Shown here piece after piece: positions 1-64,000 of a stretch of 64,000 bases of DNA. The stretch's first letter is position 1. Every line of letters starts with the position of its first letter. Source of the DNA: Bordetella parapertussis (GTDB taxonomy: Bacteria > Pseudomonadota > Gammaproteobacteria > Burkholderiales > SG8-41). The DNA is taken from assembly GCA_945885345.1 (NCBI GenBank), contig CAMCYP010000004.1:62001-126000 (forward strand), given 5' to 3'. Below the pieces are notes generated by a model. It worked only from the letters and a program-made list of their open reading frames with translations, had not been told where the DNA came from and did not search any database. Position numbers and translations under genes: made by a program.

Positions 1-1
1 C

Positions 2-520
2 GGCGGTATGAAACGGCGGGTGATGATTGCCAAGGCCCTGTCGCATGAGCCGGACATCCTGTTCCTCGATGAACCGACGGCCGGCGTCGATGTGGAACTG
101 CGCCGCGACATGTGGCAGCTGGTGCGCGGTCTGCAGCAGCGCGGCGTGACCATCATCCTGACCACACACTATATTGATGAAGCCGAGGAGATGGCCGACC
201 GCATCGGCGTGATCAGCAAGGGCAAGCTGATCGTGGTCGAGGAAAAAGCCACGCTGATGAAAAAACTCGGCAAGAAACAACTGACGGTCAACCTGCAGAC
301 ACCGATGGCGGCGATCCCCGCCGAACTGGCCGAATGGGCGCTGGCGCTGAACGCCGGCGGCAAGGAACTCGAATACTCCTTCGATGCGCACAAGGAGCAC
401 ACGGGGGTTCCCGAACTGCTGCGGCGCCTCAGCGATCTCGGCATCGAATTCAATGACCTGAATACCCGGCAAAGTTCGCTGGAGGATATTTTTGTCAGCC
501 TGGTGCACGAGACAAAATGA
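2..520 (+). CDS. ABC exporter ATP-binding subunit (5' truncated by window edge)
   Basis: This is the nucleotide-binding subunit of an ABC-2 type exporter, which hydrolyses ATP on the cytoplasmic face. Reading starts inside the ABC signature (GGMKRR, normally preceded by LS). The Walker B segment [10 protein letters not shown] and the H-loop TTHY follow. Walker A and the Q-loop lie outside the window, so this is a partial CDS and the ATG at 8 is internal. The last 90 residues or so form the C-terminal extension typical of CcmA/DrrA-like exporters. Its TGA overlaps the permease ATG (ATGA), indicating translational coupling. Confidence 0.92.
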
Positions 521-1314
521 GCGCAGAAATGAAAACCAACAATATTCCCGGCTTCAACCGTCACGGCGTATGGGCCATTTTCCGCTTCGAGATGGCGCGC
601 TTCTGGCGCACCGCGGCCCAAAGCATCATCGCACCCGTGATCACCACATCGCTGTATTTCGTGGTGTTCGGCGCCGCCATCGGTTCGCGCATGTCCGGCG
701 TTGACGGCGTACCCTACGGCGCGTTCATCGTACCCGGCCTGATCATGCTGTCGCTGTTTACCGCCAGCCTGTCCAATGCTTCCTTCGGCATTTACTTCCC
801 CAAGTTCACCGGCACCATTTATGAACTGCTGTCGGCGCCGGTATCGCCCTGGGAGATCGTGCTCGCCTACGTCGGCGCTGCAGCCGTGAAATCCATGCTG
901 CTCGGCCTGATCATCCTCGCCACTGCAGCCTTGTTTGTCCCCATCCAGATCCTGCATCCGGTGTGGATGGTCGCCTTCCTGCTGCTGACCGCGATTACCT
1001 TCAGCCTGTTCGGATTCATCATCGGCGTCTGGGCCAAAGGATTTGAACAACTGCAGTTCATCCCGATGCTGGTCATTACCCCGCTGACCTTCCTCGGCGG
1101 CGCGTTTTATTCGATAGACATGCTGCCGCCGGCCTGGCGCACCGTCAGCCTGTTCAATCCGGTGGTCTACCTGATCAGCGGGTTTCGCTGGAGCTTCTAC
1201 GGCGCCGCAGATGTCCACGTCGGCGTCAGCCTCGCGGCAACGCTGGGATTTTTCCTCGCCTGCATGGCCGGGGTGACCTGGATATTCAAGACCGGATACC
1301 GGCTCAAAAGCTGA
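517..1314 (+). CDS. ABC-2 type transporter permease
   Basis: A 265-residue inner-membrane permease that pairs with the ATPase immediately upstream (4-nt ATGA overlap). About six hydrophobic segments are visible. The stretch [16 protein letters not shown] near residue 190 is characteristic of the ABC2_membrane family (YadH/NodJ-like). The pair would export a small hydrophobic or polysaccharide-related substrate that the sequence does not identify. An internal ORF at 492-704 and minus-strand ORFs over this gene are shadows. Confidence 0.9.
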
Positions 1315-1459
1315 ACCGGCGCCGGCGCCCTGCGCTGGCCGCAAAAAAATATACCGGCCATTGTCGAAAAGGCCGGAAACCATTCGACTACAGGGCAAGA
1401 GCCACCGTGAAATAACGCGGCGCATCCTTAAATTATTGTTTAAATACAAGGAGTTATGT

Positions 1460-1885
1460 ATGCGCTTCATGGTAATGGTCAAGGCCACGCTGGATTCGGA
1501 AGCCGGCGCCCTGCCCAGCGAAGCATTGCTGACGGCTATGGGCAAGTACAACGAGGAGCTTGCCAAGGCCGGCATCCTGCTCTCGGGCGAAGGACTGCAA
1601 CCGAGTTCGAAGGGCGCACGTGTGCAGTTTTCCGGATCGAAGAGAACCGTGGTCGACGGCCCTTTCGCCGAAACCAAGGAACTCGTCGCCGGATTCTGGC
1701 TGTGGAAAGTAAAGTCGAAGGAAGAAGCGATCGAATGGGTCAAGCGCTGCCCCAATCCGATGTCGGGCCCCTCTGAAATCGAGATCCGCCAGGTGTTCGA
1801 GGCCGAAGACTTCGGCGAGCAGTTCACAGCGGAATTGAAGGCGCAGGCCGAGCGCACGTACAAGCAGGTTTCCGACCACAAATAA
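1460..1885 (+). CDS. YCII/DGPF-domain protein
   Basis: A 141-residue small soluble protein of the YCII-related (DGPF) family, with the signature VVDGPFAETKEL near residue 65. The ORF track starts at 1361, but ATG 1460 is preceded by a clear AAGGAG ribosome site, and the residues upstream are not family-like. YCII proteins have a ferredoxin-like fold with proposed but poorly defined catalytic roles, and they often accompany ECF sigma factors. This is the first of four DGPF paralogues between 1.4 and 6.1 kb, all on the plus strand. Confidence 0.85.
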   Translation: MRFMVMVKATLDSEAGALPSEALLTAMGKYNEELAKAGILLSGEGLQPSSKGARVQFSGSKRTVVDGPFAETKELVAGFWLWKVKSKEEAIEWVKRCPNPMSGPSEIEIRQVFEAEDFGEQFTAELKAQAERTYKQVSDHK

Positions 1886-1909
1886 CGCGGAGAGAACGGG
1901 GAGTCTGTC

Positions 1910-2380
1910 ATGCAGAAAATCACGCCCTTCCTGTGGTTCGACAACCAGGCCGAAGAAGCCGTCAATTTTTACGTTTCGACTTTCAGGGACTCCAGCATCG
2001 GAACTGTCGCGCGTTACAGTGAAGCCGCCGCCGCGGCCTCAGGACAGCAGGCGGGCTCGGTCATGACCATGGCGTTCAAACTGAACGGACAGGATTTTGT
2101 CGCACTGAACGGCGGCCCGCATTTCAAGTTCAGCGAAGCCGTTTCCTTCGTCGTCAACTGCGATTCGCAGAATGAAATCGATCATTTCTGGGAAAAGCTG
2201 TCTGCAGGCGGCCCCGTTGAAGCGCAGCAATGCGGCTGGCTGAAGGATCGCTACGGCATCTCGTGGCAGATCGTGCCGACCGCACTGCCCGGGTTGCTGG
2301 GCAGGTCGCCGCGCGTGATGCAGGCGCTGCTGCAGATGAAAAAAATCGACATCACCGCGCTGCAAAAAGCCGCCGTTTAA
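1910..2380 (+). CDS. PhnB-like VOC family protein
   Basis: A 156-residue vicinal-oxygen-chelate protein of the PhnB / 3-demethylubiquinone-9 methyltransferase-like family. It opens with KITPFLWFDNQAEEAVNFY, the usual start of this family, and ends with the typical WQIVPTAL and MKKIDI segments. The fold is usually dimeric and metal-binding, but the reaction is unknown and the methyltransferase name is probably misleading. A GGAG-type ribosome site precedes ATG 1910. It sits 24 nt after a DGPF gene, a frequent genomic partner. Confidence 0.85.
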   Translation: MQKITPFLWFDNQAEEAVNFYVSTFRDSSIGTVARYSEAAAAASGQQAGSVMTMAFKLNGQDFVALNGGPHFKFSEAVSFVVNCDSQNEIDHFWEKLSAGGPVEAQQCGWLKDRYGISWQIVPTALPGLLGRSPRVMQALLQMKKIDITALQKAAV

Positions 2381-2408
2381 AATCAATCCAGTCCAGGAGA
2401 CCGCTTTC

Positions 2409-2879
2409 ATGGCCACCGTAAAACCCGTGCCGGACGACATGCACACTGTGACACCGCACCTGATCTGCGCCGGCGCCGCCGATGCGATCGAGTTCTACAA
2501 GAAAGCCTTCAACGCCGTGGAAGGCGGCCGCCTGCCCGGCCCGGACGGCAGACTGATGCATGCGCTGATCCGTATCGAAGGTTCGGCCGTGATGCTGGTC
2601 GATGAAATGCCGGAATGGGGCGCATTCGGGCCGAAATCGCTGAAAGGTTCTTCGGTCACGATGCACATCTACGTACCCGATGCCGACGCCTTTTTTGCCC
2701 GTGCCGTCGCTGCCGGCGCCAAGGTCATCATGCCGCTGGAAAACATGTTCTGGGGCGACCGTTACGGCAAACTCGAGGACCCCTTCGGCCATCATTGGTC
2801 GATCGCCACCCACCAGCGCGACCTGTCGCCCGCGGAAATTGCCGAAGCCATGAAAAAACTCGATCCGAGCCGCAAATGA
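2409..2879 (+). CDS. PhnB-like VOC/glyoxalase family protein
   Basis: A second VOC-fold protein of 156 residues, of the glyoxalase/bleomycin-resistance type. The N-terminus reads VTPHLICAGAADAIEFYKKAF and the C-terminal half has WGDRYGKLEDPFGHHWSIATH. His and Glu residues fit metal-ligand positions of the fold. A strong CCAGGAGA ribosome site precedes ATG 2409. The stop TGA at 2877-2879 overlaps the next gene start, so the two are probably co-translated. The substrate cannot be deduced. Confidence 0.85.
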   Translation: MATVKPVPDDMHTVTPHLICAGAADAIEFYKKAFNAVEGGRLPGPDGRLMHALIRIEGSAVMLVDEMPEWGAFGPKSLKGSSVTMHIYVPDADAFFARAVAAGAKVIMPLENMFWGDRYGKLEDPFGHHWSIATHQRDLSPAEIAEAMKKLDPSRK

Positions 2880-3403
2880 TCAAGATCATCGTCATTATTT
2901 TTGCCCTGCTGATCGCCGGCATCCTCGCATACGCCGCGACCAAACCCGATGTATTCCAGGTACAGCGCAGCGCCGGCATCAAGGCACCGCCGGAAAAAGT
3001 CTATGCGCTGATCAACGACTTCAGACTATGGGCTGCGTGGTCGCCATGGGAGAAAAAAGACCCGGGCATGAAACGCACCTTCAGTGCGATCACCGCTGGC
3101 AAGGGCGCCACTTATGCCTGGGACGGCAACAAGGATGTCGGCAAGGGCCGCATGGAAATCACCGAGGCCCTGCCGTCATCACAAATCCGGCTCAGGCTGG
3201 ATTTCGAAACACCCTTTGCGGCACATAACATCGTCACCTTTACACTGGAGCCGCGCGACGGCGGCACCCAGGTCACCTGGCTGATGCAGGGTCCCGTACC
3301 CTATTTCGCAAAAATCATCCATGTGTTCATCAACATGGACCGCATGGTCGGCACGGATTTTGAAACCGGGCTGGCAAACCTCAAAGCCATCGCCGAAAAA
3401 TAA
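2876..3403 (+). CDS. SRPBCC family protein with N-terminal membrane anchor
   Basis: A 175-residue polyketide-cyclase/START-like (SRPBCC) protein. The ORF track begins at 2615, but the family-like reading starts at ATG 2876, overlapping the previous stop (ATGA). One hydrophobic helix (IIVIIFALLIAGILAYAA) near the N-terminus acts as a signal anchor. It is followed by the SRPBCC core (IKAPPEKVYALINDF ... WSPWEKKDPG). Such proteins bind hydrophobic ligands in a deep pocket. The fold call is firm; the ligand is unknown. Confidence 0.85.
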   Translation: MIKIIVIIFALLIAGILAYAATKPDVFQVQRSAGIKAPPEKVYALINDFRLWAAWSPWEKKDPGMKRTFSAITAGKGATYAWDGNKDVGKGRMEITEALPSSQIRLRLDFETPFAAHNIVTFTLEPRDGGTQVTWLMQGPVPYFAKIIHVFINMDRMVGTDFETGLANLKAIAEK

Positions 3404-3424
3404 ACCAACGGACCGGAAAACATC

Positions 3425-3811
3425 ATGAAATTCCTGTGCCTGATCTGCGCCGAAAAAGTCATGGAACAAATGCCGGTGGCTGACGCCGACCGCCACTACC
3501 AGGAATACGCGGCATTCACTGAAGACATCCGCCGCAGCGGCCATTACATCGGCTGCAACCGGCTGCTGCCCCCCGCTCACGCAACCACGATCCGGGTGCG
3601 CAACGGCAAGGTTTCCACGACCGACGGTCCCTGGGTGGAAACCAAGGAACAGCTCGGCGGTTATTACCTGATCGAAGCACGCGACCTTAATGAAGCCATC
3701 CGCATCGCGGCAAAAATCCCCGGCGCATCCAAGGGCTGCGTCGAAGTGCGACCGGTCGCCGAAGACGAGCAGACCGTGACTGCGCTGGGTTTTGACAAGG
3801 AGCAACGATGA
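3425..3811 (+). CDS. YCII/DGPF-domain protein
   Basis: A 128-residue DGPF-family protein. It begins MKFLCLICAEK and carries the signature TTDGPWVETKEQLGGYYLIEA near residue 60, with Trp in place of the usual Phe. The C-terminal segment GCVEVRPV is also family-typical. The stop overlaps the ATG of the next DGPF gene, making a tandem, probably co-translated pair. The biochemical role is unknown. Confidence 0.87.
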   Translation: MKFLCLICAEKVMEQMPVADADRHYQEYAAFTEDIRRSGHYIGCNRLLPPAHATTIRVRNGKVSTTDGPWVETKEQLGGYYLIEARDLNEAIRIAAKIPGASKGCVEVRPVAEDEQTVTALGFDKEQR

Positions 3812-4170
3812 AATACCTGTGCCTGGTGTACCTTGATGAAAAGCGGCTTGATGAACTACCCGATGAGGATTGCGTGGCCTACGATGCCGCGATCCGCGCC
3901 AGCGGCCAGTGCCTGGCCTCGGAAGCATTGGAATCGGTGCAGACCGCAACCACCGTGCGTATCCGCAATGACAAGGTCGCGATCACCGACGGTCCCTTCG
4001 CCGAAACCAAGGAACAGCTCGCCGGCTTTTACATGATCGATGCCCGCGATCTCAACGATGCCATCCGCATTGCCTCCGGTATTCCGCCTGCACGTGTGGG
4101 CTGCATCGAAGTGCGGCCGATCCGCCCGATCCGCGACACTGTCGCCGCAGCACAGCAGCGTAAAAACTAA
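3808..4170 (+). CDS. YCII/DGPF-domain protein
   Basis: A 120-residue DGPF-family protein that starts inside the stop of its neighbour (ATGA at 3808). The signature AITDGPFAETKEQLAGFYMIDA lies in the middle and GCIEVRPI near the end. It resembles the upstream DGPF protein closely enough to suggest a local tandem duplication. It probably forms dimers like other YCII proteins; no catalytic assignment is possible. Confidence 0.87.
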   Translation: MKYLCLVYLDEKRLDELPDEDCVAYDAAIRASGQCLASEALESVQTATTVRIRNDKVAITDGPFAETKEQLAGFYMIDARDLNDAIRIASGIPPARVGCIEVRPIRPIRDTVAAAQQRKN

Positions 4171-4180
4171 GGAGACCCGC

Positions 4181-5356
4181 ATGGCCATCTCAAAAAAACC
4201 GGCAGCCCGCAAACCCTCAGCAGCAAAACGCCGCACCATCGTACTCGTCGCCACGCGCAAAGGCGCCTGGCTGTTCCACAGTGATGCCGCGCGCAAAACC
4301 TGGAAAGCCGACGGCCCGCATTTTCTCGGCCACGTGATCAGCCATATGGTGCTCGATCCGCGCGACGGCAAAACACTGCTCGCCGCGGCCAAAACCGGCC
4401 ACCTCGGGCCCACGGTGTTCCGCTCGGTCGACATGGGAAAAACCTGGAAGGAAGCCAAGCAACCACCCGCCTTCACCAAGGCGCCCGAGGGTGAAAAAGG
4501 CCGCTCGGTCGATCACACGTTCTGGCTGACACCGGCCCATGCCAACGAGCCCGGCGTGTGGTACGCCGGCACCTCGCCACAGGGTTTGTTCCGTTCGGAG
4601 GATGGCGGCGTGAACTGGAAACCGTTTTCCACGATCAACGACGATCCGCAGTACCGCGCCTGGATGGGTACCGCGCAGGATGGCACCCCGGACGGACCGA
4701 AACTGCATTCAATACTTATTGACCCGCGCGATCCCAGGCATCTTTACTTCGGTATGTCCGGCGGCGGCGTGCACGAAACGCTGGACGGCGGCAAAACCTG
4801 GAAAGTGATGATCAAGGGCATGGACGTGGTCGAAGGTTTCGGCTTCGATCCGGCGCAGCCCACCTTCCATGATCCGCATTGCCTGCGCATGTGCCCGGGC
4901 AATCCGGACCGCATTTACCAGCAGAACCACTGCGGCATTTACCGCCTCGACCGTCCTTCCGACACCTGGCTGCGCATCGGCAAATCCATGCCGAAAAAGG
5001 TCGGGGATATCGGCTTCCCGATGGTGGTGCATCCGCGCGACGACAACACCGCCTGGGTGTTTCCGATGGACGGCACCAGCGTATGGCCGCGCACCAGCCC
5101 CGACGGCAAGCCCGCGGTATACGGCACAAAGAACGCCGGCAAAACCTGGCAACGCATGGATGCCGGCATGCCGGGCAAAGAAGCGTGGTGGACCGTGAAG
5201 CGGCAGGCAATGACTGCAGACACGGCAGCGACCGTAGGCCTCTATTTCGGCACCACCAGCGGTGAGTTGTGGCTGAGCCGTGATGAGGGAAAACGCTGGT
5301 CCTGCATCGCGCGCCATCTGCCGGAAATCTACGCGGTGGAAACCGCGACGCTGTGA
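4181..5356 (+). CDS. Asp-box (BNR) beta-propeller protein, sialidase-like fold
   Basis: A 391-residue soluble beta-propeller. The track start at 4040 overlaps the previous gene; ATG 4181 follows AAGGAGA and is preferred. At least five Asp-box repeats (S/T-x-D-x-G-x-x-W) are visible: SVDMGKTW, SEDGGVNW, TLDGGKTW, TKNAGKTW, SRDEGKRW. There is no signal peptide; the basic Ala/Lys N-terminus looks cytosolic. The sialidase label is only a fold label, since no arginine triad is evident. It is directly followed (7 nt) by a MoaD-like carrier gene, which suggests a joint role. Confidence 0.85.
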   Translation: MAISKKPAARKPSAAKRRTIVLVATRKGAWLFHSDAARKTWKADGPHFLGHVISHMVLDPRDGKTLLAAAKTGHLGPTVFRSVDMGKTWKEAKQPPAFTKAPEGEKGRSVDHTFWLTPAHANEPGVWYAGTSPQGLFRSEDGGVNWKPFSTINDDPQYRAWMGTAQDGTPDGPKLHSILIDPRDPRHLYFGMSGGGVHETLDGGKTWKVMIKGMDVVEGFGFDPAQPTFHDPHCLRMCPGNPDRIYQQNHCGIYRLDRPSDTWLRIGKSMPKKVGDIGFPMVVHPRDDNTAWVFPMDGTSVWPRTSPDGKPAVYGTKNAGKTWQRMDAGMPGKEAWWTVKRQAMTADTAATVGLYFGTTSGELWLSRDEGKRWSCIARHLPEIYAVETATL

Positions 5357-5363
5357 CCCGGCA

Positions 5364-5621
5364 ATGAAAGTGCTGATCCCCAGCGCGCTGCGCTCCTACA
5401 CTGAACGCAGCGAAACAGAGGCGCAGGGCTCAACCCTCGCTGCACTGCTGGTCGACCTTGACCGTCAGTACGCCGGCATCCGCTTTCGCATGGTCGACGA
5501 ACAGGATCACATCCGTCGCCATATTCGTATTTTTATCAATGGCAAGCAGGTCACCGATCTCACGCAGCCGCTGGCGGAAAACGACGAGGTGATCATCGTG
5601 CAGGCACTGAGCGGAGGCTGA
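5364..5621 (+). CDS. MoaD/ThiS-like ubiquitin-fold sulfur carrier
   Basis: An 85-residue beta-grasp protein ending in the diagnostic Gly-Gly (VQALSGG), the tail that is adenylated and thiocarboxylated in MoaD/ThiS. ATG 5364 is chosen because the upstream part of the track ORF lies inside the beta-propeller gene. No MoaE, MoeB, ThiF or ThiG gene is nearby, so any activation would depend on enzymes elsewhere. Linkage to the upstream propeller (7-nt gap) is the main clue to function. Confidence 0.85.
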   Translation: MKVLIPSALRSYTERSETEAQGSTLAALLVDLDRQYAGIRFRMVDEQDHIRRHIRIFINGKQVTDLTQPLAENDEVIIVQALSGG

Positions 5622-5694
5622 AAATATTTCGCACACCTGTCGATTACGGAAGCCGGCAGACGACTATTGCAGGAGCCTATCAAAAGGAATTGAC

Positions 5695-6066
5695 ATGAAA
5701 TACCTGTGCCTGGCCTATTACAATCCGCAACAATTTTCCGGAATGGCACCCGAAGCAGTTCAGGCACTGGTCAGTCAGTGCCCTGCCCACGATGCCGCCT
5801 TGCGCGCAAGCGGCCGCGTGGTGATGCAGGCCTCGCTCGGCGAACCTGAAAAGGCGCGGACCATCCTGCCAAAAAACGGAAAGCCGCTTTTCACCGATGG
5901 CCCCTACGCCGAAACCAAGGAACAGATCGGCGGATTTTTCATCATCGACGCACAGGACATGAACGATGCCCTGCGCATCGCTGCCCTGCACCCCGCCGCA
6001 GTGATCGGAGAACAGGCCGGCTGGTGTGTCGAAGTGCGACCTGTTGAATATTTCGAGCAGCAATAA
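5695..6066 (+). CDS. YCII/DGPF-domain protein
   Basis: The fourth DGPF protein of the cluster, 123 residues, starting MKYLCLAYYNPQQF, with signature LFTDGPYAETKEQIGGFFIIDA. Tyr replaces Phe in DGPF. An AAAAGGAATTGAC ribosome site precedes ATG 5695. It lies between the MoaD-like gene and a DUF1428 gene on the same strand, continuing the run of small enzyme-like proteins. Function is unknown. Confidence 0.86.
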   Translation: MKYLCLAYYNPQQFSGMAPEAVQALVSQCPAHDAALRASGRVVMQASLGEPEKARTILPKNGKPLFTDGPYAETKEQIGGFFIIDAQDMNDALRIAALHPAAVIGEQAGWCVEVRPVEYFEQQ

Positions 6067-6082
6067 CCAGAGGCAAACAACC

Positions 6083-6442
6083 ATGTCTTACGTAGACGGA
6101 TTCGTACTGGCAGTCCCGAAGAAAAAAATAGCGGCTTACCGCCGCATGGCCAAAAAAGCCAGCAAGGTATGGCGCGATCACGGCGCGGTGGATTACATGG
6201 AATGTGTCGCCGACGACGTAAAACCAGGAAAACTCACCTCGTTCCCGCAAAGCGTCAAACTCAAAACCGGCGAGACCGTGGTGTTTGCCTGGATCGTTTA
6301 CAAATCGCGCGCCCACCGCGACCGCGTCAATGCCAAGGTGATGAAAGATCCGCGCATTGCTGCGATGTGCGATCCGAAAGATATGCCCTTTGATGGTAAA
6401 CGCATGATCTATGGCGGCTTCAAAAAGCTGGTCGGTTTCTGA
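6083..6442 (+). CDS. DUF1428 family protein
   Basis: A 119-residue protein of the DUF1428 (dimeric alpha-beta barrel) family, recognisable from MSYVDGFVLAVPKKKIAAYRRMA and the C-terminal FDGKRMIYGGFKKLV. ATG 6083 follows CAGAGGCAAACAACC and removes a non-homologous N-terminal stretch of the track ORF. DUF1428 genes frequently lie with YCII and PhnB genes, as here. No catalytic role is established. Confidence 0.87.
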   Translation: MSYVDGFVLAVPKKKIAAYRRMAKKASKVWRDHGAVDYMECVADDVKPGKLTSFPQSVKLKTGETVVFAWIVYKSRAHRDRVNAKVMKDPRIAAMCDPKDMPFDGKRMIYGGFKKLVGF

Positions 6443-6463
6443 TCCGCTGCAGATCTTCGCGCC

Positions 6464-6964
6464 ATGCAACAATTCGCCAACGCACTGACCACGGTGCGCA
6501 TCACCCAACACTACGCGACATCACCAACACGCGTATTCGATGCCTGGCTGGCACCGCAACTGGCGGGATTGTGGCTGTTTGCAACGGCCTCGCGGCCGAT
6601 GGCGAAGGTGGCCATTGATGCACGCAACGGCGGCGCTTTCTGTTTTGTCGAGCGCCGGGCCGGCGGCGTCATAGAACACCGTGGCCGTTATGTTGAAATC
6701 GCGCGTCCGCAACGCCTGGTGTTCGTTCTGCAATCGCCGGATTGCGCGCCCCACGCCAGCCGTGTCACGGCCGAATTCACAGCGCACAATACGGGCTGCT
6801 CACTGGAATTGATGCACGACGGATTACCTGCGGATCATGCGATGCCCCCCAAGGGGACTTCCTGCGGGGCGCGCTGGGAGGCACGTTGGACGGGAATGCT
6901 CTACGGTCTGGATGTGGTGCTGGCGCAGCACGACACCGGGGAATCACTGCAAAAAAGATCGTAA
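6464..6964 (+). CDS. SRPBCC (AHSA1-like) protein carrying a GC-rich repeat insert
   Basis: A 166-residue AHSA1/START-domain protein. The N-terminus VRITQHYATSPTRVFDAWLAP is typical of activator-of-Hsp90-like SRPBCC proteins. Near the C-terminus, just before the usual W-x-G-M-L segment, the reading MPPKGTSCGAR is encoded by a 17-bp GC-rich palindromic repeat (6844-6860). The same repeat, inverted, is found in pgi. The insert keeps the frame. It is the last gene of the plus-strand cluster and converges on yqjK. Confidence 0.82.
   Translation: MQQFANALTTVRITQHYATSPTRVFDAWLAPQLAGLWLFATASRPMAKVAIDARNGGAFCFVERRAGGVIEHRGRYVEIARPQRLVFVLQSPDCAPHASRVTAEFTAHNTGCSLELMHDGLPADHAMPPKGTSCGARWEARWTGMLYGLDVVLAQHDTGESLQKRS
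6844..6860 (-). repeat. GC-rich palindromic repeat (copy in SRPBCC gene)
   Basis: On the minus strand this reads AAGTCCCCTTGGGGGGC, identical over 17 bp to the second copy in pgi (10290-10306). The core CCCC-TT-GGGG is self-complementary. It lies in-frame inside a coding region. Confidence 0.8.
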
Positions 6965-6984
6965 CTCTTTGTTTTTAAAATGAA

Positions 6985-7269
6985 TTATTTCTGGCGGCGG
7001 TTCCACAAGCCGCGACCGACCTGCCACAGCACCCAGCCGCGTTCCAGCCAGAGCGCCGCGCGGTGCGGCCGCAGCGCTGCCGCCAGCAAACCCACGGCCG
7101 CCAGCGCCGCCGGATAACGCCGTATGTAACGCGCCGCAGAAATACCGCGATCCAGCAGTGCCAGCCGCGGCTGCCACGGCGCAATGCACTGCGCCAGGGT
7201 CGCGCGCTGCAAGGCGGACTGCGCCACCAGCAGTTTGCGCCGTGCGATCAGCTCATTCAGTTCACTCAT
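6985..7269 (-). CDS. yqjK: YqjK-like protein
   Basis: A 94-residue protein with the YqjK hallmark N-terminus (LNELIARRKLLVAQSALQRATLAQ), a basic helical segment and one hydrophobic stretch (AALAAVGLLAAALR). It is the last gene of a yqjD-yqjE-yqjK operon. Its ATG (7267-7269) directly abuts the yqjE stop. In enterobacteria this operon encodes small inner-membrane proteins, YqjD being ribosome-associated in stationary phase. Exact function is unknown. Confidence 0.78.
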   Translation of the reverse strand: MSELNELIARRKLLVAQSALQRATLAQCIAPWQPRLALLDRGISAARYIRRYPAALAAVGLLAAALRPHRAALWLERGWVLWQVGRGLWNRRQK

Positions 7270-7653
7270 TCATGATCCGGACGACAAGTGGTCGCGGTCC
7301 CTGGACAGTTCGCTGATGCTGGCATCGAACAGGCGCGGCTTGTTGCGCATTTTATGCATGGCAACCCACCACAAGCCGGCGCCGGTGGCGAGGAACACCG
7401 CAGTCAGCAGGCCCAGCGACAGCAGGCGGTGCGATTCCCAGAACATCACCACGATCAGGACCGCCAGAAGCACTACGCCGACACCGATGCAGAACAGCGC
7501 CACCAGAGCCGAAATCAGGATCGCCGTCAGGTGTGCCCGTTCTTCGGCGACATCCGAGGACAACAACTCAAGGCGGGTCTGGACGACATCAACCAAAGTC
7601 AGCGTCAGCGTTTTCAGTGACGCCAGCAGACCCTCCTCGCGCGGTTCGGCCAT
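7270..7653 (-). CDS. yqjE: YqjE / phage-holin-superfamily membrane protein
   Basis: A 127-residue membrane protein with two transmembrane helices (ISALVALFCIGVGVVLLAVLIVVMFW and LGLLTAVFLATGAGLWWVA) after an amphipathic N-terminus (TLVDVVQTRLELLSSDVAEER). That arrangement is characteristic of the holin 3_6 / YqjE family. Gene order with a DUF883 gene upstream and a YqjK gene downstream supports the call. It is probably an envelope-stress or stationary-phase membrane factor, not a phage holin. Confidence 0.85.
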   Translation of the reverse strand: MAEPREEGLLASLKTLTLTLVDVVQTRLELLSSDVAEERAHLTAILISALVALFCIGVGVVLLAVLIVVMFWESHRLLSLGLLTAVFLATGAGLWWVAMHKMRNKPRLFDASISELSRDRDHLSSGS

Positions 7654-7660
7654 GGCCGGT

Positions 7661-7987
7661 TTAGCGCCGGCCGATCAGCATGCCGATCACCAGTCCGATG
7701 CCGGCGGCGACACCAACAGCGTGCCACGGATGATCATGCACGTATTCGTCAGTCGCTTTTGCCGCGGCCTTGGTTTTCTCCAGCAGTTCTTCTTCGGCTT
7801 CGAGCATCTTGGACTTGGCCACCGCCAGCGAATCCTGAACACGGGCGCGCACGGCAGCCAGCGCTTCGCCACCCTGGCCGGCAGAGGCTTTCAGCAGCGC
7901 CTCGGCATCGGCAACAACGACTTTGAAATCACTGATCAGCTTTTCCTTGGTCACTTCCGTTGCGGCACTGCGGGTTGCGGTACTCAT
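7661..7987 (-). CDS. yqjD: DUF883 (ElaB/YqjD-like) membrane-anchored protein
   Basis: A 108-residue protein: a helical soluble part rich in Ala, Lys and Glu, then a C-terminal tail anchor with glycine zipper (VGVAAGIGLVIGMLIGRR). This is the ElaB/YqjD/DUF883 architecture. A GAGAGGAACC ribosome site precedes the ATG. It is the first gene of the yqjDEK operon (7-nt gap to yqjE). In E. coli YqjD ties stationary-phase ribosomes to the membrane; I infer a similar role. Confidence 0.87.
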   Translation of the reverse strand: MSTATRSAATEVTKEKLISDFKVVVADAEALLKASAGQGGEALAAVRARVQDSLAVAKSKMLEAEEELLEKTKAAAKATDEYVHDHPWHAVGVAAGIGLVIGMLIGRR

Positions 7988-8202
7988 GGACTGGTTCCTC
8001 TCATGGATGATTTAAAAAGAAGTCGCGCCGGCGGTTCCCGATGCGGAGCAAAACGACCACTGATACATGAACAATAGCATTTTCACGCACCGCAGCAAAA
8101 GCACACGGGCGTCATCCGCCCCGGCCCGGGCTGGTTTAATGCATATGGGGGCTACCCCCGCAAATTACAAGCCGGTTTGGACACCAGCCGACCATCGCGG
8201 CG
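7988..8202 (+). other. Intergenic region between divergent-tail yqjD promoter side and EI24 gene end
   Basis: A 215-bp non-coding stretch. It holds the upstream region of yqjD and, near 8147-8159, a GGGGG-CTA-CCCCC hairpin downstream of the EI24 gene. The 60-residue ORF at 8067-8249 has no recognisable features and I do not call it. Confidence 0.5.
8147..8159 (-). terminator. Short GC hairpin downstream of EI24 gene
   Basis: GGGGG-CTA-CCCCC, a 5-bp stem 44 nt after the EI24 stop on the minus strand. No clear U-tract follows, so termination is only suggested. Confidence 0.35.
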
Positions 8203-8919
8203 CTACGTGCCGCGCGCCACCGCCAGCCGCGCCAGGCAAAACTGCGTAAATGCCAGCCCGCCCAGCACCGGCACCAGCAGATTCAGCACCGGCACGTAGA
8301 GCAGCAGCGACACCAGAATACCCAACAAAAAGAGGTCGCCGCGCGAGCTGTGCGCCAGCTGCGCGAATTCTTCGGGACTGGCGTGATCGGCCAGCGCGTC
8401 GTAACGGAACAGGCGTTGATTCAGGTAAGCCGAAGCCAGCAACGGCGCCAGTACCGCGCCTACACCTGTCAGCCACAGCGGCAGGGTAATCACCCACAAC
8501 ACGGTGAAAACCGTGATGGCAATGGCGGCATTGCCGATGCTGCCGGCCAGCGTGCCGCCACCGGCACGGCGCAGATCCGGGTGATAACGCTCCGCGACAA
8601 ATTTGACGATCACCGGCATCGCGATGATCTCGGTCACCACCAGCGCGGTGACAAACATCGCCGGCAGGATCGCAATCAGCACGGCCAGCGCCGCGGTGTA
8701 ATCGATGACCCAGGTCGCGTTCCAGCCCTGCAGCCATCCGGCCACAGTGGTGGTCGTCATGGCGCCGGCGATGAAGCCGGTCCATGCACCCCAGAACAGC
8801 CACGCCAGCAGCGTCCACAACACCAGGCTGATCAGCATCGGCAACAACACGATGGCGATAATGCGCGGATCGAACAGATTGCCCGCAGCGCGGGTCAGTG
8901 CAGCGACGGCGTCACGCAT
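8203..8919 (-). CDS. EI24 domain-containing membrane protein (CysZ-like)
   Basis: A 238-residue membrane protein of the EI24/CysZ family with about four to five transmembrane segments (for example IIAIVLLPMLISLVLWTLLAWLFW). The motif LASAYLNQRLFRYDALADHAS is typical. The track start at 9111 is too far upstream. ATG 8919 begins the conserved MRDAVAALTRA segment and overlaps the stop of a 17-codon ORF (TAATG). ATG 8976 is an alternative in-frame start. CysZ transports sulfate, but no cys genes are near, so substrate is open. Confidence 0.85.
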   Translation of the reverse strand: MRDAVAALTRAAGNLFDPRIIAIVLLPMLISLVLWTLLAWLFWGAWTGFIAGAMTTTTVAGWLQGWNATWVIDYTAALAVLIAILPAMFVTALVVTEIIAMPVIVKFVAERYHPDLRRAGGGTLAGSIGNAAIAITVFTVLWVITLPLWLTGVGAVLAPLLASAYLNQRLFRYDALADHASPEEFAQLAHSSRGDLFLLGILVSLLLYVPVLNLLVPVLGGLAFTQFCLARLAVARGT

Positions 8920-8972
8920 TAGCGTGTACCGATTCGCAGAAACAGCAGCAACACCTTGGACATATCCAGCAT
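8919..8972 (-). CDS. Possible 17-residue leader ORF upstream of EI24 gene
   Basis: ATG at 8970-8972 (minus strand) is preceded by GGAGACAATGC and opens a 17-residue hydrophobic peptide beginning MLDMSKVLLLF. Its TAA shares a base with the EI24 ATG (TAATG). The good ribosome site belongs to this ORF, not to ATG 8919, so EI24 could be translated by coupling. It may instead be incidental if EI24 starts at 8976. Confidence 0.35.
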   Translation of the reverse strand: MLDMSKVLLLFLRIGTR

Positions 8973-9067
8973 GCATTGTCTCCAGGTCAGGTGACAGTAT
9001 TGTAAACGCCGCTGCCGGCGCGGCGCCGGGGTACAATGCCGGGCATGTTCGAAGCACCCGCAAAAAA

Positions 9068-10744
9068 ATGGCCTCACTGACACGTACGCCGGCCTGGCGC
9101 GCACTTGCCACGCACCGGCGCAGCTGGGAACAGCGTTCCCTGCGCGACCTGTTCGCTGCCGATCCGCAACGTTTCCAGCGCTTTTCGCTCGAAGCCTGCG
9201 GCCTGCTGCTCGATTACTCGAAAAACCTGATCGTTTCCGAAACCCTGGATTTGCTGCTGGCACTGGCACGTGAGTGCGGATTGCAGGACCAGATCCGCGA
9301 CCTGCTCGCCGGCAAGCGCGTCAATAACACGGAAAAACGCGCCGCCTGGCACACCGCGCTGCGTGCCGGCGATGCCGCGCCGCGCGAAGTCCGTAACGCA
9401 CTGACTGCAATGCGCAAGCTGGCGACGGCCTTGCGCGACGGCAAAATCAACGGCGCCAGTGGCCGCGTCATCACCGACGTCGTCAGCCTTGGCATCGGTG
9501 GATCCGTATTGGGCCCGGCACTGGCGGCAGCGGCCTGCGCACCGGATGCCGCAGCGCCGCGCGTGCATTTCATCCACACGCCGGGCGAATCACTCGATCG
9601 CTTGTTGGCCGCACTGGATGCGGCAAGCACGCTGTTCATCGTGCAATCCAAAAGTTTCTCCACCCACGAAACACTGCTCAATGCACAGGCCGCGCGCACC
9701 TGGCTGCAGGCGTCAGGCGTTGCGGATCACGGCGCGCATTTCGCCGCGGTCACCGCGCAAGCCGCCGCCGCGCAGGCCTTCGGCGTACCGCAGGAACGCA
9801 TTTTCCCGATGTGGGATTGGGTCGGCGGACGTTATTCGCTGTGGTCGGCGGTTGGGCTGCCGGCGATGATTGCGATGGGCGCTGATGCCTACGACGAACT
9901 GCTCGCCGGTGCAGCGGACATGGACGCGCATTTTGCAAGTGCTGCCCCCGGACAAAACATCCCGGTGCTGCTGGCGCTGATCGGGCTGTGGCACGCCAAT
10001 TTTTTCGCCATGGCCTCACGCGCGGTGATTCCCTACCAGCCGGGGCTGGGGCTGCTCCCCGCATGGCTGCAGCAGCTCGAAATGGAAAGCCTGGGCAAAA
10101 GTGTCAACCGCCGCGGCAAAACCCTGCGCATGGATACCGGCCCGGTGTTGTGGGGCAGCGCCGGCACCGAAGGCCAGCATGCCTATTTCCAGCTGCTGCA
10201 CCAGGGCACGCGGCCGGTGCCGGTGGATTTCATCACCAGTTGCAGGCCGCGCGCCGCGCACTGTGCAACAAGTCCCCTCGGGGGAAAGCAAGTCCCCTTG
10301 GGGGGCTCCGGCGACGGCACTGCAGACCAGACCCATGCGGTGATGCTGTCGAACTGTTTTGCACAATCCGCCCTGCTGATGTGCGGTGTAACTGCGACGG
10401 AAACCGAACAGGCCCTGCTGCAGCAGGGCATGACTGTGCGTGAAGCAACCCGGCTGGCCCCGCATCAGGCCCTGCCCGGCAACCGGCCAAGCAACACGCT
10501 GCTGCTGCCGGTGCTCGACGCGCGCAGCCTCGGCACCCTGCTCGCGCTGTACGAACACCGCACCTTCGTGCAAAGCGCGATCTGGGACATCAATGCGTTT
10601 GACCAGTGGGGAGTGGAACACGGCAAACGCCTCGCCGGCAGCCTGCTGCCGGAACTGATCGCCACCGCGCCGGCCGCCACCCACGACTCATCGACCGACG
10701 GTCTGGTCAATTATTCCAAACTGCACAACCGGAGAAAGTCATGA
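9068..10744 (+). CDS. pgi: Glucose-6-phosphate isomerase
   Basis: Phosphoglucose isomerase (558 residues), interconverting glucose-6-P and fructose-6-P. The SIS-domain glycine loop LGIGGSVLGP, VQSKSFSTHET, VGGRYSLWSAVGL, MESLGKSVNRRGK and the catalytic-His segment GTEGQHAYFQLLHQGT are all present. ATG 9068 is used because the track ORF runs back into the EI24 gene. Between DFITSC and HAVMLSN there is an in-frame extra segment of about 18 residues. It contains two copies of a GC-rich 20-bp repeat and lies in a loop that is normally short. Frame and active-site motifs are intact, so the enzyme is probably functional. Confidence 0.95.
   Translation: MASLTRTPAWRALATHRRSWEQRSLRDLFAADPQRFQRFSLEACGLLLDYSKNLIVSETLDLLLALARECGLQDQIRDLLAGKRVNNTEKRAAWHTALRAGDAAPREVRNALTAMRKLATALRDGKINGASGRVITDVVSLGIGGSVLGPALAAAACAPDAAAPRVHFIHTPGESLDRLLAALDAASTLFIVQSKSFSTHETLLNAQAARTWLQASGVADHGAHFAAVTAQAAAAQAFGVPQERIFPMWDWVGGRYSLWSAVGLPAMIAMGADAYDELLAGAADMDAHFASAAPGQNIPVLLALIGLWHANFFAMASRAVIPYQPGLGLLPAWLQQLEMESLGKSVNRRGKTLRMDTGPVLWGSAGTEGQHAYFQLLHQGTRPVPVDFITSCRPRAAHCATSPLGGKQVPLGGSGDGTADQTHAVMLSNCFAQSALLMCGVTATETEQALLQQGMTVREATRLAPHQALPGNRPSNTLLLPVLDARSLGTLLALYEHRTFVQSAIWDINAFDQWGVEHGKRLAGSLLPELIATAPAATHDSSTDGLVNYSKLHNRRKS
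10270..10309 (+). repeat. Tandem GC-rich palindromic repeats inserted in pgi
   Basis: Two 20-bp units, 10270-10289 and 10290-10309. Each starts AAGTCCCC, then T(C/T)GGGGG. The first 17 bases of unit two are identical to the inverted copy at 6844-6860. Each core (CCCC-NN-GGGG) can form a hairpin. Together they add an in-frame segment reading SPLGGKQVPLGGS to Pgi. Confidence 0.85.
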
Positions 10745-10947
10745 ACGACGAAGCCCTGAACATGAGCATCCGCAAGTTCCTCAAAACCGTCGGCGTCAAT
10801 TCGCAGCTGGCCATCGAAAAAGCGGTGCGCAAGGCCATTGAGGACGGCAAGCTCAAGGGCAGCGAATCACTGCCGGTCATGATGACGCTCAGCGTCGGCA
10901 CGCTGGCACTGGAAGTGAAATTCGACGGCGATCTGAAGCTGGACTAA
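10741..10947 (+). CDS. Small conserved protein (DUF6494-like)
   Basis: A 68-residue protein (MNDEALNMSIRKFLKTVGV...) starting within the pgi stop (ATGA), so co-translated with pgi. The sequence IRKFLKTVGVNSQLAIEKAVRKA with a C-terminal beta strand pair (TLSVGTLALEVKFDGD) matches a small conserved proteobacterial family of unknown function that I recall as DUF6494. The earlier in-frame start at 10606 lies inside pgi. No role can be assigned. Confidence 0.75.
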   Translation: MNDEALNMSIRKFLKTVGVNSQLAIEKAVRKAIEDGKLKGSESLPVMMTLSVGTLALEVKFDGDLKLD

Positions 10948-10973
10948 AAACGAAGCAACCGGGGCACAACAGA

Positions 10974-11519
10974 TCAGATCTTCATGATCTGTTCGCGGTA
11001 GTAACGCAGCTCCGCGATGGATTCATGGATGTCGGCCAGCGCCTCGTGTTTGCCATGCTTGACCATGCCGCCCAGCACTTCCGGCTTCCAGCGCCGCGCC
11101 AGCTCCTTCAGCGTGCTGACGTCGATCAGGCGGTAGTGGAAATAATCATCCAGCTTCGGCAGGTACTTCACCAGGAAACGCCGGTCCTGGTGCACCGAGT
11201 TGCCGCAGATCGGCGACACGCCCTTGGGTACGTGTTGCTCGAGGAAGGCGACCATCTGCGTCTCGACCTCGGCCTCCGTCAGCGTTGAAGCCTTGACGCG
11301 ATCAATCAGGCCGGATTTCTTGTGCGTCGACTTGTTCCAGTTGTCCATCACGTCGAGCACCGAATCGGGCTGATGCACCACCAGCACCGGCGCTTCGGCG
11401 ACGGTATTCAATTGCGCATCGGTGATGACGATGGCGATTTCCAGCACGCGATCGGTTTCGGGGTTGAGCCCGCTCATCTCCATGTCGATCCAGATGAGGG
11501 CGTTGGGATCCTGTGCCAT
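10974..11519 (-). CDS. orn: Oligoribonuclease
   Basis: A 181-residue 3'-5' exoribonuclease that degrades RNA dinucleotides and linear pGpG. DEDDh motifs: [19 protein letters not shown] (ExoI), the [31 protein letters not shown] region (ExoII) and [15 protein letters not shown] (ExoIII with His). Length matches the family. It is convergent with the pgi operon and divergent from the M48 peptidase gene, a common betaproteobacterial arrangement. Confidence 0.95.
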
Positions 11520-11605
11520 AATGATTTTGATGTTTTAACCGGGAATTTTCAGGCACCCATTGTGTCACATGCCTGCACCCCCAGCCCGCAACTCCTTATA
11601 AAAAT

Positions 11606-12853
11606 ATGCATACTTTCGGCCTCGTTTTCCTCATTGCCCTGCTGCTGACCGTTACCGCCCGGCTGTGGCTGGCAGCACGCCATGCCGCCCATGTGCAGGC
11701 CCATCGCAACGCCGTGCCGGCGCAGTTTGCCGACGTCATCACGCTGGACGCCCACCAGCGCGCAGCGGACTACACCGAAGCCAAGACCCGCTTCGCCATG
11801 CTCGGCGTGACGGTCGAAGCGGCAGTCGCACTGATTTTCACTTTTGGCGGTGGCCTGCAGGGATTGCACGCCCTGACCGCGATGTGGTTTGAACCCGGCA
11901 TCGTGCGCGGCCTGGCGCTGATCGCCTGCGTCGCCGTGGTGATGATGATCATCGACATTCCGCTGAGCCTCTACCGCACCTTTGTCATTGAGGAACGCTA
12001 CGGTTTCAACAAGGTCACCGTGAAGCTGTTCTGGATCGATTTCATCAAAGGCCTGGTGCTGGGCGCAGCACTCGGCCTGCCGCTGGTTGCCACCGTGCTG
12101 TGGCTGATGGAACGCATGGGCGAATGGTGGTGGTTTTATGCCTGGCTGACCTGGATGGCCTTCAACATCCTGATGCTGGCAGTGTATCCGGCGTGGATCG
12201 CCCCGCTGTTCAACAAGTTTTCACCGCTGACGGATGCCGCAATGAAGGAACGTGTCGAACGGCTGCTCGACCGCTGCGGCTTCAAGGTCAAGGGCCTGAT
12301 GGTGATGGATGGTTCGCGCCGCTCCAGCCACGGCAACGCCTATTTCACCGGCTTCGGCAAAACCAAGCGCATCGTGTTTTTCGACACGCTGCTGTCACGG
12401 CTGGAGCCACAGGAAGTCGAAGCGGTACTGGCGCACGAACTGGGGCACTTCAAGCTGAAACACGTGATCAAGCGCATCGCCAGCCTTTTCGTGATCAGCC
12501 TGGGTTTCCTCTGGCTGCTCGGCTGGGTACTCGACAAACCCTGGTTCTACGAAGGCATCGGCGTCACCACACCGTCCACCGCGATGGCACTGGTGCTGTT
12601 TTCGATCGTGGTGCCGGTGTTCACTTTCCTGTTCCAGCCGCTGAGCGCGATGATTTCGCGCAAGCACGAGTTCGAGGCCGACGCCTTCGCCGCGCAATAC
12701 ACGCCCGCCTCCGACCTGATCGCGGCACTGGTCAAACTCTACAAGGACAACGCCTCGACGCTGACGCCGGACCCGCTGCATTCGGCGGTTTATGATTCGC
12801 ACCCGCCGGCCACTACGCGCATCGCACGGCTGCAGCAAGCCGCAGCGCACTGA
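11606..12853 (+). CDS. M48 (Ste24-type) membrane zinc metallopeptidase
   Basis: A 415-residue integral-membrane protease of the M48A (CAAX-prenyl-protease-like) family. It has the zinc motif AHELGHFKLKH near residue 275 and the third-ligand region KHEFEADAFAAQY. Multiple transmembrane helices flank the catalytic segment, and SSHGNAYFTGFGKTKRIVFFDTLL is family-typical. The bacterial role is membrane-protein quality control, not prenyl processing. It is divergent from orn, with phhB and rsgA downstream on the same strand. Confidence 0.93.
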   Translation: MHTFGLVFLIALLLTVTARLWLAARHAAHVQAHRNAVPAQFADVITLDAHQRAADYTEAKTRFAMLGVTVEAAVALIFTFGGGLQGLHALTAMWFEPGIVRGLALIACVAVVMMIIDIPLSLYRTFVIEERYGFNKVTVKLFWIDFIKGLVLGAALGLPLVATVLWLMERMGEWWWFYAWLTWMAFNILMLAVYPAWIAPLFNKFSPLTDAAMKERVERLLDRCGFKVKGLMVMDGSRRSSHGNAYFTGFGKTKRIVFFDTLLSRLEPQEVEAVLAHELGHFKLKHVIKRIASLFVISLGFLWLLGWVLDKPWFYEGIGVTTPSTAMALVLFSIVVPVFTFLFQPLSAMISRKHEFEADAFAAQYTPASDLIAALVKLYKDNASTLTPDPLHSAVYDSHPPATTRIARLQQAAAH

Positions 12854-12866
12854 ACAAAATTCCGGA

Positions 12867-13196
12867 ATGAGCGACCTCGCACAGAAAAAATGCAAGCCCT
12901 GCGAAGGCGGCGTAGCACCCCTGGCTGCGGATGAAGTCGCGACCCTGTTGAAACGTCTCAAGGGCTGGGCCTGCGTCAACGGCATGCTGACCAAAACTTA
13001 TGAATTCCGCAATTATCACGAAACCATGGCTTTCGTGAACGCCACCGCGTGGATTTCGCACCGCGAAGACCATCACCCTGACCTGGTGGTGAGCTACAAA
13101 CAGTGCCGGGTTGATTACATCACCCACGCCATCGGCGGGCTGTCGGAGAACGATTTCATCTGCGCCGCCAAGATCGACGCACTGCTTGATCTTTAA
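12867..13196 (+). CDS. phhB: Pterin-4a-carbinolamine dehydratase
   Basis: A 109-residue 4a-hydroxytetrahydrobiopterin dehydratase, which recycles pterin cofactor for aromatic hydroxylases. The motif ISHREDHHPDLVVSYKQCRVDYITHAIGGLSENDF has the catalytic HH and the conserved TH. ATG 12867 is 13 nt after the M48 stop and begins MSDLAQKKC. No phhA is in the window, so it may serve molybdopterin or another pterin pathway. Confidence 0.93.
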   Translation: MSDLAQKKCKPCEGGVAPLAADEVATLLKRLKGWACVNGMLTKTYEFRNYHETMAFVNATAWISHREDHHPDLVVSYKQCRVDYITHAIGGLSENDFICAAKIDALLDL

Positions 13197-13197
13197 A

Positions 13198-14091
13198 TTG
13201 AGCTCTGAGACTCCAGTGCAGGGCCTGATCACCGCCGCCTATGGCCGGCGCTTCCTCGTCGAATCTGCGGACGGCCGCGTGCGCGATTGCGTGACCCGCG
13301 GCAAACGCACCGACTACGCCTGCGGCGACCGGGTCACCATCACCGTGCAGAACGAAGAGCAGGGTGTCATCGACAGCTGCGGACCGCGGCAGACCCTGCT
13401 CTACCGTTCCGACCGCTGGAAACAGAAACTGATCGCCGCCAATGTCACGCAGATGGTCATGGTCGTGGCGCCGGTACCATCCTTCGACCTCGGCGTGCTC
13501 GATTGCTGCCTGGCCGCCGCGGAACACGCCGGCATCCGTCCGCTGATCGTGCTCAACAAGGCCGACCTGGCGGAGTCCGTGATATCGGCAAACGCGCTGG
13601 CGCTGTATACAGGCATGGGGTACCGGTTGCTGAAGCTGGTCGCAAGGCAGGGCGTGGACGAACTGCGGCCACACCTGACAGGGCAACGCAGCGTGCTGGT
13701 CGGCGAATCCGGCATGGGCAAATCGACGATTCTGAACCAGCTGGTACCGGATGCCGCGGCGCTGACGCGGGAAGTGTCGGCTTCGCTGGGCACCGGCAAA
13801 CACACGACCTCGCATGCGCGGCTATATCACCTCGATGCCGGAAGCGACATCATCGACACACCCGGCGTACAGGCTTTTGGCCTGCATCACCTGGGAGTGG
13901 CCGACCTCGCATCGGCATTCATCGAATTCCGTCCCTATATCGGCCACTGCCGTTTCCGCGATTGCCGGCATCTGGAAGAGCCGGGTTGCGCGATCCTCGC
14001 CGCGCATGAAGCGGAGCAGATCGATACACGAAGGCTGGCGGTGTACTGCCGGCTGGCGGCGGAGCATCTGCGCCAGCAGAAAAAGTTTTAA
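13198..14091 (+). CDS. rsgA: Ribosome small subunit-dependent GTPase A
   Basis: A circularly permuted GTPase for 30S maturation. G4 (VLNKADL) comes before G1 (GESGMGKSTILNQL) and G3 (IIDTPGVQAF). A C-terminal zinc finger follows (CRFRDCRHLEEPGCAI). An OB fold at the N-terminus begins VQGLITAAYGRRFLVE. The track start at 13111 lies in phhB. TTG 13198 gives 297 residues and GTG 13216 gives 291; neither has a strong ribosome site, so the start is uncertain. Confidence 0.93.
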   Translation: MSSETPVQGLITAAYGRRFLVESADGRVRDCVTRGKRTDYACGDRVTITVQNEEQGVIDSCGPRQTLLYRSDRWKQKLIAANVTQMVMVVAPVPSFDLGVLDCCLAAAEHAGIRPLIVLNKADLAESVISANALALYTGMGYRLLKLVARQGVDELRPHLTGQRSVLVGESGMGKSTILNQLVPDAAALTREVSASLGTGKHTTSHARLYHLDAGSDIIDTPGVQAFGLHHLGVADLASAFIEFRPYIGHCRFRDCRHLEEPGCAILAAHEAEQIDTRRLAVYCRLAAEHLRQQKKF

Positions 14092-14097
14092 GGGTCC

Positions 14098-15018
14098 TTA
14101 GCCGAGCGCTCTGGCCAGCGATACGATCAGCAGCAAAAACAGCCATAACACCAGTGCGCGCCAGATCAGACCCACGGCGCCGCGCAAATCCTCGACTTCA
14201 ACCGCATCACCAATGCCGAGGTCCGGCCGCTGGTTGAGCATGCCCTCTTCGCGCAAGGCGCCGCCGAGTTTGACGCCCAACGCGCCGGCGCCACTGGCCA
14301 GCACCACCCCCTCGGCGCCGCGTCCCCAGCCTGCCGCCTGCGTGCGCCAGCAATACGCGGCGTCTTCGAAATTGCCGGCAATCGCAAAACTCGCCGCGGT
14401 AATCCGCGCCGGCAGCCAGTCAATCCAGAAAAAAGCGCGCTCGGCAAAAATGGCAAAAGCGCGCCGTTCCGGATCAATCAGTTTGCCCCAGCGCGCGGCC
14501 AGCAGATCAGCCATGCGGTAAACCACCGGGCCGACCGGACCAAACACGACGAACCAGAAAATCGGTCCCAGCACATAACGGTGTGCCTGCAGCAGACCGA
14601 GTTCGATGGCCACGCGTGAAATTTCCGCGGCATGCAGTTCATCCGCCGGTACGCCGCGCCAGCGCCCGAGCACATCGCGCGCGGTGTTGATGTTCTGTTC
14701 GCGCAGCGCCTGCGCGATCTCGGTGAAACAATGGCTGAAGCGGCGGAAACCCATCGCCACGTAGAGCACGGCAACACTCCATGCCAGCGCCAGTAACACG
14801 CTGGCCTCGCGCAGCAGCGCATAAACAGCCGTGGTCAGCAGTGCCAGCGGCAGCACCGCGACCAGCCAGGCAATCACGCCGTGGCCGGCCTGCAGTCCGT
14901 TGAATTGCCGCTCAAGGTAATCAGCGTAGCGCTCGAAGGCGGCGTACAGCGGATTGCCGCGGCGCAGCGGCCACGCCTGCTCAAGGAGTAATGCGCAGAT
15001 CAGTGCGAAGAATTTCAT
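14098..15018 (-). CDS. CobD/CbiB family membrane protein
   Basis: A 306-residue membrane protein that starts MKFFALICALLLEQAWPLRRGNP. It has several hydrophobic segments and the family stretch FWFVVFGPVGPVVYRMADLLA. In Betaproteobacteria this CobD/CbiB- or AmpE-like protein occurs without other cobalamin genes, as here, so a role in adenosylcobinamide synthesis is doubtful. It converges on rsgA with a 6-nt gap. Confidence 0.85.
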   Translation of the reverse strand: MKFFALICALLLEQAWPLRRGNPLYAAFERYADYLERQFNGLQAGHGVIAWLVAVLPLALLTTAVYALLREASVLLALAWSVAVLYVAMGFRRFSHCFTEIAQALREQNINTARDVLGRWRGVPADELHAAEISRVAIELGLLQAHRYVLGPIFWFVVFGPVGPVVYRMADLLAARWGKLIDPERRAFAIFAERAFFWIDWLPARITAASFAIAGNFEDAAYCWRTQAAGWGRGAEGVVLASGAGALGVKLGGALREEGMLNQRPDLGIGDAVEVEDLRGAVGLIWRALVLWLFLLLIVSLARALG

Positions 15019-15066
15019 GCGTCCGTAACCAGCGCTAGAAGCGTGCTGAAAGTCACAATGATTGGC

Positions 15067-15090
15067 AATAAAAACAACAATAAAAACAAC
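15067..15090 (-). repeat. 12-bp tandem repeat downstream of greB
   Basis: The unit AATAAAAACAAC occurs twice in tandem. On the minus strand it gives two T-rich tracts just after the greB stop, which may act as the U-tract of a terminator with the TACCC...GGGTA stem overlapping the stop. Confidence 0.6.
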
Positions 15091-15100
15091 GGCTTACAGT

Positions 15101-15610
15101 TTACCCTGCGGGGTAGCGGATGGCAATGATTTCGACTTCGGTGGTGCCGGCGGGTCGTTGCCATTTCACCACGTCGCCCTTGCGCGCACCGATCATTGAA
15201 CGCGCCAGCGGCGAACCCCAGCTGATCTTGCCGGCCGACACATCGGCCTCGTCGTCGCCGACGATGCTGAATTCCTGCACGTCACCCTTGTCATCTTCGA
15301 CCTGCACGGTGGCGCCAAAACGCACTTCGCCGTGCGGCTGCTGCGCGGGATCGACCAGTTCAGCGCGCTCCAGCTGGGCGTTGAAATAACGCTGGTCACG
15401 TTCGACTTCACGCAATTTACGTTTGGCTTCCGAATCGTCCGCGGATATTTCCTTCAATTGCTCATGCTGGTCAGCGAGTTCGCGGACGCGCAGGCGCAAC
15501 TGCTCCAGTCCCTGCGGCGTCACGTAGTTGGCGTGCGCAGGCACCGGCCGCTCGGGCAATTCGCCCGCGCTGAACTCATCATCACTTTCTTTGACAAATG
15601 CACGACTCAT
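15101..15610 (-). CDS. greB: Transcription elongation factor GreB
   Basis: A 169-residue GreA/GreB family factor that enters the RNA polymerase secondary channel and stimulates transcript cleavage. The N-terminal coiled coil covers residues 30-85 and holds the acidic tip (EQLKEISADDSEAKRKLRE). The C-terminal FKBP-like domain has FSIVGDDEADVSAGKISWGSPLARSMIGARKGD. The N-terminal extension (MSRAFVKESDDE) favours GreB. The ribosome site AAGGATCAAC precedes the ATG and a good sigma-70 promoter lies about 100 nt upstream. Confidence 0.93.
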   Translation of the reverse strand: MSRAFVKESDDEFSAGELPERPVPAHANYVTPQGLEQLRLRVRELADQHEQLKEISADDSEAKRKLREVERDQRYFNAQLERAELVDPAQQPHGEVRFGATVQVEDDKGDVQEFSIVGDDEADVSAGKISWGSPLARSMIGARKGDVVKWQRPAGTTEVEIIAIRYPAG

Positions 15611-15705
15611 GTTGATCCTTGGGAAGCTGTGGATGATGCAAGCGGAACAGCGGGCCGTTGACCCGCCACTTCTCCCTGTCTGTTTTTATTTTTCCTGACT
15701 GGTCT

Positions 15706-15734
15706 TTTATACCGAGTATGCCGGCCACTGGCAA
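15706..15734 (-). promoter_or_regulatory. Sigma-70 promoter for greB
   Basis: Minus strand -35 TTGCCA (15734-15729), 17-bp spacer, -10 TATAAA (15711-15706). Both hexamers match consensus at five of six positions and the spacing is optimal. It faces greB 96 bp downstream. Confidence 0.65.
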
Positions 15735-15739
15735 CCGCA

Positions 15740-16351
15740 TCAGCGGCCGCTGCGCCGCCAGGTCAGCACGCGGTTGTTGGCGGGCAAGGCATGATCGTCA
15801 ACAAAGCTGAAACCATGCCGTTGCGCGAGCGCACACACCGCGTCGAAGTCGCGGATGCCGCTCAGGTGATCGCGCGCGCGCAGGAAAGCATCAAAACGCG
15901 CATTGGATTCCGCGGTGTGCCGGCCACCGTAACTGAACGGCCCGTATACTGCGAGCACGCCACCGGGCAGCAGCACACGCCCTGCCCCGCTGAAAAAATG
16001 TTCCACCGATGCCCACGACATGATGTGCAGCGTGTTGGCACTGAACAGCGCATCGCATTCAGCAACCGGCCAGTCGCCATCGACATCCAGCACCTGCGGC
16101 GCGCGCAGATTGGGCAGGCCGGCTTCGTCACGCCACGCCGCAATCCCGGCCAGGTGTTCGGCCCGGTCGCTGGGCTGCCACACCAGCTGCGGCAATGCCG
16201 CGGCGAAAAACACCGCATGCTGACCGGTGCCGGAACCGATTTCCAGCACCTCAGTCGCGCCGGCAAACGCGCCGCGCAGCACTTCGAGGATCGGTGCCCG
16301 GTTGCGCTCACAGGCCTCGGACCAGGGTTTCACCGGCAAGGGCCGGGACAT
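15740..16351 (-). CDS. DUF938 SAM-dependent methyltransferase-like protein
   Basis: A 203-residue class I methyltransferase fold of the DUF938 family. It has KPWSEACERNRAPILEVL at the N-terminus, motif I LEIGSGTGQHAVFFAA, and NTLHIMSWASVEHFF with YGPFSYGGRHTAESNARFD later. ATG 16351 overlaps the patatin stop (TAATG), so the two are translationally coupled. The upstream part of the track ORF lies in patatin. The methyl acceptor is unknown. Confidence 0.9.
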   Translation of the reverse strand: MSRPLPVKPWSEACERNRAPILEVLRGAFAGATEVLEIGSGTGQHAVFFAAALPQLVWQPSDRAEHLAGIAAWRDEAGLPNLRAPQVLDVDGDWPVAECDALFSANTLHIMSWASVEHFFSGAGRVLLPGGVLAVYGPFSYGGRHTAESNARFDAFLRARDHLSGIRDFDAVCALAQRHGFSFVDDHALPANNRVLTWRRSGR

Positions 16352-17511
16352 TACTGCGGACCGTAACCGAGGAAGGCGAGCAGATCGTCCTTCTGCGCCA
16401 GCGTATCGCGGTAACCCAACTGGATCAGCGCACGACAATAGGCTTTTTCGAACAACAGATATGAGACCAGATTGGAGCCGGTGCGTTTCATCGCACCGAC
16501 CGTACGCAGCAGGCCGCGGATCACCCGCGGCAGATCGTGCGCGTACTGCGCGGCAATCTGGCTCAGCGGCACACTCGGGGTGATCACCCGGAATTCGACG
16601 GCACGCAGCGGATAACCGTTTTTCGCCAGCGTTTCCGCCGGAATGATGCTCAGCGTGCGGTTGATGCGCTGCAGGCGTTCAAGGTCGACTTCCAGCGCAT
16701 CGAGAAAAATGCTGTCGAGCGCATGGCCGGCGATCTGTGCCAGCGACGGATAGCCGTTCGACGGCAGGCGCACGGCGGACTGCTTCGCCTGGCGGCCGAC
16801 GCCGATCACCAGCAGGCGGTCGGCGCCGAGGTGCAGTGCGGGACTGACTGGCGCGATCTGGCGCATCGAACCGTCACCGAAATATTCGCGGTTGATCAGC
16901 ACCGGCGGAAAAATGAAGGGCAGCGCGCTTGACGCCATCAGGTGCGGCAGGCCGATGGGCATAGCCACACCGACACGGCGCGCACGCTCCCAGTTCTCGA
17001 GTCTGGTATTGCCTTCGTAAAACGTCACCGACTGGCCCGAGGTATAACCGGAACAGGTCACCGCGAATGCGCGCAGGTGGCCGGCGTTGACATTGCGGCC
17101 GATCGCCGGAAAATCGACGTGGCGCCCGAGCAGGTCGGCCAGCGGCGAATTGTCGAGCAGCGATATCGGACCATCAAGGCTGCCCCCGGATAATGCAGTC
17201 ACCAGCCAGCGCGCGCTGTTGCCCAGCGCGCCCCAGGCATCGGCGCGATACACCTGTTCGACATGGAAATTTTTCCATACCGTCATCAGGCGGCGCGCGC
17301 CACGATGGAAATTGCCGGCATCGGTGGCCAGCACCGCAGCATTGATCGCGCCCGCCGAAGTGCCGCAGATGATGGGGAAAGGACTGCGCACATCCTTGGG
17401 CAACAACTCGTGCAGTGCCCGCACCACGCCGACCTGGTAAGCCGCGCGCGCGCCGCCGCCGGTCATGATCAGGCCGACGATCGGTTTCGGGGATGCGGAG
17501 TCGTTCGCCAT
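16351..17511 (-). CDS. Patatin-like phospholipase
   Basis: A 386-residue cytosolic acyl hydrolase of the RssA/patatin group. The oxyanion loop is GGGARAAYQVG, the nucleophile elbow GTSAGAI (Ser), and the catalytic Asp lies in DGSMRQIAP, together a Ser-Asp dyad. C-terminal DUF3336-like extensions are absent. It is the first gene of a pair with the DUF938 gene. The substrate is probably membrane phospholipid. Confidence 0.92.
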   Translation of the reverse strand: MANDSASPKPIVGLIMTGGGARAAYQVGVVRALHELLPKDVRSPFPIICGTSAGAINAAVLATDAGNFHRGARRLMTVWKNFHVEQVYRADAWGALGNSARWLVTALSGGSLDGPISLLDNSPLADLLGRHVDFPAIGRNVNAGHLRAFAVTCSGYTSGQSVTFYEGNTRLENWERARRVGVAMPIGLPHLMASSALPFIFPPVLINREYFGDGSMRQIAPVSPALHLGADRLLVIGVGRQAKQSAVRLPSNGYPSLAQIAGHALDSIFLDALEVDLERLQRINRTLSIIPAETLAKNGYPLRAVEFRVITPSVPLSQIAAQYAHDLPRVIRGLLRTVGAMKRTGSNLVSYLLFEKAYCRALIQLGYRDTLAQKDDLLAFLGYGPQ

Positions 17512-17566
17512 GGATATCGCAATAATGCCCCATCCGCCGCCGCAAATGGGCGGCCCGGAAATCCGT

Positions 17567-18055
17567 TCAAGGCCGGATGGCCACCGTCACTAGTTCGGGC
17601 TGCAGCAGGCTGACCACGACCTGCGGCGCAATGCCGACGAGAAAACCGCGGCTGCCGCCGTTAATATAGATGCCGGGCAGGTCGAGCGCGGTTTTTTCGA
17701 AGTACACCGGCATTTTGCGCCGCGCGCCGAAGGGCGAGGTGCCGCCGACCCGGTACCCGGTATGGCGCTCCGCCACTTCCGGTTTGCAGGGTTCGATGCG
17801 TTTGACACCAGCGATGCGCGCCAGCGCCTTGGTCGAGACTTCGCAATCGCCGTGCATCAGCACGACGCAGGGCCGCGCCGCCTCGTCCTGCATCACCAGC
17901 GTCTTGATCACGGCATGTTCGTCGACACCGAGTTCGCGCGCCGACACCGTGGTGCCGCCGCGTTCTTCGTAATTGTAAAAATGCGGCGTGAACACCACGC
18001 CCGCCGCGCGCAGGGCCAGCACCGCCGGCGTCGAGGGCATGCGCGGGGCACTCAT
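17567..18055 (-). CDS. ybaK: Cys-tRNA(Pro)/Cys-tRNA(Cys) deacylase
   Basis: A 162-residue YbaK/EbsC family trans-editing protein that hydrolyses mischarged Cys-tRNA(Pro). Family marks are HFYNYEERGGT, GVDEHAVIKTLVM, the catalytic-Lys region and YRVGGTSPFGARRKMPVYFE, ending GSRGFLVGIAP. Length is typical. It lies 18 nt from the upstream Nudix gene on the same strand. Confidence 0.93.
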   Translation of the reverse strand: MSAPRMPSTPAVLALRAAGVVFTPHFYNYEERGGTTVSARELGVDEHAVIKTLVMQDEAARPCVVLMHGDCEVSTKALARIAGVKRIEPCKPEVAERHTGYRVGGTSPFGARRKMPVYFEKTALDLPGIYINGGSRGFLVGIAPQVVVSLLQPELVTVAIRP

Positions 18056-18073
18056 TACATATTCACTGACAAT

Positions 18074-18709
18074 TTATTCTGCATTCAGCATCCGGCACAG
18101 GCTGTAGAGCATGCCGGCGGTGGCGCCCCAGATGTAACGCCCCTCATAGGGAATCGCCAGGTAATGGCGATGGCGGTCACGAAAATAGTATTCGCGGCGC
18201 TGGTAATTCGCAGGATCGAGGAAATAATCCAGCGGCGCCTCGAAAATATCGGCCACTTCAAAGGGATCGGGCGCAACCGAGAACGGCGGCTCGATCCAGC
18301 CCACCACCGGCGTGATGCGGAAGCCCGACGGGATTTCATAACCGGGCAGACGCCCGAGCAGCGTCACATGGCTGGCGGCGAGACCGATTTCTTCGGTCAT
18401 TTCGCGCAGTGCCGTCGCCTCGCGGTCGGCATCCTCCGGCTCGACACGGCCACCGGGGAAACTGACCTGCCCGGCATGATCACGCAGATGCTCCGGACGC
18501 AGCGTGAACAGCACCTGCACGCCGGCTTCGCGATTGATCAGCGGCACCAGCACTGCGGCTTCGGTCACTCTGACGCCTTCGCGCAATGCAATAGCATGCA
18601 AATCGCACTCGTCCGGCAGCAACGGCGGACGTTTCAGGCCGGCACGGATCACGTCGGGGGTGAGCGCAGATACCCCGGACACGACGACTGTTGATGAAAC
18701 ATCATTCAT
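18074..18709 (-). CDS. CoA pyrophosphatase (NudL-type Nudix hydrolase)
   Basis: A 211-residue Nudix hydrolase with the complete Nudix box GGRVEPEDADREATALREMTEEIGL and the preceding UPF0035/NudL segment (VLFTLRPEHLRDHAGQVSFPGG). That combination points to hydrolysis of CoA to 3',5'-ADP and phosphopantetheine. It is followed by ybaK on the same strand. Confidence 0.93.
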   Translation of the reverse strand: MNDVSSTVVVSGVSALTPDVIRAGLKRPPLLPDECDLHAIALREGVRVTEAAVLVPLINREAGVQVLFTLRPEHLRDHAGQVSFPGGRVEPEDADREATALREMTEEIGLAASHVTLLGRLPGYEIPSGFRITPVVGWIEPPFSVAPDPFEVADIFEAPLDYFLDPANYQRREYYFRDRHRHYLAIPYEGRYIWGATAGMLYSLCRMLNAE

Positions 18710-18764
18710 GGTATGGATGCTATCCGACGACGAACTCTACCCGCAACCGTAACCCGATCTCGAA

Positions 18765-18791
18765 AAAATCCCGGCCATGTGCCGGGATTTT
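18765..18791. terminator. Bidirectional rho-independent terminator
   Basis: AAAATCCCGGC - CATGT - GCCGGGATTTT, an 11-bp stem with A- and T-rich ends. It lies between the Nudix gene's promoter side and the 3' end of the secreted repeat protein; as a minus-strand terminator it would end the latter 35 nt after its stop. Confidence 0.8.
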
Positions 18792-18825
18792 CATCGCGCC
18801 GGAACGGCACCTCATGCATACCGCA

Positions 18826-19335
18826 CTATCTGTGCTCTGCAGCCTTCAGATTGGCCTGATCCATCGCGATGTCTTTTTTCTCGCCCTTGATGGCCTGACG
18901 GTCCCTGTAAGTCCTTTCAGCATCCCTGGACTCCGCAGCCATTTTTCCTTCGGCCTTGTCGGCTTTCAGTTTTGAAGTGTCTGTTTTTAATTTACCGTCT
19001 TCGCGCAGCAGCGCAGTCTTGTCCGACTTCCGTTGCAGGGATCCCGGCTTGTCAGCCGCGATATCCTTTTTTTCACCATTGATGTTCTGTCTGTCCTTGT
19101 AAACCTTTTCAGAGTCCCTGGACTCCGCCGCCATTTTTCCTTCGGCCTTGTCTGTCTTCAGTTTTACCTGGTCGGTTTTCAATCGTGCATTTTCATGATG
19201 CAGCGTGGTTTCATCGACTTTCAATTGCGTCTGATCCTCTTTCACCATCACTGAAGGTTGGGCAATCGCAGGAACCGCAGAAAAAACAAAAGTCGCCGCA
19301 ACTACCGCCATACCAGCCTTATGAATCGTTTTCAT
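18826..19335 (-). CDS. Secreted Lys/Asp-rich helical protein with internal duplication
   Basis: A 169-residue protein with an N-terminal signal peptide (MKTIHKAGMAVVAATFVFSAVPAIAQ). The mature part is highly charged. A unit of about 35 residues (K-T/A-DKAEGKMAAESRD...DRQ...KGEKKDIA) is repeated twice, and a shorter TDQVKLKTD-type heptad is repeated around it, suggesting a long coiled coil. I do not recognise a named family; periplasmic stress or desiccation-type proteins look like this. ATG 19335 follows AGGAGATGTGATC. A strong terminator lies downstream. Confidence 0.75.
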   Translation of the reverse strand: MKTIHKAGMAVVAATFVFSAVPAIAQPSVMVKEDQTQLKVDETTLHHENARLKTDQVKLKTDKAEGKMAAESRDSEKVYKDRQNINGEKKDIAADKPGSLQRKSDKTALLREDGKLKTDTSKLKADKAEGKMAAESRDAERTYRDRQAIKGEKKDIAMDQANLKAAEHR

Positions 19336-19537
19336 GATCACATCTCCTATTGTTGGCGCCTGAATCCGAATGGATACAATACGCATCAATCACGGCGCTT
19401 TCTGCGCCCCATTCAATTACCGATATTCAGAAAGCAGTCCGGACTCTGAAAATTTAACGCTCGTTGACATCGCTGTTGGCAAGACTGGCTGCAGCGTCGC
19501 GGCGATTTGCGCAGCGGCGCTGCAGCCTCCATCAGCA

Positions 19538-20974
19538 TCAGCCCAGATCCAGCGGCACAAACAGGCGCATATCGTCCCGCTTCACCAGCAAAGCCACGGT
19601 TTTCCCGGATTTGGTCAGCGCGCGCAGATCGCTGACGCTTTTCACCGGCGTGCCGTTGACGGCAAGCACAACATCTCCGGGCTGGATCCCGGCTTTCGCT
19701 GCCGGCCCGCTGACATCCTCAACCAGCAAACCGTCCTGCACCTGCGCCTGTTGCCGCTCTTCCGGACTCAGCGGCCGCACCGCAAGACCGAGCTTGCCGC
19801 CGTTTTCCTTGGCCGTCCCGGTGGCGTCAGCCACAGCGGCGGCCTTCGCCTCACCCAGTGCAATCTTGATGTCCTGCTGCGCACCTTTGCGCCAGACACC
19901 GAAGGTCGCCTTGGTGCCGGGAGGCAATTCGGCAACGTGGCCTGACAGATCGATCGACCGCGAGATCTCCTGTCCATTGATGCTCAGGATCACGTCACCG
20001 GGCTGGATCCCGGCCTTGGCCGCCGGACTTTCCGGTTCCACTGAACTGACCAGCGCACCGCCGGCCTGTTTCAGCCCGAATGACTGCGCCAGCGACTGGT
20101 TGACTTCCTGGATGGTCACGCCAAGGCGGCCGCGACTGACCTTGCCATGCGCTACCAGCTGATCCTTGACCTTCACCACCATGTCGATGGGAATCGCAAA
20201 TGACAGGCCCTGATAACCGCCGGTGCTGCTGTAGATCTGCGAATTGATGCCGATCACCTCACCGTTCAGATTGAACAGCGGGCCACCCGAATTGCCGGGA
20301 TTGACCGCAACATCGGTCTGGATGAACGGCACATAAGTGCCGTCGGGCAGTGAACGTGATTTCGCACTGACGATGCCCGAAGTCACGGTGTTCTCGAAAC
20401 CGAAGGGCGAGCCGATCGCAACCGCCCATTCACCGACGCGCACCTTGTCGGAGTCCCCCAGCCGTACCGCCGGCAGATCCTTGGCATCGATTTTCAGCAC
20501 CGCGACATCGGTCTGCGGATCCGTGCCCAGCACTTTCGCATTGAACTCGCGGCGATCGGTCAGCTTGACCGTCACCTCGGACGCATTTGCCACCACATGC
20601 GCATTGGTCAGGATCACACCGTCGCTGCTGATGATGAAGCCCGAACCCATGCCGCGGGAAGGTGGCGCCTGCTCCGGTGCCGGCAGCCCGAAATGGCGGA
20701 AGAATTCGAAGAAGGGATCATTGGGATCGAGGTTGCGTGCGCCGCTGTACGCCGTCTTCACGTTCTGTGTGACGCTGATGTTCACAACGGCAGGGCCGTA
20801 ACGTTCGACCAGCGCGGCAAAGTCCGGCAACGCCACCAGTGGCCTTGCCGTTGCTTCCGCCACCACGGCCCGCGCTTCGGCGTGCACCGGCTGGTAGGCG
20901 CGGTAACCGCCAAAACCCAGTGCGAGGAATACCGCTGTTGCAATCAACGATTTGTTCAGCAATGACTGTTTCAT
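19538..20974 (-). CDS. degQ: DegQ/MucD-type periplasmic serine endoprotease
   Basis: A 478-residue Do-family protease. An N-terminal signal anchor (SLIATAVFLALGFGGYRAYQ) precedes the trypsin-like domain, whose catalytic triad is His in LTNAHVVANA, Asp in QTDVAVLKID and Ser in NPGNSGGPLF. Two PDZ domains follow, each with the AGIQPGDVI/VL signature. It degrades misfolded envelope proteins. ATG 20974 follows a good ribosome site (GGAGACCCTC) and drops 19 non-conserved residues. A CTTAA-type direct repeat 72 bp upstream matches one in front of the adjacent response regulator. Confidence 0.93.
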   Translation of the reverse strand: MKQSLLNKSLIATAVFLALGFGGYRAYQPVHAEARAVVAEATARPLVALPDFAALVERYGPAVVNISVTQNVKTAYSGARNLDPNDPFFEFFRHFGLPAPEQAPPSRGMGSGFIISSDGVILTNAHVVANASEVTVKLTDRREFNAKVLGTDPQTDVAVLKIDAKDLPAVRLGDSDKVRVGEWAVAIGSPFGFENTVTSGIVSAKSRSLPDGTYVPFIQTDVAVNPGNSGGPLFNLNGEVIGINSQIYSSTGGYQGLSFAIPIDMVVKVKDQLVAHGKVSRGRLGVTIQEVNQSLAQSFGLKQAGGALVSSVEPESPAAKAGIQPGDVILSINGQEISRSIDLSGHVAELPPGTKATFGVWRKGAQQDIKIALGEAKAAAVADATGTAKENGGKLGLAVRPLSPEERQQAQVQDGLLVEDVSGPAAKAGIQPGDVVLAVNGTPVKSVSDLRALTKSGKTVALLVKRDDMRLFVPLDLG

Positions 20975-21045
20975 GAGGGTCTCCGTAATGTTGACCGGGG
21001 GATGCACTCGCACCCCGCCTGTGGAAACCATGCTGAACCTGCAGA

Positions 21046-21062
21046 CTTAAATCAAACTTAAG
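21046..21062 (-). promoter_or_regulatory. PmrA/QseB-type operator upstream of degQ
   Basis: Two half-sites, CTTAAA and CTTAAG, separated by exactly 5 bp (TCAAA). This is the YTTAAK-N5-YTTAAK layout bound by PmrA/QseB-class regulators. It sits 72 bp upstream of the degQ ATG and just after the sensor kinase gene. Confidence 0.6.
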
Positions 21063-21085
21063 GCCGGAGAAGCCGGAGAACGCCT

Positions 21086-22384
21086 TTAATGCGCCGGAAA
21101 CCGCACCCGCACGGCCAGTCCGCGGCCGCCGGGAGCATCCTCCAGCGTGATCCGGGCGCGATGGCGTCCGACAATATTGCTGACGATGGCGAGGCCCAGC
21201 CCGCTGCCGGGAACCTCCGTTCCGGGCCGACGGTAAAAACGGTCGAAAACGCGTTCGCGTTCCGCCACGGGAATGCCGGGGCCGTCATCAATGACTTCCA
21301 GCACAACGCCCTCCGCGCCCGACAGCACGTTGACATCGACGTGACCGGATGCGTAATGCACTGCGTTATCCACCAGATTCGCCAGCATCACGCGCAGGCC
21401 CTCGGCATCCGCGGTGATCATCACAACGGTGGCGCCGCCGACGCCGAGATCGATATGCCGTGCCTCCGCCAGTGGTGAACGCTCCGCCACGACCAGTCGC
21501 GCCAATACGGCGAGATCCAGCGGCGCCATGGCGCGTTCACCTGCCTCCGGATCCTGGCGCGCCAGCGTCAGCAGTTGCTCGACCATGCGGGTGGCCCGGT
21601 CGAGCCCGCCCATCACCGTCGCAAACGCAGCGTCGCGCTCCGCATCCGAATCTGCGCGCGCCGCCAGCTGGATCTGCAAGCGCAGCGCCGCCAGCGGCGT
21701 GCGCAACTCATGCGCCGCGTCGGCGACAAAATCGCGCTGCAGGGCGAGCGCCCGACCGAGGCGATCCAGCAATTCGTTGAGGGCGCCGACCAGCGGCCTG
21801 ACTTCGTCCGGCAGGCCGCCGGCCGGCAAGGGTTCGAGTGCCGTTGCGCTGCGTTTTCCGACGGCGCGCGCCACCGTTTCGAGAGGACGCAGTTCCCGCC
21901 CCACCGCAACCCAGACCAGCAGCCCCAGCAGCGGCAGCAGCACCAGAAAAGGACTCAGCGTGCGCAGCGCCGAATCCGCGGCGAGCCGATTGCGAATATG
22001 CATCGGCTGCGCCACCTGGATCGTCGTGCCGCGCTCCTGTATCGAAAACGCCCGCCACGCGCCGCTGCGGGTTTCGACATTGTCATAACCGAGACGCGCG
22101 CGGTTGGGCAGCACCGCGTCAGGCTGCGAGAAATACAACCGCACGCCGTCGCGATTCCAGATCTGGATCGCAAAATCGAATTTCGTCGCGAATTCCTCCG
22201 GACTCGCGATCGCAGCACCAAAGCTGCCATCGCGCAGCGACAGCGCCATTTGCCGCAAGTTATAGTCGAAAATATCGTCGAGTTCAGCACGTGCCTGGCG
22301 GTAAACGCCCCAGGCCGCGATCAGGCCGGCCACCAGCACGGCGGCCAGCAGCCAGGCCAGCAACTTGTGACGGATCGAAGTCAT
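21086..22384 (-). CDS. Sensor histidine kinase (QseC/PmrB-like)
   Basis: A 432-residue membrane kinase. It has an N-terminal TM (LLAWLLAAVLVAGLIAAWGVY), a periplasmic sensor of about 120 residues, a second TM (PFLVLLPLLGLLVWVAVG), then HAMP-like, HisKA (DFVADAAHELRTPLAALRLQ, with phospho-His) and HATPase (NLVDNAVHYA, DDGPGI, GSGLGLAIV) domains. Its ATG overlaps the response regulator stop (ATGA). The long form in the track starts inside the regulator gene. QseC-type topology fits. Confidence 0.92.
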   Translation of the reverse strand: MTSIRHKLLAWLLAAVLVAGLIAAWGVYRQARAELDDIFDYNLRQMALSLRDGSFGAAIASPEEFATKFDFAIQIWNRDGVRLYFSQPDAVLPNRARLGYDNVETRSGAWRAFSIQERGTTIQVAQPMHIRNRLAADSALRTLSPFLVLLPLLGLLVWVAVGRELRPLETVARAVGKRSATALEPLPAGGLPDEVRPLVGALNELLDRLGRALALQRDFVADAAHELRTPLAALRLQIQLAARADSDAERDAAFATVMGGLDRATRMVEQLLTLARQDPEAGERAMAPLDLAVLARLVVAERSPLAEARHIDLGVGGATVVMITADAEGLRVMLANLVDNAVHYASGHVDVNVLSGAEGVVLEVIDDGPGIPVAERERVFDRFYRRPGTEVPGSGLGLAIVSNIVGRHRARITLEDAPGGRGLAVRVRFPAH

Positions 22385-23043
22385 GATTGCGACGCCACCT
22401 TGTAACCGACACCACGCACATTGCGGATGAAATCCGCACCGAGTTTGCGGCGCAGGGAATGGATATGCACTTCCACGGCATTGCTCTCGACTTCCTGCCC
22501 CCATCCGTAGATGCGTTCTTCGAGTTGTGCGCGCGACAGCACCGTGCCGGGACGATCCAGCAAGGCTTCCAGCAGCGCAAATTCGCGCGGCGACAGCAAC
22601 AATGGTTTGCCGTCAAAGCTCGCTTCACGGCTGGCCGGATTCAGCTGCAGTGCGCCATGACGCAACAAGGGATCGCTGCGCCCGCTGTGCCGGCGCAACA
22701 GTGCCCGGATGCGCGCAGCGAGCTCATCCAGATCAAACGGCTTCACCAGATAGTCGTCGGCACCGGCGTCGAGCCCGGCCACCCGGTCACGCACGGCATC
22801 GCGCGCCGTCACGATCAGCACGGGCAGCGTCTTGCCGGCCTTGCGCAGACCCTGCAGCACCGCGAGACCGTCCTTGCGCGGCAACCCGAGGTCGAGCAGC
22901 ATCAGGTCATAAGGGGTTGCACGCCATGCCGCATCCGCAGCCTGGCCGTCACGCACCCAGTCCACGCTGAATCCGTCCTGGCGCAGACCCTTCTGCACGC
23001 TGTCACCGATCATCGGATCATCTTCAACCAGCAGCAGACGCAT
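22381..23043 (-). CDS. OmpR-family response regulator (QseB/PmrA-like)
   Basis: A 220-residue two-domain regulator. The receiver domain has acidic pocket EDD, phospho-Asp in LLDLGLP and Lys in VKPFD. The winged-helix DNA-binding domain has SPREFALLEALL and VHIHSLRRKLG. ATG 23043 gives the standard start MRLLLVEDDPM. A CTTAAG-N5-CTTAAG box lies 48 bp upstream of the ATG, so autoregulation is likely. It forms an operon with the kinase, and degQ lies next on the same strand. Confidence 0.93.
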   Translation of the reverse strand: MRLLLVEDDPMIGDSVQKGLRQDGFSVDWVRDGQAADAAWRATPYDLMLLDLGLPRKDGLAVLQGLRKAGKTLPVLIVTARDAVRDRVAGLDAGADDYLVKPFDLDELAARIRALLRRHSGRSDPLLRHGALQLNPASREASFDGKPLLLSPREFALLEALLDRPGTVLSRAQLEERIYGWGQEVESNAVEVHIHSLRRKLGADFIRNVRGVGYKVASQS

Positions 23044-23090
23044 CTTTTTCCTCTTCCGGACAAACCGGCCTCCGATTCTGGGGCGGACCA

Positions 23091-23107
23091 CTTAAGGCCG
23101 GCTTAAG
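23091..23107 (-). promoter_or_regulatory. PmrA/QseB-type operator upstream of the response regulator
   Basis: CTTAAG-GCCGG-CTTAAG: identical half-sites with 5-bp spacing, repeated every 11 bp, 48 bp before the regulator ATG. It is the same design as the box upstream of degQ. Confidence 0.65.
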
Positions 23108-23359
23108 AGAATCGCGCATGACTGCGTTTCCAGTCGCGACGATCCCGCCAGGAATTGTCATTCAGGTAGCAGATTTTAGCGCGCCGTTGCTGCGATACTG
23201 CCGTCGGGCTTCACTTTTGCCCCGGGAAGCCGTCAATGATCAGCCTGAAGTACCCGCCGGGACATCCTTGGCATGAAGGAATTCGAAGATTTGTGACGAA
23301 GAAATGCATCTGCCCAATCCACAGGAAAATGACGACAACAGCCGGTTCCGGGGCTCACA
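23108..23359 (+). other. Intergenic region before the molybdoenzyme cluster
   Basis: Together with the regulator's own upstream region this is a gap of about 316 bp. I see no gene, strong terminator or clear Fnr/Crp palindrome. The stretch TCAATGATCA near 23236 is too asymmetric to call an operator. Confidence 0.45.
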
Positions 23360-24133
23360 ATGGTCCGACACGACATTTCTGACTCACGGCTGCTTACGCT
23401 GACTGTGGGCGCGGTGGCCGCGATTGCCGCCTGGTTTTGCGTGCGCCCGCTGCTGTCGGAGGCCTGGCGCGTTCCGGGAAGTCCCGAACTGTATCTGACC
23501 GGCGTCGTCGGCGTGGCACTGCTGCTGGTACCGGTTGCGTTCGCACTCGCGAAACGCGGCGGGCGCAGCACGAATCCGGTGGGCTGGTTCAATGCGCACG
23601 TGGCCTGTTCGCTGGCTGGCATGTTACTCATCGCCGTGCACTCGGGCGGCTTCCTGCGCCGCCCGCCGGCGCTGTTGCTGCTGGCGCTGGTCGCACTAGC
23701 CATTCTGGGCGTATGGGCGCGCGTACGCGGCTCACGGCGCATGGCTGCAACGTTTTCGACCAAAGCCCCCGCGTTCCGCGTGCCGGATTCCGCCACGCGG
23801 GAGAGACTGAAACAGATAATCGCCGAGAAGCGGCGTCTGCTGCAGGCACTCGACCCGCAGGCGGCCGAAAGCACGTTCTCGGCAAACCTGCCGCATTTCA
23901 TGCGCCATCCGCGGCTTGCTCTGGCTTACCGCAAGTTCACGCGCGAGGAAACGATGCTGCTGGGCACGCGACAGGCCGTGTCCGCGGCGCAGGCCTGGTG
24001 GCGACCGCTGCACATGGCGCTCGCGTGGCTGTTCGTGGCCGGAATCGTGATACACGTATTCACGGTATCCTTCTTCGCCGGATACGTCGCGGATGGCGGT
24101 CCGATAACTTGGTGGCATCTCACAGCGTGGTGA
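23360..24133 (+). CDS. Di-heme cytochrome b-like membrane subunit
   Basis: A 257-residue membrane protein with about five TM helices. Two helices each carry a His pair spaced by 13 residues, the bis-His heme b pattern: H80/H94 in NAHVACSLAGMLLIAVH and H218/H232 in HMALAWLFVAGIVIH. A charged cytosolic loop lies between. It lies 4 nt before the fused Fe-S/molybdopterin gene, so I infer it is the quinone-interacting anchor of that enzyme, replacing an NrdF/DmsC-type subunit. Heme binding is inferred from spacing only. Confidence 0.72.
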   Translation: MVRHDISDSRLLTLTVGAVAAIAAWFCVRPLLSEAWRVPGSPELYLTGVVGVALLLVPVAFALAKRGGRSTNPVGWFNAHVACSLAGMLLIAVHSGGFLRRPPALLLLALVALAILGVWARVRGSRRMAATFSTKAPAFRVPDSATRERLKQIIAEKRRLLQALDPQAAESTFSANLPHFMRHPRLALAYRKFTREETMLLGTRQAVSAAQAWWRPLHMALAWLFVAGIVIHVFTVSFFAGYVADGGPITWWHLTAW

Positions 24134-24137
24134 ATCG

Positions 24138-27128
24138 ATGGGCACAATGAGCGAAAACAATGGCGCCGCGCGCCTCGCCCTGCTGATCGACCTGGAGCGC
24201 TGCACCGGCTGCAAAAGCTGCGAGGCGGCGTGCAAGCAGGAGCACCACCTCGGCCCCGGCGAATACCGCAACAAGGTGGTATGGGCCAGTTCGCTCGAAG
24301 AAGAGGGGCTCGCCTTCCTGACACTGACCTGCCAGCACTGCGAGCGACCGGCGTGCCTGCGCGCCTGCCCGGTCAATCCAAAGGCGATCACCAAGGATGC
24401 GGTGACCGGCATCGTGCGGGTCGACGAATCGCGCTGCACCGGTTGCGGCGAGTGCGTGATGGCCTGCCCCTATAGCGCCATGGGCTACGACCCGAAGGGC
24501 CATCACGCGGTCAAGTGCGACCTGTGCGAAGAACGCCGCGCAGAAGGGGCGGCGACGACGGCGTGCGCGAGTGTATGCCCCACCCAGGCGATACGCTTTG
24601 GCAAACGCACCGAGCTGCTCGCCGAAGCGGCGGCCGAGGGCCGGGCACCGCGCGACCAGGACCACTTCCTGCTCGGACCCGCAACGATTTATCTGGAACG
24701 CCTGCCATCGCAGGATGCCTCCACGACGGCAAAGATCCCTGCACGCGTTCAGCCCCAGGATGCCCGCCGTCCTGTATTCATGGATGCCCGGGCTTCCCAG
24801 GCCGTGGTGATGGAATCGGTACCTGCATTTCCTTACGGCAGCCCGCGCGACGAGGCAACCGCGGACCGGGTGGTGCCGGGCGGCTGCAACATCTGTTTCA
24901 ACTGCTGCAGCGTGAAGTTCCATTTCAAGGGGGACGAGCTTGTCCGCATCACCGGAAATGACGACGACCCACTGCTCAAGGGCCGCGTCTGCGCGAAATC
25001 CCAGTTGACGCTCCAGCTTTATCACAGCGAGCATCGCCTGCGTCATCCTCTAAAACGCGTAGGCGCGCGAGGCGAGAACCGCTTCGAACGCATCTCCTGG
25101 GACCAGGCACTTGACGAAATCGCGGAAAAACTGAAAAAAGTACGCGATGACTACGGGCCGGAAGCGCTTTCCATGTTCATAGGCACGCGCACCGGCACGC
25201 TTGAGGGCCGGGGCTATACCCGGCTCTTCGCCCAGATGTGGGGCACCCCCAACAAGGACGGTACCGATCCCTTCTGCGGTGCGGCCAAAAGCGTCGCCTT
25301 CGAATTGACCCAGGGACGGGTCGGTAGTGGCAACAGCTATACCCCGGACGACATCGGATCGGCCAGCCTATACGTCTACATCGGCGACAACCAGGCGGAA
25401 ACCCGGCCGGTCTATTTCGGCATGGTCAACGATTGGCGCATCCGCAATCGCGCAAAAATGGTAGTAGTCGATCCACGGCTGACGGCGACAGCGTCGAAAG
25501 CGGACCGCTGGCTTGCCATCCGATCCGGAACGGACATGGCGCTAGGACTCGCAATGTGCCAGCACATACTCAGGAACGAACTCCACGATAAACGCTTCTG
25601 CAGCGACTGGATCATCGGCTTCGAACAATGGCGCGATTTCATACTGGAGCGGGGTTATACACCGGAGTGGGCCGAGCCGATCACGGGGATTCCCGCCGCC
25701 GAGACACGCAGGCTCGCCGAGGAAGTCGCCGCCGCCGACGGCTGCGTGATTTTCGCGAGCCGCGGCGTCAACCAGCACACCAACGGCACGCAGACCAACC
25801 GGGTTCTCATGTTCCTCGCGGCCATTACCGGCAACTGGGGACGGCGCGGCGGTGCCTACTTCAACATGACGCACGGCAGCCCAATCCGGGCGAACGCGCC
25901 GCAACACCGCCGCGCCAAGATCAACCGCCAGAAAGTGCGGCGCAGCCCCGCCGGCTGGACCGATGCGATGCTGCACGGCAAGCCGTACCCGCTGCGCGCA
26001 CTCATTGCCTGCAACAATCCGCTCGCGCAGTGGCCGGGGCAGGACAAGGTCCGCGCCGCGTTCGAATCGCTCGACCTGCTGGTTCATATCGAGCTTTTCC
26101 CCAACGAAACATCGGCCTACGCGGACTACGTGTTGCCCGCCGCTACCGGAATCGAGAAAGGCGAGATCGGCCGTTCCAACGACGACCGTCGCATCGTGTG
26201 GATCGACAAAATGATCGAGCCTCCGGGCGAAGCAAAAGCCGACGGCTGGATCTGGATCGAACTGGGCAAACGCCTGGGCTTCGAGGACGTACTGCAGGAG
26301 CGCTACAAGGACTCGCGCGTGTTCTGGGACGAGGCCTGCATCGGAAGCCCGCTCATCCGCGGCTGCACGCAGGAACGGCTGCATTCCGTGCCGTGGCGCT
26401 GGGTACGGCATCCGGTCACCAGCGAAGATGCCCCGGAAATCGAAACCCTGTACCTCGAAGGCACCACCGCACCGGGCGCGCCGCCGGGACATCGTTTCCC
26501 GACCGCCAGCGGCAAGCTAGAGTTCTGGACGGAGGCGATTGAAAGCAAGTTTCAGGTGCTGGGGCTGTCGTCGCTGCCAGAGTTCTATTCCGAGCGCGAG
26601 CAGCTGGTCGACCTGCCCTATCTCGAATTTGAGCACAGCGACTCCGATGCCGGGGTGATTTCCCCGTTTTACGAACCCGCGACCGGCACATCACGGGCAC
26701 GGATTGTCTCGCCCGCAGAAGCGGGGCGCGGGGCGCAGCTGCGGGCGCAGGGATACGACACCCAGCTCCTCACCGGGCGCCCCTCTGCGGCGCACTTCCA
26801 CAGCTGGACGCATTATTTCTGGCAAGCCGAGGAAATGTGGCCGGACCTGTTCTGCCAAATTCATCCAGACAAGGCGGCTGCCCTCGGCATCTCGGACGGC
26901 GCAAAGGTGCACATCGAAACCGATCACGGCGCGATCGACGCCGTGGCCTGGGTGAATACCGGCATTCGTCCGGATGCCGTGTTCGTGCCGATCGGCTGGG
27001 GCGAACGCCAGCCGTACCATCCCTGGCGCTCGGTGAATTTTCTCACCGACAAGACCCAGCGGGATCCGGTATCGGACCAGACCAATCTCAAGTCTCTGCT
27101 ATGCCGGGTGTCCCGCGCCACAACCTGA
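24138..27128 (+). CDS. Fused 4Fe-4S ferredoxin / molybdopterin oxidoreductase
   Basis: A 996-residue single-chain fusion. Residues 20-150 form a DmsB/PhsB-like electron-transfer module with four Cys quartets (22/25/28/32, 64/67/72/76, 99/102/105/109, 126/129/142/146). Residues 245 to the end are a DMSO-reductase-family catalytic subunit with its own Fe-S motif CNICFNCC...GRVCAK (249/252/256/284). Cys379 in DPFCGAAKS is a candidate Mo ligand. A C-terminal molybdopterin dinucleotide-binding domain begins near LLTGRPSAAHFHSWTHY. There is no Tat signal, so it faces the cytoplasm. Normally the two halves are separate genes. The substrate is unknown. Confidence 0.88.
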   Translation: MGTMSENNGAARLALLIDLERCTGCKSCEAACKQEHHLGPGEYRNKVVWASSLEEEGLAFLTLTCQHCERPACLRACPVNPKAITKDAVTGIVRVDESRCTGCGECVMACPYSAMGYDPKGHHAVKCDLCEERRAEGAATTACASVCPTQAIRFGKRTELLAEAAAEGRAPRDQDHFLLGPATIYLERLPSQDASTTAKIPARVQPQDARRPVFMDARASQAVVMESVPAFPYGSPRDEATADRVVPGGCNICFNCCSVKFHFKGDELVRITGNDDDPLLKGRVCAKSQLTLQLYHSEHRLRHPLKRVGARGENRFERISWDQALDEIAEKLKKVRDDYGPEALSMFIGTRTGTLEGRGYTRLFAQMWGTPNKDGTDPFCGAAKSVAFELTQGRVGSGNSYTPDDIGSASLYVYIGDNQAETRPVYFGMVNDWRIRNRAKMVVVDPRLTATASKADRWLAIRSGTDMALGLAMCQHILRNELHDKRFCSDWIIGFEQWRDFILERGYTPEWAEPITGIPAAETRRLAEEVAAADGCVIFASRGVNQHTNGTQTNRVLMFLAAITGNWGRRGGAYFNMTHGSPIRANAPQHRRAKINRQKVRRSPAGWTDAMLHGKPYPLRALIACNNPLAQWPGQDKVRAAFESLDLLVHIELFPNETSAYADYVLPAATGIEKGEIGRSNDDRRIVWIDKMIEPPGEAKADGWIWIELGKRLGFEDVLQERYKDSRVFWDEACIGSPLIRGCTQERLHSVPWRWVRHPVTSEDAPEIETLYLEGTTAPGAPPGHRFPTASGKLEFWTEAIESKFQVLGLSSLPEFYSEREQLVDLPYLEFEHSDSDAGVISPFYEPATGTSRARIVSPAEAGRGAQLRAQGYDTQLLTGRPSAAHFHSWTHYFWQAEEMWPDLFCQIHPDKAAALGISDGAKVHIETDHGAIDAVAWVNTGIRPDAVFVPIGWGERQPYHPWRSVNFLTDKTQRDPVSDQTNLKSLLCRVSRATT

Positions 27129-27140
27129 GCCGACCATGTC

Positions 27141-27812
27141 TCAACGCGGGCTTGCCGTGAAGCGCGACAGAAGGTCGCGGTCGCAGATGCTGATCCGACG
27201 ATAGCGCATCGATAACGCACCACACTTCGCAAGCCGGCCAAGAATGCGTGTCGCCGTCTGGCGCTGCACGCCGGTGAGATCGGCGATTTCCTGGTGGGTA
27301 AGCCCGATGGGTTGCTCCGAACCGCGACCGGAGTTGTGGTAACGGGCATCGAGATTGACCAACAGCTTCGCAATGCGCGTTTCGGCATCGTCGGCCGCGA
27401 AATACACGAGGCGGTTTGCCAGCATGCCCAGCCGTGACGCCACGATCTGCACCAGCAGCTGGGATACCACGGGACGCGAGCCGAGAAAATCTCGGAAACT
27501 GTTGCTCGACATTTTCGCGATCTCGCACGGCTCGCAGGTTTCGACGCTGACCATGCGCCCCTTGTGGTGCGGCGACTGGATGAGACCGAAAACCTCTCCG
27601 GGAAATCCGAACCACAGAATGACCTCACGACCGTCCGGGGTGAACTTGCAGGTCTTGATGCGCCCGGAAAGCAGAAAATGAACCGTATCGCCCGGGTCGC
27701 TGACGCAGAAAACGAAATTACCCTTGTCCAGCCGGTAACGCGTCGTCTGCGCCATCAGCTCTGCCCGTGTTTCTTCGTCGAGCCTGCCAAGGAAATCGGT
27801 CGTTGCTACCAT
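27141..27812 (-). CDS. Crp/Fnr family transcriptional regulator
   Basis: A 223-residue regulator with an N-terminal cyclic-nucleotide-like beta-roll (FLLSGRIKTCKFTPDGREVILWFGFPGEVFGL) and a C-terminal winged HTH (LTHQEIADLTGVQRQTATRILGRL). The N-terminal Cys cluster of oxygen-sensing Fnr is absent. ATG 27812 follows GAGGAGGAAT. It is divergent from the citrate-synthase-like operon and convergent with the molybdoenzyme gene, so it is the probable local regulator. Confidence 0.9.
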   Translation of the reverse strand: MVATTDFLGRLDEETRAELMAQTTRYRLDKGNFVFCVSDPGDTVHFLLSGRIKTCKFTPDGREVILWFGFPGEVFGLIQSPHHKGRMVSVETCEPCEIAKMSSNSFRDFLGSRPVVSQLLVQIVASRLGMLANRLVYFAADDAETRIAKLLVNLDARYHNSGRGSEQPIGLTHQEIADLTGVQRQTATRILGRLAKCGALSMRYRRISICDRDLLSRFTASPR

Positions 27813-27967
27813 ATTCCTCCTCCACACATCGACGAGTCGCCCGACAACCGGGGAATCTCTTTTCGTCGATTGTAATCCAGGCGACAGATTCCGCAGGCGG
27901 CGATGGCGAAAATACCTGCATCGTGTCCGGCACCACCGGGCCCTGCCACCGAGGAGACCAACGCACC

Positions 27968-29110
27968 ATGACAGCCCTATCCGTCCCGCGCGGCCTGGAC
28001 GGCGTCGTCGTCGACGAGACCGCGATTTGCCTGGCCGACAAGCAGACCGACCGCCTCTACTACCGCGGCTACGCGATCGAGGAACTGGCTACGCAGGCTA
28101 ACTATGAAGAAGTGTTTTACCTCGTGACTACCGGAGAACTCCCGGACAAACAACGGCTTGCAGCTCAGCGTGAAATGCTGCAGCGGGCCAGGGCACTGCC
28201 GGCGGCACTCGCGGAAATGCTCGAACGGATACCTCGGGACTGCCATCCGATGGACGTGCTGCGAACCGGTTGTTCCATGCTCGGCAACCTCGAGCCGGAG
28301 ACCAAGGACAACGACTTGGCTGCCGTCGGCGTCCGGCTCTCTGCCTGCCTGCCCTCCATGCTGTTCTACTGGCACCATTTTCACGCCTCTGGCAAACGCA
28401 TCGACACCGACACCGGGGAGTCCGGCCTCGCAGCACACATCCTGCACCTGCTGCACGGGCGGTCACCGCCAGAGCTGGAACGCCGGGCGATGGAGGCCAA
28501 CCTGGTCGTCTACGCCGAACACGACTTCAACGCCTCAACCTTCGCCGCCCGCGTAGCTTCCTCGACGCTAACGGACGCGCACTCCGCCTTCGTCGCCGCC
28601 ATCGGCACGTTGCGCGGGGCACTGCATGGCAGCGCCAACGCCGCAGTGCTGCGCTTCCTGGAGAAGTTCGAGTCGCCCGACTCCGCCGAGAAGGCGGTGC
28701 TGGAAATGCTGAACCAGAAAAAACGTGTACCTGGATTCGGACAGCGCGCCTACTCGAAATCAGATCCGCGAAACGCGATCAATCGCGAATGGGCGAAAAA
28801 GCTCGCGGCCGACAAAGGCAGCAGTAGTCTCTTCGACATCGCCGAACGGATCGAAAGCGCGCTGCTGCGTGAACGCGGCATGTTCGCCAACCTCGACTAC
28901 TACACCGCGCTTATTTACAAAGATTGCGGTCTACCGGTCGCGCTGTTTCCCCCCATGTTCCTGCTCGCGCGTGTGTGCGGTCTCGTTGCCCACATCGCAG
29001 AGCAGCGCGCGAACAACCGGATCATCCATCCGAGTTCGCACTACACGGGGCCGGCTCCGCGGCCGTTCGTCCCGCTGGCGGCGCGCGCAGCCGCGGCCCA
29101 AGGCTCCTGA
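27968..29110 (+). CDS. Citrate synthase-like protein with altered active site
   Basis: A 380-residue citrate/2-methylcitrate synthase homologue (type II, short form). The CoA/substrate-binding segments are present: EHDFNASTFAAR (H185), GALHGSANAAV (H220) and NLDYYTALIY (D310). In the usual GFGHRVY motif the His is Gln (GFGQRAY, Q259), a residue that contacts the keto-acid substrate in citrate synthase. ATG 27968 follows GAGGAGACC; the upstream 67 codons of the track ORF cross the regulator's promoter. I infer an acyl-CoA/keto-acid condensing or cleaving enzyme of altered specificity. It is the first gene of a five-gene run. Confidence 0.85.
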   Translation: MTALSVPRGLDGVVVDETAICLADKQTDRLYYRGYAIEELATQANYEEVFYLVTTGELPDKQRLAAQREMLQRARALPAALAEMLERIPRDCHPMDVLRTGCSMLGNLEPETKDNDLAAVGVRLSACLPSMLFYWHHFHASGKRIDTDTGESGLAAHILHLLHGRSPPELERRAMEANLVVYAEHDFNASTFAARVASSTLTDAHSAFVAAIGTLRGALHGSANAAVLRFLEKFESPDSAEKAVLEMLNQKKRVPGFGQRAYSKSDPRNAINREWAKKLAADKGSSSLFDIAERIESALLRERGMFANLDYYTALIYKDCGLPVALFPPMFLLARVCGLVAHIAEQRANNRIIHPSSHYTGPAPRPFVPLAARAAAAQGS

Positions 29111-29121
29111 GGGGGAACGGG

Positions 29122-30651
29122 ATGAAATTCGAGCGACAGATCAGGGAACACGCCGAACGCGCCGAACGCGCGATGGCGATGGGCGGGCCGGCAAAGCTGG
29201 ACAAGCGCAGGCAATCCGGAATTCTCAACGTGCGCGAGCGCATCGACCGGTTGCTTGATCCCGGGAGCTTCCGCGAATCGGGCCTCTTCGGCGTCTCGTA
29301 CCTGCCGGAGATGCGCGAATCCACACCCGGCGACGGCAAGGTAACCGGTTTCGGCAAGATCGCGGGAAGGCGCGTTGGCGTGGTCGGCTACGACTTCACC
29401 GTCAAGGGCTCATCGTCCAGCTACACCAACAACCGCAAGATGGCGCACGTGAAGGAAATCGGCGGCAAGCGCGGTTTCCCGGTGGTGTTCCTCGGCGAGT
29501 CTACCGGCGTGCGCATGCCCGACATAATGGGCGAAGGCATGGGCATGAACTTCGAGGGCCCGCGCTTCCTGCGCATACGCGAAGCCCCCTGGGTCGCCGC
29601 CATCATGGGCAACGCATTCGGATCCTCCGCCTGGCATGCCTGCTGCGCGGACTTCTGCGTCATGCGCAAAGACTCCGTCATGGCCGTGGCAAGCCCCGGG
29701 GTGGTCTCGATGGCGCTCGGCCGCAAGGTGACGCCGGAGGAACTCGGCGGATGGCAGGTGCTGGCCGAACATTCCGGCTTTGCTGACAGGGTGGTGGACA
29801 CCGACGAACAGGTCGCCGACATGGTCAAGCGGTTCCTGTCCTACCTGCCCACCAACAATCGCGAAGCGCCGCCGGTCGCCGAGGTGCCCCCGGGATCCGA
29901 CGAGGCCGCCAAAGGCATGCTCGAGCTCATCCCTGAGTCCGCGACGCAGGTCTACGATGTGCGCAAGATCATCGGCGCCTTCGTGGACAGGGACAGCTTC
30001 TTCGAGATCAAGGACCGCTTTGGGCGCAGCATCACCACGGGGCTCGCCCGCCTCAACGGCCGAACCATCGGCATCGTCGCCAACAACCCGATGTTCAAGG
30101 GCGGCGCGATGGACGCCGACGCCTGCAGCAAGGCGACGGACTTCATCGTGCTGTGCGACTCGTTCAACATTCCGCTGGTGTTCCTGCACGACCAGCCCGG
30201 TTTCCTGATCGGGCCCGACTCCGAAAAAAGAGGCGTCATCGGCAAAGTGATCAACTGGATGAACGCCATGCTGCAGGTCACCGTGCCGCGCATCAGCCTC
30301 ATCCTGCGCAAAAGCTACGGCCGCGGCTTCATCAACATGGGTGGCGCCGGCACCTCCGACGAGATCTCGGCATGGTGGACCGCGGAGGTGAGCTTCATGA
30401 ACCCCCGCACTGCCGTGACCGTGGTGCACGGCCTCAAGGAAGAGGATGACCCGGAACGCTTCAACGATCTGCTCAAGGAAATGGCGCGCAACGGAGGCGC
30501 CTACGACCTGGCGGCGGTCTACGGCGTCAAGGAAGTGCTCGACCCGCGCGACACGCGGGAATACCTGAAGGAAGCGCTCGACGTGCACACTCTGCGCCTG
30601 TCTGGCGGGATCGGCCAACACAAGCTCGCCAACTGGCCGACCAGTTACTGA
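29122..30651 (+). CDS. Acyl-CoA carboxylase carboxyltransferase (beta) subunit
   Basis: A 509-residue crotonase-fold carboxyltransferase of the propionyl/methylcrotonyl-CoA carboxylase beta group. The N-half has ARERID-like VRERIDRLLDPGSF. The C-half has FGRSITTGLARLNGRTIGIVANNP and the conserved FLHDQPGFLIGPDSEKRGVI with SYGRGFINMGG. No biotin carboxylase, biotin carrier or decarboxylase beta subunit is adjacent, so the biotin subunit must come from elsewhere. ATG 29122 follows GAGGGGGAACGG, 11 nt after the citrate-synthase-like stop. Confidence 0.88.
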   Translation: MKFERQIREHAERAERAMAMGGPAKLDKRRQSGILNVRERIDRLLDPGSFRESGLFGVSYLPEMRESTPGDGKVTGFGKIAGRRVGVVGYDFTVKGSSSSYTNNRKMAHVKEIGGKRGFPVVFLGESTGVRMPDIMGEGMGMNFEGPRFLRIREAPWVAAIMGNAFGSSAWHACCADFCVMRKDSVMAVASPGVVSMALGRKVTPEELGGWQVLAEHSGFADRVVDTDEQVADMVKRFLSYLPTNNREAPPVAEVPPGSDEAAKGMLELIPESATQVYDVRKIIGAFVDRDSFFEIKDRFGRSITTGLARLNGRTIGIVANNPMFKGGAMDADACSKATDFIVLCDSFNIPLVFLHDQPGFLIGPDSEKRGVIGKVINWMNAMLQVTVPRISLILRKSYGRGFINMGGAGTSDEISAWWTAEVSFMNPRTAVTVVHGLKEEDDPERFNDLLKEMARNGGAYDLAAVYGVKEVLDPRDTREYLKEALDVHTLRLSGGIGQHKLANWPTSY

Positions 30652-30673
30652 CGGCGGCGGACGGAGCCCCCGC

Positions 30674-31846
30674 ATGAAGATCAGCAAGATCGAAGCGATT
30701 CCGGTCTGGTTTAAGCCGAGCGACGAGTACCATGCGCTGTTCGGCTCGAACAAGAAAAAGGGGACGATGGTCCACGCCCGCGAGACTTGGTTCGCGAACA
30801 TCGAATACAAAGAAAACGTCTTCGTCAAGATCACCACCGACGAGGCCATCGTCGGTTGGGGCGAAGCCTGCGCCCATCCCGTCACCAGCGAGACCCAGGC
30901 CGGCATCCTCGCCACCGTGGAACTGTTCGGGCGGCTCATCCTGGGCCGCGACCCTTTCCAGATCGGCGCGATCCACGAGGCGCTCGACAACCTGTTCCTG
31001 CAGGGCAACAACGGCGCGCGCAGCGCCATCGACATCGCGCTCTACGACATCATGGGCAAGGCCTCCGGCCAGCCCGTCTACAACCTGCTCGGCGGCGCGC
31101 ATCAGACCCGCTTCGGCAAGCTTGCGACAACGCCGCGTTCGGATCCCAAGCGCATGGCCGACCACGCACGGGGGCTGCTCAAGCAGGGTTACACCGCGTT
31201 CGAGCCCAAGATGACCGGCCACCTCGAATCGCTGGACGCCGACGCTGACCGGCTCGAGGCCATACTCGACGCGGTGCCGAAGTCCTGCCCCGTGATCGCC
31301 GACCCCAATCAGATGTGGGGCACGGCCAAGGACACGATCAGCCTGCTCGACCGGCGCTTCCGCGGCGTCGGCAACCTCGCGATCGAGCAGCCAGTATGGG
31401 GCCATGATCTCAACGGGCTCGCGTCGATCACGCAGGCAGTGCCGCACAAGATCGTCGCGGACGAAGCCATCCAGAATCTGGCGACGATGGTCCGCATCGC
31501 CTCGGGGCGTTATGCGGACATGGTCAGCCTCAAGCTCGGCAAGTGCGGCGGCTTCTACAAGTCGGTGCAGATGATGCGCATCGCGGAAGCGGCCGGACTG
31601 CCCGTGCGCATCGACTGGACCCAGGGCAGCCACCTGCTCGACACCGCGACCGGCCACCTGCACGCCGCGGTACGCATCGTCGGCTGCGATCCCGGCATGG
31701 ACTATCAACTGCGCATCGAGGACCAGCCGGTGAAGGAAGGCGGCGTCACGCAGGACAAGGACGGCTATTTCATCATGCCGACCGCGCCGGGCCTGGGCCT
31801 CACCGTGGACGAGAAACGCATCAGGAAGCTTTCGCAACGCCGCTGA
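30674..31846 (+). CDS. Mandelate racemase/muconate lactonizing enzyme family protein
   Basis: A 390-residue enolase-superfamily enzyme. Metal ligands are visible at the ends of barrel strands: D in IADPNQMW, E in AIEQPV and D/E in IVADEAI. A Lys lies in FEPKMTG, where the usual KxK reads ExK, and another in SLKLGKCGG. These enzymes abstract a proton alpha to a carboxylate and then racemise, dehydrate or cycloisomerise. Which reaction occurs is not predictable. It is 22 nt after the carboxyltransferase gene, in the same operon. Confidence 0.88.
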   Translation: MKISKIEAIPVWFKPSDEYHALFGSNKKKGTMVHARETWFANIEYKENVFVKITTDEAIVGWGEACAHPVTSETQAGILATVELFGRLILGRDPFQIGAIHEALDNLFLQGNNGARSAIDIALYDIMGKASGQPVYNLLGGAHQTRFGKLATTPRSDPKRMADHARGLLKQGYTAFEPKMTGHLESLDADADRLEAILDAVPKSCPVIADPNQMWGTAKDTISLLDRRFRGVGNLAIEQPVWGHDLNGLASITQAVPHKIVADEAIQNLATMVRIASGRYADMVSLKLGKCGGFYKSVQMMRIAEAAGLPVRIDWTQGSHLLDTATGHLHAAVRIVGCDPGMDYQLRIEDQPVKEGGVTQDKDGYFIMPTAPGLGLTVDEKRIRKLSQRR

Positions 31847-31892
31847 CAGTCTGCCAAAACCACGTCTTCAAGACGGTTCAAAGGAGGAGGAA

Positions 31893-32867
31893 ATGGCCAT
31901 GATCTCGAACGGTTTCAGAATGCTGGTCGCCGGGTTCGTTCTTTTTGGTTCAGCCGCGGCATCCGCCCAGGGTTATCCGGCGAAGCCGATGCGGATCATC
32001 GTTCCGTTCCCGCCCGGGGGCGGCACCGACGTAATGGCTCGCACGATGGCCGACAAAATCGGGGCCGCGCTGGGACAGCAGGTTCTCGTAGACAACCGCA
32101 CAGGCGCCGGCGGTGCACTCGGCACTGATCTCGCCGCCAAATCCGCGCCCGACGGGTACACCCTGCTTGTCACTTCTTCCAGCACGCTGGTGATCGGACC
32201 CAACCTGATGCAAAAGCCCCCGTATGACCCGCTGCGGAGTTTCTCGTCGATCATGATCATCAGTTCCGCACCGAACGTGCTGGTCATCCACCCCTCGGTG
32301 CCGGCGAAGAACGTGCAGGAGCTCATCACGCTCGCGCGGCAACGTCCCGGCCTGCTCAATTACGCATCGAACGGCGCCGGAACGCTGAGTCACCTCACCG
32401 GCGAACTGTTCAGTCAACGCACCGGCATCAAGATGGTGCATGTGCCCTACAGGGGCGCCCCGCCGGCAGTCATCGATACCATGGCGGGCAACGTCTCCCT
32501 GCTGTTCACGGCCTATCCGACGGTTTCGGTGCAGATCCAGAGCAAGCGTCTGCGGGCGCTGGCGGTGACCAGCACCAAACGCGCCTCGGTCGCGCCGGAT
32601 TTGCCGAGCATCGCCGAGACCCTGCCGGGATTCGAATCGAACCAATGGTGGGGCATGTTCGGACCGGCAGGCATGCCCCCCGAAGTGGTCAACCGCCTGA
32701 ACGCCTCGGCGCAGCAGGCGCTGACCATGGCCGACGTGCGCAAGCGCCTCACGGCAGATGCCGCCGAGCCGATCGGCGGCAGTGCCGCCGAATGCGAGAA
32801 GTTTCTGCAGGCCGATTTCGAGAAGTGGCGCAAAGTGATCAAGGATGCCGGCGTAAAGGACACCTGA
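31893..32867 (+). CDS. Bug-family tripartite tricarboxylate transporter substrate-binding protein
   Basis: A 324-residue periplasmic receptor (TctC/Bug family). It has a signal peptide MISNGFRMLVAGFVLFGSAAASAQ, then the classical YPAKPMRIIVPFPPGGGTDVMAR and NRTGAGGALGTDLAAKSAPDGYTLL. Such proteins bind small carboxylates. No TctA/TctB membrane genes accompany it, which is common in Betaproteobacteria. A strong AGGAGGAGG site precedes the ATG. Position in the operon suggests it captures the pathway substrate or a sensing ligand. Confidence 0.92.
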   Translation: MAMISNGFRMLVAGFVLFGSAAASAQGYPAKPMRIIVPFPPGGGTDVMARTMADKIGAALGQQVLVDNRTGAGGALGTDLAAKSAPDGYTLLVTSSSTLVIGPNLMQKPPYDPLRSFSSIMIISSAPNVLVIHPSVPAKNVQELITLARQRPGLLNYASNGAGTLSHLTGELFSQRTGIKMVHVPYRGAPPAVIDTMAGNVSLLFTAYPTVSVQIQSKRLRALAVTSTKRASVAPDLPSIAETLPGFESNQWWGMFGPAGMPPEVVNRLNASAQQALTMADVRKRLTADAAEPIGGSAAECEKFLQADFEKWRKVIKDAGVKDT

Positions 32868-33928
32868 ACGGATCGCGCGATGCGCGGGATTCAGCCCACC
32901 TTCACCACGAGTCAGGCCACCTGGATCAATTACCCCCCCTGTTTGTCGTCAGTGCCCCCCGCTCCGGATCGACGCTGCTGCGGCTGATTCTCGACGCGCA
33001 TCCGAACGTCGCAGTGCCGCCGCCGGGATGGCTTTTCGATCTGGTCTTTCCGTACCTCTACAGCTACGGGGACCTCGGCAACGATGCGAATTTTCTCGCG
33101 CTGGCCGAGGACATGCTCGCAACCCCCACAGTGCAGAAGTGGCCCCTGAAAATTGCTGCCGCAGCGCTCGTCGCGGCAGCCCCGGAGAAATCATTCGCCG
33201 GGCTGTACGCCGCGCTGCATCTGGCGTACGCGAAACCGGGCAACAAGCAGCGCTGGGGCGAGAAAACTCCCCGCAATGCGTTCTGGATCGACGAGATCCA
33301 CGCGCTCTTTCCCGACGCCCGGTTCATCCACATCGTGCGTGACGGCCGCGACATGGCCATCGACATTTCCGATTCAATACTGCTGCCGTACTCGGTGTAC
33401 TCGGGCGCCAATCTGTGGCAGCGCTACGTGCTGGCGATTCGCGACTCGATCCGCCGGCTGCCCGACGGTTCCGTCATTGAAATCCGCTACGAAGACCTCT
33501 GCGCCGACCCCGAAACAACGATCCGCGGATTATGCGCGTTCCTGGGGGAGGATTTCGATCGCGCGATGCTCGCCCCGAACCGGACAAAGTCCGCCGAAAA
33601 GTGGAGCAGCCATCCCCTGCATGCGAAAACGGCCGAGCCGATCTCGACCAGATATTGCGAGATGTACAAGACGCGCCTTCCGCGACCGGACGTGGAAGCA
33701 CTGGAGGCCCTGATCGGCGATACGCTGGCGCTGTTCGACTACCCGGGCAGCGGCAAGCGTTCTCCGATACCGGACCGGCTCGCGGCGCAATTCATCGAGA
33801 GTGACACGGTGACCAATCCCGAGAATGTCGCCTACCGCCGATGGCATGAAGCCCGGCGGAAGGAACGGCGCGACCAGCGCATCTGGAGTCCTGAAGACCG
33901 CTCCAGCCTGCTGTGGGGCATGAATTGA
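32825..33928 (+). CDS. Sulfotransferase family protein (start uncertain, possible frameshift)
   Basis: A PAPS-dependent sulfotransferase fold. The 5'-phosphosulfate loop is FVVSAPRSGSTLLRLILDAHPN and the 3'-phosphate motif RFIHIVRDGRDMAIDIS; both are intact. The start is a problem. In the intact frame the nearest usable codon is GTG 32825, inside the Bug gene. ATG 32880 lies in another frame and joins the domain only if the C7 run at 32933-32939 had eight Cs. The domain itself begins near 32930. Acceptor substrate is unknown, and it may or may not belong to the upstream operon. Confidence 0.8.
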   Translation: MAQSDQGCRRKGHLNGSRDARDSAHLHHESGHLDQLPPLFVVSAPRSGSTLLRLILDAHPNVAVPPPGWLFDLVFPYLYSYGDLGNDANFLALAEDMLATPTVQKWPLKIAAAALVAAAPEKSFAGLYAALHLAYAKPGNKQRWGEKTPRNAFWIDEIHALFPDARFIHIVRDGRDMAIDISDSILLPYSVYSGANLWQRYVLAIRDSIRRLPDGSVIEIRYEDLCADPETTIRGLCAFLGEDFDRAMLAPNRTKSAEKWSSHPLHAKTAEPISTRYCEMYKTRLPRPDVEALEALIGDTLALFDYPGSGKRSPIPDRLAAQFIESDTVTNPENVAYRRWHEARRKERRDQRIWSPEDRSSLLWGMN

Positions 33929-33947
33929 GGCGGGAACAACGCCCGAT

Positions 33948-34457
33948 CTAGCGGGCCTGCGGCTGATACAGCACCGCATCACCCAGCGTGATCACACCGC
34001 CGCCCAGTACGCAAGCGATGATGCCGCCATGGCCGCGCATCGCGTTGTAGCCGCCAGCACCCAGCACCTCCTCCATGCGCGAACAGGGTTCGCACAGGCC
34101 CGTGCCTTCGAACGGCACGCCGCCAATTTCGAACTGTTCGTCGTGCAGCGCCAGCAGGTTGATGCCTGAGACGACGAGGTTGCGCCGCACCAGCGCGGGA
34201 TCGACCGCATCCCGCCCGAGCAGCTTCGCCACTACATCCAGATGCTCACGCTGGATCAGCGTGACCTGGCGCTTGCCGCCGGTGCGCTGCGCCTTGTGGT
34301 CACCGACAAGGCCGTGATCGGCGAGTACTTCGACGTGGTTGAAAGATTGCAGCGGTGCGCGACGTGCGGGGCGCAGGCCGATCCATTCCAGCTTGCCTGC
34401 GCGGGGGAAAGTTTCCATCAGGGTGCGCAGCGGGCTTTCGGGGTTGAGTTTGCTCAT
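33948..34457 (-). CDS. MOSC domain-containing protein
   Basis: A 169-residue MOSC-domain (molybdenum cofactor sulfurase C-terminal-like) protein with GLVGDHKAQRTGGKRQVTLIQREHLDVVA, then RRNLVVSGINLLAL and the conserved Cys in GTGLCEPCSRMEEV. MOSC domains bind persulfide sulfur for transfer or for metabolite conversion (YiiM-like). It converges on the sulfotransferase gene. Whether it serves the molybdoenzyme 7 kb upstream is open. Confidence 0.9.
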   Translation of the reverse strand: MSKLNPESPLRTLMETFPRAGKLEWIGLRPARRAPLQSFNHVEVLADHGLVGDHKAQRTGGKRQVTLIQREHLDVVAKLLGRDAVDPALVRRNLVVSGINLLALHDEQFEIGGVPFEGTGLCEPCSRMEEVLGAGGYNAMRGHGGIIACVLGGGVITLGDAVLYQPQAR

Positions 34458-34677
34458 GGGAGATCGGGAAAGAATGAGAATTAAAACGGCAGAAACGAAT
34501 TCCGCTATTCTCTTTACAGCAAATCACGCAGTGTTGCTTTTCGTCCCGATTTTATCAGTCTCGAAAACACCGAAAACGTTTATAAGTTATTGTTTTAATT
34601 AATGAAAATAATAATTTTTTCGGGGGTGTTATCCATCGTACCGGAATGTTATCCGGCGTTTTTGTCGTATAAAACTA
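34458..34677 (+). other. AT-rich non-coding stretch at the left edge of the cassette region
   Basis: A sharp composition change: 34575-34620 is nearly pure A/T. It includes the 16-mer TATAAGTTATTGTTTT (34581-34596), also found at 44548-44563. No ORF, integrase or strong terminator is seen. It may hold the MOSC promoter and an attI-like remnant. Confidence 0.45.
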
Positions 34678-34684
34678 GTTAGAG
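34678..34684 (+). other. GTT-type recombination point (R'-like) at start of cassette 1
   Basis: GTTAGAG matches the integron crossover consensus GTTRRRY except at the last base. It lies 16 bp before the GTG start of the next ORF, the spacing seen at cassette 5' ends. Confidence 0.45.
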
Positions 34685-34693
34685 CCCATTGCC

Positions 34694-35539
34694 GTGGAAA
34701 AGCGAGTTGATCTTACGATTACGCTGAATCTCCCCGACGGACACAACGCAGATAGGCTGTCCATCGGTGAAGATGGAAGTGTTCGACTGTTCGATAAATC
34801 GGGGGACGAAATGTTGCCCGAGAGCATTAGTCGGGCCGTTCATTATGAAAGACCAAAAGGTCCTAAGTATCAGTCACTGACAACCGCAGACGGTCGAATG
34901 ACGACCGTCGGAGGACTTGAAGATTTAGCCCAGTTTGAAGAAGTTATCGCTTTAGATACGAACACGACCGAAATCAATGGAACAAAAGTTTCTGCCGCAT
35001 TCTTTATCGTTTGCAGGTTAAAGACGGAACCTGACGGTTTTCGGGTTGAGTCACTGGATGGGAAAGGCCATCTATACGAGTTTCACGACGTGCCGCTAAA
35101 TATGAATCCAGAAATGCTGGCGATCCTCAAGGTCGCTAATGACACTAAACGCTCCCGCGGAACCGCGAGGTCGAACGTGGTATTTGTGAACGATTCCGAT
35201 ATGGGGCGTCATTCCGCCATTTCGAGGCGTGAACAACCGATATATGGCCCACACTGTTTACCCGACGGTTTTGCACTCCGTTACGCGAGCACTGACACGG
35301 GTCAGGAACTGACTAATAAGCTTGTACGCTTCTGTGACACTCAATCACGAAAACACCTTGCCCGTCTCCAGTCCGGTGCAACATTGTTTCGCACTACTAA
35401 CTTATCGAAGCTAGACGAGGACCAGTATGTTGGCTTTCGATACTTTTACTTTCCTGACTTAAGTATCGAGAATCCGGTTGTCACCGGCGTTTCCATGACA
35501 CCCGATACTAAGCACACCATTAAGTTCAGCACCGATTGA
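34694..35539 (+). CDS. Hypothetical protein in integron-type cassette
   Basis: A 281-residue soluble protein with a GTG start. I do not recognise a family. Composition and codon use are AT-richer than the neighbours. A central region (EEVIALDTNTTEINGTKVSAAFF) alternates hydrophobic and acidic residues like the first strands of an RNase H-like or PIN-like fold, with acidic D88 and E93 and later D-rich segments (VVFVNDSDMG, ASTDTGQEL). This is only a weak structural hint. It is followed within 10 nt by an attC-like site, so it is a probable cassette gene. Confidence 0.7.
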   Translation: MEKRVDLTITLNLPDGHNADRLSIGEDGSVRLFDKSGDEMLPESISRAVHYERPKGPKYQSLTTADGRMTTVGGLEDLAQFEEVIALDTNTTEINGTKVSAAFFIVCRLKTEPDGFRVESLDGKGHLYEFHDVPLNMNPEMLAILKVANDTKRSRGTARSNVVFVNDSDMGRHSAISRREQPIYGPHCLPDGFALRYASTDTGQELTNKLVRFCDTQSRKHLARLQSGATLFRTTNLSKLDEDQYVGFRYFYFPDLSIENPVVTGVSMTPDTKHTIKFSTD

Positions 35540-35545
35540 TATGTG

Positions 35546-35626
35546 CTCTAACATCTCAGTCAACACGGACAGTTGCAAGCGGCGCTACACGCCGTGTGCA
35601 ACGGCCAGTTACTTCAGCCGTTAGAC
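35546..35626 (+). repeat. attC-like integron recombination site
   Basis: An 81-bp imperfect hairpin. Outer arms are TCTAAC (35547-35552) and GTTAGA (35620-35625). Inner arms are GTTGCA...TGCAAC around CGGCG...CGCCG. The intermediate arms pair with bulges. The 3' end GTTAGAC fits GTTRRRY; the 5' box CTCTAAC fits RYYYAAC except for its first base. The predicted crossover is between 35620 and 35621. Confidence 0.72.
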
Positions 35627-35658
35627 CGCCTCATCGCGTTTTACTGAGTCAATCATTC

Positions 35659-36483
35659 ATGAACACGTCCAGTGGCGACCGAGCCTTCGCCGGGTCCATT
35701 CCACAGTTGTATGAGCAGTACTTGGTCCCACTGATCTTCGACCCGTATGCGAGAGATCTGGCCCGCCGAGTAGCTTCCTCTGCTCCGTCGGCCGTCCTTG
35801 AGATCGCCGCCGGGACTGGGGTGGTCACGCGCCACCTGGCGGCTCAGTTGCCCGCCGACGTATCGATCGTATCGACCGATCTGAATCAGGCAATGCTCGA
35901 TCACGCCGTGTGCATAGGCACGAACCGCGCAGTGACGTGGCGGCAGGCCGATGCAATGGACCTTCCTTTTGGCGATAGCAGCTTCGACTCGGTGGTGTGC
36001 CAGTTCGGCGCCATGTTCTTTCCGGACAAGGCGGCAGCCTTCGCCGAGACACGCCGGGTACTACGTCCCGGTGGGACGTTCTTGTTCAACGTCTGGGATC
36101 GAATAGAGGACAACGAATTCGCCGATTGCGTCACCCAGGCAATGGCACGCCTGTTCCCGAATGATCCTCCCCGATTCTTGGCAAGGCTGCCACACGGCTA
36201 CTACGACCGAGCAGTGATCGACAACGCTCTCGTTGATGGCGGCTTCACGGGCTCCATCTTTTACGACACCGTCGCCGTGCAAAGTCGCGCCGAGTCGCCT
36301 CGAACTGTCGCGATCGCCTATTGCCAGGGAACGCCGTTGCGCAACGAACTCGTGGGGCGTGACGCCTCAATTCTGGATGAGGCGACGGACATTGCGACTG
36401 CCGCCATCAAAGAGCGCTTTGGTACTGGCCACGTCACCGGAAAAATTCAGGCACACGTCATCTCGGCCAAAAAGGAGGCGTAG
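35659..36483 (+). CDS. Class I SAM-dependent methyltransferase (cassette gene)
   Basis: A 274-residue methyltransferase of the UbiE/Methyltransf_11 type: motif I VLEIAAGTGVVTRHLA, motif II VSTDLNQAM, then DAMDLPFGDSSFDSVVCQFGAMFFPDK and VLRPGGTFLFNVWD. The track start at 35536 lies in the attC-like site; ATG 35659 is 38 bp after the crossover point. It is followed by a second attC-like site. Methyltransferases of this kind are common cargo of integron cassettes. The methyl acceptor is unknown. Confidence 0.88.
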   Translation: MNTSSGDRAFAGSIPQLYEQYLVPLIFDPYARDLARRVASSAPSAVLEIAAGTGVVTRHLAAQLPADVSIVSTDLNQAMLDHAVCIGTNRAVTWRQADAMDLPFGDSSFDSVVCQFGAMFFPDKAAAFAETRRVLRPGGTFLFNVWDRIEDNEFADCVTQAMARLFPNDPPRFLARLPHGYYDRAVIDNALVDGGFTGSIFYDTVAVQSRAESPRTVAIAYCQGTPLRNELVGRDASILDEATDIATAAIKERFGTGHVTGKIQAHVISAKKEA

Positions 36484-36493
36484 AACAAATGCG

Positions 36494-36544
36494 GCCCAAC
36501 CCTTCTTACAAGCGAACCGGCGCCACTTAACTCACAAGTTAATA
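36494..36544 (+). repeat. Degenerate attC-like site after the methyltransferase
   Basis: It starts with GCCCAAC (fits RYYYAAC), continues TTCTTACAAGC and ends CTTAACTCACAAGTTAATA. The order and the CTTAACTCA block resemble the classical aadA-type 59-base element from memory. The 3' box GTTAATA is degenerate and the site is short (51 bp), so it may be inactive. Confidence 0.55.
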
Positions 36545-36646
36545 CCCAAAAACCGGCCAAAATCCAGGCAAGATCGGCCAATCAAAAGAAAAAACACCCA
36601 CCGACTCCCGCCGGCAGGCGTTCTGATTTACAGCCAGCGCTGAAGC

Positions 36647-38059
36647 TTATTTCTTTTTCGGCGCCTTGATCTTGATACCGACCATGCTCTCCGGCTTGAC
36701 CCACTGGTCAAACTGCGCAGAAGTCAGGTGACCCAGCGCAATCGCCGATTCCTTCAGCGTCAGCCCCTTCTTATGCGCGTTCTTGGCAATCGCCGCGGCC
36801 TTGGCATAACCGATGTGCGGGTTCAGTGCTGTCACCAGCATCAGCGATTCATTGGTGAACTGCTCGATGCGCTCGAGGTTGGGTGCTATGCCGACCGCGC
36901 AATGCTCATCGAAGTTTTCGCAGGCATGCGCCAGCAGGTTCACGCTGTGCATGAAATTGCGGATCACCATCGGCCGGAACACGTTGAGTTCAAAGTTGCC
37001 CATCGAACCGCCGACGTTGATCGCAACATCGTTGCCGAAGACCTGACAGCAGGCCATGGTCATCGATTCCGACTGCGTCGGGTTGACCTTGCCCGGCATG
37101 ATCGACGAGCCCGGTTCGTTTTCCGGGATGTTCAGCTCGCCGATGCCGCAGCGCGGGCCGCTGGACAGCCAGCGGATGTCATTGGCGATTTTCATCAGCG
37201 AGGTGGCCAGGGTTTTCAGTGCGCCGTGGGCGGCAACCACGCCGTCACAGGAACCCAGCGCTTCGAACTTGTTGGGCGCCGTGACGAAAGGAAGACCCGT
37301 CATTTTTTTCAGTTGTGCGGCCACGTCTTTCGCAAACTTCGGATGGGCGTTGAGTCCAGTGCCGACCGCGGTGCCACCAAGTGCGAGTTCACACAGATGC
37401 GGCAGTGACGCCTCGACATGTTTCAGGCTGTGGTCGAGCTGCGACACATAACCGGAAAATTCCTGGCCCAGCGTCAGCGGCGTTGCATCCTGCAGGTGGG
37501 TGCGGCCGATCTTGACGATGTGCATGAAGGCGCGGGATTTTTTGTCCAGCGTGTTGCGCAGTTTTTTCACCGCGGGCTTGAGCTGCTTTTCCAGTGCGAT
37601 CACCGCCGCGACGTGCATCGCCGTGGGGAAGGTATCGTTGGAGGACTGGCCCTTGTTGACGTCGTCGTTCTCGTGCACCAGGCGTGCCGCGCCGCGTTTG
37701 CCGCCGAGGATTTCCGAAGCACGATTGGCCAGCACTTCGTTGACGTTCATGTTGGTCTGGGTGCCGGAGCCGGTCTGCCACACCACCAGCGGGAAATGCG
37801 CATCCCATAGGCCGGTCAGCGCTTCATCGGCGGCCTTGACGATGGCGTTGCCTTTTTTCTTGTCGAGCACGCCCAGCGCCATGTTGGTCAGCGCCGCGGC
37901 TTTTTTCACCATCACCTGCGCATGCACCACCGGCAGCGGCATGGTCTCGCCGGGGAAATGGAAGTGATGCAGGCTGCGCTGGGTCTGCGCGCCCCACAGC
38001 ATGTTGTCGGGCACTTCGATGGCGCCCATCGTGTCGTGTTCGGTGCGGAATTTGGCCAT
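36647..38059 (-). CDS. fumC: Fumarate hydratase class II
   Basis: A 470-residue iron-independent fumarase, converting fumarate to L-malate in the TCA cycle. The superfamily signature [15 protein letters not shown] holds the mobile catalytic Ser loop. [13 protein letters not shown] and [17 protein letters not shown] are conserved, and the N-terminus ([25 protein letters not shown]) is typical. It is downstream of, and in the same direction as, malic enzyme but separated by 136 bp with a repeat/hairpin. Confidence 0.96.
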
Positions 38060-38118
38060 GATCTTCTTTATAAAATTATCAACAAAATCAAATACTTATA
38101 AATATTCGGGCTTTTTTG

Positions 38119-38188
38119 CGGCCCCTCACCCCAACCCTGCTTTGCTTCAAGTGTGCCCTTGTCTCCCCGCTTTGCGGGGAGAGGGAGA
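38119..38188. repeat. REP-like intergenic element between maeB and fumC
   Basis: CCCCTCACCCCAACCCTG lies 25 bp from a perfect hairpin TCTCCCCGC-TTT-GCGGGGAGA (38162-38182) followed by GGG. This is the layout of the CCCTCACCCC...GGGGAGAGGG elements scattered in many proteobacterial genomes, here in a degraded copy. It sits 14 nt after the maeB stop and may double as its terminator. Confidence 0.6.
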
Positions 38189-38195
38189 ATCACAA

Positions 38196-40493
38196 TCAGA
38201 GCAGCGGGCGCTGCTCGCCGCGCTGGGCATTGGCATCGGCCACGGTCAGCGCCGTCATGTTGACGATGCGGCGCACCGTCGCGCTGGTGGTCAGTACATG
38301 CACCGGTTTGGCGGCGCCGAGCAGGATCGGTCCGACGGTGATGCCGTCGCCTGACGAAGTTTTCAGCAGGTTGAAGGCGATGTTGGCGGCATCCAGCGTC
38401 GGCATGATCAGCAGGTTGGCCTGCCCTTTCAGCCGTGCATTCGGAAAAGCCCGCATGCGGATTTCTTCCGACAGCGCCGCGTCGCCGTGCATCTCACCCT
38501 CGACTTCGAGGTTGGGCGCGCGCTCGCGGATCAGCGCCAGTGCCGTGCGCATCTTGCGCGCAGTCGGAGAATCCGCCGAACCGAAACTCGAATGCGACAG
38601 CAGTGCGACTTTGGGGATCAGGCCGAAGCGGCTGATCTCCTCGGCGGCGAGCAGCGTCGATTCGACGATCTGTTCCGCGGTGGGATCAAAATTGACATAG
38701 GTGTCACAGATAAACACGGTGCGACCCGGCAGCATCACCATGTTCATCGCGGCGAAGTGCTGCACGCCGGGGCGCTTGCCGATCACCAGGTCGACGAAGC
38801 GCAGGTGGCCGTCGTAACGGCCAAAGAGGCCGCAGAGCATCGCGTCGGCCGCACCCAGGCGCATCATCATCGCGCCGATCAGCGTGGTGCGGCGACGCAT
38901 GTCGAGCTTGGCAATGTCCGGCGTCACGCCGCGGCGTTCGCCGAGGCGCTGGTACTCGGTCCAGTATTCGCGGTAACGCGGGTCATTGCTGGGATCAACC
39001 AGCGTGTAGTCACGGTCACGCTGCAGGCGCAGCCCCAGGCGCTCGATGCGCATCTTGATGACTTCGGGCCGGCCGATCAGGATCGGCTGCACGATGCCTT
39101 CGTCGACGGCGACCTGCACCGCGCGCAGCACCACTTCCTGTTCACCCTCGGCATAGACCACGCGCTTGGGCGATTTTTTCGCCGCGGCGATCACCGGTTT
39201 CATGATCAGGCCGGAGTGGTAGACCACTTCGTTCATGCGCTGTGCATAGGCGTCAAAATCAGTGATCGGCCGCGTCGCGACACCGCTGTCCATGGCCGCT
39301 TTCGCCACCGCGGGCGCAACGGTGCTGATCAGGCGCGGATCAAAGGGCCGCGGAATCAGGTAATCGGGGCCGAATTTAAGATCCTGCTCGCCATAGGCCG
39401 CGGCGACGATCTCGGACTGTTCAGCCTGAGCCAGCGCGGCAATCGCGTTGACCGCGGCAATTTCCATGTCGCGGTTGATGGTGGTCGCGCCGACATCCAG
39501 CGCGCCGCGGAAAATGAACGGGAAACAAAGGACGTTGTTGACCTGGTTCGGATAGTCCGAACGTCCGGTGGCCATCACCGCATCGGGACGCACTGCCTTC
39601 ACCAGTTCCGGCAGGATTTCCGGTTCCGGATTGGCGAGTGCCAGGATCAGCGGCCGCTCCGCCATCTGTTTGACCCATTCCGGTTTCAGCACCTTGCCCG
39701 CGGACAAACCGAGGAAGGCATCGGCGCCGGCCATCACTTCCGACAACGTGCGCGCCTTGGTGTCGATGGCATAACGCGCCTTCTCGTCATCCATCAGTTC
39801 GGTGCGGCCCTTGTAGACCACGCCGACGATGTCGGTGACGGTGATGTTTTCCTGCCGCAAACCCAGGGACACCAGCAGGTCGAGGCAGGCCAGTGCCGCG
39901 GCACCGGCACCGGAAACAACGAGTTTTATTTTTGAAATGTCTTTGCCGACGACCTTCAGGCCGTTGGTGAAGGCCGCGCTGACGATGATCGCGGTGCCGT
40001 GCTGGTCGTCATGGAATACGGGAATCTTGCAGCGCTTGCGGAGTTCGCGCTCAACGATGAAACATTCCGGCGCCTTGATGTCTTCGAGGTTGATGCCGCC
40101 GAAGGTGGGTTCGAGTGCTGCGATGATGTCGACCAGCTTGTGCGGATCAAGTTCGTTGATTTCGATGTCGAAGACGTCGATGCCGGCGAATTTCTTGAAC
40201 AGCACTGCCTTGCCTTCCATCACCGGCTTCGCCGCCAGTGGACCGATGTTGCCGAGGCCCAGCACGGCCGTGCCGTTGGTGATCACCGCAACCAGGTTGC
40301 CGCGCGCGGTGTAGAGGCTGGCATCTGCGGGATTTTCCGCAATGGCCTCGCACACCATCGCCACGCCGGGCGTGTAGGCGAGCGCGAGGTCGCGCTGGTT
40401 GACCAGCCCCTTGGTGGGGGTGACTGCAATTTTTCCCGGAACCGGCAGCCGGTGGTATTCCAGCGCCGCTTTGCGGAGTTGCTCATCAGCCAT
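38196..40493 (-). CDS. maeB: NADP-dependent malic enzyme (MaeB type)
   Basis: A 765-residue two-domain malic enzyme. Residues 1-430 hold the decarboxylating malate dehydrogenase part ([49 protein letters not shown]). The C-terminal 330 residues are a phosphotransacetylase-like domain that in MaeB binds acetyl-CoA as regulator ([36 protein letters not shown]). It makes pyruvate and NADPH from malate. It lies upstream of fumC in the same direction. Confidence 0.95.
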
Positions 40494-40693
40494 TTGCGAG
40501 AACCGCCTTTCGATGTCAGCCGCCAGCCGCGTGGCTTTGCGGGAGCGGAATTATACCGTAGCCCCTGCGTCGCTTCGCCTCGCAGCCGGCCCACGATCCG
40601 CACCGCAAAGGTGCGCCAAGGCGGCGCAAAAATCCTGTATCTTGATTGCAGAACGATGGAAAATCGCCGAAAAAGCTGATTGGGGTTCGCACA

Positions 40694-41059
40694 TTGGAAA
40701 TCAACATTCCCGAAGTTCATGCCGAAGTCAGCGCCGCCTGCGCGCGTTACGAACAGGCGCTGGTCAGCAATGATGTGGCGGCACTCGATGCGCTGTTCTG
40801 GCAAAGCCCGCACACCATTCGTTACGGCGCCACCGAAGTGCTCTACGGTTTTGAGGAGATCGCACAGTTCCGCGCCGCGCGCTCGCCGGCCGGACTGGCG
40901 CGCACGGTATCGCGCGAAGTGATCACCACCTACGGCCGCGACTTCGCCACCTCGAGCCTGCAGTTCGAGCGCAGCGGCATAAGCGGACGGCAGATGCAGA
41001 CCTGGGCGCGCATGCCCGAAGGCTGGCGCGTCGTCGCTGCCCACGTCAGCATGATGTAA
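40694..41059 (+). CDS. HpxZ-like (AtzH family) protein
   Basis: A 121-residue SnoaL/NTF2-fold protein of the HpxZ/AtzH group: [49 protein letters not shown] and [23 protein letters not shown] 40694 gives the expected start [12 protein letters not shown]; the only upstream alternative, TTG 40646, adds unrelated residues. HpxZ accompanies allantoin/oxalurate amidases, but none is present here, so its role is open. Confidence 0.82.
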
Positions 41060-41148
41060 CGGACTGCGCCCCGCAGCCGCCCGGCCCACGGGCGCCGCCT
41101 TTGTGCTAACGTTGCGCTGCTTTTTTTGCAGCGAACAACGTGACTTTC

Positions 41149-42135
41149 ATGGCCCAGACCTCTTCCGGCGCATCCGGCTTCCGCGCCGAACTCCATCCCG
41201 AAATCGAGCCCTATAACAACGGCATGCTGGCGCTCGACGGCCGGCATCGCATGTACTTCGAGGAAAGCGGCAACCCGCGCGGCGCGCCGGTGCTGTTCCT
41301 GCATGGCGGCCCCGGCGCGGGTGCTGCGACTGCGCATCGCCGGTTTTTTGATCCCGCGCATTACCGCATCGTCATTTTTGACCAGCGCGGTGCCGGACGT
41401 TCGCTGCCGCTGGGCGAGGTCACCGACAATACGACGCCGTTACTCGTGTCGGACATCGAACAGCTGCGCGAAAAACTCGGCATCAATCGCTGGCTGGTAT
41501 TCGGTGGTTCCTGGGGCAGCACGCTCGCGCTGGCCTATGCCGAAGCCCATCCGCAGCGCTGCACCGGGCTGATCCTGCGCGGCATTTTTCTGTGTCGCGA
41601 CAGTGAAATCGACTGGTTCCTTTACGGCCTGCGCAATCTGTTTCCCGAAGCCTGGCACGCTTTCACCGCGCCGATTCCTGAATCCGAACGCGGCGACCTG
41701 CTCACGGCCTACCATCGCCGCCTGACTGATCCCGACCCGGCCGTGCACATGCCGGCAGCGCGCGCCTGGAGCACTTACGAAGGTTCGTGCTCGACGCTGC
41801 TGCCGAGCCCGGAAACCGTGGCCTATTTCGCCGGCGACGTGGTTGCCCTCGGCCTCGCGCGCATCGAAGCGCATTATTTCAAGCATGACATTTTCCTGCC
41901 GCAGAACTCGCTGCTCGACAATGTCGGCCGCATCCGCAACATCCCCGGCGTCATCGTGCAAGGGCGTTACGATGCGGTCTGCCCCATCGTCTCGGCCGAC
42001 GACCTGCACCGCGCCTGGCCGGAGGCGGAATACATCATCGTGCCCGATGCCGGACATTCGGCATGGGAGCCCGGCATCTGCGCGGCGCTGGTCCGGGCCT
42101 GCGAAAAATTCAAAACTATTACCAAGGGAGAATGA
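41149..42135 (+). CDS. pip: Proline iminopeptidase
   Basis: A 328-residue alpha/beta-hydrolase of peptidase family S33 that removes N-terminal proline. The oxyanion HGGPGAG, the FDQRGAGRS motif, nucleophile elbow GGSWGSTLAL, an Asp in GRYDAVCP and the His in DAGHSAWEPG complete the triad. ATG 41149 is preferred over GTG 41140. The fumarylacetoacetase-family gene starts 1 nt after its stop, so they form an operon. Confidence 0.93.
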   Translation: MAQTSSGASGFRAELHPEIEPYNNGMLALDGRHRMYFEESGNPRGAPVLFLHGGPGAGAATAHRRFFDPAHYRIVIFDQRGAGRSLPLGEVTDNTTPLLVSDIEQLREKLGINRWLVFGGSWGSTLALAYAEAHPQRCTGLILRGIFLCRDSEIDWFLYGLRNLFPEAWHAFTAPIPESERGDLLTAYHRRLTDPDPAVHMPAARAWSTYEGSCSTLLPSPETVAYFAGDVVALGLARIEAHYFKHDIFLPQNSLLDNVGRIRNIPGVIVQGRYDAVCPIVSADDLHRAWPEAEYIIVPDAGHSAWEPGICAALVRACEKFKTITKGE

Positions 42136-42136
42136 A

Positions 42137-43051
42137 ATGAAACTGGTGACTTACTCTGCGGGCAAACGCGCCCCGGCGAAAATCGGCGTGATCGCTGCTG
42201 ACGGCAGCATCATCGACCTCGAAGCCGCGGCGAAAAAGGCACGCGTCAAGCTGCCCTTTGCGGCCAACGACATGGTCGCGCTGGTCGCCGCCGGCAAGAG
42301 CGGCCTGGCGCTGGTGAAGAAGGCTGTCGCCGGATTCAAGACCGGCCAATACAAGATGAACAAGGTCACGCTGCATGCGCCGATTCCGCGTCCGCGCAAA
42401 AACGTGTTCTGCGTCGGCTGGAATTATGTCGAGCATTTCGAAGAAGGCGCCAAGGCCCGTCCGCATGTGACGGAACTGCCGAAACATCCGGCGTTTTTCA
42501 GCAAGCAGCCGCTGGCGGTGAACAGCCCCTACGGCGAAGTGCCGTCGCATCCCGGCGTCACCGAAAAACTCGACTGGGAAGTGGAAATGGCCGTGGTCAT
42601 CGGCAAAGCCGGCCGCAACATCAAGGAAGCCGATGCGATGAAGCACATCTACGGCTACATGATCGCCAACGACGTGTCGGCGCGCGAAGTACAGCGCCAG
42701 CACGGGCAGCAGTGGTTCAAGGGCAAGAGCCTCGACGGCCATTGCCCGATGGGACCGTGGCTGACTACCGCCGATGCAGTGAAAAACCCGCAGAACCTGC
42801 GCATCACCTGCCGCGTCAACGGCGTGACCAAGCAGGATTCCAACACCAGCTATATGTATTTCAAGCTGCCGCGCCTGATCGCCGAGCTGTCGGCCGGTCT
42901 GACACTGGAGCCCGGCGACCTGTTCCTCACCGGCACGCCGGCCGGCGTCGGCCACGCACGCAATCCGCCGGAATTCATGAAAGCCGGCGACATCCTGGAA
43001 ACAGAAGTGGAAGGACTGGGACTGCTGCGCAATAAAATAGGCGCAAAATAA
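42137..43051 (+). CDS. Fumarylacetoacetate hydrolase family protein
   Basis: A 304-residue FAH-superfamily enzyme with the metal-binding core LDWEVEMAVVIGKAGRNI, GYMIANDVSAREVQ, GKSLDGHCPMGPW and TGTPAGVG. Family members hydrolyse or decarboxylate acylpyruvates or isomerise in aromatic catabolism. It is 1 nt after pip. ATG 42137 is preceded by AGGGAGAATGAA. The particular substrate cannot be told. A strong terminator follows about 60 nt downstream. Confidence 0.9.
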   Translation: MKLVTYSAGKRAPAKIGVIAADGSIIDLEAAAKKARVKLPFAANDMVALVAAGKSGLALVKKAVAGFKTGQYKMNKVTLHAPIPRPRKNVFCVGWNYVEHFEEGAKARPHVTELPKHPAFFSKQPLAVNSPYGEVPSHPGVTEKLDWEVEMAVVIGKAGRNIKEADAMKHIYGYMIANDVSAREVQRQHGQQWFKGKSLDGHCPMGPWLTTADAVKNPQNLRITCRVNGVTKQDSNTSYMYFKLPRLIAELSAGLTLEPGDLFLTGTPAGVGHARNPPEFMKAGDILETEVEGLGLLRNKIGAK

Positions 43052-43110
43052 GTCGGCGCAAAATAAGTCGGCGCAAAGCAGGTTTCAGAGCAGGTTTGAT
43101 TGCTCCAATA

Positions 43111-43138
43111 AAAAAACGCCGCTCATGCGGCGTTTTTT
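43111..43138. terminator. Bidirectional rho-independent terminator
   Basis: AAAAAACGCCGC-TCAT-GCGGCGTTTTTT: a perfect 12-bp stem with A and T runs. It ends the pip-FAH operon on the plus strand. It also overlaps the 3' end of the convergent PhaM-like gene on the minus strand. Confidence 0.93.
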
Positions 43139-43415
43139 ATTTCGGCTTTTTTTTCATGCTGTCGGCGGCAGCCTTGCCTGCCGATTGCAGACTCTCCAGT
43201 CCGGCCTTCTGCATTTCCAGCGTCTTGATGGTCATCTGGACCATGCCGGTGTTCATGGTCAGCCAGGTTTCAACCGCCTTCAGCTCGGCGATTTTTTTCT
43301 CCAGATCCTCGACATTCATCGTCGGCGCGATCATGCCCGGCATGGGAAAACCCATCGGGTTCCACATTTTCTGCATGAATTCGAAAAAATCCTTGGGTAC
43401 GTCTTGTTCGGCCAT
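43137..43415 (-). CDS. phaM: PhaM-like polyhydroxyalkanoate granule regulator (short form)
   Basis: A 92-residue protein matching the N-terminal part of PhaM: FFEFMQKMWNPMG, then PTMNVEDLEKKIAELKAVETWLTMNTGMVQMTIKTLEMQ, which forms helices. PhaM of Ralstonia activates PHA synthase and tethers granules to the nucleoid by a long Lys/Ala/Pro-rich tail. Here only a short KKKPK end remains, so DNA binding may be weak or supplied elsewhere. Confidence 0.8.
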   Translation of the reverse strand: MAEQDVPKDFFEFMQKMWNPMGFPMPGMIAPTMNVEDLEKKIAELKAVETWLTMNTGMVQMTIKTLEMQKAGLESLQSAGKAAADSMKKKPK

Positions 43416-43498
43416 GGTCGCTCCCCTGCATTACAGGAATAGGTGTTACGAAGATTATAGGCTGACGCAGGATTGGTGAGCCGCAGCCACAAATAAAG

Positions 43499-43522
43499 AT
43501 GGCGCCCCGGTCAGGGCGCCAT
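43499..43522 (-). terminator. Terminator of the lytic transglycosylase gene
   Basis: ATGGCGCCC-CGGTCA-GGGCGCCAT, a 9-bp stem. On the minus strand it is followed by CTTTATTT. It lies 17 nt after the transglycosylase stop. Confidence 0.75.
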
Positions 43523-43539
43523 GCAGGGGTCAGCGAGAA

Positions 43540-44292
43540 TTATTCGCCGAGCGGCGAATCGACATGGCGGGCGGCCACACGGATCCGCGGGGCCACCGGC
43601 GCCGGTTCGGCGAAGGCGGCAACAACGCGCTGCAGGCGCTGTTTCTCGCCCAGCACCTTGTTGGTGTAGGTGTCGTTGTCGTCACCGAGGGCGCCGGCGT
43701 ACATCTGCAGGGCGATGCTCACATTGCCGGTGCGGGACAGGTATTCGCGCAGGATACGGGTGCCGACGCGGATATTGGATTCCGGGTCGAACACGGATTT
43801 CTCACCGCCGAACTCGGCCAGCTTGTCCGCATGGAACTTCGGGATGATCTGCATCAGGCCCTTGGCGCCGACGCCGCTTTCGGCGATCGGGTTATAGCGC
43901 GACTCGACCGCAATCACTGCCATGATCAGCAGCGGATCCATATTGACCCGGGCAGCTTCGGCATGGGCGATCTGCACGAACTCCAGCGTCACGTCCTGCG
44001 ACACCTTGTAGCGCTTGGCCAGGAACTCGGCCAGCGCCTCGTGCCGGGCGGCGTCCGGATGCACGACCGGCGCGGGCTGCGGCAGCACACGGCCGGATAC
44101 GGCTTTGGCCTCACTCTCGACGGCGGCATAGGCAGATTCCAGCCATTGGACGCCGTAACGTTCGTGGAGCAGCAAAGCCAGGGCGGAGAAGCTGGCGATC
44201 AGCATCGCCAGGGTGACCATCTTGCGGATCCAGTGCAGCGATAGTGCTGCCTGTTCCTCGGGGGATATTTCTGAAATCGATTTTGCGAACAT
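43540..44292 (-). CDS. Membrane-anchored lytic transglycosylase (SLT domain)
   Basis: A 250-residue murein lytic transglycosylase. It has an N-terminal anchor (MVTLAMLIASFSALALLLH), a linker, then the SLT domain with catalytic Glu in IAVESRYNPIAESGVGAKGLMQIIP and the downstream NIRVGTRILREYLSRTGNVSIALQMYAGAL. It cleaves peptidoglycan to 1,6-anhydro products, which AmpD (also in this window) later processes. The upstream region carries a promoter and paired NrdR-like boxes of the same design as nrdA. The GGAGG ribosome site can pair with CTCC just upstream. Confidence 0.92.
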   Translation of the reverse strand: MFAKSISEISPEEQAALSLHWIRKMVTLAMLIASFSALALLLHERYGVQWLESAYAAVESEAKAVSGRVLPQPAPVVHPDAARHEALAEFLAKRYKVSQDVTLEFVQIAHAEAARVNMDPLLIMAVIAVESRYNPIAESGVGAKGLMQIIPKFHADKLAEFGGEKSVFDPESNIRVGTRILREYLSRTGNVSIALQMYAGALGDDNDTYTNKVLGEKQRLQRVVAAFAEPAPVAPRIRVAARHVDSPLGE

Positions 44293-44398
44293 GCAAAACC
44301 TCCTTTTGGGAGTGGCGCCGGCACGGGGCAGGCGCCTTCAGCGGTTGTTACCTCGCTACGGTAACGGGTGTCTCCTGGCTAACTCGGTCAGCCGACAA

Positions 44399-44414
44399 CC
44401 ACTATAGGTTGTGG
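44399..44414 (-). promoter_or_regulatory. NrdR-like box 1 upstream of lytic transglycosylase
   Basis: Minus strand CCACAACCTATAGTGG. It differs at one position from the box upstream of nrdA (CCACAACATATAGTGG) and fits the NrdR consensus (a/c)CACWAnATATWGTG(t/g) well. Confidence 0.6.
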
Positions 44415-44429
44415 GCCACTCAAAAAAAC

Positions 44430-44464
44430 TGGCTAATTCTAGGTGTTCAGACCCTGCGCCGCAA
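44430..44464 (-). promoter_or_regulatory. Promoter plus NrdR-like box 2 upstream of lytic transglycosylase
   Basis: -35 TTGCGG (44464-44459), 17-bp spacer, -10 TAGAAT (44441-44436). The -10 lies within a weaker second box (44430-44445), whose centre is 31 bp from that of box 1. Hexamers, spacing and box distance are identical to those upstream of nrdA. Confidence 0.6.
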
Positions 44465-44707
44465 CCCTGAAAACGGATTTTCATGGGGTTCGGGAAATAA
44501 GCCGGGGGCGGAGTGTAACGGCATTGCCCACCGCAATGCAATAAAAATATAAGTTATTGTTTTTAAACAATATTTAATACTTTTACCGCTCTTACACAGG
44601 GTCAAACAAGGTAAATCGCAGGGATTTGAGCCGCATTGCGGCAAAGAGTTCACCAGAGCCGGCCCGGAGTACCGAAGGTGAAGTAAAAACTTAATAAAAA
44701 CAATTAG

Positions 44708-44896
44708 TTATAATTCATCCTGGGGGTCGGACAAGGGCTGAATCTGGCGTGCTTCCCAAGTCCGGAGCGCAGTCTCGTAGTTAGTAAGTGCTTCCCAATA
44801 ACGGTCATAAACACAGGGGTCACAGCCGCTCTGGCAGCATTCCCAGGGCTCGGGCGCCGGCGGCTTTTCCGGTTTGGGATCGAAGTCAGCCGTCAT
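44708..44896 (-). CDS. Oxidoreductase-like domain small protein
   Basis: A 62-residue protein with the Oxidored-like (PF09791-type) pattern PEPWECCQSGCDPCVYDRYWEALTNYETAL. The ECC..GC..CV cysteines suggest a metal or redox site. It starts 3 nt after the upstream anti-sigma-like gene and so belongs to the sigma/anti-sigma transcription unit or lies just beyond it. Function is unknown. Confidence 0.82.
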   Translation of the reverse strand: MTADFDPKPEKPPAPEPWECCQSGCDPCVYDRYWEALTNYETALRTWEARQIQPLSDPQDEL

Positions 44897-44899
44897 GGC

Positions 44900-45736
44900 T
44901 CAGCGCAGATCCTCGGGCAATCGCGCCTCCGGAAAGCGGCGGCGGAACTCGGCCAGCAGCGCGTCGGCATCCGCGGTTTTGCCGCCGCGGCGCAGTTCGG
45001 CGATGCGCTGCAGCCATTTTTCCGGCGGTTCCTTGAGCAGGTCCTGCCACAGTGCGCTCTTCGCCGGCGCGGCCGACAAGGCTGCGGCCGGCGCCGCGGG
45101 CCTGGCCACCGATGCACCAGCACCGTTCGCTGCGTCAGCCATCGGCGCAGGCGCGGAACGCTGCAGCGGTTGCGGAGCGGCGTAGTCGCGCAGCGCGGGC
45201 GCCCGGTCTTCGGCCCGATTGGAGGATTCTGCCGCCATGGCCTTGGCGCGGGACTCGGTCGCCCCCCTCTCCGCTTCAGCCACACGGCCAGACAAGGCCG
45301 GTGCCGGGACGGGCGCCGCGTCCTGCACCACTGGCGCAGGCGGTGCCGTGACCGTCGGCGCAGCAGACCGGCGCTTGGGCACGGATTCCGGCACAGCCGC
45401 GGTTGGCGGTTCGGCGATCTCTCTTCGTTCGATCTCGCTTTGCATAGTCGCGGCCGGGGTTTGCGCCGGCGGCGGGATCAGGGATTCCGGACGATCAGCC
45501 CCCTGCTCGCGCATCAGGGTCACCACGCTGACCGACAACACCAGTACCGCAGCCAGCGAAACCGGCAGCGCCCAGCGACGGGCACCGGCGCGACGCGGAC
45601 CGGCGGCGACCTCGCGGCGCGCTGCGGCGCGGATCGCGTCATCGAGTTGTGCCGGCGGTTCTGCCGTCGTTCCGGCGCGGTATAGCGCCGCCAGTTGCGG
45701 ATCATTTTCCATATCGGGGCCGGGTTTCATTGCCAT
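44900..45736 (-). CDS. Probable anti-sigma factor, membrane anchored
   Basis: A 278-residue protein with a short cytosolic N-terminus (DPQLAALYRAGTTAEPPAQLDDAIRAAAR), one TM helix (WALPVSLAAVLVLSVSVVTLM), a long Ala/Pro-rich periplasmic linker and a C-terminal globular segment (WLQRIAELRRGGKTADADALLAEFRRRFP). Its ATG overlaps the sigma factor stop by 10 nt. Topology and position support an anti-sigma role, although no zinc-binding HxxxCxxC motif is present. Confidence 0.75.
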   Translation of the reverse strand: MAMKPGPDMENDPQLAALYRAGTTAEPPAQLDDAIRAAARREVAAGPRRAGARRWALPVSLAAVLVLSVSVVTLMREQGADRPESLIPPPAQTPAATMQSEIERREIAEPPTAAVPESVPKRRSAAPTVTAPPAPVVQDAAPVPAPALSGRVAEAERGATESRAKAMAAESSNRAEDRAPALRDYAAPQPLQRSAPAPMADAANGAGASVARPAAPAAALSAAPAKSALWQDLLKEPPEKWLQRIAELRRGGKTADADALLAEFRRRFPEARLPEDLR

Positions 45737-46290
45737 GCCTGCATCCCCTGCCGCAGTTTCGCCAGCGCATAACGCAGCCGGCTTTTGGCGGTTTCGCGGT
45801 TGACGCCGGTGGCGTCGGCAATTTCCTCGATACTCAGCCCGCCCTCCTGCTGCAATACAAAAGCCTCGCGCTGCTCTTCCGGCAAATCATCGAGCAATGC
45901 CAGCAGTTGCGCCGCCTGCTGCCGGGACGTCGCGCTGACTTCCGGTTCCGCGCTGCGCGGCGCCACCGGTTCGTCGATGGACACCGATTCGTCATCCAGC
46001 GGTACGGCGGCATCAGCGCGGCGAAAGTGATCCATCAGCCGGTTGTGGGCAATCCGGTAGAGGTAAGTCGAGAATTTCGCCTGCACCGTATAAGCGGCGC
46101 GGGCGCGGATCAGGTTCATCCACACATCCTGGAACAGTTCATCGGCGAGCGCCGCGTTGCGGCACTGGCGCAGCAGATAACGATAGACGCCGCCCTTGTG
46201 ACGACCATAAAGCACATCAAAAGCCGCCGCGTCACCATCGCGATAGCCGAGCATCAGCGCTTCATCGGTGGCGTCGGTGGCAGTGGGCAT
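45727..46290 (-). CDS. ECF-type RNA polymerase sigma factor
   Basis: A 187-residue sigma-70 family ECF factor. Region 2 has AFDVLYGRHKGGVYRYLLRQCRN and LFQDVWMNLIRAR...STYLYRIAHNRLMDHFRR. Region 4 has LLALLDDLPEEQREAFVLQQEGGLSIEEIADATGVNRETAKSRLRYALAKLR. ATG 46290 starts the conserved MPTATDATDEALMLGYRDGD part; the track start at 46353 lies beyond an upstream palindrome. It forms an operon with the anti-sigma-like gene. Confidence 0.92.
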   Translation of the reverse strand: MPTATDATDEALMLGYRDGDAAAFDVLYGRHKGGVYRYLLRQCRNAALADELFQDVWMNLIRARAAYTVQAKFSTYLYRIAHNRLMDHFRRADAAVPLDDESVSIDEPVAPRSAEPEVSATSRQQAAQLLALLDDLPEEQREAFVLQQEGGLSIEEIADATGVNRETAKSRLRYALAKLRQGMQAWQ

Positions 46291-46302
46291 AACGGGGTGC
46301 CA

Positions 46303-46324
46303 GTATGCAGAAGCCTCTGCATAC
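46303..46324. promoter_or_regulatory. Perfect 8-bp inverted repeat upstream of the ECF sigma gene
   Basis: GTATGCAG, 6-bp spacer AAGCCT, CTGCATAC. It is centred 24 bp before the sigma factor ATG. It could be a repressor operator or a leader hairpin. Confidence 0.5.
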
Positions 46325-46404
46325 CGGCAACCCGGCTGTAGTACTGCATCCACGCTGGGATCAGCGGCGGTGAAATCAACGCGGAGAAAATCAACGAGGG
46401 TCAG

Positions 46405-47223
46405 TCAACGCGGGTCAGGCGTAAAGCGCGCCGGGAACGGATCCGGCCGCGCCGCCAGCGACGGCTCGCGAATCACGCCCTGCGCCACCAGATTGCGATA
46501 ACTGTCGTAGTAAATGGTAATGATCTCGGCCGGCGTTGCAGTGGCGCGTTCGAATTCGGTGTACGTCACCACTGACGTTTCACTGCGGCCGTGGCCGGTG
46601 CCGAGGCGTGCGGATTTTTGTGCCTGATTGGCCGGGGCTTCGCTACGCGCGGCTGCACCGACACCACTGGCCGCATCGCGCGCCGGACTGCGATCTTCTG
46701 CCATTGCCGCAGGGGCCGGCGCTTCGGCCTCCATGCTGCGCGCCAGTCGCGGCGGTGCATACTGCATCACCGGCTCCGGCTTTTTGCGGAACACCGCAAC
46801 GCCGATCACGCCGACGTTGTTCGGGCGGCCGGTACGCGCGGCATAGGAATCCGGCAGCGCGGTGAAATAAAACGCGGCGGTGCGCTCCAGGCTTTTGCGC
46901 CAGCCCTTGACGCCAAAACCCTGCTGCGCACCCAGCACATAACCGCTTTGCTGCCAGTCGGCGGTCTCGCCGGTGATCACATCGACCCCGTCCACCGAAA
47001 CCACGGTCAGGATGTCGCCGCGCTGGCGGTTGCGCAGGCGGATTTCATATTCGTTGCCGGGATTGCCGACGACATAATGCCGCCCTTCGTGGACATACAC
47101 CGGCAACGTGCGGTTCTGTGCGCGGTCGTGAATCACGATATCGGCGATATTGCCTACCGCAGCGACGGGCAAAGACAAGGTGCAGGCAGCCAGCGCGGCC
47201 GCAACGGTGATCAGGCGTTTCAT
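46405..47223 (-). CDS. Secreted protein of unknown function near ECF sigma locus
   Basis: A 272-residue protein with signal peptide MKRLITVAAALAACTLSLPVAA. The globular N-half (VYVHEGRHYVVGNPGNEYEIRLRNRQ, VDGVDVITGE) looks like an all-beta domain found in conserved proteobacterial hypotheticals. An Ala-rich linker and a C-terminal segment (TEFERATATPAEIITIYYDSYRNLVAQGVI) follow. It lies upstream of, and in the same direction as, the ECF sigma gene and is a plausible target. ATG 47223 is used rather than 47658. Confidence 0.78.
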   Translation of the reverse strand: MKRLITVAAALAACTLSLPVAAVGNIADIVIHDRAQNRTLPVYVHEGRHYVVGNPGNEYEIRLRNRQRGDILTVVSVDGVDVITGETADWQQSGYVLGAQQGFGVKGWRKSLERTAAFYFTALPDSYAARTGRPNNVGVIGVAVFRKKPEPVMQYAPPRLARSMEAEAPAPAAMAEDRSPARDAASGVGAAARSEAPANQAQKSARLGTGHGRSETSVVTYTEFERATATPAEIITIYYDSYRNLVAQGVIREPSLAARPDPFPARFTPDPR

Positions 47224-47488
47224 CAAGGCTCCTTGAGTTAAGTGTGCGGAAGACCCGCGACCCTGCTGTAAACGCCAGCCGCAGCGGATCGGGGTTAAAC
47301 GTCGTTTTGGCCCGCTATGTGCGACAACGTACAGACCCTCTCCGGGGGGAGGCGAATACTCCACAGGGTCTCGGAAGAGGTGCTTTTTCAGGCAATTTTC
47401 AGACTGCGCGATACCGCATTTTTTGCTGGCGACCCCACAAGCGCAGCGCCCCCTCCAGATCGGAGTTCGCATTTCACGGAAATCGGCC

Positions 47489-49168
47489 ATGTCCGCAACA
47501 GAACTCTCCCCCTCCCTTGCCGCCGATGCCAGCAAGGCGGACGCCCTGCTTAAAGCGGGCGCCCTGCAGAACGCGATCCTGACCAGTGCCAATTTCTCGA
47601 TCATCGCCACTGACGAGAAAGGCATCATCCAGCTGTTCAATACCGGCGCCGAGCACATGCTGGGCTACACCGCAGCCGAAGTCGTCAACAAGATCAGCCC
47701 GAGCGATATTCATGACCCGGAAGAGGTCATGGTACGCGCCCAGGCATTGAGCCTCGAGCTTGGCACCCTGATTACGCCGGGATTCGAAGCCCTGGCCTTC
47801 AAGGCATCGCGCGGCATCGAAGACGTCTATGACCTGACCTATATCTGCAAGGATGGCAGCCGCTTTCCGGCCATCATCTCGATCACGGCGCTGCGCGACG
47901 ACGCTGGCGCCATCATCGGCTACCTGCTGATCGGCACCGACAATTCCGTGCGCAAGACGATCGAGTCGAAACTGAACGAGGCCATGGCCGTCGCAGACAG
48001 CGCCAACCGCGCGAAAACCGACTTCCTTTCCAGCATGAGCCATGAATTACGCACACCGCTCAATGCGATCCTCGGTTTCGCCCAGCTCATGGAATCCGGC
48101 GCCCCGCCCCCGACAGTTAACCAGAAGCGCAGTCTGGAGCAGATCCTCAAGGCGGGCTGGTACCTGCTGGAGCTGATCAACGAAATCCTCGATCTTGCAC
48201 TGATCGAGTCGGGCAAGGTCACGCTGTCCCGGGAACCAGTCTCGCTGTCCGAGCTCATGCTGGAGTGCCGTGCCATGATCGAGCCGCAAGCACAAAAGCG
48301 CGGCATCGCCATGACGTTTCCGCGATTCGAAACTCCCCTGTTCCTCAATGCCGACCGGATCCGGCTGAAACAGGTTCTGATCAATCTGCTGTTCAACGCC
48401 ATCAAGTACAACAAACCGAGCGGCACGGTTACGGTGGATTACGAACCGAAAGCCGCGGACATGATTCGCCTCAGCGTGCGCGACACCGGTGCGGGGCTGG
48501 CGCAGGAACAACTGGCCAAGCTGTTCCAGCCCTTCAATCGCCTCGGCAGGCAAACCGGCTCGGAGGAAGGCACCGGTATCGGCCTGGTGGTGACCAAACG
48601 CCTGGTCGAACTCATGGGCGGGGTCATCGGCGTGGACAGCACGGTCGGAGAGGGAAGTACGTTTTGGGTCGAGTTGTGTCTCGCCGAGGCACCGCAACTC
48701 GACTTTACGAAAACCGATGAAGTGGCAGTGCGAACACAAGTCGCAGAAGGCACACCGCAGCGCACCGTGCTGTATGTGGAGGACAACCCGGCGAACCTGG
48801 AACTGGTCGAACAAATCATTACGCGTCGTCCCGATCTGCGTCTGCTGAGTGCCGCGGACGGTGATCTTGGTGTTGAGTTTGCACGCGCCTATTTGCCTGA
48901 AGTCATCCTGATGGATATCAACCTGCCCGGCACCAGCGGGATTGAAGCCTTGAGAATCCTGCTCGCAGACCCTGCAACCGCACATATCCCGGTCATCGCA
49001 CTCAGCGCGAACGCCGTGCCCCAGGATATCGCGCGCAGCCTTGAGGCCGGATTCTTCAGCTATCTCACCAAGCCGATCAAGGTCGACCTGTTCATCGATG
49101 CGCTGGATGCGGCCTTGAAATTTTCTCTGACATCATCCACCCGCACCGCGGTCAAGGAACACGCATGA
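47489..49168 (+). CDS. Hybrid sensor histidine kinase with PAS and receiver domains
   Basis: A 559-residue cytosolic kinase. A PAS domain (residues 30-150: FSIIATDEKGIIQLFNTGAEHMLGY) comes first. HisKA (FLSSMSHELRTPLNAILGFAQLM) and HATPase (NLLFNAIKYN, DTGAGLAQE, GTGIGLVVTKRL) follow. A C-terminal receiver has YVEDNPANLELV, phospho-Asp in ILMDINLPG and Lys in LTKP. ATG 47489 is favoured; an in-frame TTG at 47423 would add 22 residues. It is coupled (ATGA) to the next response regulator gene. Confidence 0.92.
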   Translation: MSATELSPSLAADASKADALLKAGALQNAILTSANFSIIATDEKGIIQLFNTGAEHMLGYTAAEVVNKISPSDIHDPEEVMVRAQALSLELGTLITPGFEALAFKASRGIEDVYDLTYICKDGSRFPAIISITALRDDAGAIIGYLLIGTDNSVRKTIESKLNEAMAVADSANRAKTDFLSSMSHELRTPLNAILGFAQLMESGAPPPTVNQKRSLEQILKAGWYLLELINEILDLALIESGKVTLSREPVSLSELMLECRAMIEPQAQKRGIAMTFPRFETPLFLNADRIRLKQVLINLLFNAIKYNKPSGTVTVDYEPKAADMIRLSVRDTGAGLAQEQLAKLFQPFNRLGRQTGSEEGTGIGLVVTKRLVELMGGVIGVDSTVGEGSTFWVELCLAEAPQLDFTKTDEVAVRTQVAEGTPQRTVLYVEDNPANLELVEQIITRRPDLRLLSAADGDLGVEFARAYLPEVILMDINLPGTSGIEALRILLADPATAHIPVIALSANAVPQDIARSLEAGFFSYLTKPIKVDLFIDALDAALKFSLTSSTRTAVKEHA

Positions 49169-49989
49169 AGCTGGCCGAATCCGACATTCTCAAGAGCAGT
49201 ATCCTGATCGTCGATGACCAGGAGGCCAATGTCAGCCTGCTTGAGCAAATGCTGCACCAAACCGGCTATACCAGCGTCTCCTCAACCATGAATCCGCAGG
49301 AAGTCTGCGCGCTGCACCGGAAAAACCACTACGACCTGATCCTGCTCGACCTGCAGATGCCCGGCATGGATGGCTTCCAGGTGATCGAGGCGCTGAAGAC
49401 CAACGATGCGGACGATTACCTACCCGTACTGGTGATCACCGCACAACCCAGCCACAAACTGCGGGCCTTGCAAGCCGGTGCCAAAGATTTCGTCAGCAAA
49501 CCCTTTGATCTGATCGAGGTCAAGACCCGCATCCACAACATGCTCGAAGTCCGTCTGCTTTATAAAAACCTCAACAATTACAACAAAATCCTCGAAGAAA
49601 CCGTGCGCGAACGGACCGCCGAACTGCGCGAAAGCGAAGCGCGTTATCGCAGCCTGACGGAACTGGCCTCCGATTGGTACTGGGAACAGGACCAGCACGG
49701 CAGCTTCACCAAGGTTTCCGGACCGGTGCTGGAGATGCTCGGCGTCCGCGTCGACACCCTGGCAGGGAATGCTGGCGACGCCCCGGTAGACGGCTGGAAT
49801 GAGACGGAGCGGGATTTTCTGCGAACAACAATTGCTGCGCGGCAGCCCTTCCTCGATTTCATTTTCAGCCGCGTCAATGCCGACGGCTCACAGCAAAGAT
49901 TTCAAGTGAGCGGCGAACCCATGTTCAACCAGTCTGCCCGCTTCATCGGTTACCGCGGCATCGGCGTGGAACTGACTGAAAATAAATAG
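49165..49989 (+). CDS. Response regulator with C-terminal PAS domain
   Basis: A 274-residue protein: receiver domain (ILIVDDQEANVSLLEQML, phospho-Asp in LLDLQMPGMDG, Lys in VSKPFD), a coiled-coil linker (NNYNKILEETVRERTAELRESEARYRSL), then a PAS domain (LASDWYWEQDQHGSFTKVSGPVLEMLG) at residues 160-270. It has no output enzyme. RpfG- or GGDEF-type outputs often follow such a head, but here the chain ends at the PAS. It is translationally coupled to the hybrid kinase. Confidence 0.9.
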   Translation: MKLAESDILKSSILIVDDQEANVSLLEQMLHQTGYTSVSSTMNPQEVCALHRKNHYDLILLDLQMPGMDGFQVIEALKTNDADDYLPVLVITAQPSHKLRALQAGAKDFVSKPFDLIEVKTRIHNMLEVRLLYKNLNNYNKILEETVRERTAELRESEARYRSLTELASDWYWEQDQHGSFTKVSGPVLEMLGVRVDTLAGNAGDAPVDGWNETERDFLRTTIAARQPFLDFIFSRVNADGSQQRFQVSGEPMFNQSARFIGYRGIGVELTENK

Positions 49990-50013
49990 CCCTCAAGATA
50001 CCGGCGATCAGTG

Positions 50014-50751
50014 ATGTCAGCACCACATCATCCGCATCAAAACCTCCTGCTCGGCGCCCTGCCCGCAGCAGAATTCGCGCACCTTTCCGCCCATCTGGAG
50101 CTGGTGCCGCTGTTACTCGGCGACATGCTTTACGAACCCGGCGAACAGTTGCAGCACGCCTATTTCCCCACCACCGCCATCGTCTCGCTGCACTATGTCA
50201 TGGAGTCCGGCGCATCGTCCGAAACCGCAGGGGTGGGCAATGAAGGCGTGGTCGGCATTACTCTGTTCACGGGAGGCCATACCACGTCCAGCTCGGCGGT
50301 GGTGCAGACTGCCGGTCACGCGTACCGGGTGGAACGCAGCCTGCTGCTGCAGGAGTTCAATCGGGCCGGCATGATGCAACGGTTGTTGCTGCGTTACACT
50401 CAGGCGCTGATTACACAAATCATGCAGAACGCGGCCTGTAACCGGCATCACTCACTGGAGCAGCAGTTGTGCCGCTGGTTATTGCTGACCCTGGACCGTG
50501 GCCCAGCGCGCGAATTGGTCATGACGCAGGAATTGATCGCCACCATGCTCGGCGTGCGTCGGGAAGGCATTACCGAGGCTGCTGGAAATTTGCAACGCGC
50601 CGGTTTCATACGCTACCGCCGCGGCCACATTACCGTGCTTGAGCGATCCGGGCTGGAGAGCCACGCCTGTGAGTGCTACGCGGTGGTCAAGAAAGAATGG
50701 CGCCGCCTGCTGCCCGTTGCGCAAACCGTACCAATGTCGCTTACAGCCTGA
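50014..50751 (+). CDS. Crp/Fnr family transcriptional regulator
   Basis: A 245-residue regulator with a cNMP-binding-like N-terminal domain (LLLGDMLYEPGEQLQHAYFPTTAIVSL, the variant often seen in two-component-linked Crp proteins) and a C-terminal HTH (VMTQELIATMLGVRREGITEAAGNLQRAGFIRYRRGHITVLER). There are no Fnr-type N-terminal Cys. It lies 25 nt after the response regulator gene, so the three probably act in one signalling pathway. GTG 50011 is an alternative start. Confidence 0.88.
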   Translation: MSAPHHPHQNLLLGALPAAEFAHLSAHLELVPLLLGDMLYEPGEQLQHAYFPTTAIVSLHYVMESGASSETAGVGNEGVVGITLFTGGHTTSSSAVVQTAGHAYRVERSLLLQEFNRAGMMQRLLLRYTQALITQIMQNAACNRHHSLEQQLCRWLLLTLDRGPARELVMTQELIATMLGVRREGITEAAGNLQRAGFIRYRRGHITVLERSGLESHACECYAVVKKEWRRLLPVAQTVPMSLTA

Positions 50752-50812
50752 TAGCCGTATTGGACACCAGGTGCCGGGTCGGGCCTGCCGGCGGCTGTGA
50801 TAGATTGAAGTC

Positions 50813-51418
50813 ATGGATGATCTTGTACTCCGTGGCATGGCGAAGTGGCCCAACGTACCTTCCGTCTACGGATGGTTATCGCTCGACCGCCGCGGTCACT
50901 GGCTGCTGAAAGGCGAACGCGTCGCCAATTCCGGCATCGCCGCTTTTTTCGGCCGTAACTACGGCCACGATGACCAGGGCCGCTGGTTTTTCCAGAACGG
51001 GCCGCAACGCGTTTATGTCGCGCTGGATTACACACCGCATGTTTACCGCATCATTTCCGCGCCGGGTGCCGCGCTGGCGCTGGCTTCACACAGCGGCAGC
51101 GCAGTCAGCACGATCGCCGCTGCCTATATTGATGACAGCGGGCAACTGCTGCTCGATACCGATCTCGGCATCGGCCTGATGCATGATGCCGATCTGGAAA
51201 CCCTGGTGCCGCGATTCAGCAGCCCCGGCGGCCTCGCCGGCGAAGCGGCGCTGGCGGCGACGCTGGACGCATTGCAGGCCGGACGCGATGTCGCGCTGGA
51301 TCTCTCGCTGGACAAAGCGCGCATCTCCGTGAAACCGGTGCGCGCCGCTGATGTTCCCACACGGTTTGGTTTTGTCGCCCGCCCCGTACAGCCTGCCGGA
51401 CAGGAAGAGTGCTATTAG
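50813..51418 (+). CDS. DUF2946-type conserved protein
   Basis: A 201-residue soluble protein starting MDDLVLRGMAKWPNVPSVYGWLSLDRRG, with GRNYGHDDQGRWFFQNGPQRVYVALDYTPHVYRI. I recognise this as a family conserved in Burkholderiales, recalled as DUF2946. No motif for a known enzyme is visible. It stands alone between a regulator gene and threonine aldolase. Confidence 0.78.
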   Translation: MDDLVLRGMAKWPNVPSVYGWLSLDRRGHWLLKGERVANSGIAAFFGRNYGHDDQGRWFFQNGPQRVYVALDYTPHVYRIISAPGAALALASHSGSAVSTIAAAYIDDSGQLLLDTDLGIGLMHDADLETLVPRFSSPGGLAGEAALAATLDALQAGRDVALDLSLDKARISVKPVRAADVPTRFGFVARPVQPAGQEECY

Positions 51419-51478
51419 AATTGCCCGCTGACTAATAATGGGCTTATCAAACCACGATACCGACTACTGAAAAACATC

Positions 51479-52516
51479 ATGATTGATTTACGCACCGACA
51501 CTGTCACCCAGCCCACCGCAGCCATGCTCGCGGCGATGCAGACCGCCACCCAGGGCGACGATTCCCGCGACGGTGATCCGACCGTGATCAAACTCGAAGC
51601 GCTGGCCGCGGCGCGCACCGGCAAGCAGGCCGGGCTCTACATGCCCAGCGGCACGATGACCAACCTGGTCGCGGTGCTCGCGCACACTGCGCGCGCGGGT
51701 GAAGTGCTGCTGGAACGCGGCGCGCACATGCTCAATACCGAACTGGGCGGGCTCGCCGCAGTCGCCGGCGTGTTCTACAAGGGCATTCCCGGCACGCGCG
51801 GCGCGATGGACGAGACGGCATTGCGCGAAGCGGTGCGGCCGATGACACGCAACAATTTCGGCACCGCGCTGATCTGCATGGAAACCACGCACAACGGCGC
51901 CGGCGGCACGGTGCTGCCGCTGGCCCACATGAAAGCGGTGCACGAACTCGCACAACAGCACGGCATACCGGTGCACACCGACGGCGCCAGATTATTCAAC
52001 GCCGCGGTGGCGCTGGGTGTGCCGGCGGCGGAGGTCGCGCGCCACACCGATTCAGTGTCTTTCTGCGTATCCAAAGGATTGTCCGCCCCGGTCGGCTCGG
52101 TGCTGTGCGGATCCAGCGCTTTCATCGAACGCGCGCGCCCGTTCCGGCGCATGGTCGGCGGCAACATGCGCCAGGCCGGCTCAATCGCTGCCGCCGGCAT
52201 CGTCGCGCTGGAAACCATGATGGATCGCCTGAAAGAAGATCACGCTGCTGCAAAACGTCTCGCCAGCGGATTCCATGCCGTCGATGAGTCGCTGGCCGAT
52301 CCGGCTGACGTCGAAACCAATATCGTGCGGGTCAATGTACGCGCCAGTGGCCGCAGCGCCGCGCAATGGGCGGAGGATTTCAAGACACACGGCATCGCCG
52401 TCAGCCCGGCAGATTCGGTGTCACTGCGTTTTGTGACCCACCGCCACATATCGGATGCGGATGTCGATGCAGCCATCAGCGCCTGCCGCACAATCTGGAA
52501 GCAGCGCAAACCGTAG
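51479..52516 (+). CDS. ltaE: Low-specificity L-threonine aldolase
   Basis: A 345-residue PLP enzyme splitting L-threonine or allo-threonine to glycine and acetaldehyde. It begins MIDLRTDTVTQPTAAMLAAM, has DGDPTVIKLE, HTDGARLFNAAVALG and the PLP Lys in SFCVSKGLSAPVGSV, with RRMVGGNMRQAG after it. Length is typical. It converges on a DUF302 gene with a 3-nt gap. Confidence 0.94.
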   Translation: MIDLRTDTVTQPTAAMLAAMQTATQGDDSRDGDPTVIKLEALAAARTGKQAGLYMPSGTMTNLVAVLAHTARAGEVLLERGAHMLNTELGGLAAVAGVFYKGIPGTRGAMDETALREAVRPMTRNNFGTALICMETTHNGAGGTVLPLAHMKAVHELAQQHGIPVHTDGARLFNAAVALGVPAAEVARHTDSVSFCVSKGLSAPVGSVLCGSSAFIERARPFRRMVGGNMRQAGSIAAAGIVALETMMDRLKEDHAAAKRLASGFHAVDESLADPADVETNIVRVNVRASGRSAAQWAEDFKTHGIAVSPADSVSLRFVTHRHISDADVDAAISACRTIWKQRKP

Positions 52517-52519
52517 CTG

Positions 52520-53011
52520 CTACTGCCTCGCTTCGCCCACCACCTCATTGACCAAATCAGCCAGCAGTTTTTCCACTTTGTGCAGGGCTGCAACAGAGGC
52601 TTTGTTTCCCGAGGCCAGGGGCGCGCGGTACGCAAGATAAACGGTGCGCGGCGCCTGCAGCAGGGTATAGACGGCAATGGCGTACGGACAGAACACGATG
52701 TTGTGCGGATCGGCGGCCATGGTTTCGCGGGAGATGGCGGCGCTGCAGAACTCCAGGGTTTCTGCTTTGCCGTAAATCGGCCGGGCATCGCCCAGATCGC
52801 GCCCGGTACGGTCGAGCATGTCGCCGACGCGTGCCGTGTAACTCAACACCAGCCCGCGATTTTCCAACGCCATCACCACGCGTTCACGGACATCATCGAA
52901 TTCGCCGGATGTGGAACGCACATGCACGCCCGGCGTCGCTGCGTATGCAGAAAATGCGATGCACGACAGACTTAGCAACAACCATCGGCGATACCGCAGG
53001 AGTTTTGTCAT
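52520..53011 (-). CDS. Periplasmic DUF302 domain protein
   Basis: A 163-residue protein with a signal peptide (MTKLLRYRRWLLLSLSCIAFSAYA) and a DUF302 fold: VRERVVMALENRGLVLSYTARVGDML, then AETLEFCSAAISRETMAADPHNIVFCPYAIAVYTL. Two Cys in the second half might bind a ligand or form a disulfide. ATG 53011 is preceded by GCAGGAGTTTTGTC. DUF302 proteins often bind hydrophobic ligands, but function is unproven. Confidence 0.85.
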   Translation of the reverse strand: MTKLLRYRRWLLLSLSCIAFSAYAATPGVHVRSTSGEFDDVRERVVMALENRGLVLSYTARVGDMLDRTGRDLGDARPIYGKAETLEFCSAAISRETMAADPHNIVFCPYAIAVYTLLQAPRTVYLAYRAPLASGNKASVAALHKVEKLLADLVNEVVGEARQ

Positions 53012-53349
53012 GCCTTGTGCGATGACACTTTGCGGTCGGGTGCGGCAGCGCAGGCAGCGGGTCCAGGATGGCAAAAATGCTGGAAATGCCGCAAAAGCCG
53101 CCGATTTTGCCGCTCCGAAAACCCTTCAATTTTGAGGGTTAAACCCTGCGCAGGAATTTTTTTTGACCCTATAAACAATTGATTTTAAACGATTTATTTG
53201 AGGGTTACGCGATAAAACGGGCGGCCGGCTCCTTGCCCCATCCGGAGGGATTGGGTATCTTTAGCCCCCTGCTGTCCGCGGTTGTGAACTGCCTTCCGCG
53301 GCGGGCATCGGACTTCTCCCGAGACCGATTCCGCCGCACGGCACAGATG
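53012..53349 (+). other. 338-bp intergenic region with AACCCT/AGGGTT inverted repeats
   Basis: Between the DUF302 gene start and the histone-like gene end. It contains AACCCT and AGGGTT elements at 53120-53147 and again at 53166-53205 in an AT-rich context, and no supported ORF. The track ORFs here lack family features. Confidence 0.5.
53120..53205. repeat. Overlapping AACCCT/AGGGTT inverted repeats
   Basis: An imperfect 21-bp hairpin at 53120-53140 (AACCCT...AGGGTT). A perfect AGGGTT-A-AACCCT at 53135-53147 shares the middle arm. ACCCT (53166-53170) can pair with AGGGT (53201-53205) and encloses ATAAA...TTTAT. Alternative pairing of shared arms is possible. Confidence 0.6.
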
Positions 53350-53682
53350 TCAGGGCTTGCTTCCCATCGGGAACGGCCATGCACCTGGAATCGCAATCGG
53401 ACGGGGCGCTACCGGAGCCGGTCCCGGCATTACCTGGGATGCAGGCTTTTTGGCAGCCGCCCGCTTTTTGATAGCAGGCTTTTTGTTGACTGCTTTTTTC
53501 TTGACTGCTTTTTTCTTAGCCGGCTTTCGAGCCGGCTTTTTTTTGCCTGTTTTGCGGCTGGCGCTTTTTTTCCCGGCTGCCTTGCGCGCGACCTTCTTCA
53601 CGACCTTCTTTTTCTTGGCCGCTTTTTTGCCGGCCTTTTTATTTGTTTTTTTCTTTGCAGCCTTCTTTTTCGCTTTTGCCAT
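53350..53682 (-). CDS. Lys/Ala-rich histone H1-like protein
   Basis: A 110-residue very basic protein, almost entirely KKxAKK, KKxVKK and RKPAKK repeats from residue 1 to about 80. An unusual proline-rich tail follows (MPGPAPVAPRPIAIPGAWPFPMG). Such AlgP/Hc1-like tails bind DNA non-specifically and compact the nucleoid or PHA-granule DNA. ATG 53682 follows GAAGGAGGCTCGC. The Pro-rich tail after the basic region is uncommon and could be a contact site. Confidence 0.82.
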   Translation of the reverse strand: MAKAKKKAAKKKTNKKAGKKAAKKKKVVKKVARKAAGKKSASRKTGKKKPARKPAKKKAVKKKAVNKKPAIKKRAAAKKPASQVMPGPAPVAPRPIAIPGAWPFPMGSKP

Positions 53683-53779
53683 GCGAGCCTCCTTCAGTGT
53701 CGATGTAGTGTGCGCCTTTACGCCACGACGCACGCCCTTCCCCGCAAAATCCTGTTCCCGCCCTTGATTCAGTACTAGT

Positions 53780-54118
53780 CTAGTGCAACGCAGCGCCGGC
53801 CTTGGTCGCCAGATTGCGGTACAGCATGTCCGGGTCAATCCGGATGCCACCGCTCCAGGTCAGCACATTGGATACCGGATCAAAAGCCACGCGGCGGAAC
53901 AGCGCAGCATCGGACAGCACCTCCATCGCCATGTCTTCCACCAGGTCGCCCAGATAAACATGGCCTTCCAGCCCGTCATCGAAGCGCAGCCAGAGCGTGC
54001 AGTTGTCCTCCGCGCGTAGTTCGGTAACCGTGTGCAGATGGGGCCTGCGACTGCGGTAACGCCGGAACTTCAGACTGAGTGCCAAGGTTTCGACCCTCCA
54101 TGGTGATGAACATTGCAA
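53780..54118 (-). CDS. DUF2442 domain-containing protein
   Basis: A 112-residue protein whose last 80 residues match DUF2442: LHTVTELRAEDNCTLWLRFDDGLEGHVYLGDL, AALFRRVAFDPVSNVLTWSGGIRIDPDMLY. DUF2442 proteins often pair with DUF4160 toxin-antitoxin-like partners, but none is adjacent. The start is uncertain: the track uses a TTG at 54118, and a second TTG lies a few codons downstream. Confidence 0.8.
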   Translation of the reverse strand: MQCSSPWRVETLALSLKFRRYRSRRPHLHTVTELRAEDNCTLWLRFDDGLEGHVYLGDLVEDMAMEVLSDAALFRRVAFDPVSNVLTWSGGIRIDPDMLYRNLATKAGAALH

Positions 54119-54295
54119 CCCGGAAAGAATCTGGCGGCGCCGCCCTGCGGTTTCAATCGCAGGGCAATGCGCCGCCGGGTGTCTTGCTGCTTCAGCACGG
54201 AACCCCGCTTTGCTCCGGGGCCGCTGTTCTCAATCGCATGTTTCGTGTCCGTCTCCCGTATCTATTCCCGTCTGACAAAACAAACAAGACCATCA
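54119..54295. other. Structured intergenic region downstream of nrdB
   Basis: Holds a long hairpin at 54133-54176 with two stacked 8-bp stems (GGCGGCGC/GCGCCGCC and GCCCTGCG/CGCAGGGC). A second stem CCCCG...CGGGG lies near 54204-54221. Neither has a U-tract on the minus strand, so they may be mRNA-stabilising 3' structures of nrdAB. Confidence 0.55.
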
Positions 54296-55408
54296 TCAAT
54301 CCCAGGACAGTGCACCTCCGGTCTGGTACTCGATGACGCGGGTTTCAAAGAAGTTGCGTTCTTTTTTCAGGTCGATCATTTCCGCCATCCACGGGAAGGG
54401 ATTGGTCGCGCCTTCGAACAGCACTTCCAGCCCGATCTGCTGGGCACGGCGGTTGGCGATGAAACGCAGGTATTCCTTGAACATCGCGGCATTGAGGCCG
54501 AGCACGCCGCGCGGCATGGTGTCCTCGGCGTATTTGTATTCGAGCTCCACGCCCTTGTGGAACAGTTCGCGCAGTTCTTCGCGGAATTCCGCGGTCCACA
54601 GGTGCGGGTTCTCCATCTTGATCGTGTTGATCAGGTCGATGCCGAAATTGCAGTGCATGGATTCGTCGCGCAGGATGTACTGGTACTGCTCGGCGGCGCC
54701 GGTCATCTTGTTCTGCCGGCCCAGCGCGAGGATCTGCGCAAACCCGACGTAGAAGAACAGGCCTTCCATCAGGCAGGCAAACACGATCAGGCTTTTCAGC
54801 AGCTTCTGGTCGTTTTCCGGTGTGCCGGTCTTGAAGGTGGGATCGGTCAGCACGTCGATGAACGGGATCAGGAACTCATCCTTGTCACGGATCGACGAAA
54901 CTTCGTGATAGGCGTTGAAGATTTCGCTTTCGTTCAGCCCCAGGCTTTCCACGATGTACTGGTAGGCGTGGGTATGGATCGCCTCTTCAAACGCCTGGCG
55001 CAGCAGGTACTGCCGGCATTCCGGCGCAGTGATGTGGCGGTAGGTGCCGAGCACGATGTTGTTCGCCGCCAGGGAGTCGGCAGTGACAAAAAATCCGAGG
55101 TTGCGCTTGACGACACGGCGCTCGTCTTCAGTCAGGCCGTTGGGGTTTTTCCAGAGTTCGATGTCGCGGCTCATCTGGATTTCCTGCGGCATCCAGTGAT
55201 TGGCGCAGGCGGAGAGGTACTTGTCCCAAGCCCACTTGTATTTGAACGGTACCAACTGATTGACGTCGGTACTGCCGTTGATGATGCGCTTGTCGGCAAC
55301 ATTGACGCGCCGCAGTTCTTCTTCCACCGGATTTTTCGAGGGTGCGCGGTCGCCCATCACAGGCTGTCTGACCAGCCCGGCAGCGCCCGATTCTTCAAAT
55401 TGCAACAT
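54296..55408 (-). CDS. nrdB: Ribonucleoside-diphosphate reductase class Ia beta subunit
   Basis: A 370-residue R2 subunit that houses the di-iron/tyrosyl radical cofactor. Ligand-bearing helices are visible: [40 protein letters not shown] with E and H ligands, and the later [18 protein letters not shown] helix. An N-terminal extension ([13 protein letters not shown]...[19 protein letters not shown]) is typical of betaproteobacterial NrdB. It is downstream of nrdA, 191 bp apart, under the nrdA promoter. Confidence 0.95.
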
Positions 55409-55599
55409 CTTCAGTCTCCTTTATTAGCGTTGTGGGTGGATACCTTCCAGCACAGTCCGCAGGTTCTTGAGATAGTTATCGGTGAACCCGCTTTCGTGCC
55501 GTGCAGCAAACCCTGATCCAGCAACTGCCCTTCAATATTTCCGATACTCATTAACGTTTATTGACTGCGTCCCTGATTCGCGCCTTGCCTGCTACTCAT

Positions 55600-58461
55600 C
55601 TACTGACATGCCTCGCATTCGGGATCGAGGATCGAACACACCTTGGGTTGCTCCTCCCCGTTCACGCCGCCATCCGATGACACTGCATTCAACTGGCCCG
55701 CCTTGGAGGTCGACTTCTCGGTGGAAGTCGCACCCAGTGTGCGCAGGTAGTAGGTCGTTTTCAGGCCGCGCAGCCAGGCGAGTTTGTAGGTGTCGTCCAG
55801 CTTCTTGCCCGACGCGCCCGCCATGTAGATATTCAGCGACTGTGACTGGTCGATCCACTTCTGCCGGCGCGCCGCACATTCCACCATCCAGCTGGCATCC
55901 ATCTCGAACGCCGTGGCATAGAGGCTGCGCACGTCCGGCGGCACGCGGTCGATCTTCGACAGCGAACCGTCAAAGTATTTGAGATCGGCGACCATCACCT
56001 CGTCCCACAGGTTGAGTTTCTTCAGGTCGCGCACCAGGAACTCGTTGACGACCGTGAACTCGCCCGACAGGTTGGATTTGACGTAAAGGTTCTGGTAAGT
56101 CGGCTCAATGCACTGCGACAGGCCGGTGATGTTGGCAATGGTTGCCGTCGGCGCAATGGCAATGCAGTTCGAATTGCGGATGCCGACGCGCTGGATGCGG
56201 CTGCGCAGGCTGTCCCAGTCCAGCTTCGTGGACATGTCGCATTCGACATAACCGCCACGCTCTTCGGCCAGCACTTTCAGCGAATCCAGCGGCAGGATGC
56301 CGCGATCCCACAACGAACCCTTGAACGTCGAGTACGGGCCGCGCTCTTCCGCCAGGTCGGATGAAGCCGAATAGGCGGTGTAGGTCACCTGTTCCATCGA
56401 ACGGTCGGCGAACTCCACCGCCGCCGGCGAACCGTAGGGAATGCGCAGCATGTGCAGGCAGTCCTGGAAGCCCATGATGCCGAGGCCGACCGGACGGTGC
56501 TTGAAGTTGGAATTGCGCGCCTTGTTGACGTTGTAGAAGTTGAGGTCGATCACGTTGTCGAGCATGCGCATGCCGGTACCCACCGTACGCTTCAGTTTTT
56601 CCATGTCGAGGAGACCGGTAGACAGATCGAGGTGCGCCGGCATGTTGACCGATGCCAGGTTGCACACGGCGATTTCGTCAGGGCCGGTGTTCAACGTGAT
56701 TTCCGTGCACAGGTTCGAGCTGTGCACGACGCCGACGTGCTGCTGCGGCGAACGCAGGTTGCAGGGATCCTTGAAAGTGATCCACGGGTGCCCGGTTTCG
56801 AACAGCATGGTCAGCATCTTGCGCCACAGCTGGTTGGCGGGAACCTTCTTGTAGAGCTTCATTTCGCCGCGGGTGCACATCGCCTCGTACTCGACATAAG
56901 CTTTTTCGAAAGCCTTGCCGAATTTCTCGTGCAGATCCGGAACGTCCGAGGGCGAGAACAGCGTCCATTCGCCACCTTCCATGACACGCTTCATGAACAG
57001 ATCGGGAATCCAGTTCGATGTGTTCATGTCATGGGTGCGACGGCGGTCGTCGCCGGTGTTCTTGCGCAGCTCGAGGAATTCCTCGATGTCGAGATGCCAT
57101 GTTTCGAGGTACGAGCACACCGCACCCTTGCGTTTGCCGCCCTGGTTCACCGCAACGGCCGTGTCGTTGACGACCTTCAGGAACGGCACGACGCCCTGCG
57201 ACTTGCCGTTGGTGCCCTTGATATAGGCGCCGAGCGCGCGCACCGGGGTCCAGTCGTTGCCGATGCCGCCGGCATACTTCTGCAGCATCGCGTTTTCCTT
57301 GATGGCTTCATAGATGCCGTCGAGGTCATCGGACACGGTGGTCAGATAGCAACTGGCGAGTTGCGAGCGGCGCGTGCCGGAATTGAACAGCGTCGGGGTT
57401 GAGCTCATCAGGTCAAAGCTCGACAGCACGTTGTAGAACTCGATTGCGCGCGCTTCGCGCTGACTTTCCGGTTCGTTCAATGCGAGACCCATCGCCACGC
57501 GCATGAAAAACACCTGGGGCAGCTCGATGCGCTGGCCTTCGATGTGCAGGAAGTAACGGTCATACAGAATCTGCAGGCCGAGATAGGTGAACTTGAGGTC
57601 GCGCTGTGCATCCAGCGCGGCACCCAGCGCCTTCATGTCGTAATGACCAAGGCGCTCGTCCAGCAGTTCGGCAGCGATGCCCTTCTTGATGAATTCCGGC
57701 AGGTAGGCGGCGTAACGCGTTGTCATCTCCGTCTGCGTTACTTCTTCACCCAGCGTCTCCAGGCGCATCGTGTGCATCAGCAGGCGGGCGGTCGCATAGC
57801 TGTAGCCCGGATCCTGCTCAATCAGGCCGCGAGCGGCGAGGATCAGCGACTTGCGAACCTCGTTGATAGGCACGCCATCATAGAGGTCGCGCTGCATCGC
57901 ATCGAGAATGGGCTGCGCGCTGACATCGCGGCCCAGCCCGGCGCAGGCGCTTTCCACCAGCGCGGTGATACGCTCAACGTCCAGCGGGCGGGTGACGCCG
58001 CCGTCGGTGACATTGATGACATGGGCTTTCTGCGCCACCGCAGCGGGTTGCGCTTCGCGCTGGCGCGCGCGCTCCCGGGTACGCTCCTCGCGATAAAGCA
58101 CGTAGGAACGGGCCACGTGGTGTTCACCCATGCGCATCAGCGCGAGTTCCACCTGGTCCTGGATGTCTTCGATATGGAAGGTGCCGCCGGAGGGCTGGCG
58201 GCGCATCAGTGCACCCACCACGCTGTCCGTCAGCGCCGCGACTTGTTCACGCACCCGCGCCGAAGCGGCACCCTGGCCGCCGTTGACCGCGATGAAGGCC
58301 TTGGTCAGTGCGATGGCGATTTTCGCCGGCTCAAAACCCACCACCGAGCCATTGCGGCGGATGATTTTGTACTGGGCATATAACGCCTCCCGTGCGGCCT
58401 CCTCGGCAGGGGTGGCTTGCGGAAGAACGCGGGATTGGGTGGACTCTGTGGCGACTTGCAT
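55600..58461 (-). CDS. nrdA: Ribonucleoside-diphosphate reductase class Ia alpha subunit
   Basis: A 953-residue R1 subunit that reduces NDPs to dNDPs. The N-terminus holds two ATP-cone regions: KIIRRNGSVVGFEPAKIAIAL with a RSYVLYREERTRERA tail, then HVINVTDGGVTRPLDVERITALV. ATP-cones sense dATP. Catalytic Cys are in QLASCYLTT and SSNLCTEITLNT. The C-terminal redox pair is CEACQ. ATG 58461 follows AAGGAGTAACG; the track start is 22 codons too far upstream. The length is close to two-cone NrdA of Pseudomonas. Confidence 0.96.
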   Translation of the reverse strand: MQVATESTQSRVLPQATPAEEAAREALYAQYKIIRRNGSVVGFEPAKIAIALTKAFIAVNGGQGAASARVREQVAALTDSVVGALMRRQPSGGTFHIEDIQDQVELALMRMGEHHVARSYVLYREERTRERARQREAQPAAVAQKAHVINVTDGGVTRPLDVERITALVESACAGLGRDVSAQPILDAMQRDLYDGVPINEVRKSLILAARGLIEQDPGYSYATARLLMHTMRLETLGEEVTQTEMTTRYAAYLPEFIKKGIAAELLDERLGHYDMKALGAALDAQRDLKFTYLGLQILYDRYFLHIEGQRIELPQVFFMRVAMGLALNEPESQREARAIEFYNVLSSFDLMSSTPTLFNSGTRRSQLASCYLTTVSDDLDGIYEAIKENAMLQKYAGGIGNDWTPVRALGAYIKGTNGKSQGVVPFLKVVNDTAVAVNQGGKRKGAVCSYLETWHLDIEEFLELRKNTGDDRRRTHDMNTSNWIPDLFMKRVMEGGEWTLFSPSDVPDLHEKFGKAFEKAYVEYEAMCTRGEMKLYKKVPANQLWRKMLTMLFETGHPWITFKDPCNLRSPQQHVGVVHSSNLCTEITLNTGPDEIAVCNLASVNMPAHLDLSTGLLDMEKLKRTVGTGMRMLDNVIDLNFYNVNKARNSNFKHRPVGLGIMGFQDCLHMLRIPYGSPAAVEFADRSMEQVTYTAYSASSDLAEERGPYSTFKGSLWDRGILPLDSLKVLAEERGGYVECDMSTKLDWDSLRSRIQRVGIRNSNCIAIAPTATIANITGLSQCIEPTYQNLYVKSNLSGEFTVVNEFLVRDLKKLNLWDEVMVADLKYFDGSLSKIDRVPPDVRSLYATAFEMDASWMVECAARRQKWIDQSQSLNIYMAGASGKKLDDTYKLAWLRGLKTTYYLRTLGATSTEKSTSKAGQLNAVSSDGGVNGEEQPKVCSILDPECEACQ

Positions 58462-58528
58462 ATCGTTACTCCTTGATTTTTTTAGGTTTTCTAACCCCCA
58501 GGAACAGCAACGCTCCCAGCCCGTCAAC

Positions 58529-58544
58529 CACTATATGTTGTGGT
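58529..58544 (-). promoter_or_regulatory. NrdR box 1 upstream of nrdA
   Basis: Minus strand CCACAACATATAGTGG, flanked symmetrically by TCAA and TTGA. It is close to the NrdR consensus palindrome and lies 68 bp from the nrdA ATG. NrdR represses ribonucleotide reductase genes when dATP is high. Confidence 0.75.
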
Positions 58545-58559
58545 TGACTCATTAATTTC

Positions 58560-58594
58560 GACCAATTCTAGTGGCCGTGTTTTGAATCCGCAAT
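58560..58594 (-). promoter_or_regulatory. nrdA promoter with NrdR box 2
   Basis: -35 TTGCGG (58594-58589), 17-bp spacer, -10 TAGAAT (58571-58566). A weaker second box (58560-58575) covers the -10, centred exactly 31 bp from box 1. Paired boxes about three helical turns apart are the usual NrdR arrangement. Confidence 0.7.
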
Positions 58595-58789
58595 AGGTTT
58601 TGACGGTTTTTTTAAAAGTTCTTGAGAAACAGCAGGAAACAACGCCAAGCACCGGATTTATTGCACAAAAAGTGGGCAGCAAAATGCCGGGCCGGTACGC
58701 TGTGGTGCACCAAGCGATGCAAATCAAGGAATTGCGGAAAACCGCTTGCAGATACCACCCAACAAGGTTGGGGGCGGGCTGTTTTCCGG

Positions 58790-59326
58790 TTAACGCAGGC
58801 TTGCGCGGTAACGCTGCCAGTCAAAATGCGACCCGGGATCGGTCTTGCGGCCGGGCGCAATGTCGGAATGCCCGACGCTGGCGGCGATGGGATATCGCGC
58901 ATGCAGGGCGCGGGCGAGCGCCCCCAGCTGGTCATACTGGGCATCGCTGAACGTCAGGTCGTCCGTGCCTTCCAGTTCGATGCCGATCGAATAATCATTG
59001 CAGCGCTCGCGCCCGCACCACAAGGATTGTCCGGCGTGCCACGCCCGCAGCGCGCAGGGCACAAATTGCAGCAAGGTGCCATCGCGGCGGATGAAAAAAT
59101 GCGCGGATACCTGCAGCCCGGCGATGGTGGCGAAATACGGATGCGCCGCCGGATCCAGCCGGTTCAGGAACAGGTCGCTGACCGCCGTACCGCCAAATAC
59201 ACCCGGCGGCAGGCTGATATTGTGGATAACCAGCAATTCGATCGCGGTATCCGGCGGTCGCTCATCGCAATTCGGCGAAGCTGTATAGAGCGCCTCATCC
59301 ACCAGCCCGGCAGCATCAATATTCAT
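58790..59326 (-). CDS. ampD: 1,6-anhydro-N-acetylmuramyl-L-alanine amidase
   Basis: A 178-residue zinc amidase (PGRP/amidase_2 fold) that splits anhydro-muropeptides during cell-wall recycling. Zinc ligands: His in LLVIHNISLP, His in VGHSDIAPGRKTDPGSHFDW, and Asp in the same motif. The sequence NYDERP-like NCDERP and FGGTAVSDLFLNRLDP are typical. ATG 59326 drops a long non-homologous N-terminus of the track ORF. It is next to pilR in the same direction. Confidence 0.94.
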   Translation of the reverse strand: MNIDAAGLVDEALYTASPNCDERPPDTAIELLVIHNISLPPGVFGGTAVSDLFLNRLDPAAHPYFATIAGLQVSAHFFIRRDGTLLQFVPCALRAWHAGQSLWCGRERCNDYSIGIELEGTDDLTFSDAQYDQLGALARALHARYPIAASVGHSDIAPGRKTDPGSHFDWQRYRASLR

Positions 59327-59336
59327 GACCGCCCCT

Positions 59337-60695
59337 TCAGGATCTGGTATCCAGTTCCTGCTTGATGCCGAGGCGCTGGATACGGTAACGCAGCGCGCGG
59401 AAGGAAATGCCGAGCAGCTTGGCCGCCGCAGTCTGGTTGTAACGGGCGCGCTCCAGGGCTTCAAGAATCGCCTTGCGCTCGATGGCTTCGAGCCGCTCGG
59501 GCAACGGCAGGCCCTCGACATCAATCTCCAGCTCGGCAGCGCGCTCGTCCGACAACTGCAGATCATCCACCGCGATCTCGTCGCCGCTGACCAGCGCCAC
59601 GGCGCGCTCCAGGATGTTTTCCAGTTCGCGGACGTTACCCGGGAAGTGATAAGCCTGCAGCGCGGCTACCGCCTGCAGCGACAGCCGGGGGGTGCGACCG
59701 TCGCCAGCGTGGCGTGCCAGTATCGCTGCGGCAAGCCGTGGAATGTCCTCGCGCAATTCACGCAATGCCGGCATGCGCAATTCAATCACGTTGAGGCGGT
59801 AATACAGATCCTGCCGGAACGCGCCGCTTTTCACTTCCTCGGCAAGGTGGCGGTGCGTCGCGCTGATGATGCGCACATCCACCGCTTCCTCGGCAGTCGA
59901 ACCGACCCTGCGCACGCGCTTTTCCTGGATGGCGCGCAGCAGCTTCACCTGCATCGACAACGGCAAATCACCGACCTCATCGAGAAACAGCGTGCCGCCA
60001 TCGGCCGCCTGAAAAAAACCGTCGTGGTCCGCCAGTGCCCCGGTGAAGGCCCCTTTCTTGTGCCCGAAAAATTCGGACTCCATCAGGTTCTCCGGGATCG
60101 CACCGCAGTTGACTGCCACGAAAGGACTGTCGCGGCGTGCGCCGTTCAGGTGTATCCGGCGCGCGGCCAGCTCCTTGCCGGAACCCGACTCACCGCGAAT
60201 CTGTACCGGCGCCTGGCTGCGCGCCAGCTTGTCAATCATTTGTCGGGCCTGATCCATCAGCGGCGACTCGCCGATCAGGTATGGCCCGGATCCCGGCTGC
60301 GCGACATCCGGATCCTGGCGTTCACCACCCGGGCGCGGCAACTTCAGCGCAGAACGCACCAGGGCCCGCAACTGGTCGAGAGATACCGGTTTGCCCAGAT
60401 AATCAAAAGCCCCGGCCTTCAGCGCAGCCACTGCATTCTCCGCGCTGCCGTGCGCGGTGATCACGGCAACCGGCAGGCTGGGATGATTCCGGGTGATGTG
60501 CTCAACAATCGACAAACCGTCGCCGTCGGCCAGCCGCATGTCGGTCAGGCACAGCTCGAATGAATTGGACCCGAGCAGCGCTAAAGCTTCTGACACACTC
60601 GCCGCACAGTGCGGTTCGAGGCCCATGCGAAGCAGCGTGATGCCGAGCAGCTCCCGGATGTCCGCTTCATCATCGACAACCAGTACCTGACCCAT
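59337..60695 (-). CDS. pilR: Sigma-54-dependent response regulator PilR
   Basis: A 452-residue NtrC-family activator of type IV pilin genes. The receiver domain has VLVVDDEADIRELLG, phospho-Asp in CLTDMRLADGDG. The AAA+ domain has Walker A GESGSGKELAA, sigma-54 contact motif GAFTGA and Walker B GGTLFLDEVGDLP. The C-terminal Fis-type HTH is YNQTAAAKLLGISFRALRYRIQRLGI. ATG 60695 is preferred to GTG 60701. It is paired with pilS upstream. Confidence 0.93.
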   Translation of the reverse strand: MGQVLVVDDEADIRELLGITLLRMGLEPHCAASVSEALALLGSNSFELCLTDMRLADGDGLSIVEHITRNHPSLPVAVITAHGSAENAVAALKAGAFDYLGKPVSLDQLRALVRSALKLPRPGGERQDPDVAQPGSGPYLIGESPLMDQARQMIDKLARSQAPVQIRGESGSGKELAARRIHLNGARRDSPFVAVNCGAIPENLMESEFFGHKKGAFTGALADHDGFFQAADGGTLFLDEVGDLPLSMQVKLLRAIQEKRVRRVGSTAEEAVDVRIISATHRHLAEEVKSGAFRQDLYYRLNVIELRMPALRELREDIPRLAAAILARHAGDGRTPRLSLQAVAALQAYHFPGNVRELENILERAVALVSGDEIAVDDLQLSDERAAELEIDVEGLPLPERLEAIERKAILEALERARYNQTAAAKLLGISFRALRYRIQRLGIKQELDTRS

Positions 60696-60723
60696 TGCCA
60701 CCCTGTACCCCCTCTTGGCCCCT

Positions 60724-62334
60724 TCAGCCCGCAGCGCAGGTTACCGAAAACCGCGCGCCCCTGGCTGAATCCACGTATTCGAGCATCGCGCCGTTCGCTT
60801 CACAGATTTCCCGCGCCAGATAAAGGCCGAGTCCGGTACCACCCGGCGATGTAGTGAAAAACGGCTCGAACAATTTGCTGCGTGACTCCGGCGGCAGTCC
60901 GGGGCCGTCATCGACGACGTCCAATCTTACCGCATTGCCACGGCTGGCCCGCTCAACCACAAGACTGATGCTGCCGGGACCGCGACGCGAATGACGCAGC
61001 GCGTTCTGGCACAAATTCCACAACACCTGGTTCAGGTGATCGCGATCGAACATGACATGGGGATCCGTTTCCAGACTCAGCTCGATCACGTTCGCCACCA
61101 GTTTTTCCGTGGCCACAAACTGCTCAATGAAGGCACGCAGGTAAGTCGCGAGGTGAAAACGCTCGCGCACCGCGCGCTCCCCGCGATTCAGCGTCTGCAC
61201 ATCGTTGATCATGCGGTCGAGCCGGCGGGTATTGTCGCGAATGATCGTGGTCAGACGTCGCGCGCCCGGTGAAACCTCAGGCTCTTCCTGCAGCAGCTCC
61301 GCGGCATGGCTGATGGCGCCCAGCGGGTTGCGGATTTCGTGGGCAATATTCGCCGTCAGCCGTCCGAGCGCAGCCAGTTTAAGCTGCCGCGCCTCGGTCT
61401 GGATGCGCGCCAGATCTTCGAGAAAAATGACCGCGCCGGCGCCACGCCGTGCCGCAACCGGCACCAGTCTTGCCCGCAGGTGTGAACCAAGTTCGAACGC
61501 ATCCGGCGTTTCACGGCCCTGCTGATCACGCAGCCAGGTTTCGACGCGGGCATGCAGCGTGGGTGCACGATCCTTCAGTGCCACCACGCCGCCGCCGCGC
61601 AGGCCACCGATCATGCGTTCCGCTGCAGTATTGACCTGGCGCACGATGCCTTCGCCGTCGACGACAATCACGCCGTGCTCCATGTCCTGGATCACCAGCT
61701 GGTTGACCTGCGCCATGTTGGCAAGATCGATTTCGCGCTGCGCCGCCAGCCGTTCGCTCGCCAGCGAACGCGTGGCGAGGGTATGCGCAAGCCATGCGAT
61801 GGCGAAATAGGCAATCGACAACAGGCCCGCCTGGGCATACTGCGCGCCGCTCTCGGAAAACCGCAGCACCTCGTAGGTATGCTCGAGCAGCACCGCGATG
61901 GTCGCGATCGCGGCAAAAAACAGCGTCAGCTGACCACGGCTGACCAGCCCTGCGGCAGCCAGTGAAGTCAGCAACAGCAGCCCCAATCCACTCGACAATC
62001 CGCTGCTGGCATACATCAGCAGCACTACAAACCCGATGTCGCCGCCGACCTGGATCGCCAGTTGCCAGGTAAACCGTTCGCGTGTGCGGATGACCACGAA
62101 CATCGCCAACCCGAATGCGGCATAACTGGCGGCGACAATCAGGAACAGCCGCAGATCCCGCGAACCGAACTGCAGGGTGTTGCCCCAGAAACCGCCGGCC
62201 AGCAGCAACAGCAGCGCAGCGGCCGTACGGTAGCCGTTGAACAGCTCCAATGAACGCCAATACGCATCCGGTGTCCGGTGGACGCCTTCGGCATCCCGGA
62301 ACTCCGCTTGCATCGCTTGGTCGGCGGGGGCCAT
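60724..62334 (-). CDS. pilS: Sensor histidine kinase PilS
   Basis: A 536-residue kinase with six closely spaced N-terminal TM helices (for example LLLLLAGGFWGNTLQF, LFLIVAASYAAFGLAMFVVI), a cytosolic PAS domain around residue 220 (VIQDMEHGVIVVDGEGIVRQVNTAAERM), HisKA (LTANIAHEIRNPLGAISHAAELL) and HATPase (NLCQNALRHS, DDGPGLP, GTGLGLYLAREI). This is PilS architecture. It lies 28 nt upstream of pilR. Pilin genes are not in the window. Confidence 0.93.
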   Translation of the reverse strand: MAPADQAMQAEFRDAEGVHRTPDAYWRSLELFNGYRTAAALLLLLAGGFWGNTLQFGSRDLRLFLIVAASYAAFGLAMFVVIRTRERFTWQLAIQVGGDIGFVVLLMYASSGLSSGLGLLLLTSLAAAGLVSRGQLTLFFAAIATIAVLLEHTYEVLRFSESGAQYAQAGLLSIAYFAIAWLAHTLATRSLASERLAAQREIDLANMAQVNQLVIQDMEHGVIVVDGEGIVRQVNTAAERMIGGLRGGGVVALKDRAPTLHARVETWLRDQQGRETPDAFELGSHLRARLVPVAARRGAGAVIFLEDLARIQTEARQLKLAALGRLTANIAHEIRNPLGAISHAAELLQEEPEVSPGARRLTTIIRDNTRRLDRMINDVQTLNRGERAVRERFHLATYLRAFIEQFVATEKLVANVIELSLETDPHVMFDRDHLNQVLWNLCQNALRHSRRGPGSISLVVERASRGNAVRLDVVDDGPGLPPESRSKLFEPFFTTSPGGTGLGLYLAREICEANGAMLEYVDSARGARFSVTCAAG

Positions 62335-62343
62335 CAGATGCGA

Positions 62344-62574
62344 TCAGTGTTTTGCGCGAAATTCCTGCTCGTGTTCCGCGGAGCAGAAATAGCGGGATCC
62401 GGACACGATGCCCTCGCCACGCGGCAGATGCAATCCGCAATGCGCACAATCCACCATGTCTTCGGTTTGCGGATCAGCCGGCCGCTGCACGCCATTGTCC
62501 GCGCGCCGGCGATGGGTGCGCAGCAGCCAGAACAATGCCGCGAAAGCGATTGCGATAAGCAGAATCTTGGACAT
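62344..62574 (-). CDS. PP0621 family small protein
   Basis: A 76-residue protein: one N-terminal TM helix (ILLIAIAFAALFWLLR), a linker, then a small zinc-finger-like domain (MVDCAHCGLHLPRGEGIVSGSRYFCSAEHEQEF) with Cys, Cys, His and Cys suited to metal binding. This matches the PP0621 family, commonly located beside pilS in Betaproteobacteria. Function is unknown. Confidence 0.88.
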   Translation of the reverse strand: MSKILLIAIAFAALFWLLRTHRRRADNGVQRPADPQTEDMVDCAHCGLHLPRGEGIVSGSRYFCSAEHEQEFRAKH

Positions 62575-62617
62575 CGATGCTTCGACCGCCGGACAATCCG
62601 GTGCGGATGGCGCAGTG

Positions 62618-63151
62618 TCAGGCCTGCGCCGACTCCGGATCCACGGCCAGTGCCTCCAGGAAACGCGACACCAGATTGTAGCCCCCGATGGTCGCCGTCA
62701 GTTCGACGATTTCGCGCTGGTTGAAATGCCCGCGCAAGGCCTCGAAAACGGCATCCGGCACATGGATGTCCCGCGTCATCGCATCGGTATAAGCCAGTAC
62801 CGCCCGTTGCGCCGGCGTCAATACGGCGGAATCCTGCCAGCGGTCCAGCGTGTCGAGCTGCGCCTGGGTCACGCCTTCGCGCAGCGCAAACGGCACATGG
62901 ACCTGATATTCATAGGATGCGCCGTTCAGCAGCGCCACGCGCAATATGACGAGTTCGCGGTAATCGCCACGCAGCGTGCATTGCTGACGAATCGCGGTAA
63001 ACAGCGCGAGCCAGCCTTCGGCCACCGGCGGTGCGTTGAGCAGCATGCTGTAAAGATTGAGCATGCGCCCGTCGCGTTCCTTGCGGATCTGATCCGCCAG
63101 CGCCCGCACGGCCGGACTGCTGTTCTCGTCGCCATAGGCTACGCGGGCCAT
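62618..63151 (-). CDS. AhpD/carboxymuconolactone decarboxylase-like protein without CxxC
   Basis: A 177-residue all-helical protein of the CMD/AhpD superfamily: RELVILRVALLNGASYEYQVHVPFALREGVTQAQLDTL, then LAYTDAMTRDIHVPDAVFEALRGHFNQREIVELTATIGGYNLVSRF. The redox CxxC of AhpD is replaced by YEYQ, so it is not a peroxidase of that type. ATG 63151 starts MARVAYGDENSS; the track start is further upstream and non-conserved. Function is unknown. Confidence 0.85.
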   Translation of the reverse strand: MARVAYGDENSSPAVRALADQIRKERDGRMLNLYSMLLNAPPVAEGWLALFTAIRQQCTLRGDYRELVILRVALLNGASYEYQVHVPFALREGVTQAQLDTLDRWQDSAVLTPAQRAVLAYTDAMTRDIHVPDAVFEALRGHFNQREIVELTATIGGYNLVSRFLEALAVDPESAQA

Positions 63152-63228
63152 CGCTGAAGCTCCGGAATTGCGGAATCGGGAAAACCGTGCCGCTCCGGTC
63201 AGAACGCACCGGTCGGCATCCAAAATGG

Positions 63229-63305
<77 letters not shown>

Positions 63306-63374
63306 AATGACACAAACAGAACAGGCTTTGCAACAAGCCTGATTTACAACAAGCTGCATACGCCGCACAAACAA

Positions 63375-63399
63375 GAAGGGCACGTTGCGCGTGCCCTTC
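63375..63399 (-). terminator. Terminator of ispB
   Basis: GAAGGGCACG-TTGCG-CGTGCCCTTC, a perfect 10-bp stem immediately after the ispB stop. On the minus strand it is followed by TTGTTTGTG. Confidence 0.8.
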
Positions 63400-63401
63400 G
63401 T

Positions 63402-64000
63402 TCAATGCGTCCGCGTTACCGCGAACTGCGCCAATTGTAGCAAAAAATCCCGGTACTGCGTGGACGGAATCGAATCCAGCGCAGCAACTGCCGCACGCGC
63501 CTCGGCCTCGGCCTGCCGGCGTGTGTAATCCAACGCCCCTGAACGGTGGATCGCCGCCAGCACACGGTCCAGATCGCCCAGCCCGCCGGAAGCCAGCGCA
63601 CTGCGCACCAGCGAGGCCTCTTCGGGACTACCATGCTGGATGACGCGGATCAGCGGCAGCGTCGGCTTGCCTTCGGCCAGGTCATCACCCACGTTTTTGC
63701 CGATGACGCCGGCCTCTCCGGAGTAATCCAGTAGATCATCAATCAACTGGAATGCCGTGCCGAGATGACTGCCATAGGCGGCCATTGCCGCCTCCACTGC
63801 CGGCGAGGTTCCCGCGAGCAATGCGCCCAGACGGCTCGCCGCTTCGAACAGCTTGGCTGTTTTGTAGCGGATGACCTGCAGGTAGCTGGCCTCGTCGATG
63901 TCGGCGTTGCGGCAATTCATCAGTTGCATTACTTCACCCTCGGCAATGACATTGGTCGCATCGGCAAGCACCTGCAGCACGCGCAGGTCATCGACGTTAA
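63402..64000 (-). CDS. ispB: Octaprenyl-diphosphate synthase-type polyprenyl synthetase (partial)
   Basis: The C-terminal 199 residues of a trans-isoprenyl diphosphate synthase making the ubiquinone side chain. The second Asp-rich motif is in FQLIDDLLDYSGEAGVIGKNVGDDLAEGKPTLPLI, with the GK-x-PTLP block of this family and the helix TNVIAEGEVMQLMNCRNADIDEASYLQVI. The frame is open to the window edge (reading NVDDLRVLQVL), so the first Asp-rich motif and start are outside. The track start at 63980 is an internal GTG. Confidence 0.93.
   Translation of the reverse strand, partial: NVDDLRVLQVLADATNVIAEGEVMQLMNCRNADIDEASYLQVIRYKTAKLFEAASRLGALLAGTSPAVEAAMAAYGSHLGTAFQLIDDLLDYSGEAGVIGKNVGDDLAEGKPTLPLIRVIQHGSPEEASLVRSALASGGLGDLDRVLAAIHRSGALDYTRRQAEAEARAAVAALDSIPSTQYRDFLLQLAQFAVTRTH

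Follow-up and report, generated by a model that had tools for sequence, protein, structure and literature searches.

A predicted paired-box NrdR promoter in front of a lytic transglycosylase gene in one family of Burkholderiales

Introduction

NrdR is described as a repressor specific to ribonucleotide reductase (RNR) genes, whose dATP/ATP-loaded tetramers bind two DNA boxes about three helical turns apart and repress these genes as dATP rises (PMC9110341). In the Streptomyces coelicolor protein, the conserved GC pairs of each box are recognised by residues D15 and R17 (PMC9110341); these pairs correspond to C4 and G13 when each box is written as a 16-mer. High-affinity binding in other species requires both boxes, and the favoured distance between them is three helical turns, with four (spacer of 24-27) also tolerated; an E. 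coli reporter was repressed with a spacer of 26 ± 1 bp (PMC12051234). Reconstruction of the NrdR regulons of Proteobacteria gave 186 regulons with about 3.2 sites per genome, devoted to deoxyribonucleotide synthesis, and no gene for a transglycosylase, for murein or for the cell wall is mentioned in the main text of that study (Leyn et al., 2016; PMC5343134). In the literature that we searched, the only experimentally supported target outside the RNR genes is topA of Pseudomonas aeruginosa, which carries a single box and is activated (PMC4409342). Our searches of the literature for NrdR together with transglycosylase, and for ribonucleotide reductase together with lytic transglycosylase, found nothing relevant.

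Here, we describe a promoter within a stretch of 64,000 nucleotides (the window) that resembles the NrdR-controlled nrdAB promoters of proteobacterial class I RNRs in its -35 and -10 hexamers, in a first box lying on the -10, in a second box 31 bp downstream, and in its box sequence, CCACAAC(A/C)TATAGTGG. It differs from them in that its first box is weaker and that the gene behind it, slt, encodes a murein transglycosylase. As with topA, the gene is not an RNR gene, with NrdR control being predicted at slt; unlike topA, it has a full box pair in the geometry of repression and belongs to a different cellular process.

Results and discussion

The slt promoter and its nrdA counterpart

All window features given below lie on the minus strand. 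The predicted slt promoter P1 consists of a -35 hexamer TTGCGG (44459..44464), of which TTGC is kept in nearly all genomes compared, a 17-bp spacer, and a -10 hexamer TAGAAT (44436..44441) that is invariant in the alignment of the window's genus. A weak predicted NrdR box 1, CACCTAGAATTAGCCA (44430..44445), covers the -10 in the same register as box 1 of nrdA, while the strong predicted box 2, CCACAACCTATAGTGG (44399..44414), which was recovered by pattern searches, is centred exactly 31 bp from it. Box 2 has C4 and G13 and is a 16-bp palindrome that fits (A/C)CAC...GTG(T/G), here in the form CCAC...GTGG. The nrdA promoter has the same build, with a -35 TTGCGG (58588..58593), a -10 TAGAAT (58570-58565) at 17 bp from it, box 1 CCACTAGAATTGGTCG over the -10 (58559..58574) and box 2 CCACAACATATAGTGG, likewise found by pattern searches (58528..58543), the centres again being exactly 31 bp apart. 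C4 and G13 are present in both boxes at both genes; however, box 1 of slt in the window's genus lacks the CAC arm and is weaker than its nrdA counterpart. The hexamers, spacer, weak box on the -10 and palindrome 31 bp away had been pointed out at both genes in an earlier note on this DNA, and our analysis bears out that description.

Behind these promoters are nrdA (55600..58461; class I RNR alpha subunit by Pfam and by NCBIfam PRK07207, 1722 bits) and nrdB (54296..55408; beta subunit, Pfam PF00268 and NCBIfam PRK07209), and slt (43540..44292; Pfam PF01464, E 2.4e-19), which encodes a membrane-anchored lytic transglycosylase of the SLT family with 250 aa. From its sequence, the slt product has a predicted catalytic Glu130 in AVESRYNPIAES, a GLMQ motif and one N-terminal transmembrane stretch; in an alignment of 16 homologues, E130, S131 and G145-Q148 are invariant. 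Its catalytic domain matches the structures of MltC, EmtA and Slt70, and by domain, ES-motif Glu and GLMQ the predicted protein is a family 1 lytic transglycosylase. Compared with those three enzymes, it shares the SLT catalytic domain, catalytic Glu and GLMQ, but is a 250-residue protein with a single N-terminal membrane anchor, and no NCBIfam equivalog cut-off is reached. The gene is preceded by a Shine-Dalgarno sequence AGGAGG that is invariant in the genus (44299..44304). It is probably a single-gene transcription unit, because it is followed by a hairpin resembling an intrinsic terminator (43499..43522; 10-bp stem with 7 GC, T-rich tail); two such hairpins were found in the region against 1.1 expected. 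The next gene on the same strand encodes a PhaM-family granule protein.

The regulator itself is encoded once in the genome (G000:C24:42719), between glyA-like and ribD-like frames. This nrdR gene is canonical as judged from sequence: it scores 198 bits with TIGR00244, and its product matches solved NrdR structures and has D15 and R17. No NrdR box was recognised upstream of nrdR or of the class II RNR gene in the same genome. Since the latter, an NrdJ-like gene at G000:C31:10184-11821, lacks a recognisable upstream box, NrdR control here seems limited to the class I genes and slt.

Rarity and exclusivity of the promoter pattern

A search of the 64-kb window for the strong box with up to three mismatches returned two matches, both perfect, against 0.28 ± 0.53 expected. 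Over the whole genome (3.59 Mb, 69 contigs), with up to two mismatches allowed, the slt and nrdA sites were joined by one site with two mismatches, which leaves these two as the only sites of such quality. We then combined the -10 with the box in a full pattern, TAGAATT-N21-CNC-N5-ATNGTGG, and used the reversed pattern as control. The full pattern matched twice in the window's own genome and 59 times in 74 genomes of the family, and the reversed control gave no match in the same 74 genomes. Judged by where NrdA and SLT matches lie, 57 of the 59 stand before nrdA (34) or slt (23). In the window's own genome, the genome-wide scan that the earlier note had proposed places the pair at slt and nrdA only. 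Named records among the matches are uncultured Betaproteobacteria or Burkholderiales assemblies, for example Ga0077527 and RIFCSPLOWO2_02_FULL_67_26.

The two remaining matches are a contig end without a readable gene (G056) and a site in a fragmented assembly, G019:C342:1800-1842, at which an NrdR promoter of the nrdA type, its box CCACTATATATAGTGG being perfect, has a tRNA downstream in place of nrdA. The latter is either a misassembly or an insertion.

In 399 genomes drawn from the whole order Burkholderiales, every match outside the family, whether at 31 or at 32 bp, lies before nrdA; the scan at the 32-bp spacing gave eight matches, every one at nrdA. Because these matches outside the family are all nrdA sites, the predicted pair at slt is specific to one Burkholderiales family, whereas that at nrdA is general.

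Conservation and spacing across the family

Conservation in front of orthologous transglycosylase genes, on which the earlier note had let its proposal depend, proved widespread. We read the upstream regions of 66 slt orthologues from nine genera of this uncultured family (the window's own and g2 to g9), many of them from fragmented metagenome assemblies, and found the box pair in 55; of the 20 from the window's genus, 19 have it. Elsewhere the pair occurs in both members of g2, one of g3, 2/4 of g4, one of g5, 11/14 of g7, 8/9 of g8 and 11/12 of g9. It is therefore kept in eight of nine genera, and the 11 orthologues that lost it include all three readable members of g6. Box 2 has C4 in all 55 box-bearing promoters and G13 in 54. 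The CAC arm of box 1 that is absent from the window's genus is found in most members of g7 and g8, though those of g7 lack G13. Moreover, the -10, the box and the 31-bp register, together with TTGC at the -35, are identical at slt and nrdA in every genome compared that has both 31-bp promoters.

Upstream of SLT relatives in Massilia, Burkholderia and other lineages, box scores were no better than background; the score threshold was set after seeing the data, with outgroup scores stopping at 15 and members starting at 17. In a tree of 120 SLT proteins, which came from a quick search and has some long branches, the box-bearing genes all fall within one clade of 70. This distribution is compatible with one gain of the predicted promoter and about seven losses.

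Within the genus alignment, the boxes stand out as islands of conservation between drifting flanks. The -10 and the core of box 1 are conserved in 100% of columns and box 2 in 96%, compared with 70% for the spacer between -35 and -10 and 70% for the 200 columns upstream. Conservation is likewise high, at 93%, in the strip that separates the boxes, and the constraint therefore extends beyond the boxes alone.

Most genera have the slt boxes 31 bp apart, whereas g9 and g3 have them at 39-41 bp and one genome at 33 bp. In four g9 genomes, nrdA retains 31 bp while the slt pair is lengthened. At 40 bp from centre to centre, the slt pair has a 24-bp spacer, at the edge of the second NrdR optimum. The shift in g9 and g3 amounts to a natural experiment on NrdR box spacing.

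The slt leader and upstream region

The slt leader folds better than shuffled sequences (z -3.3), and a scan of 44100-44900 against Rfam gave no known RNA family. It contains an inverted repeat GTTACCGTAGCGAGGTAAC (GTTACC-N7-GGTAAC; 44347..44365), for which 95% of columns are invariant in the genus; it has only one other match in the genome and forms in both the MFE and the centroid fold. A similar leader hairpin is also retained by members that have lost the NrdR boxes, for example in g6. We regard the repeat as a candidate leader hairpin or operator.

Further downstream, an inverted repeat with an 8-bp stem, GGTTTTGC-ATGTTC-GCAAAATC, of the general form GGTTTTGC-ATGNNN-GCAAAATC and unique in the genome, encloses the start codon in its loop (44279..44300). 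Over 34 sequences, 100% of cells in the stem are paired, compared with 28-52% when the stem is slid, and the few variants are A-U or G-U; these sequences were chosen by a pattern already containing most of the stem, which is too constant for compensatory change. The candidate RNA reading of this hairpin thus rests on conservation and not on covariation. The ATG shifts its position within the loop among genera, with the stem unchanged. When we searched 120 genomes of the order for the start-codon hairpin, the matches were slt of the window's genus only. The hairpin is conserved family-wide, also in members that have lost the NrdR boxes, and is a candidate element of translational control.

Upstream of P1 lies a possible second promoter, P2 (TTGCAT-18-TACACT; 44512..44541), with a PhaR-like site of the TGCRNYGCA kind over its -35, the window's own copy, TGCATTGCGG, being one letter off. 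The Bradyrhizobium PhaR site TGCRNYGCASMA has TGCRNYGCA as its core (PMC6201568). The palindrome occurs in 37 of 60 orthologous slt upstream regions, against 0 for the control pattern, and in most of the 37 about 215-240 bp separate it from the ribosome-binding site downstream. This PhaR-like palindrome is upstream of slt, while the phaM-family gene lies downstream (43137-43415). We treat the putative PhaR-like site as a lead.

Regulatory interpretation and alternatives

We put at about 0.8 the probability that slt is a genuine, lineage-specific and conserved NrdR target, co-repressed with nrdAB at high dATP. From what was computed, namely the sites, their register, conservation and exclusivity and the canonical NrdR gene, we infer binding of NrdR at slt, repression and not activation, the response to dATP, and the purpose. 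Counting against this reading are the weak box 1 at slt, the loss of the pair in 11 of the 66 orthologues, and P2, which could bypass NrdR. The earlier note had left two interpretations side by side. Its proposal that NrdR controls slt together with nrdA is strongly backed by the conservation, exclusivity, register and NrdR gene, whereas its other suggestion, that slt had captured a duplicated nrd promoter, finds no support: outside the -35, -10 and boxes, identity is 29.5% between the slt and nrdA promoters within a genome, 28.5% between those of different genomes, and 25.6 ± 8.0% for shuffled sequences. The comparison accordingly shows no sign of a recent promoter duplication, the two promoters sharing functional elements only, although an old event at the base of the family, since faded, may have occurred.

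The same comparison bears on the idea that the slt promoter is a captured nrdA copy that now acts constitutively, its boxes being relics of no regulatory effect. In favour of this idea, nrdA and slt lie close to each other, at about 14 kb in the window and on one contig in many relatives; with no similarity left outside the functional elements, and with box 2, which a constitutive promoter could dispense with, conserved across genera, we consider it very improbable. Just as little weight goes to a reading of the strong palindrome as part of a structured slt leader RNA, or as the site of another factor, in place of an NrdR operator. The palindrome does lie downstream of the predicted start in an unusually structured leader with two other conserved hairpins, and in g9 it is extended to AACCACTA..TAGTGGTT. 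However, this 16-mer, at one and the same distance from an identical -10, precedes nrdA and slt alone, and nrdA alone beyond the family, and an RNA element would need no 31-bp register in common with nrdA. Somewhat less improbable, though still unlikely, is that NrdR, once bound at the slt promoter, activates or only tunes it, given that topA, the one non-RNR target shown by experiment that we found, is activated (PMC4409342). The single box of topA is set against the paired arrangement at slt, in which box 1 covers the -10 as at the repressed nrd promoters, and we favour repression over activation because this paired geometry sits on the -10.

Under the favoured reading of slt as a repressed NrdR target, high dATP would load NrdR with dATP and ATP and promote its assembly into tetramers. 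A tetramer would then bind the slt pair, occupying box 1 on the -10 and also box 2, which lies in the transcribed leader three helical turns further on, and would block RNA polymerase at P1, as at nrdAB. As DNA synthesis drains dATP, nrdAB and slt would both be derepressed, and synthesis of the murein-cleaving transglycosylase would rise with that of DNA precursors when demand for dNTPs is high. The purpose may be the coupling of wall growth or septation to replication. Wall remodelling is, on the sequence evidence, probably switched by NrdR jointly with DNA-precursor supply. A wider scheme, which we offer only tentatively and think doubtful, is that dATP directly gates the murein transglycosylase through NrdR, with a storage-polymer input from the PhaR-like operator and a translational one from the start-codon hairpin; a single wall enzyme would then integrate the supply of DNA precursors with carbon status.

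The coupling of envelope growth to dNTP pools is usually attributed to the division machinery and to replication checkpoints. If the NrdR reading is true, a conserved promoter with paired NrdR boxes at a cell-wall hydrolase gene would connect the two directly, at the level of transcription.
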